From assembly GCF_001854865.1 (NCBI RefSeq), contig NZ_MDDW01000003.1:106527-118576 (forward strand): DNA of 12,050 nt, given 5' to 3'. The notes below the pieces were generated by a model that did not search any database, was not told the DNA's origin, and saw nothing but the letters and a program-made list of their open reading frames with translations. The translations under genes were made by a program, and so were the position numbers. Origin of the DNA: Rhizobium sp. LCM 4573. GTDB taxonomy: Bacteria; Pseudomonadota; Alphaproteobacteria; Rhizobiales; Rhizobiaceae. The stretch's first letter is position 1. Every line of letters begins with the position of its first letter. Below are positions 1 to 12,050 of this stretch, in pieces.

Positions 1-442
1 CATGCTCGATGATCTGGGATTGACCGCCGCCCTCACCGCGCTCGGAGAGCAGTTCACGGAACGGACAGGCATCGAAACGAAGATCGAATCCACATCCAGG
101 GAAGTCTTGAATCCGGAAGCGAACACGGCGCTTTATCGTATCGCCCAGGAGGCGCTGACGAATGTCGAGCGGCACTCTGGCGCGACGAAGGTGGAAATCA
201 GCATATGGAGCACGAAAGGGCGCGTCAGGATGACGATTTCGGACGATGGAATAGGCTTCGACGAGTCTTCCAGACGAAACGGATCGAGATCGGGCGGGCT
301 TGGGCTTAGAAACATGCAGGAGCGCCTCGCCCATTTCGGCGGTGTGCTTCTGGCAAAATCGACGGGTGAAGGCACCATCCTGACCGCTATGCTTCCAAAA
401 TCAGCCAATCTCGGCAAAGCCATTTCCCGCGAGGCCGCATGA
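1..442 (+). CDS. Two-component sensor histidine kinase, C-terminal part (NarX/HisKA_3 type), 5' end outside window
   Basis: This is the ATP-binding end of a sensor kinase that would phosphorylate the response regulator encoded next. The visible part begins in the LDDLGL segment that normally follows the phospho-accepting His of HisKA_3 kinases, so the ATG at 2 is an internal Met and the sensor and dimerisation regions lie upstream of the window. Seen in order: an N box (YRIAQEALTNVERHSGA, about residues 45-61), a G1 box (DDGIGFD, about 81-87) and a G2 box (GGLGLRNMQERL, about 98-109). All three are intact, so the catalytic domain should be active. The stop codon overlaps the start of the regulator gene (ATGA), which implies translational coupling. 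The signal sensed cannot be deduced. The TRAP transporter downstream suggests an organic acid or related nutrient, which is inference. Confidence 0.93.
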   Translation, partial: MLDDLGLTAALTALGEQFTERTGIETKIESTSREVLNPEANTALYRIAQEALTNVERHSGATKVEISIWSTKGRVRMTISDDGIGFDESSRRNGSRSGGLGLRNMQERLAHFGGVLLAKSTGEGTILTAMLPKSANLGKAISREAA

Positions 443-1086
443 GCGAGCGCGAAAAGATCAAGGTCCTCCTCATAGACAACCATCCGCTCGTGCTGGAGGG
501 ATTGAAGGCGGTGTTGGAGACCTTTGCGCATATCATGGTCGTCGGCACGGCGCATCTCGCCAGACAGGGGCTGGATCTCGCCGCAAGCACGCGCCCCACC
601 GTGGTGCTGATGGATATCAACATGCCGCAACTGAACGGCATCGACGCTATCGAGCTGTTCAAGCGCGAAGTCCCCGATGCGAAGATCCTCATGCTCTCCA
701 TGCATGACAGCCGGGAATACATCTCGGCGTCTGTTCTTCAGGGAGCGGCCGGCTATGTTCTCAAGGACGTGCCGAACGAAGAGATCGTCGCCGCAATCGA
801 GACCGTTGCAGGCGGAGGCACCTATTTCTCCTCCGGCGTCCCGGAGGCCCTGCTCCAGCGACGGGAGCCCGAAGATGCGGCGGTCCTTCCCCTTACCTCG
901 CGCGAGCGGGAAATCCTGATCCTGCTCGCGGCGGGGCAAAGCAACAGGGAGATCGCGACGGTCTTGGCGATTTCAGCGCTTACGGTCGAAACGCACCGGA
1001 AGAGCATCAAGAAAAAACTGGGTATTCCGACGACGGCCGGACTGACCCGCTTCGCGCTGGAGCGCGGCCTGATCGCCGAGGCGTAA
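439..1086 (+). CDS. NarL/LuxR-family response regulator
   Basis: A 215-residue DNA-binding response regulator, the partner of the overlapping kinase. The receiver domain fills about residues 7-125, with acidic Asp13, phospho-acceptor Asp59 (in VVLMDINMP), Ser87 and Lys109 (GYVLKD). A LuxR-type helix-turn-helix follows at about 152-211 (LTSREREILILLAAGQSNREIA, then the recognition helix around TVETHRKSIKKKLGI). Length and layout are standard for the NarL/FixJ family. The usual second acidic residue at position 14 is Asn, a common variant in this family. The start is fixed by the ATGA overlap with the kinase. A perfect 7-2-7 inverted repeat 5 bases after the stop codon is a plausible binding site for this protein or a relative, and the TRAP operon lies just beyond. 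Control of that operon is inferred from position. Confidence 0.95.
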   Translation: MSEREKIKVLLIDNHPLVLEGLKAVLETFAHIMVVGTAHLARQGLDLAASTRPTVVLMDINMPQLNGIDAIELFKREVPDAKILMLSMHDSREYISASVLQGAAGYVLKDVPNEEIVAAIETVAGGGTYFSSGVPEALLQRREPEDAAVLPLTSREREILILLAAGQSNREIATVLAISALTVETHRKSIKKKLGIPTTAGLTRFALERGLIAEA

Positions 1087-1091
1087 TGGCA

Positions 1092-1107
1092 TACCCAGAA
1101 GTGGGTA
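1092..1107. promoter_or_regulatory. Perfect 7-2-7 inverted repeat, candidate response-regulator operator
   Basis: TACCCAG-AA-GTGGGTA is a perfect dyad of two 7-base arms with a 2-base centre. NarL-family regulators classically bind inverted TACYYMT heptamers spaced by 2 bases, and each arm here matches six of the seven positions. It lies between a NarL-type regulator gene and the TRAP operon, 101 bases before the first transporter start. As RNA it could also fold as a 6-bp stem with a GAAG loop, but no U-tract follows directly, so a terminator is less likely. Confidence 0.5.
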
Positions 1108-1132
1108 GCTGCATTTCTTTTGCCTTTGCAGC
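1108..1132. repeat. Inverted repeat GCTGCA-N13-TGCAGC next to the 7-2-7 palindrome
   Basis: The two 6-base arms are perfect complements and directly abut the preceding palindrome, giving two adjacent dyads in the regulator-transporter gap. The 13-base centre is pyrimidine-rich (TTTCTTTTGCCTT). It could be a second protein site or a weak hairpin. A possible -10 element (TATTGT, 1135-1140) lies just downstream, which would put both dyads in an activator position, but I see no convincing -35. Confidence 0.3.
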
Positions 1133-1208
1133 CATATTGTGAGGCAAGTCTGTAGGACGTAGGTCCAATCCGACGGTCGCTCCAAGCGGCCATCGGGGAG
1201 GACATTTC

Positions 1209-1757
1209 ATGACAGGGCTGCTATCGCTCTCGCGCGCGATCGACGCGATCAATACGTTTTTTGGCAAGGCCGTATCCTGGCTGCTGCTGCTGGCCATTAT
1301 CATCAGCGCGGTAAACGCCACCACCCGCAAGCTTTTCAATCTCAGCTCCAATGCCTGGCTGGAAGCCCAGTGGTATCTCTTCTCAGCCGCCTTCCTGGTT
1401 GCCGCGGCCTATACGCTCCTTTCCAGCGAGCATGTGAGAGTGGACCTGGTGTACGGCAATCTGCCACGCAAGGCGCAGCTTTGGGTCGAAATCCTCGGCA
1501 CGATCTTTTTCCTCTTCCCGTTCTGCCTGATCACTATCTACCTGTCCTGGCCGACGGTGGCGGAAAAGTTCATGACCGGTGAGGTTTCGAACAATACCGG
1601 GGGCCTTATCCTCTGGCCGGTATGGGCCATGATCCCGCTAGGCTTCGCTCTTCTCACCCTGCAGGGCGTCTCCGAACTCATCAAGCGCATCGCTATCCTG
1701 CGCGGCGATCTGCCCGACACGGTGGCGCTGGCCGATGCCGAAGCCAAGGCCCTTTGA
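1209..1757 (+). CDS. TRAP transporter small permease (DctQ type)
   Basis: A 182-residue inner-membrane protein, the small permease of a tripartite ATP-independent periplasmic transporter. It forms the membrane complex with the large permease encoded 13 bases downstream. About four hydrophobic segments are visible (roughly residues 18-36, 52-70, 90-112 and 133-153). They carry features usual for DctQ proteins, such as the ISAVNATTRK segment after helix 1, the conserved EAQWYLF patch, and HVRVDLVY before helix 3. The start is supported by a strong Shine-Dalgarno sequence (GGGGAGG, 1195-1201) seven bases before the ATG. The length fits the family. It is the first gene of the transport unit, and the gap in front of it holds the dyad repeats that may control the operon. 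The substrate is decided mainly by the binding protein. Confidence 0.93.
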   Translation: MTGLLSLSRAIDAINTFFGKAVSWLLLLAIIISAVNATTRKLFNLSSNAWLEAQWYLFSAAFLVAAAYTLLSSEHVRVDLVYGNLPRKAQLWVEILGTIFFLFPFCLITIYLSWPTVAEKFMTGEVSNNTGGLILWPVWAMIPLGFALLTLQGVSELIKRIAILRGDLPDTVALADAEAKAL

Positions 1758-1770
1758 GGGAATTCCATAG

Positions 1771-3351
1771 ATGTTTGCATTCTTCGCGGAAAATCTCGCC
1801 CCGATCATGTTTCTGTCGCTGATCGTGGTGCTGCTCATCGGCTATCCGGTCGCCTTCGCCCTTGCCTTCGTAGGTTTTGTCTTCGGCTTCATCGGCATCG
1901 AAATGGGCCTGCTCCCTGCCAATCTGTTCGGCGCGATCCCGGACCGGATATTCGGGCAGATGTCAAACGAGACTCTGCTGGCTATTCCCTTCTTCACTTT
2001 CATGGGCTTGATCCTGGAGAGAAGCGGGATGGCCGAGGATCTGCTCGACACGATCGGACAGCTTTTCGGGCCCGTTCGGGGTGGCCTCGCCTTCGCCGTC
2101 ATCTTCGTCGGCGCCATTCTTGCCGCCACTACGGGCGTGGTCGCCGCCTCCGTCATTTCCATGGGCTTGATCTCACTGCCCATCATGCTCCGCTACGGCT
2201 ACGATCGGAAGGTCGCCTCCGGGACTATCGCCGCTTCCGGAACGCTCGCTCAGATTATCCCGCCGAGCCTCGTCCTGATCATCCTGGCCGACCAACTCGG
2301 CCGCTCGGTTGGCGACATGTACAAGGGCGCACTCGTTCCCGGTCTTCTGCTGGTCGCGGCCTATGCCGGCTACATCATCCTGATGTCCTTGATTCAGCCG
2401 CAGAGCGTCCCGGCACTTCCGCCGGAAGCCAGAACACTCAAAGGCTGGAAGCTTTTTCAGCGCGTCATCATTTCCCTGGTGCCGCCGCTGGTGCTGATCT
2501 TCCTGGTGCTCGGCACTATCTTCATCGGCCTTGCGACCCCGACGGAAGGCGGCGCGATGGGAGCCGTGGGCGCTCTGGTGCTTGCGGCAATGAACCGGCG
2601 GCTGGATCTCTCGATGATCAAGTCCGCCCTTTACGCGACGGTGAAGCTCTCCTCCTTCGTGATCTTCATCCTGCTCGGTGCCCGCGTCTTCTCGCTCACC
2701 TTCTACGGCGTGAACGGCCATATCTGGGTCGAGCACCTGATGACGTCCATTCCCGGTGGAGAAGTCGGCTTCCTGATCGTCGCCAACCTGCTCGTCTTCT
2801 TCCTTGCCTTCTTCCTGGATTATTTCGAGCTGGCCTTCATCATCATCCCGCTCCTGGCTCCCGTCGCGGACAGCCTCGGCATCGACCTCATCTGGTTCGG
2901 CGTGATGCTGGCGATCAACATGCAGACCTCGTTCATGCACCCGCCATTCGGCTTCTCCCTGTTCTACCTGCGCTCCGTCGCGCCGAACCGCGCCTACAAG
3001 GACAGGGTAACCGGCCAGACCATTCAGCCGGTCACCTCGGGGCAGATCTATATGGGCGCCCTCCCCTATCTGGCCATACAGCTCGTCATGGTGGCGGTGG
3101 TGATCACCTTCCCGCAGTTGGTGACGCACTACAAGTCCGGCCAAACCGTCGTCGATCCGGCCACGATCGAGCTCAATGTGCCGATGCCGGGAGAAGACGG
3201 AGGCAATCCGTTCGGCACGCCGGCTCCGCCCTTCGGCGCCGAACCCTCGGAAGGCGAGGTCCCACCGCCGACATTCGGCTCGCCCACTCCGGATTTTGGT
3301 TCTCCCACCCCGAGCTTCGGAGCCCCCCAGTCGGGCGGAACCAGTCCCTGA
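1771..3351 (+). CDS. TRAP transporter large permease (DctM type) with a Pro/Phe/Gly-rich C-terminal tail
   Basis: A 526-residue inner-membrane protein, the ion-coupled transport subunit of the TRAP system. Many hydrophobic helices run from about residue 8 to 450, with DctM-family segments such as IPFFTFMGLILERSGMAEDLL, GTLAQIIPPSLVLII, ATPTEGGAMGA and MQTSFMHPPFGFSLFYLR. The MHPPFGF motif and the large length place it with the TakM/FcbT3-like group rather than with short C4-dicarboxylate DctM. Residues 470-526 form a soluble tail with five FG dipeptides in a Pro-rich setting (FGTPAPPFG, FGSPTPDFG, FGSPTPSFG). The tail looks disordered and is not part of the core family. Translation may be helped by a GAGGG element overlapping the stop of the small permease gene. 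Two strong hairpins follow before the binding protein gene. Confidence 0.95.
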   Translation: MFAFFAENLAPIMFLSLIVVLLIGYPVAFALAFVGFVFGFIGIEMGLLPANLFGAIPDRIFGQMSNETLLAIPFFTFMGLILERSGMAEDLLDTIGQLFGPVRGGLAFAVIFVGAILAATTGVVAASVISMGLISLPIMLRYGYDRKVASGTIAASGTLAQIIPPSLVLIILADQLGRSVGDMYKGALVPGLLLVAAYAGYIILMSLIQPQSVPALPPEARTLKGWKLFQRVIISLVPPLVLIFLVLGTIFIGLATPTEGGAMGAVGALVLAAMNRRLDLSMIKSALYATVKLSSFVIFILLGARVFSLTFYGVNGHIWVEHLMTSIPGGEVGFLIVANLLVFFLAFFLDYFELAFIIIPLLAPVADSLGIDLIWFGVMLAINMQTSFMHPPFGFSLFYLRSVAPNRAYKDRVTGQTIQPVTSGQIYMGALPYLAIQLVMVAVVITFPQLVTHYKSGQTVVDPATIELNVPMPGEDGGNPFGTPAPPFGAEPSEGEVPPPTFGSPTPDFGSPTPSFGAPQSGGTSP

Positions 3352-3361
3352 TCGTCAAATC

Positions 3362-3383
3362 CACGCCCGGCATTCCGGGCGTG
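3362..3383 (+). other. Intergenic hairpin 1 between large permease and binding protein genes
   Basis: CACGCCCGG, loop CATT, CCGGGCGTG: a perfect 9-bp GC-rich stem starting 10 bases after the permease stop. No T-run follows (CCGTTATCC), so it is not a good intrinsic terminator. A role in 3'-end protection, partial attenuation or processing, to set the level of the binding protein against the permeases, is inference. Confidence 0.6.
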
Positions 3384-3391
3384 CCGTTATC

Positions 3392-3410
3392 CGGTCAAGG
3401 CACTTGACCG
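3392..3410. other. Intergenic hairpin/palindrome 2 upstream of binding protein gene
   Basis: CGGTCAAG-GCA-CTTGACCG is a perfect 8-bp dyad with a 3-base centre, 8 bases after hairpin 1 and 28 bases before the binding-protein ATG. It could be an RNA hairpin or an operator. The symmetry alone does not tell which. Confidence 0.55.
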
Positions 3411-3438
3411 TGATCCAACCCAAATGAGGAGGACAGAC

Positions 3439-4554
3439 ATGACCGATACACTAAGCCGTCGCGGCTTCCTGACGAAGGGAGCCATCGCCGGCGCGGCCAC
3501 CGCAGCGGGCGCCTCGCTTGCCGCCCCGGCCATCGCCCAGGAGCTTCCGACGCTCCGTTGGCGTCTGACGTCCGGCTTTCCCAACAACCTCGACACAATC
3601 TACGGCGGCGCCGTCGTCATGGCCGAGGCGCTATCCAAGATCACCGAGGGCAAGTTCCAGATCCAGGTCTTCCAGGCCGGCGAACTGGTTCCCGGCGCCC
3701 AGGCGATCGACGCGGTGAAGGCCAATACCGTCGAGCTTGCCCATACCTGCGGCTACTATTTCACCGGAAAGGATCCGACGTTCGCGATCGGCTCCACCAT
3801 CCCCTTCGGCCTCAACGGCCGCCAGCAGAATGCCTGGCTCTATCATGGGGGCGGCAACGAGGCCTATAACGAGTTTCTGGCGGACTATGGCGTCGTCGGC
3901 ATTCCGGGTGGCGCCACGGGCGCTCAGATGGGCGGCTGGTTCCGCAAGGAGATCAAGAGCACGGCCGACCTCCAGGGCGTCAAGATGCGCATCGCCGGTG
4001 TCGCCGGCGAGGTGATGTCGCGCCTCGGCGTCGTCCCGCAACAGCTTCCGGGCGGCGACATCTATCCGGCGCTGGAGCGCGGCACGATCGATGCGGCCGA
4101 ATGGATCGGACCTTATGACGACGAGAAGCTCGGCTTCTATCAGATCGCCCCGAACTACTACTATCCGGCCTATTGGGAAGGCGGTCTGACGATCCACTTC
4201 TTCATCAACAAGGCCCAGTACGAAGGCTTGCCGGAAGCTTACAAGGCGGCTCTCGACACAGCCTGCAAGGCGGCCAATGTCAACATGCAGGCCCTCTACG
4301 ACGTCAAGAACACGACGGCGATCCGCTCGCTCGTCGGCAAGGGCGTGAAGCTGCGCCCCCTGCCCCGCGACGTGATGGATGCCGCCTACAAGGCCGCATT
4401 CGAACTCTACGGCGAATATGCCGAGAAGCACCCGGCATGGGCGAAGATCTACCCCGGCTGGAAGAAGTTCCGCGATGAATCCTTCGAGTGGTTCCGCGTC
4501 GCGGAATATAGCTACGACAGCTACATGTATGCAGCCCAGGCCGCAAAGAAATGA
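3439..4554 (+). CDS. TRAP transporter periplasmic substrate-binding protein (DctP family, TakP/FcbT1-like), Tat-exported
   Basis: A 371-residue periplasmic solute receptor that delivers substrate to the two permeases encoded upstream. The N-terminus has a twin-arginine signal (SRRGFLTKG, residues 6-14), an Ala-rich core and a likely cleavage site after AIA (residue 33). The mature protein has the DctP fold markers: a carboxylate-binding Arg in KMRIAG (Arg184), Gln163 in AQMGGWF, and EW in IDAAEWIGPYDD (221-222). The EWIGPYDD and YYPAYWEGG motifs resemble TakP (2-oxo acids such as pyruvate) and FcbT1 (chlorinated aromatic acids), so a monocarboxylate or keto acid is the best guess. I chose the ATG at 3439 because GAGGAGG (3426-3432) lies six bases before it; the in-frame ATG at 3424 overlaps that Shine-Dalgarno sequence. 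Confidence 0.94.
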   Translation: MTDTLSRRGFLTKGAIAGAATAAGASLAAPAIAQELPTLRWRLTSGFPNNLDTIYGGAVVMAEALSKITEGKFQIQVFQAGELVPGAQAIDAVKANTVELAHTCGYYFTGKDPTFAIGSTIPFGLNGRQQNAWLYHGGGNEAYNEFLADYGVVGIPGGATGAQMGGWFRKEIKSTADLQGVKMRIAGVAGEVMSRLGVVPQQLPGGDIYPALERGTIDAAEWIGPYDDEKLGFYQIAPNYYYPAYWEGGLTIHFFINKAQYEGLPEAYKAALDTACKAANVNMQALYDVKNTTAIRSLVGKGVKLRPLPRDVMDAAYKAAFELYGEYAEKHPAWAKIYPGWKKFRDESFEWFRVAEYSYDSYMYAAQAAKK

Positions 4555-4561
4555 GTTCTTA

Positions 4562-4587
4562 ATGACCGGGGCGAAAGCCCCGGTCAT
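4562..4587 (+). terminator. Hairpin terminator after the TRAP operon
   Basis: A perfect 11-bp stem (ATGACCGGGGC / GCCCCGGTCAT) closed by a GAAA tetraloop, eight bases after the binding-protein stop. There is no T-run on the plus side, so it may act as a 3'-end stabiliser or a U-less terminator. Its position ends the TRAP unit before the oppositely oriented DUF4142 gene. Confidence 0.65.
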
Positions 4588-4623
4588 GCCCCGGCTTCGT
4601 TCACCGGATATCTCTCCAGCGCA

Positions 4624-5148
4624 CTATTCGTTGAGCTTCTTCGCCATTTGAAGATGATGTTCCAGTGCCGAGACCTTGCCGGCGGCCCAGGACCTGAGCT
4701 CCGCGTTTTCACCTTCTTCACCGTAGCGCTTGAACAAGTCCACGGCTTCCTCATGGGCCTCAACCTGGTCCGACCGATATTGCTGGGTGAATTCGTCACC
4801 CTGCAGGCTGTTCAACTTGTCGAGCAATTCCTGATGAGCCGGCGTCATGGCCGTGGGCAGGGCCGCCTTCACCTTTCCACCGTCAACGAGTTGCTTGAGC
4901 TCGGCCGTCGTCTTCTGATGATCCTCGATCATCTGCTGCGCGAAGGTTTTTGTCGCCGCATCGCTGCGTTCGGCCGCGAGCTTGCTTGATTCAATCTCGA
5001 ACATATCGCTCGATGCCGCCTCCTTCACGAAATCCTCGGTCTTGGGAGCAACCCCCATCAGCGTGTTGACGCCGGATTTTTCCGCTGCGGATTGCGCAAG
5101 GGCCGATGCGGCCGCCAGCATGGCGGCCATGAAAACGATCTTTCTCAT
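4624..5148 (-). CDS. Exported DUF4142 family protein
   Basis: A 174-residue protein with a short Sec signal (MRKIVFMAAMLAAASALAQ, likely cut after ALA at about residue 18). An all-helical domain of the DUF4142 family follows, a ferritin-like four-helix bundle of unknown function, often exported. Family marks are FVKEAASSDMFEIESSKLAAERS (about residues 40-62), FAQQMIEDHQKTTAEL (69-84), and the C-terminal AVDLFKRYGEEGENAELRSWA and LEHHLQMA stretches. The His/Glu pattern resembles metal-binding bundles, but metal binding is not shown. The start has a good Shine-Dalgarno sequence (AAGGAG). A candidate GGAAC-N16-TGTT promoter lies 31 bases upstream, which suggests general-stress sigma control. The gene faces the TRAP operon tail to tail and has no operon partner. 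Confidence 0.9.
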   Translation of the reverse strand: MRKIVFMAAMLAAASALAQSAAEKSGVNTLMGVAPKTEDFVKEAASSDMFEIESSKLAAERSDAATKTFAQQMIEDHQKTTAELKQLVDGGKVKAALPTAMTPAHQELLDKLNSLQGDEFTQQYRSDQVEAHEEAVDLFKRYGEEGENAELRSWAAGKVSALEHHLQMAKKLNE

Positions 5149-5179
5149 CTAGTTCTCCTTCCAATGGAACTGAAAGACG

Positions 5180-5204
5180 AACAGGGATCCAGCAATGTTG
5201 TTCC
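5180..5204 (-). promoter_or_regulatory. Candidate EcfG-like promoter of the DUF4142 gene
   Basis: On the minus strand GGAAC, 16 bases, TGTT. The alphaproteobacterial general-stress sigma factor EcfG/RpoE2 uses GGAAC-N16/17-CGTT, so this matches eight of nine fixed positions and sits 31 bases before the ATG. It differs from the GGAAT sites at 6955-9212 in the -35 element, so it may be read by a different sigma factor. Confidence 0.5.
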
Positions 5205-5327
5205 AGCCGATCGCGACAGCAACGGCGGGGCTATATGACTCTTATTCTGGGATGTTGCATGTATGCACTCGACTCTCCGCAGGCCGCATGTATCGATTGG
5301 CGGACAGTGCGTGCGAGGGGACGAGCC

Positions 5328-5438
5328 GTGTTTTTCGAGTGGGACGCTTACCTTATCAAGATGCTCATGGCCTGGGTGGCCGCAATCATGGTTGCGGGTT
5401 TTCCGGTATGGCTGCTCGTCAACGCCGTCACGATTTAG
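5328..5438 (+). CDS. Possible 36-residue single-pass membrane peptide
   Basis: A short frame starting with GTG, preceded by GAGGGG (5315-5320) at a 7-base spacing. The predicted peptide is FFEWDAYLIKML followed by a hydrophobic helix (AWVAAIMVAGFPVWLLV, about residues 13-29) and a short tail ending NAVTI. An in-frame ATG at 5235 would give 67 residues, but the added part (CCMYALDSPQAACIDW) looks non-coding and that ATG lacks a clear Shine-Dalgarno sequence. I do not recognise a family. The amphipathic start, Trp residues and single helix are typical of small bacterial membrane proteins. If it is not real, 5149-5501 is a 353-base gap holding only the DUF4142 promoter and inverted repeats. Confidence 0.42.
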   Translation: MFFEWDAYLIKMLMAWVAAIMVAGFPVWLLVNAVTI

Positions 5439-5439
5439 A

Positions 5440-5495
5440 CGCGTCTCATCCCACTTCCGAGACATAATCATCGATCTGCGGCCAGTAGAGACGCG
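5440..5495. repeat. Inverted repeat between convergent genes
   Basis: CGCGTCTC (5440-5447) and GAGACGCG (5488-5495) are perfect complements 40 bases apart. A nearer GAGAC copy at 5459-5463 can pair with the same left arm, so two alternative hairpins are possible. It lies between the end of the small membrane peptide and the end of the protease gene and may help to end transcription from either side. No T-run supports a classical terminator. Confidence 0.3.
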
Positions 5496-5501
5496 CTTTC
5501 G

Positions 5502-6887
5502 CTATCTAGCGCACAGCGTAGCTGCACTCAGAAGTCCCCATCCATAGATCACATCCTTGCCCGGCGTTCCCATATCCGCGGCAGTTCGCATCAGTTCCGT
5601 CTCGATCTCCCGCGGGGTGAGTTCCGGGCGGGTGGCCCGCATGACGGCTGCGGCCGCGGTGACGAACGGGGCGGCAAACGACGTGCCGCTCTTTTGCCGT
5701 GCACCGGAAATCGACGCGGCAGTCCAGACACCAACGCCTGGAGCGGCGATATCGATATGCGGCCCGCGTACGGCGCGGCGATAGGGCTTTCTTGCGCGAT
5801 CCACGGCGGTGACCGCAATCACATCCTCATAGGCTGCGGGATAAACCGGTTTTGCATTGGGGCCATCATTGCCGGCGGCCGCGATCAGGATGGCACCCTG
5901 TCCGACCGCGGTGCGGACCGCTTGCTCGAGCAGCAGGTTCGGCGGGCCCGTGAGGCTCAGGTTGATTACGCTTACCCCACGCCCGGCGAGAAGGTCCAGC
6001 GCCCGCACGAGGTCGTAGGCGCTGGCGATATCCGCCGTATTGCCGAACCGGTGAAAGGCATCGATGGCAATCAGCTCCGATGATGGAAGCAATCCGGGCG
6101 TTCGGCCTTCAGGCGATCCGACGAGAAGTGCGGCGACCGCCGTGCCGTGCTGCTCACCCGATCGCGGCAAGCTCTCTTTGCCGAGGCGGATCACCTCTAT
6201 GCGGGCACCGTCGAAAGCGGCATGGCCGGCATTGATGGCCGTATCAACGAGACCGATCGGTTGCGGCGTGATGCAAGCACCGTCTTTGCCTGGTTCGACC
6301 GGCCAGCCGACCATGTGCCGCACCAGGGCGCAGCCACTCTTGCCACAGGCTGCTGAGCCAGCCTGTTCGGGCTGGTAGTAATGGTTGAAATCCACCGAAG
6401 CCGACGGGGCCTGTGCCGCGACCGCCTGACGGGCAGCGTCGAGCGTCATGCCCTGCGGAATCGTCAACCGCACCAACTCGCTTCCGGTAAGCGCAATCTG
6501 CTGGCGATCGTCCACCACAAAGCCGGTCTGCACTAGGGTGGCGATCGATGTTTCGTCCAGTCCGAGCGCAGCGATCTCGTTCGGCGCTCTATCGGGGACG
6601 ATGATCCGGCGGCGGACCGGAGCCGGCCGTGATTCACGCCGAGGCGCGCGCCATAGCGTGCGGCTGTCCCTGCGCCGATCATCGTCATCGTCGCGGTAGT
6701 ACCCGCCGCCCCGGTCGTCATCATCCCCGTCATCGTCGTCTCCCCCATCGTCATCATCATCCGCATAGGCGGCGGAGATGCCGGCGAGACCGAAGTGTTG
6801 TATGCCAGGCAGCGCCAGTTCTCCTGCAAGAACCAGGCAAAGGAGCACAGCCAACCGGCTGGCACGGCTTGCAGGCAAACAGGTCAT
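5502..6887 (-). CDS. Exported subtilisin-like serine protease (S8 family) with Asp-rich N-terminal region
   Basis: A 461-residue secreted or periplasmic protease. The signal peptide core is RLAVLLCLVLAGELALPG, and a later AYA site suggests cleavage near residue 42. An acidic stretch follows (about 43-75, mostly Asp with Gly, Arg and Tyr), then a basic Arg/Pro segment (77-100) and an N-terminal domain (about 101-175) that may act as a prodomain. The S8 catalytic set is complete: Asp215 (GLVDTAI), His248 (EQHGTAVA), oxyanion Asn340 (AAAGNDGP) and Ser403 (SGTSFAAP). Four Cys (181, 186, 205, 459) could form disulfides. The ATG has a modest GGAG upstream. The gene is divergent from the ECF sigma gene and has a GGAAT-N16-CGTC site 67 bases upstream, so it is probably part of that sigma factor's regulon. 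The substrate is unknown. Confidence 0.93.
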   Translation of the reverse strand: MTCLPASRASRLAVLLCLVLAGELALPGIQHFGLAGISAAYADDDDDGGDDDDGDDDDRGGGYYRDDDDDRRRDSRTLWRAPRRESRPAPVRRRIIVPDRAPNEIAALGLDETSIATLVQTGFVVDDRQQIALTGSELVRLTIPQGMTLDAARQAVAAQAPSASVDFNHYYQPEQAGSAACGKSGCALVRHMVGWPVEPGKDGACITPQPIGLVDTAINAGHAAFDGARIEVIRLGKESLPRSGEQHGTAVAALLVGSPEGRTPGLLPSSELIAIDAFHRFGNTADIASAYDLVRALDLLAGRGVSVINLSLTGPPNLLLEQAVRTAVGQGAILIAAAGNDGPNAKPVYPAAYEDVIAVTAVDRARKPYRRAVRGPHIDIAAPGVGVWTAASISGARQKSGTSFAAPFVTAAAAVMRATRPELTPREIETELMRTAADMGTPGKDVIYGWGLLSAATLCAR

Positions 6888-6954
6888 TTCACTATCTCCG
6901 ATTGAAACAATGCCGATTTATATGGCGCTACTACGCTCTATGCTACTGCGAGTA

Positions 6955-6979
6955 GACGGATGACTCGACAGAATATTCC
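6955..6979 (-). promoter_or_regulatory. Candidate ECF promoter of the S8 protease gene (GGAAT-N16-CGTC)
   Basis: Read on the minus strand: GGAAT at 6979-6975, a 16-base spacer, CGTC at 6958-6955, then 67 bases to the protease ATG. The -35 element directly abuts the first possible ATG of the divergent sigma gene (6980), so the two genes' start regions overlap. It has the same architecture as the sites at 7490, 8307 and 9188. Confidence 0.65.
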
Positions 6980-7543
6980 ATGCCGTGCCAAAGATTTCCG
7001 ATGACGAACGATACGCTCAATGTGCCCGAACGGCTGGTCGCCTTTCTGCCGAACCTCCGGCGGTTCGCGATCTCGCTCTGCCATTCGCGCGAGCTTGCCG
7101 ATGACCTGGTGCAATCCACCTGCGAGCGGGCGATCGCCGCGGCGGATACCTTCGTGGCGGGCACCCGCTTCGACGCATGGCTGTTCAGGATTCTCCGGAA
7201 TCTGTGGATTGATCATCTGCGGCGCGCCAGGACAGCCGGACCGCAGGAAGATCTCGAAGAGGCTCGAGAGGTCTCCACCCCTTCTGGCGAAGCAGCCTCG
7301 GAAGCGCGCATGACGCTTCTGGAAGTTACCGAAGCGCTTCAAAAACTTCCCGAAGAGCAACGGGAAGTCCTGGTCCTCGTATGCGTCGAGGAGTTGAGCT
7401 ATCGCGACACCGCCGAGGTCCTGTCTATTCCGATCGGCACGGTGATGAGCCGTCTTGCGCGCGCCCGCAAAAATTTGGCCGAGCTGATGGGAATAAGCGG
7501 GGAGGAAAAACGTTCGTCGAACATGAAGGGCGATGTGGCATGA
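6980..7543 (+). CDS. ECF-family RNA polymerase sigma factor
   Basis: A 187-residue extracytoplasmic-function sigma factor with only regions 2 and 4. Region 2 covers about residues 19-82 (FLPNLRRFAISLC, ELADDLVQSTCERAI, RFDAWLFRILRNLWIDHLRR). Region 4 covers about 121-173 (LPEEQREVLVLVCVEELSYRDTAEVL, then the helix-turn-helix IPIGTVMSRLARARKNL). The ATG at 7001 (180 residues, MTNDTLNVPERL) is an equally likely or better start because it gives the usual short N-terminus; neither ATG has a good Shine-Dalgarno sequence. The gene overlaps the anti-sigma gene by ATGA and is divergent from the protease. No GGAAT-N16-CGTY site was seen in front of the sigma gene itself, so direct positive autoregulation is not supported. 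I did not assign an ECF group. Confidence 0.95.
   Translation: MPCQRFPMTNDTLNVPERLVAFLPNLRRFAISLCHSRELADDLVQSTCERAIAAADTFVAGTRFDAWLFRILRNLWIDHLRRARTAGPQEDLEEAREVSTPSGEAASEARMTLLEVTEALQKLPEEQREVLVLVCVEELSYRDTAEVLSIPIGTVMSRLARARKNLAELMGISGEEKRSSNMKGDVA
7490..7514 (+). promoter_or_regulatory. Candidate internal ECF promoter for the anti-sigma gene (GGAAT-N16-CGTT)
   Basis: GGAAT (7490-7494), 16 bases, CGTT (7511-7514), all inside the last codons of the sigma gene and 25 bases before the anti-sigma ATG. The site has the same geometry as the other three. It would give extra anti-sigma transcript when the sigma factor is active, a negative feedback loop. Being inside coding sequence, it could also be chance, which lowers confidence a little. 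Confidence 0.55.
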
Positions 7544-8289
7544 AGAAGCACGAATTCGACGACGAAACATTGATGGCTTATGCCGATGGCGAGCTGGACG
7601 ATGAGACAGCCGCCGGGCTTGAGGCCGCTCTCGAAGCCGATGAAGCCCTCGCCACACGCCTCGCCGTCTTTCTCGACAGCCGGGCCGCGGTCGCTTCTGC
7701 GCTGAAACCCCTCATTCATGAGCCAGTGCCCGAAGCGCTTCTAACTTCCGTCAGGCACATGGCTGAAAAGGCCAAGCCGGTTGAAGATGTGCGAGCGAGA
7801 AATGTCATCGCGTTCCGCCAGAAGCAAGCAGCACTCAAGCAACCACTTCGCAGTTGGCTCATTCCCGTCGCCGCATCGCTCCTGGCCGTCGTAGCAGGCC
7901 TTGGCGGCTTCATGCTCGGGCGGGAGATCGGTGTCACGGGATCGGACGCCGGTGCCGCGCTTACCGCCGCGCTCGATCGGGAAGTCTCGGGAAGCGACGT
8001 GACGCTCGGCAGTTCCGGTGAAACACTGCGTGTGGTTGCCAGCTTCCGAGACGAACATGGCGATCTCTGCCGCGAATACGAGCGCAGGCATCACGGCGTA
8101 AGTACGGTTTCGATAGCATGCCGCGAGGCCGGCACCTGGGTAACCCGGCTGGCATTGTCGGCTCCGCGTGCCGAGGGCTATACCACGGCCTCCGCCCAGG
8201 AAACGATCGACGCCTATCTTGCTTCGATCCACGCAGGCGCGCCGCTTACTCCCGAGGAAGAACGGGAAGCACTTGCCACCTTTCGCTGA
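7540..8289 (+). CDS. Membrane-anchored anti-sigma factor, partner of the ECF sigma factor
   Basis: A 249-residue single-pass protein. The cytoplasmic N-terminus (FDDETLMAYADGELDDETAAGLEAAL, residues 6-31) is the short helical anti-sigma domain typical of ECF partners, but it has none of the His-x3-Cys-x2-Cys ligands of zinc-binding (ZAS) members. One membrane helix spans about 107-127 (LIPVAASLLAVVAGLGGFMLG). The periplasmic part (129-249) contains a CREYE ... ACREAGTW segment with two Cys (177 and 194), resembling the C-terminal region of 17-kDa-type surface antigens. This may be the sensory part. The start is set by the ATGA overlap with the sigma gene and by GAAGGG nine bases upstream. Coupled synthesis should keep the sigma factor bound until a signal from the envelope arrives. 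Confidence 0.88.
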   Translation: MKKHEFDDETLMAYADGELDDETAAGLEAALEADEALATRLAVFLDSRAAVASALKPLIHEPVPEALLTSVRHMAEKAKPVEDVRARNVIAFRQKQAALKQPLRSWLIPVAASLLAVVAGLGGFMLGREIGVTGSDAGAALTAALDREVSGSDVTLGSSGETLRVVASFRDEHGDLCREYERRHHGVSTVSIACREAGTWVTRLALSAPRAEGYTTASAQETIDAYLASIHAGAPLTPEEEREALATFR

Positions 8290-8306
8290 AAATTTGCTTG
8301 CTTAAG

Positions 8307-8331
8307 GGAATAATCCGAACTCGCTGCCGTT
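8307..8331 (+). promoter_or_regulatory. Candidate ECF promoter of the DUF6065-like gene (GGAAT-N16-CGTT)
   Basis: GGAAT (8307-8311), 16 bases, CGTT (8328-8331), 32 bases before the ATG at 8364. The flanks also match the site at 9188: both read GGAATAA and GCCGTTTC, which makes a shared sigma factor more likely. Confidence 0.65.
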
Positions 8332-8333
8332 TC

Positions 8334-8355
8334 CCTCACCATTGAACGTGTGAGG
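8334..8355 (+). promoter_or_regulatory. Leader hairpin overlapping a Shine-Dalgarno sequence
   Basis: CCTCAC (8334-8339) can pair with GTGAGG (8350-8355), and the right arm contains part of the Shine-Dalgarno sequence GAGGAG (8352-8357) of the next gene. Folding would hide the ribosome binding site. With only six base pairs and a 10-base loop it may be chance. Confidence 0.3.
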
Positions 8356-8363
8356 AGACCGCG

Positions 8364-9080
8364 ATGAAGCTCTCTCTGCTGAGAAAGCCGCAGCCGATGA
8401 TAACCTTCCTCTGCCGCAAGGAAGACGAAGGCGTGATCCCTGCGCCGGTGCAGGCAAAAACTGCCCTGCCCGCCTGGTTTCGCAAGCTGCCACCCGTCAG
8501 CGAAGACCACGTCTCGCCCAATGACAGCGGACTCACAGTAAAACGCTGCATGCCGTTTCTGGACGCCATGGCTGCCGGCTGGGTGATAGGCCTTGCCGCA
8601 ACGGTGCGGATGGAAATCGCCGATAACGGCAGCACGGTCAGATGCGGTTGGGATTTCGATCGCACCATGGTCAGCAATCACGCGGGCCACCAAGTGGCCG
8701 GAAATCCCCGCGAACCACTGCCGCCTTGCAAGTTCCACAACTATTGGACCATCCGCACGCCCCCCGGCTGGAGTTGCCTTTTCGTGCCGCCGCTCAATCG
8801 GCCGAACGGCGTATTCGAGATCGTCGCGGGCATCGTCGATACGGATAGCTACCAGTCGGAGATTCATTTTCCCTTCTTCGCCACGGGTGAGGACGGCCTG
8901 CATGTGCTGGAACGCGGCACCCCGATCGTGCAGATCATTCCTTTCCGCCGCGAGACGTCGGATTTGCCAGCCGAGATCCGCGCCGAAAACGGGCAGGAAG
9001 AGGTGGTCCGAAAGACGATCTTCCGCAAAACGCTCGCTTCAGATGGCTGGTACAGAAAGTTCGCGCGCGCCCAGCGATAA
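8364..9080 (+). CDS. DUF6065-like protein of unknown function
   Basis: A 238-residue soluble protein with no signal peptide or membrane helix. It resembles the DUF6065 family, whose role is unknown; the assignment is from memory of the pattern and is moderately sure. Notable segments are PAWFRKLPP (35-43), KRCMPFLDAMAAGWVI (60-75), NYWTIRTPPGWSCLFVPPLNRPNG (129-152), and IVDTDSYQSEIHFPFF followed by LERGTPIVQIIPFRRE (about 160-196). These aromatic and Pro-rich stretches suggest a compact beta-rich fold. The start has an excellent Shine-Dalgarno sequence (GAGGAG, six bases before the ATG). The gene has its own GGAAT-N16-CGTT site, so it may respond to the sigma factor encoded upstream although it is separated from the anti-sigma gene by 74 bases. 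A perfect hairpin follows at 9107-9135. Confidence 0.85.
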   Translation: MKLSLLRKPQPMITFLCRKEDEGVIPAPVQAKTALPAWFRKLPPVSEDHVSPNDSGLTVKRCMPFLDAMAAGWVIGLAATVRMEIADNGSTVRCGWDFDRTMVSNHAGHQVAGNPREPLPPCKFHNYWTIRTPPGWSCLFVPPLNRPNGVFEIVAGIVDTDSYQSEIHFPFFATGEDGLHVLERGTPIVQIIPFRRETSDLPAEIRAENGQEEVVRKTIFRKTLASDGWYRKFARAQR

Positions 9081-9106
9081 CGCGATCAGGAAAAATGCAT
9101 CTGATA

Positions 9107-9135
9107 CCGTCGCCGGGATACAAAGCCGGCGACGG
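9107..9135 (+). terminator. Strong hairpin after the DUF6065-like gene
   Basis: CCGTCGCCGG and CCGGCGACGG form a perfect 10-bp stem around a 9-base loop, 26 bases after the stop codon. There is no T-run on the plus strand, so termination is likely but not classical. It separates the DUF6065 transcript from the next promoter. Confidence 0.55.
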
Positions 9136-9170
9136 CGCTTGCGCGTGAGAAAACATCGATAAGCGACTGA

Positions 9171-9188
9171 AATATTTTGAATATTTTG
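9171..9188 (+). repeat. Tandem AT-rich 9-bp repeat upstream of a promoter
   Basis: AATATTTTG occurs twice head to tail and its last G is the first base of the -35 GGAAT at 9188. AT-rich DNA at this position commonly acts as an UP element bound by the alpha subunit of RNA polymerase; a regulator site is the other option. Confidence 0.45.
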
Positions 9189-9212
9189 GAATAAATGCGA
9201 CTTCACGCCGTT
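9188..9212 (+). promoter_or_regulatory. Candidate ECF promoter of the Ser/Asn-rich gene (GGAAT-N16-CGTT)
   Basis: GGAAT (9188-9192), 16 bases, CGTT (9209-9212), 45 bases before the ATG at 9258. It is the closest match in flanking bases to the site at 8307 and has an AT-rich tandem repeat directly upstream. Confidence 0.65.
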
Positions 9213-9221
9213 TCTCCTTTG

Positions 9222-9243
9222 CAACCGTCAACCGGTTGTTTTT
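9222..9243 (+). other. Leader stem-loop with T5 tail, containing a 10-bp palindrome
   Basis: CAACCG, loop TCAAC, CGGTTG, then TTTTT. The right part is also the perfect palindrome CAACCGGTTG (9229-9238). With transcription expected to start near 9219, the hairpin would sit at the very 5' end of the mRNA, 14 bases ahead of the start codon. It may protect the message, act as a weak attenuator or be an operator. Confidence 0.4.
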
Positions 9244-9257
9244 GAAGGAGAAACACC

Positions 9258-9638
9258 ATGAAAAAAGTCATCGCAATGTTAAGCGCATTTCTAGCGTTTG
9301 GGGTCGTGACTCCCGCACCGGCCAATGCCGATGATCCGCTCACGCGCTTCCTCGACAAATCGTTCCACAGCGGCAAGGCAACCTATGCCTCCTCCCGTCG
9401 TAGTCGGGATGATGATGGCCGCAGAGGCTGGTCGAACTCCAGCTCGAACCGGAATTCCAACAGCTCGTCGGATTCATCGAGCAACTCGAATTCCAATTCC
9501 AGTTCCAATAGCAACTCCAATTCGTCCAATAACTCGAGCTCCAACAGCAACTCGAACTCTTCGAGCAATTCCAGCTCGAACAGCTCGTCCAACTCATCCA
9601 GCAACTCGAGCTCGAATTCCTCCTCCGACGACGATTGA
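9258..9638 (+). CDS. Secreted Ser/Asn-rich low-complexity protein
   Basis: A 126-residue exported protein. A clear Sec signal peptide (MKKVIAMLSAFLAFGVV, cut after ANA at residue 24) is followed by a short normal segment (25-58: DDPLTRFLDKSF and a basic RRSRDDDGRRGW patch). Then comes a tract from 59 to 123 made almost only of Ser and Asn, ending as five SSSN repeats, and a final DDD. Ser is encoded by all six of its codons and Asn by both, so the composition is held by selection on the protein and is not a simple triplet expansion. AAGGAG nine bases upstream supports the start. I recognise no family. A flexible extracellular or surface linker is plausible. It shares a promoter type with the protease, which might act on it; that is speculation. 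Confidence 0.85.
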   Translation: MKKVIAMLSAFLAFGVVTPAPANADDPLTRFLDKSFHSGKATYASSRRSRDDDGRRGWSNSSSNRNSNSSSDSSSNSNSNSSSNSNSNSSNNSSSNSNSNSSSNSSSNSSSNSSSNSSSNSSSDDD

Positions 9639-9645
9639 TACGTCG

Positions 9646-9679
9646 AAAAATGTCCGCCGTCCCTTCACGGGGCGGCGGA
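9646..9679 (-). terminator. Intrinsic terminator of the pca operon
   Basis: On the minus strand an 11-bp stem (9653-9679, one G-U pair, 5-base loop) is followed by CA and TTTTT (9650-9646), 17 bases after the pcaF stop. The same hairpin lies just after the Ser/Asn-rich gene and may also stop that transcript from the other side. Confidence 0.8.
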
Positions 9680-9696
9680 TGGCGGCCGCTCCAAGG

Positions 9697-10902
9697 TCAG
9701 ACCCGTTCGAGCGCGATCGAAATGCCTTGACCGACACCGATGCACATGGTGGCGAGTGCGAGCCTGCCGCCGGAAAACTGCAGTTCGAGCGCCGCAGTGC
9801 CGGTGATGCGTGCGCCGGACATGCCGAGTGGGTGGCCGAGCGCGATCGCACCGCCATTCTTGTTGACACGAACGTCGTAGTCGGCAATGCCGAGCTCGCG
9901 CAGCGTGGCAAGGCCCTGGCTGGCGAAGGCCTCGTTGAGTTCGATCACATCGAACCGCTCCTGCGTAAGCCCGAGGCGCGCCATCAGTTTCTGTGACGCC
10001 GGTGCCGGGCCGATCCCCATGATGCGCGGAGGAACGCCTGCCGTTGCGCCGCCAAGGATGCGTGCGATTGGCGTGAGGCCATGTTTTCTTGCGGCGGCTT
10101 CCGAGGCGATGATAAGACCTGCGGCGCCGTCATTGACGCCGGAGGCATTGCCTGCCGTCACCGTACCGCCTTCCTTTTTGAAGGGCGTACCGAGCTTTGC
10201 AAGGGCCTCGATCGTTGTGGCGCGCGGATGCTCGTCCTTCTCGACGACGATAGGATCGCCCTTGCGCTGCGGGATCGTCACCGGAGCAATTTCCTTCGCC
10301 AGGCGACCGTTTGTCTGAGCTTCCGCGGCCTTCGCCTGGCTGCGGACGGCAAAGGCATCCTGGTCTTCGCGGCTCACCTTGAAGTCTTCCGCAACGTTCT
10401 CGCCGGTCTCCGGCATCGAATCCACACCGTATTGCTTCTTCATCAGCGGGTTGATGAACCGCCAGCCGATCGTCGTGTCGTAGATCTCCGCATTGCGCGA
10501 GAAAGCCGTGTCTGCCTTCGGCATGACGAACGGCGCGCGGCTCATGCTCTCCACGCCGCCGGCGATGATGAACTCGGCTTCGCCCGACTTGATGGCGCGG
10601 GCGGCGGTGATCACCGCATCCATGCCCGAGCCGCAAAGGCGGTTGATTGTCGTGCCAGTCACCGAGACGGGTAGGCCCGCCAGCAGCAGCGACATGCGCG
10701 CGACATTGCGGTTGTCCTCGCCCGCCTGGTTGGCGCAGCCGAAGATGACGTCCTCAACCGCCTCCCAATCCACCTTGGCGTTACGCTTCATCAGGGCTTT
10801 CAGCGGGATGGCGCCAAGATCGTCGGTGCGGACGGAGGAGAGCGATCCGCCGAAGCGGCCGATGGGCGTGCGGATATAGTCGCAGATATAGGCTTCGGTC
10901 AT
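9697..10902 (-). CDS. pcaF: 3-oxoadipyl-CoA thiolase (beta-ketoadipyl-CoA thiolase)
   Basis: A 401-residue cytoplasmic thiolase that splits 3-oxoadipyl-CoA with CoA into succinyl-CoA and acetyl-CoA, the last step of the beta-ketoadipate pathway for protocatechuate and catechol. All catalytic residues are present: nucleophile Cys90 (NRLCGSGMDAV), His357 (GHPLGMSGAR) and Cys387 (CIGVGQG), with the NEAFA motif at 323-327. The start MTEAYICDYIRTP is chosen because GAGGAGG lies just upstream and the length equals that of known PcaF; a longer frame into pcaJ is not real. Its stop-to-start gap with pcaJ is 10 bases and the pcaJ stop overlaps the Shine-Dalgarno region, so it is the third gene of a pcaIJF operon. 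General acetyl-CoA acetyltransferases are similar, but the neighbours favour PcaF. Confidence 0.94.
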   Translation of the reverse strand: MTEAYICDYIRTPIGRFGGSLSSVRTDDLGAIPLKALMKRNAKVDWEAVEDVIFGCANQAGEDNRNVARMSLLLAGLPVSVTGTTINRLCGSGMDAVITAARAIKSGEAEFIIAGGVESMSRAPFVMPKADTAFSRNAEIYDTTIGWRFINPLMKKQYGVDSMPETGENVAEDFKVSREDQDAFAVRSQAKAAEAQTNGRLAKEIAPVTIPQRKGDPIVVEKDEHPRATTIEALAKLGTPFKKEGGTVTAGNASGVNDGAAGLIIASEAAARKHGLTPIARILGGATAGVPPRIMGIGPAPASQKLMARLGLTQERFDVIELNEAFASQGLATLRELGIADYDVRVNKNGGAIALGHPLGMSGARITGTAALELQFSGGRLALATMCIGVGQGISIALERV

Positions 10903-10912
10903 GGCTTCCTCC

Positions 10913-11617
10913 TCAAAGTTCCGGCACGACGAGATCGGCCACCTGGCCTTCCATGTGCAATGGTGCACCCGTCATAGCCTGCAGTTCCTCGATCGTCATG
11001 GCGGAAAGCTTCTCGCGCACCACGAAATGACCGTCCTTGATATCCACTACCGCATGGCTGGTATAGACGCGCGTGATGCAGCCTACGCCGGTCAGCGGGA
11101 AGGTGCACTTCTCGACCAGCTTCGGTTCACCATTCTTTGCCACATGCTCGGTGATGACGAAGACCTGTTTGGCGCCGTGCACGAGGTCCATCGCACCGCC
11201 AACCGCCGGCACGCCCTTGCTGCCCACCCGCCAATTGGCGAGATCGCCGTTCTGAGCGACCTGATAGGCCCCGAGGATAGCGACGTCGAGATGGCCCCCA
11301 CGCACCATGGCAAAGCTGTCGGCATGGTGGAAGAAGGCAGCGCCCGGCTTCAGCGTGACGGCCTTCTTGCCCGCGTTGATCAAGTCCCAGTCTTCCTCGC
11401 CCTTCGGCGGTGCTTCGCCGAAGTTCAAAATGCCGTTTTCGGTGTGGAAGATCGCCTCCCGCCCCGGCGGCTGGTAACGGGCCACCATTTCCGGAAAACC
11501 GATACCGAGATTGACATAGGCGCCATCGGCGATGTCCTGCGCCGCGCGCCAGGCGATCTGCGCATTGGAAAGCTTGATGTCTTCTCGGGTGTCGATCGCG
11601 TTCGTATCGCGGGTCAT
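10913..11617 (-). CDS. pcaJ: 3-oxoadipate CoA-transferase, subunit B (beta)
   Basis: A 234-residue subunit that, with PcaI, moves CoA from succinyl-CoA to 3-oxoadipate. The catalytic Glu that forms the acyl-CoA intermediate in this family is Glu60 in the HTENGIL motif; the GAYVNLGIGFPEMVA segment (32-46) and GGHLDVAILGAYQV are also typical. Length is close to the family's usual 210-235. The start MTRDTN is fixed by the ATGA overlap with the end of pcaI. It is followed by pcaF 10 bases later. In rhizobia such operons are usually controlled by an IclR-type regulator (PcaR) upstream of pcaI; that region is outside the window. Confidence 0.95.
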   Translation of the reverse strand: MTRDTNAIDTREDIKLSNAQIAWRAAQDIADGAYVNLGIGFPEMVARYQPPGREAIFHTENGILNFGEAPPKGEEDWDLINAGKKAVTLKPGAAFFHHADSFAMVRGGHLDVAILGAYQVAQNGDLANWRVGSKGVPAVGGAMDLVHGAKQVFVITEHVAKNGEPKLVEKCTFPLTGVGCITRVYTSHAVVDIKDGHFVVREKLSAMTIEELQAMTGAPLHMEGQVADLVVPEL

Positions 11618-12050
11618 ATGTATGCCACTCCGGCCTGGATGAGTTCTTCTTCCTGCTGCGGGTCGGTCACTTCGACGACATGATCGACGAAGATGCCAGG
11701 GGTGACGACCTGTTCCGGGTCTATGCCTCCTGGCAGCACAATCTTTGAGACTTGGGCGATCGTCTTTTCCGCCGCCATGCACATCAGCGGGTTAAAGTTG
11801 CGGCCCGCCTTGTTGTAGGTGAGATTGCCGTGGGTATCGCCGACATGCGCTTTGACGATCGCGAAATCCGCCTTCAGCCAGCGTTCCTGCACATATTTCC
11901 GGCCATCGAATTCGGCGATCGGCTTGCCCTCGGCAAGCTCGGTACCGTAGCTCGTCGGCGTGTAGAAGGCGGGAATGCCCGCGCCGCCGGCACGAATGCG
12001 CTCGGCAAGCGTCCCCTGCGGAACCAATTCAAGCTCGATCTCGCCGGCAA
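11614..12050 (-). CDS. pcaI: 3-oxoadipate CoA-transferase, subunit A (alpha), C-terminal part; 5' end outside window
   Basis: The last 144 or so residues of the alpha subunit, which pairs with PcaJ. The frame stays open to the window edge (reading AGEIELELVPQGTLAERIR), so the TTG near 12027 is an ordinary Leu codon. Family marks are the QGTLAERIRAGGAGIPAFYTPT segment, GRKYVQERWLKADFAIVKAH, GDTHGNLTYNKAGRNFNP and a C-terminal VDHVVEV. The stop overlaps the pcaJ start (ATGA), so the two subunits are translationally coupled, as expected for a heteromeric enzyme. Confidence 0.94.
   Translation of the reverse strand, partial: AGEIELELVPQGTLAERIRAGGAGIPAFYTPTSYGTELAEGKPIAEFDGRKYVQERWLKADFAIVKAHVGDTHGNLTYNKAGRNFNPLMCMAAEKTIAQVSKIVLPGGIDPEQVVTPGIFVDHVVEVTDPQQEEELIQAGVAYI

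Follow-up and report, generated by a model that had tools for sequence, protein, structure and literature searches.

The window, a stretch of 12,050 nucleotides from Rhizobium sp. LCM 4573, contains a gene for an ECF26-type sigma factor, the orthologue of S. meliloti rpoE6 (7001..7543, plus strand), followed at 7540..8289 (plus) by the gene for a predicted membrane-bound anti-sigma factor, the orthologue of ecfR6. The sigma protein (187 aa) carries PF04542 and PF08281 and scores 100.4 bits against TIGR02937 (cut-off 42.9), and is, as the ECF class demands, a small protein with sigma regions 2 and 4 only. An in-frame ATG also lies at 6980, upstream of the sigma start at 7001, and is not kept in the relatives compared. 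The anti-sigma factor matches NF052375 below its cut-off (E 6.2e-10) and in Pfam gives only a weak match to zf-HC2 (19.0 bits against a cut-off of 22.2). On the minus strand lies the gene for an S8 subtilisin-type protease of 461 aa (5502..6887; PF00082, E 1.4e-36), the orthologue of SMa0142, which has a signal-peptide-like start followed by an Asp/Gly-rich stretch and which matched many subtilisin structures. Beyond the anti-sigma gene, on the plus strand, are the gene for a DUF6065 protein, the orthologue of SMa0148 (8364..9080; PF19541, E 6e-7), and an ORF for a small Ser/Asn-rich protein of 126 aa (9258..9638) with a signal-peptide-like start and no Pfam match. The gene calls of the first-pass annotation hold: S8 subtilase, sigma-70 regions 2 and 4 and DUF6065 through Pfam matches, and anti-sigma factor through the weak zf-HC2 match.

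An exact scan of both strands placed the element GGAAT-N16-CGTY before the S8 gene (6955..6979, minus, ending in CGTC), before the anti-sigma gene (7490..7514, plus, where it reads GGA ATA ... CGT T in frame within the sigma ORF), before the DUF6065 gene (8307..8331, plus) and before the Ser/Asn-rich gene (9188..9212, plus), and nowhere else in the window on either strand, in agreement with an earlier exclusion by eye of the other GGAAT occurrences. The start codons follow after 67, 25, 32 and 45 bases, respectively, the range of 25-67 that had been claimed. Shuffling the window 200 times with dinucleotides preserved gave a mean of 0.30 matches and a maximum of 2, and none of the shuffles held four. 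The whole genome of 5.52 Mb has 128 matches (58 + 70, against 14 + 17 = 31 for the reversed control), a rate of about 0.28 per window length, so that four in one window represent a local excess; the expectation of about 0.2 given in the first-pass annotation was slightly low. The tighter form GGAATA-N15-CGTT occurs at nine genome sites (reversed control, 4), three of which are those at 7490, 8307 and 9188, and the other six are covered, on one strand or on both, by ORFs of 150 aa or more. The S8 site, with its CGTC, stands outside these nine and is the weakest among the four.

The same genes with the same element have been described in S. meliloti as the RpoE6-EcfR6 system (SMa0143-SMa0144, ECF26; PMC6180224), whereas the first-pass annotation knew of no described system of this kind. 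Over 177 residues the window sigma factor shares 65% identity with RpoE6, the next best being paralogues from its own genome at 41-42%, and in a tree RpoE6 is nested among the orthologues; two long-branch paralogues fall inside as well, so that the deeper branching is unreliable. As in the window, the anti-sigma gene lies downstream, an S8 protease gene is divergent and a DUF6065 gene is nearby, with GGAATA...CGTT before the S8 gene, before the DUF6065 gene and, within the sigma gene, before the anti-sigma gene (PMC6180224). A divergent serine protease and a downstream anti-sigma gene are reported to be widely conserved among ECF26 systems (PMC6180224), and both the window and the S. meliloti ml46 pSymA locus (L109) have this layout. 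The window elements also fit the published RpoE6-type consensus of a GGAATA -35 and a GT-containing -10 (PMC6180224), and the one at 7490..7514 is orthologous to the published ecfR6 promoter. On L109 the published promoter stretches of ecfR6, SMa0142, SMa0148 and rpoE6 match at 39/39 bases, and that of SMa0139, a further RpoE6 target, at 32/39 and without GGAATA. Overexpression of RpoE6 gave log fold changes of 3.6 for ecfR6, 4.7 for SMa0142 and 6.5 for SMa0148 (PMC6180224, Table 1). S. meliloti differs from the window in the strand of its DUF6065 gene, which is the opposite one, and in having a VOC (glyoxalase superfamily) gene among the RpoE6 targets (PMC6180224); the order in L109 is VOC, S8, sigma, anti-sigma, hypothetical protein, DUF6065. 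The proposal of an envelope response finds no backing here; PMC6180224 gives RpoE6 no functional role. Preliminary data indicate that sulfite-generating compounds did not induce RpoE6 (PMC3511301, PMC6180224). The system, its promoters and their induction on RpoE6 overexpression are thus already known; what is added here is the comparative proof, the evidence that the codons of the internal promoter are constrained, the wider output set, the cysteine pair, the question of the SMa0146 strand and the predicted DUF6065 fold. In the passages of the ECF26 and RpoE literature examined, nothing addresses how far the internal promoter is conserved, the pair of cysteines or the strand on which SMa0146 lies.

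A protein search with the anti-sigma factor matched 79 of 297 family genomes, in 46 of them (own genome included) with long matches at E <=1.2e-15, the remainder being partial and weak. To the 45 other loci with long matches we added three loci from named genomes, L109, a R. leguminosarum plasmid locus (L110) and the window, giving 51 loci (640,690 bases), which are related and were picked via anti-sigma homology, so that the counts below are not independent events. The four genomes of the same genus covered by this search have no anti-sigma match, which marks the locus as accessory. The first-pass annotation had proposed conservation at orthologous loci as a check, and here L031 and L033 keep all four sites and L032 three of them; all three also have orthologues of the Ser/Asn-rich protein. 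Across the 51 loci GGAATA-N15-CGTT occurs 150 times, against 0-3 times for each spacing of 10-14 and 16-20, while the reversed motif is absent and 200 letter-shuffled motifs give a median of 0 and a maximum of 4.

These sites stand before particular genes. Counting GGAAT-N16-CGTY up to 330 bases upstream of named family genes, the motif precedes the anti-sigma gene in 45/51 loci (all but L099, L102 and L105-L108), 14 of the 15 DUF6065 genes (the exception being L071), 15/15 glycerate-kinase-like genes, 11/15 SLC13-type permease genes and 5/6 members of one further family. The S8 gene adjoins the sigma/anti-sigma pair in 45 of the 51 loci and is preceded by the motif in 37 of these; the eight without it are in the R. 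leguminosarum locus, L032, L064, L065, L078, L079, L086 and L108. Among control ORFs (others of at least 200 aa) only 2/362 have the strict motif within 150 bases, a comparison in which the unequal search windows (330 and 150 bases) give the named families a slight advantage; in every named family but S8 the motif ends no more than 105 bases from the start. A Ser/Asn-rich gene of the window type lies downstream of the motif in nine of the 51 loci, and counts by eye add a second Ser/Asn-rich type in six more loci and a Gly/Ser-rich, twin-arginine-like small protein in about seven. The labels "glycerate kinase" and "twin-arginine" are ones that we take to apply to these neighbour families. In the R. 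leguminosarum locus a gene annotated SLC13 begins 34 bases after a Ser/Asn-rich gene.

The regulon looks local, as the first reading of the window had it. In 42 genomes with the system (drawn from the 46 with a full-length anti-sigma gene) there are 386 strict sites, 129 of them inside the fetched loci, leaving 257 or 6.1 per genome, compared with 117 or 5.9 per genome in 20 tested genomes without the anti-sigma gene; reversed-motif controls gave 125 and 80, respectively, and the genomes without the gene are smaller. This comparison rules against a wider dispersed regulon, in that it shows no sign of a large distant set of genes with the strict element. It leaves aside eleven more genomes (G297-G307) that the anti-sigma search did not cover; among these, G306, of the same genus, has the strict sites of L031, all three of them, and must therefore possess the locus. 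G306 and G300 each have an extra pair of sites resembling the glycerate-kinase/permease pair.

The element before the anti-sigma gene lies in the sigma reading frame in 42 loci, where it encodes G-I-x5-R. Three other motif-bearing loci fall outside this codon count: L068, in frame, where the signature was missed; L071, with the motif beyond the sigma stop; and L097, with the sigma stop within the element. Since the element sits within an ORF and its residues are kept in all 42 loci, it might be asked whether it is a mere by-product of conserved C-terminal amino acids and no promoter. The choice of codons goes far beyond the needs of the protein: glycine is GGA in 42/42 (30/275 in the preceding 150 codons), isoleucine is ATA in 41/42 (32/344) and arginine is CGT in 42/42 (73/712), codons that are not required by the protein sequence alone. 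As the S. meliloti element is moreover a published promoter (PMC6180224), we regard the by-product reading as very improbable.

The nearest other sigma factor in the genome (L112) adjoins a PhyR-like gene and is therefore probably EcfG. EcfG (ECF15) recognizes a GGAAC -35 and is governed by the small anti-sigma factor NepR and by PhyR. The -35/-10 geometry is similar to that of the window system, and one may ask whether the promoters are real and mainly read by EcfG or by a different ECF factor. Besides this factor, seven sigma matches were counted in the genome. In S. meliloti, RpoE1, RpoE4 and RpoE6 all activate a heterologous ECF26 promoter (PMC10880074), and the RpoE2 and RpoE6 regulons overlap (PMC6180224). 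RpoE1 and RpoE4, factors of the sulfite response, also belong to ECF26 and have similar -35/-10 elements, but differ in that their targets are genes for sulfite oxidation and the operons that encode the two factors (PMC3511301, PMC6180224). Against a reading by another factor, the best other sigma match in the genome is only 41-42% identical, all four window elements have GGAAT, as had been noted, and not the GGAAC of EcfG, GGAAC-N16-CGTT occurs only four times in the 51 loci, and the motif travels with the sigma/anti-sigma pair across the relatives. Neither PhyR nor NepR adjoins the window sigma gene, whose neighbours are the S8, anti-sigma and DUF6065 genes. We consider another reader improbable, and chance less credible still, to the point of being negligible: most of the 128 loose matches in the genome are probably chance, but the local excess, the conservation at orthologous positions, the spacing specificity and the control ORFs all speak against it for these four. 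It is very probable that the adjacent sigma factor reads the four signals as promoters, and we are confident that the window is the local regulon of this RpoE6 orthologue; that the factor itself recognizes them in Rhizobium sp. LCM 4573 is what we infer from these comparisons. The freed sigma factor would direct RNA polymerase to GGAATA-N15-CGTY promoters and switch on a secreted subtilisin-type protease, the DUF6065 protein and the small exported Ser/Asn-rich protein and, via the promoter within its own coding sequence, its own anti-sigma factor.

In L109 the gene between the anti-sigma and DUF6065 genes, by gene order presumably SMa0146, has been assigned to the minus strand, where its translation is a run rich in Glu and Leu. 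On the plus strand, 49 bases downstream of a motif at 7809, lies an ORF of 120 aa that begins like a signal peptide and ends in a Ser/Asn-rich tail, of the second type; Rm1021 DNA (L127) also has the motif and the start of this ORF. The annotated strand of SMa0146 is thus a probable error.

For the DUF6065 protein a dUTPase-like fold is tentatively predicted. One model, with a pLDDT of 82.8, gave a fold match of dUTPase type, and another, built from four close sequences, was too poor to use (pLDDT 34.4). A search of the protein up to E 0.01 gave no match to PF00692 (dUTPase), and a weak profile comparison (probability 0.94 percent, E 0.058) aligned VD.D and RG...Q with dUTPase motifs. Among open-licence papers we found none on DUF6065, alone or with an ECF sigma factor.

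For an anti-sigma factor of the RpoE6 type, one transmembrane segment and a periplasmic domain are expected. The window protein has a hydrophobic segment near residues 108-126 (hydropathy peak 2.14); 40/51 of the aligned proteins reach 1.6, and the RpoE6 partner in L109 has 1.47. Two cysteines in the predicted periplasmic part, Cys177 and Cys194, are present in 51/51 proteins, the most divergent four (L105-L108) among them, while every other alignment column holds cysteine in at most four of the 51. A disulfide between the two is likely. A zinc-binding anti-sigma factor was considered and rejected, as the N-terminal cysteine column is absent from this alignment. Among five full-length proteins scanned, zf-HC2 exceeded its cut-off only in L031 (22.7 bits) and no named periplasmic domain matched in Pfam above cut-off.

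An own-strand motif before the sigma gene (spacers 15-17) is found in only 5/51 loci (L082, L087, L088, L105 and L108). The sigma gene is thus usually without the element, so that feedback should be negative: judged from the sequences, the factor should increase expression of its targets and of its inhibitor and, in few lineages, of its own gene. In S. meliloti the rpoE6 promoter has RpoD/RpoH-like motifs (PMC6180224), and on L109 the published rpoE6 start (6406, plus) and SMa0142 start (6397, minus) cross by about 10 bases, the promoters facing each other and overlapping; in 38/51 loci the S8-sigma intergenic region holds a motif oriented so that the -35 end points to the sigma gene. We tentatively suggest, as a possibility rather than an expectation, that an RpoE6-type system works as a self-limiting pulse circuit, in which the sigma factor would drive its own inhibitor from a promoter in its C-terminal codons and would shut off its own gene, because the protease promoter that it occupies shares DNA with the sigma gene's own housekeeping-type promoter, which the holoenzyme may block. 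The input would be the state of the invariant periplasmic cysteine pair, and the output a secreted subtilisin with a low-complexity exported partner, Ser/Asn-rich or Gly/Ser-rich. The membrane topology of the anti-sigma factor, the feedback, the signal and the role are put forward here as presumed.

The locus is now linked to RpoE6, a published yet functionally dark system, with a core conserved across the family. Its dual-coding promoter would hard-wire feedback via the anti-sigma factor, and the sensor part of that protein has a candidate disulfide. The output list is short: a protease, a low-complexity exported protein, a protein of predicted dUTPase fold, a glycerate-kinase-like enzyme and a permease.

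In the window, the S8 protease gene is adjoined by a gene for a DUF4142 exported protein (4624-5148, minus strand) that carries no motif; among three relatives compared, only L031 has a DUF4142 gene next to the locus. The flanks of the locus hold a TRAP transporter (1209-4554, plus strand) and thiolase and CoA-transferase genes of the kind found in beta-ketoadipate breakdown (9697-12048, minus strand), all three named by eye from the open reading frames of the window.

In other loci, the same element is found on adjoining glycerate-kinase-like and SLC13-type permease genes, often paired (L064, L066, L070, L072, L074, L077-L079, L086-L088, L094, and others), and genomes G306 and G300 have a comparable pair of sites located on a different contig. 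The window contains neither a glycerate-kinase-like nor an SLC13-type permease gene.

Relatives of the DUF6065 protein (window 8364-9080) are encoded by many phage contigs and by haloarchaeal tailed viruses (L128-L207), with 37-47% identity among the matches listed, and a dUTPase-like fold is predicted for the protein.

On pSymA of S. meliloti ml46 (L109), the motif precedes a plus-strand Ser/Asn-rich ORF, 7809 onwards, which is overlapped by a hypothetical gene annotated on the minus strand (7792-8181); this annotation is probably a strand error. At L076, L082, L087-L090 and L098, which have no Ser/Asn-rich gene, the motif is followed by a small protein whose start is twin-arginine-like and whose tail is rich in Gly and Ser, and these small proteins may be the counterpart of the Ser/Asn-rich protein.
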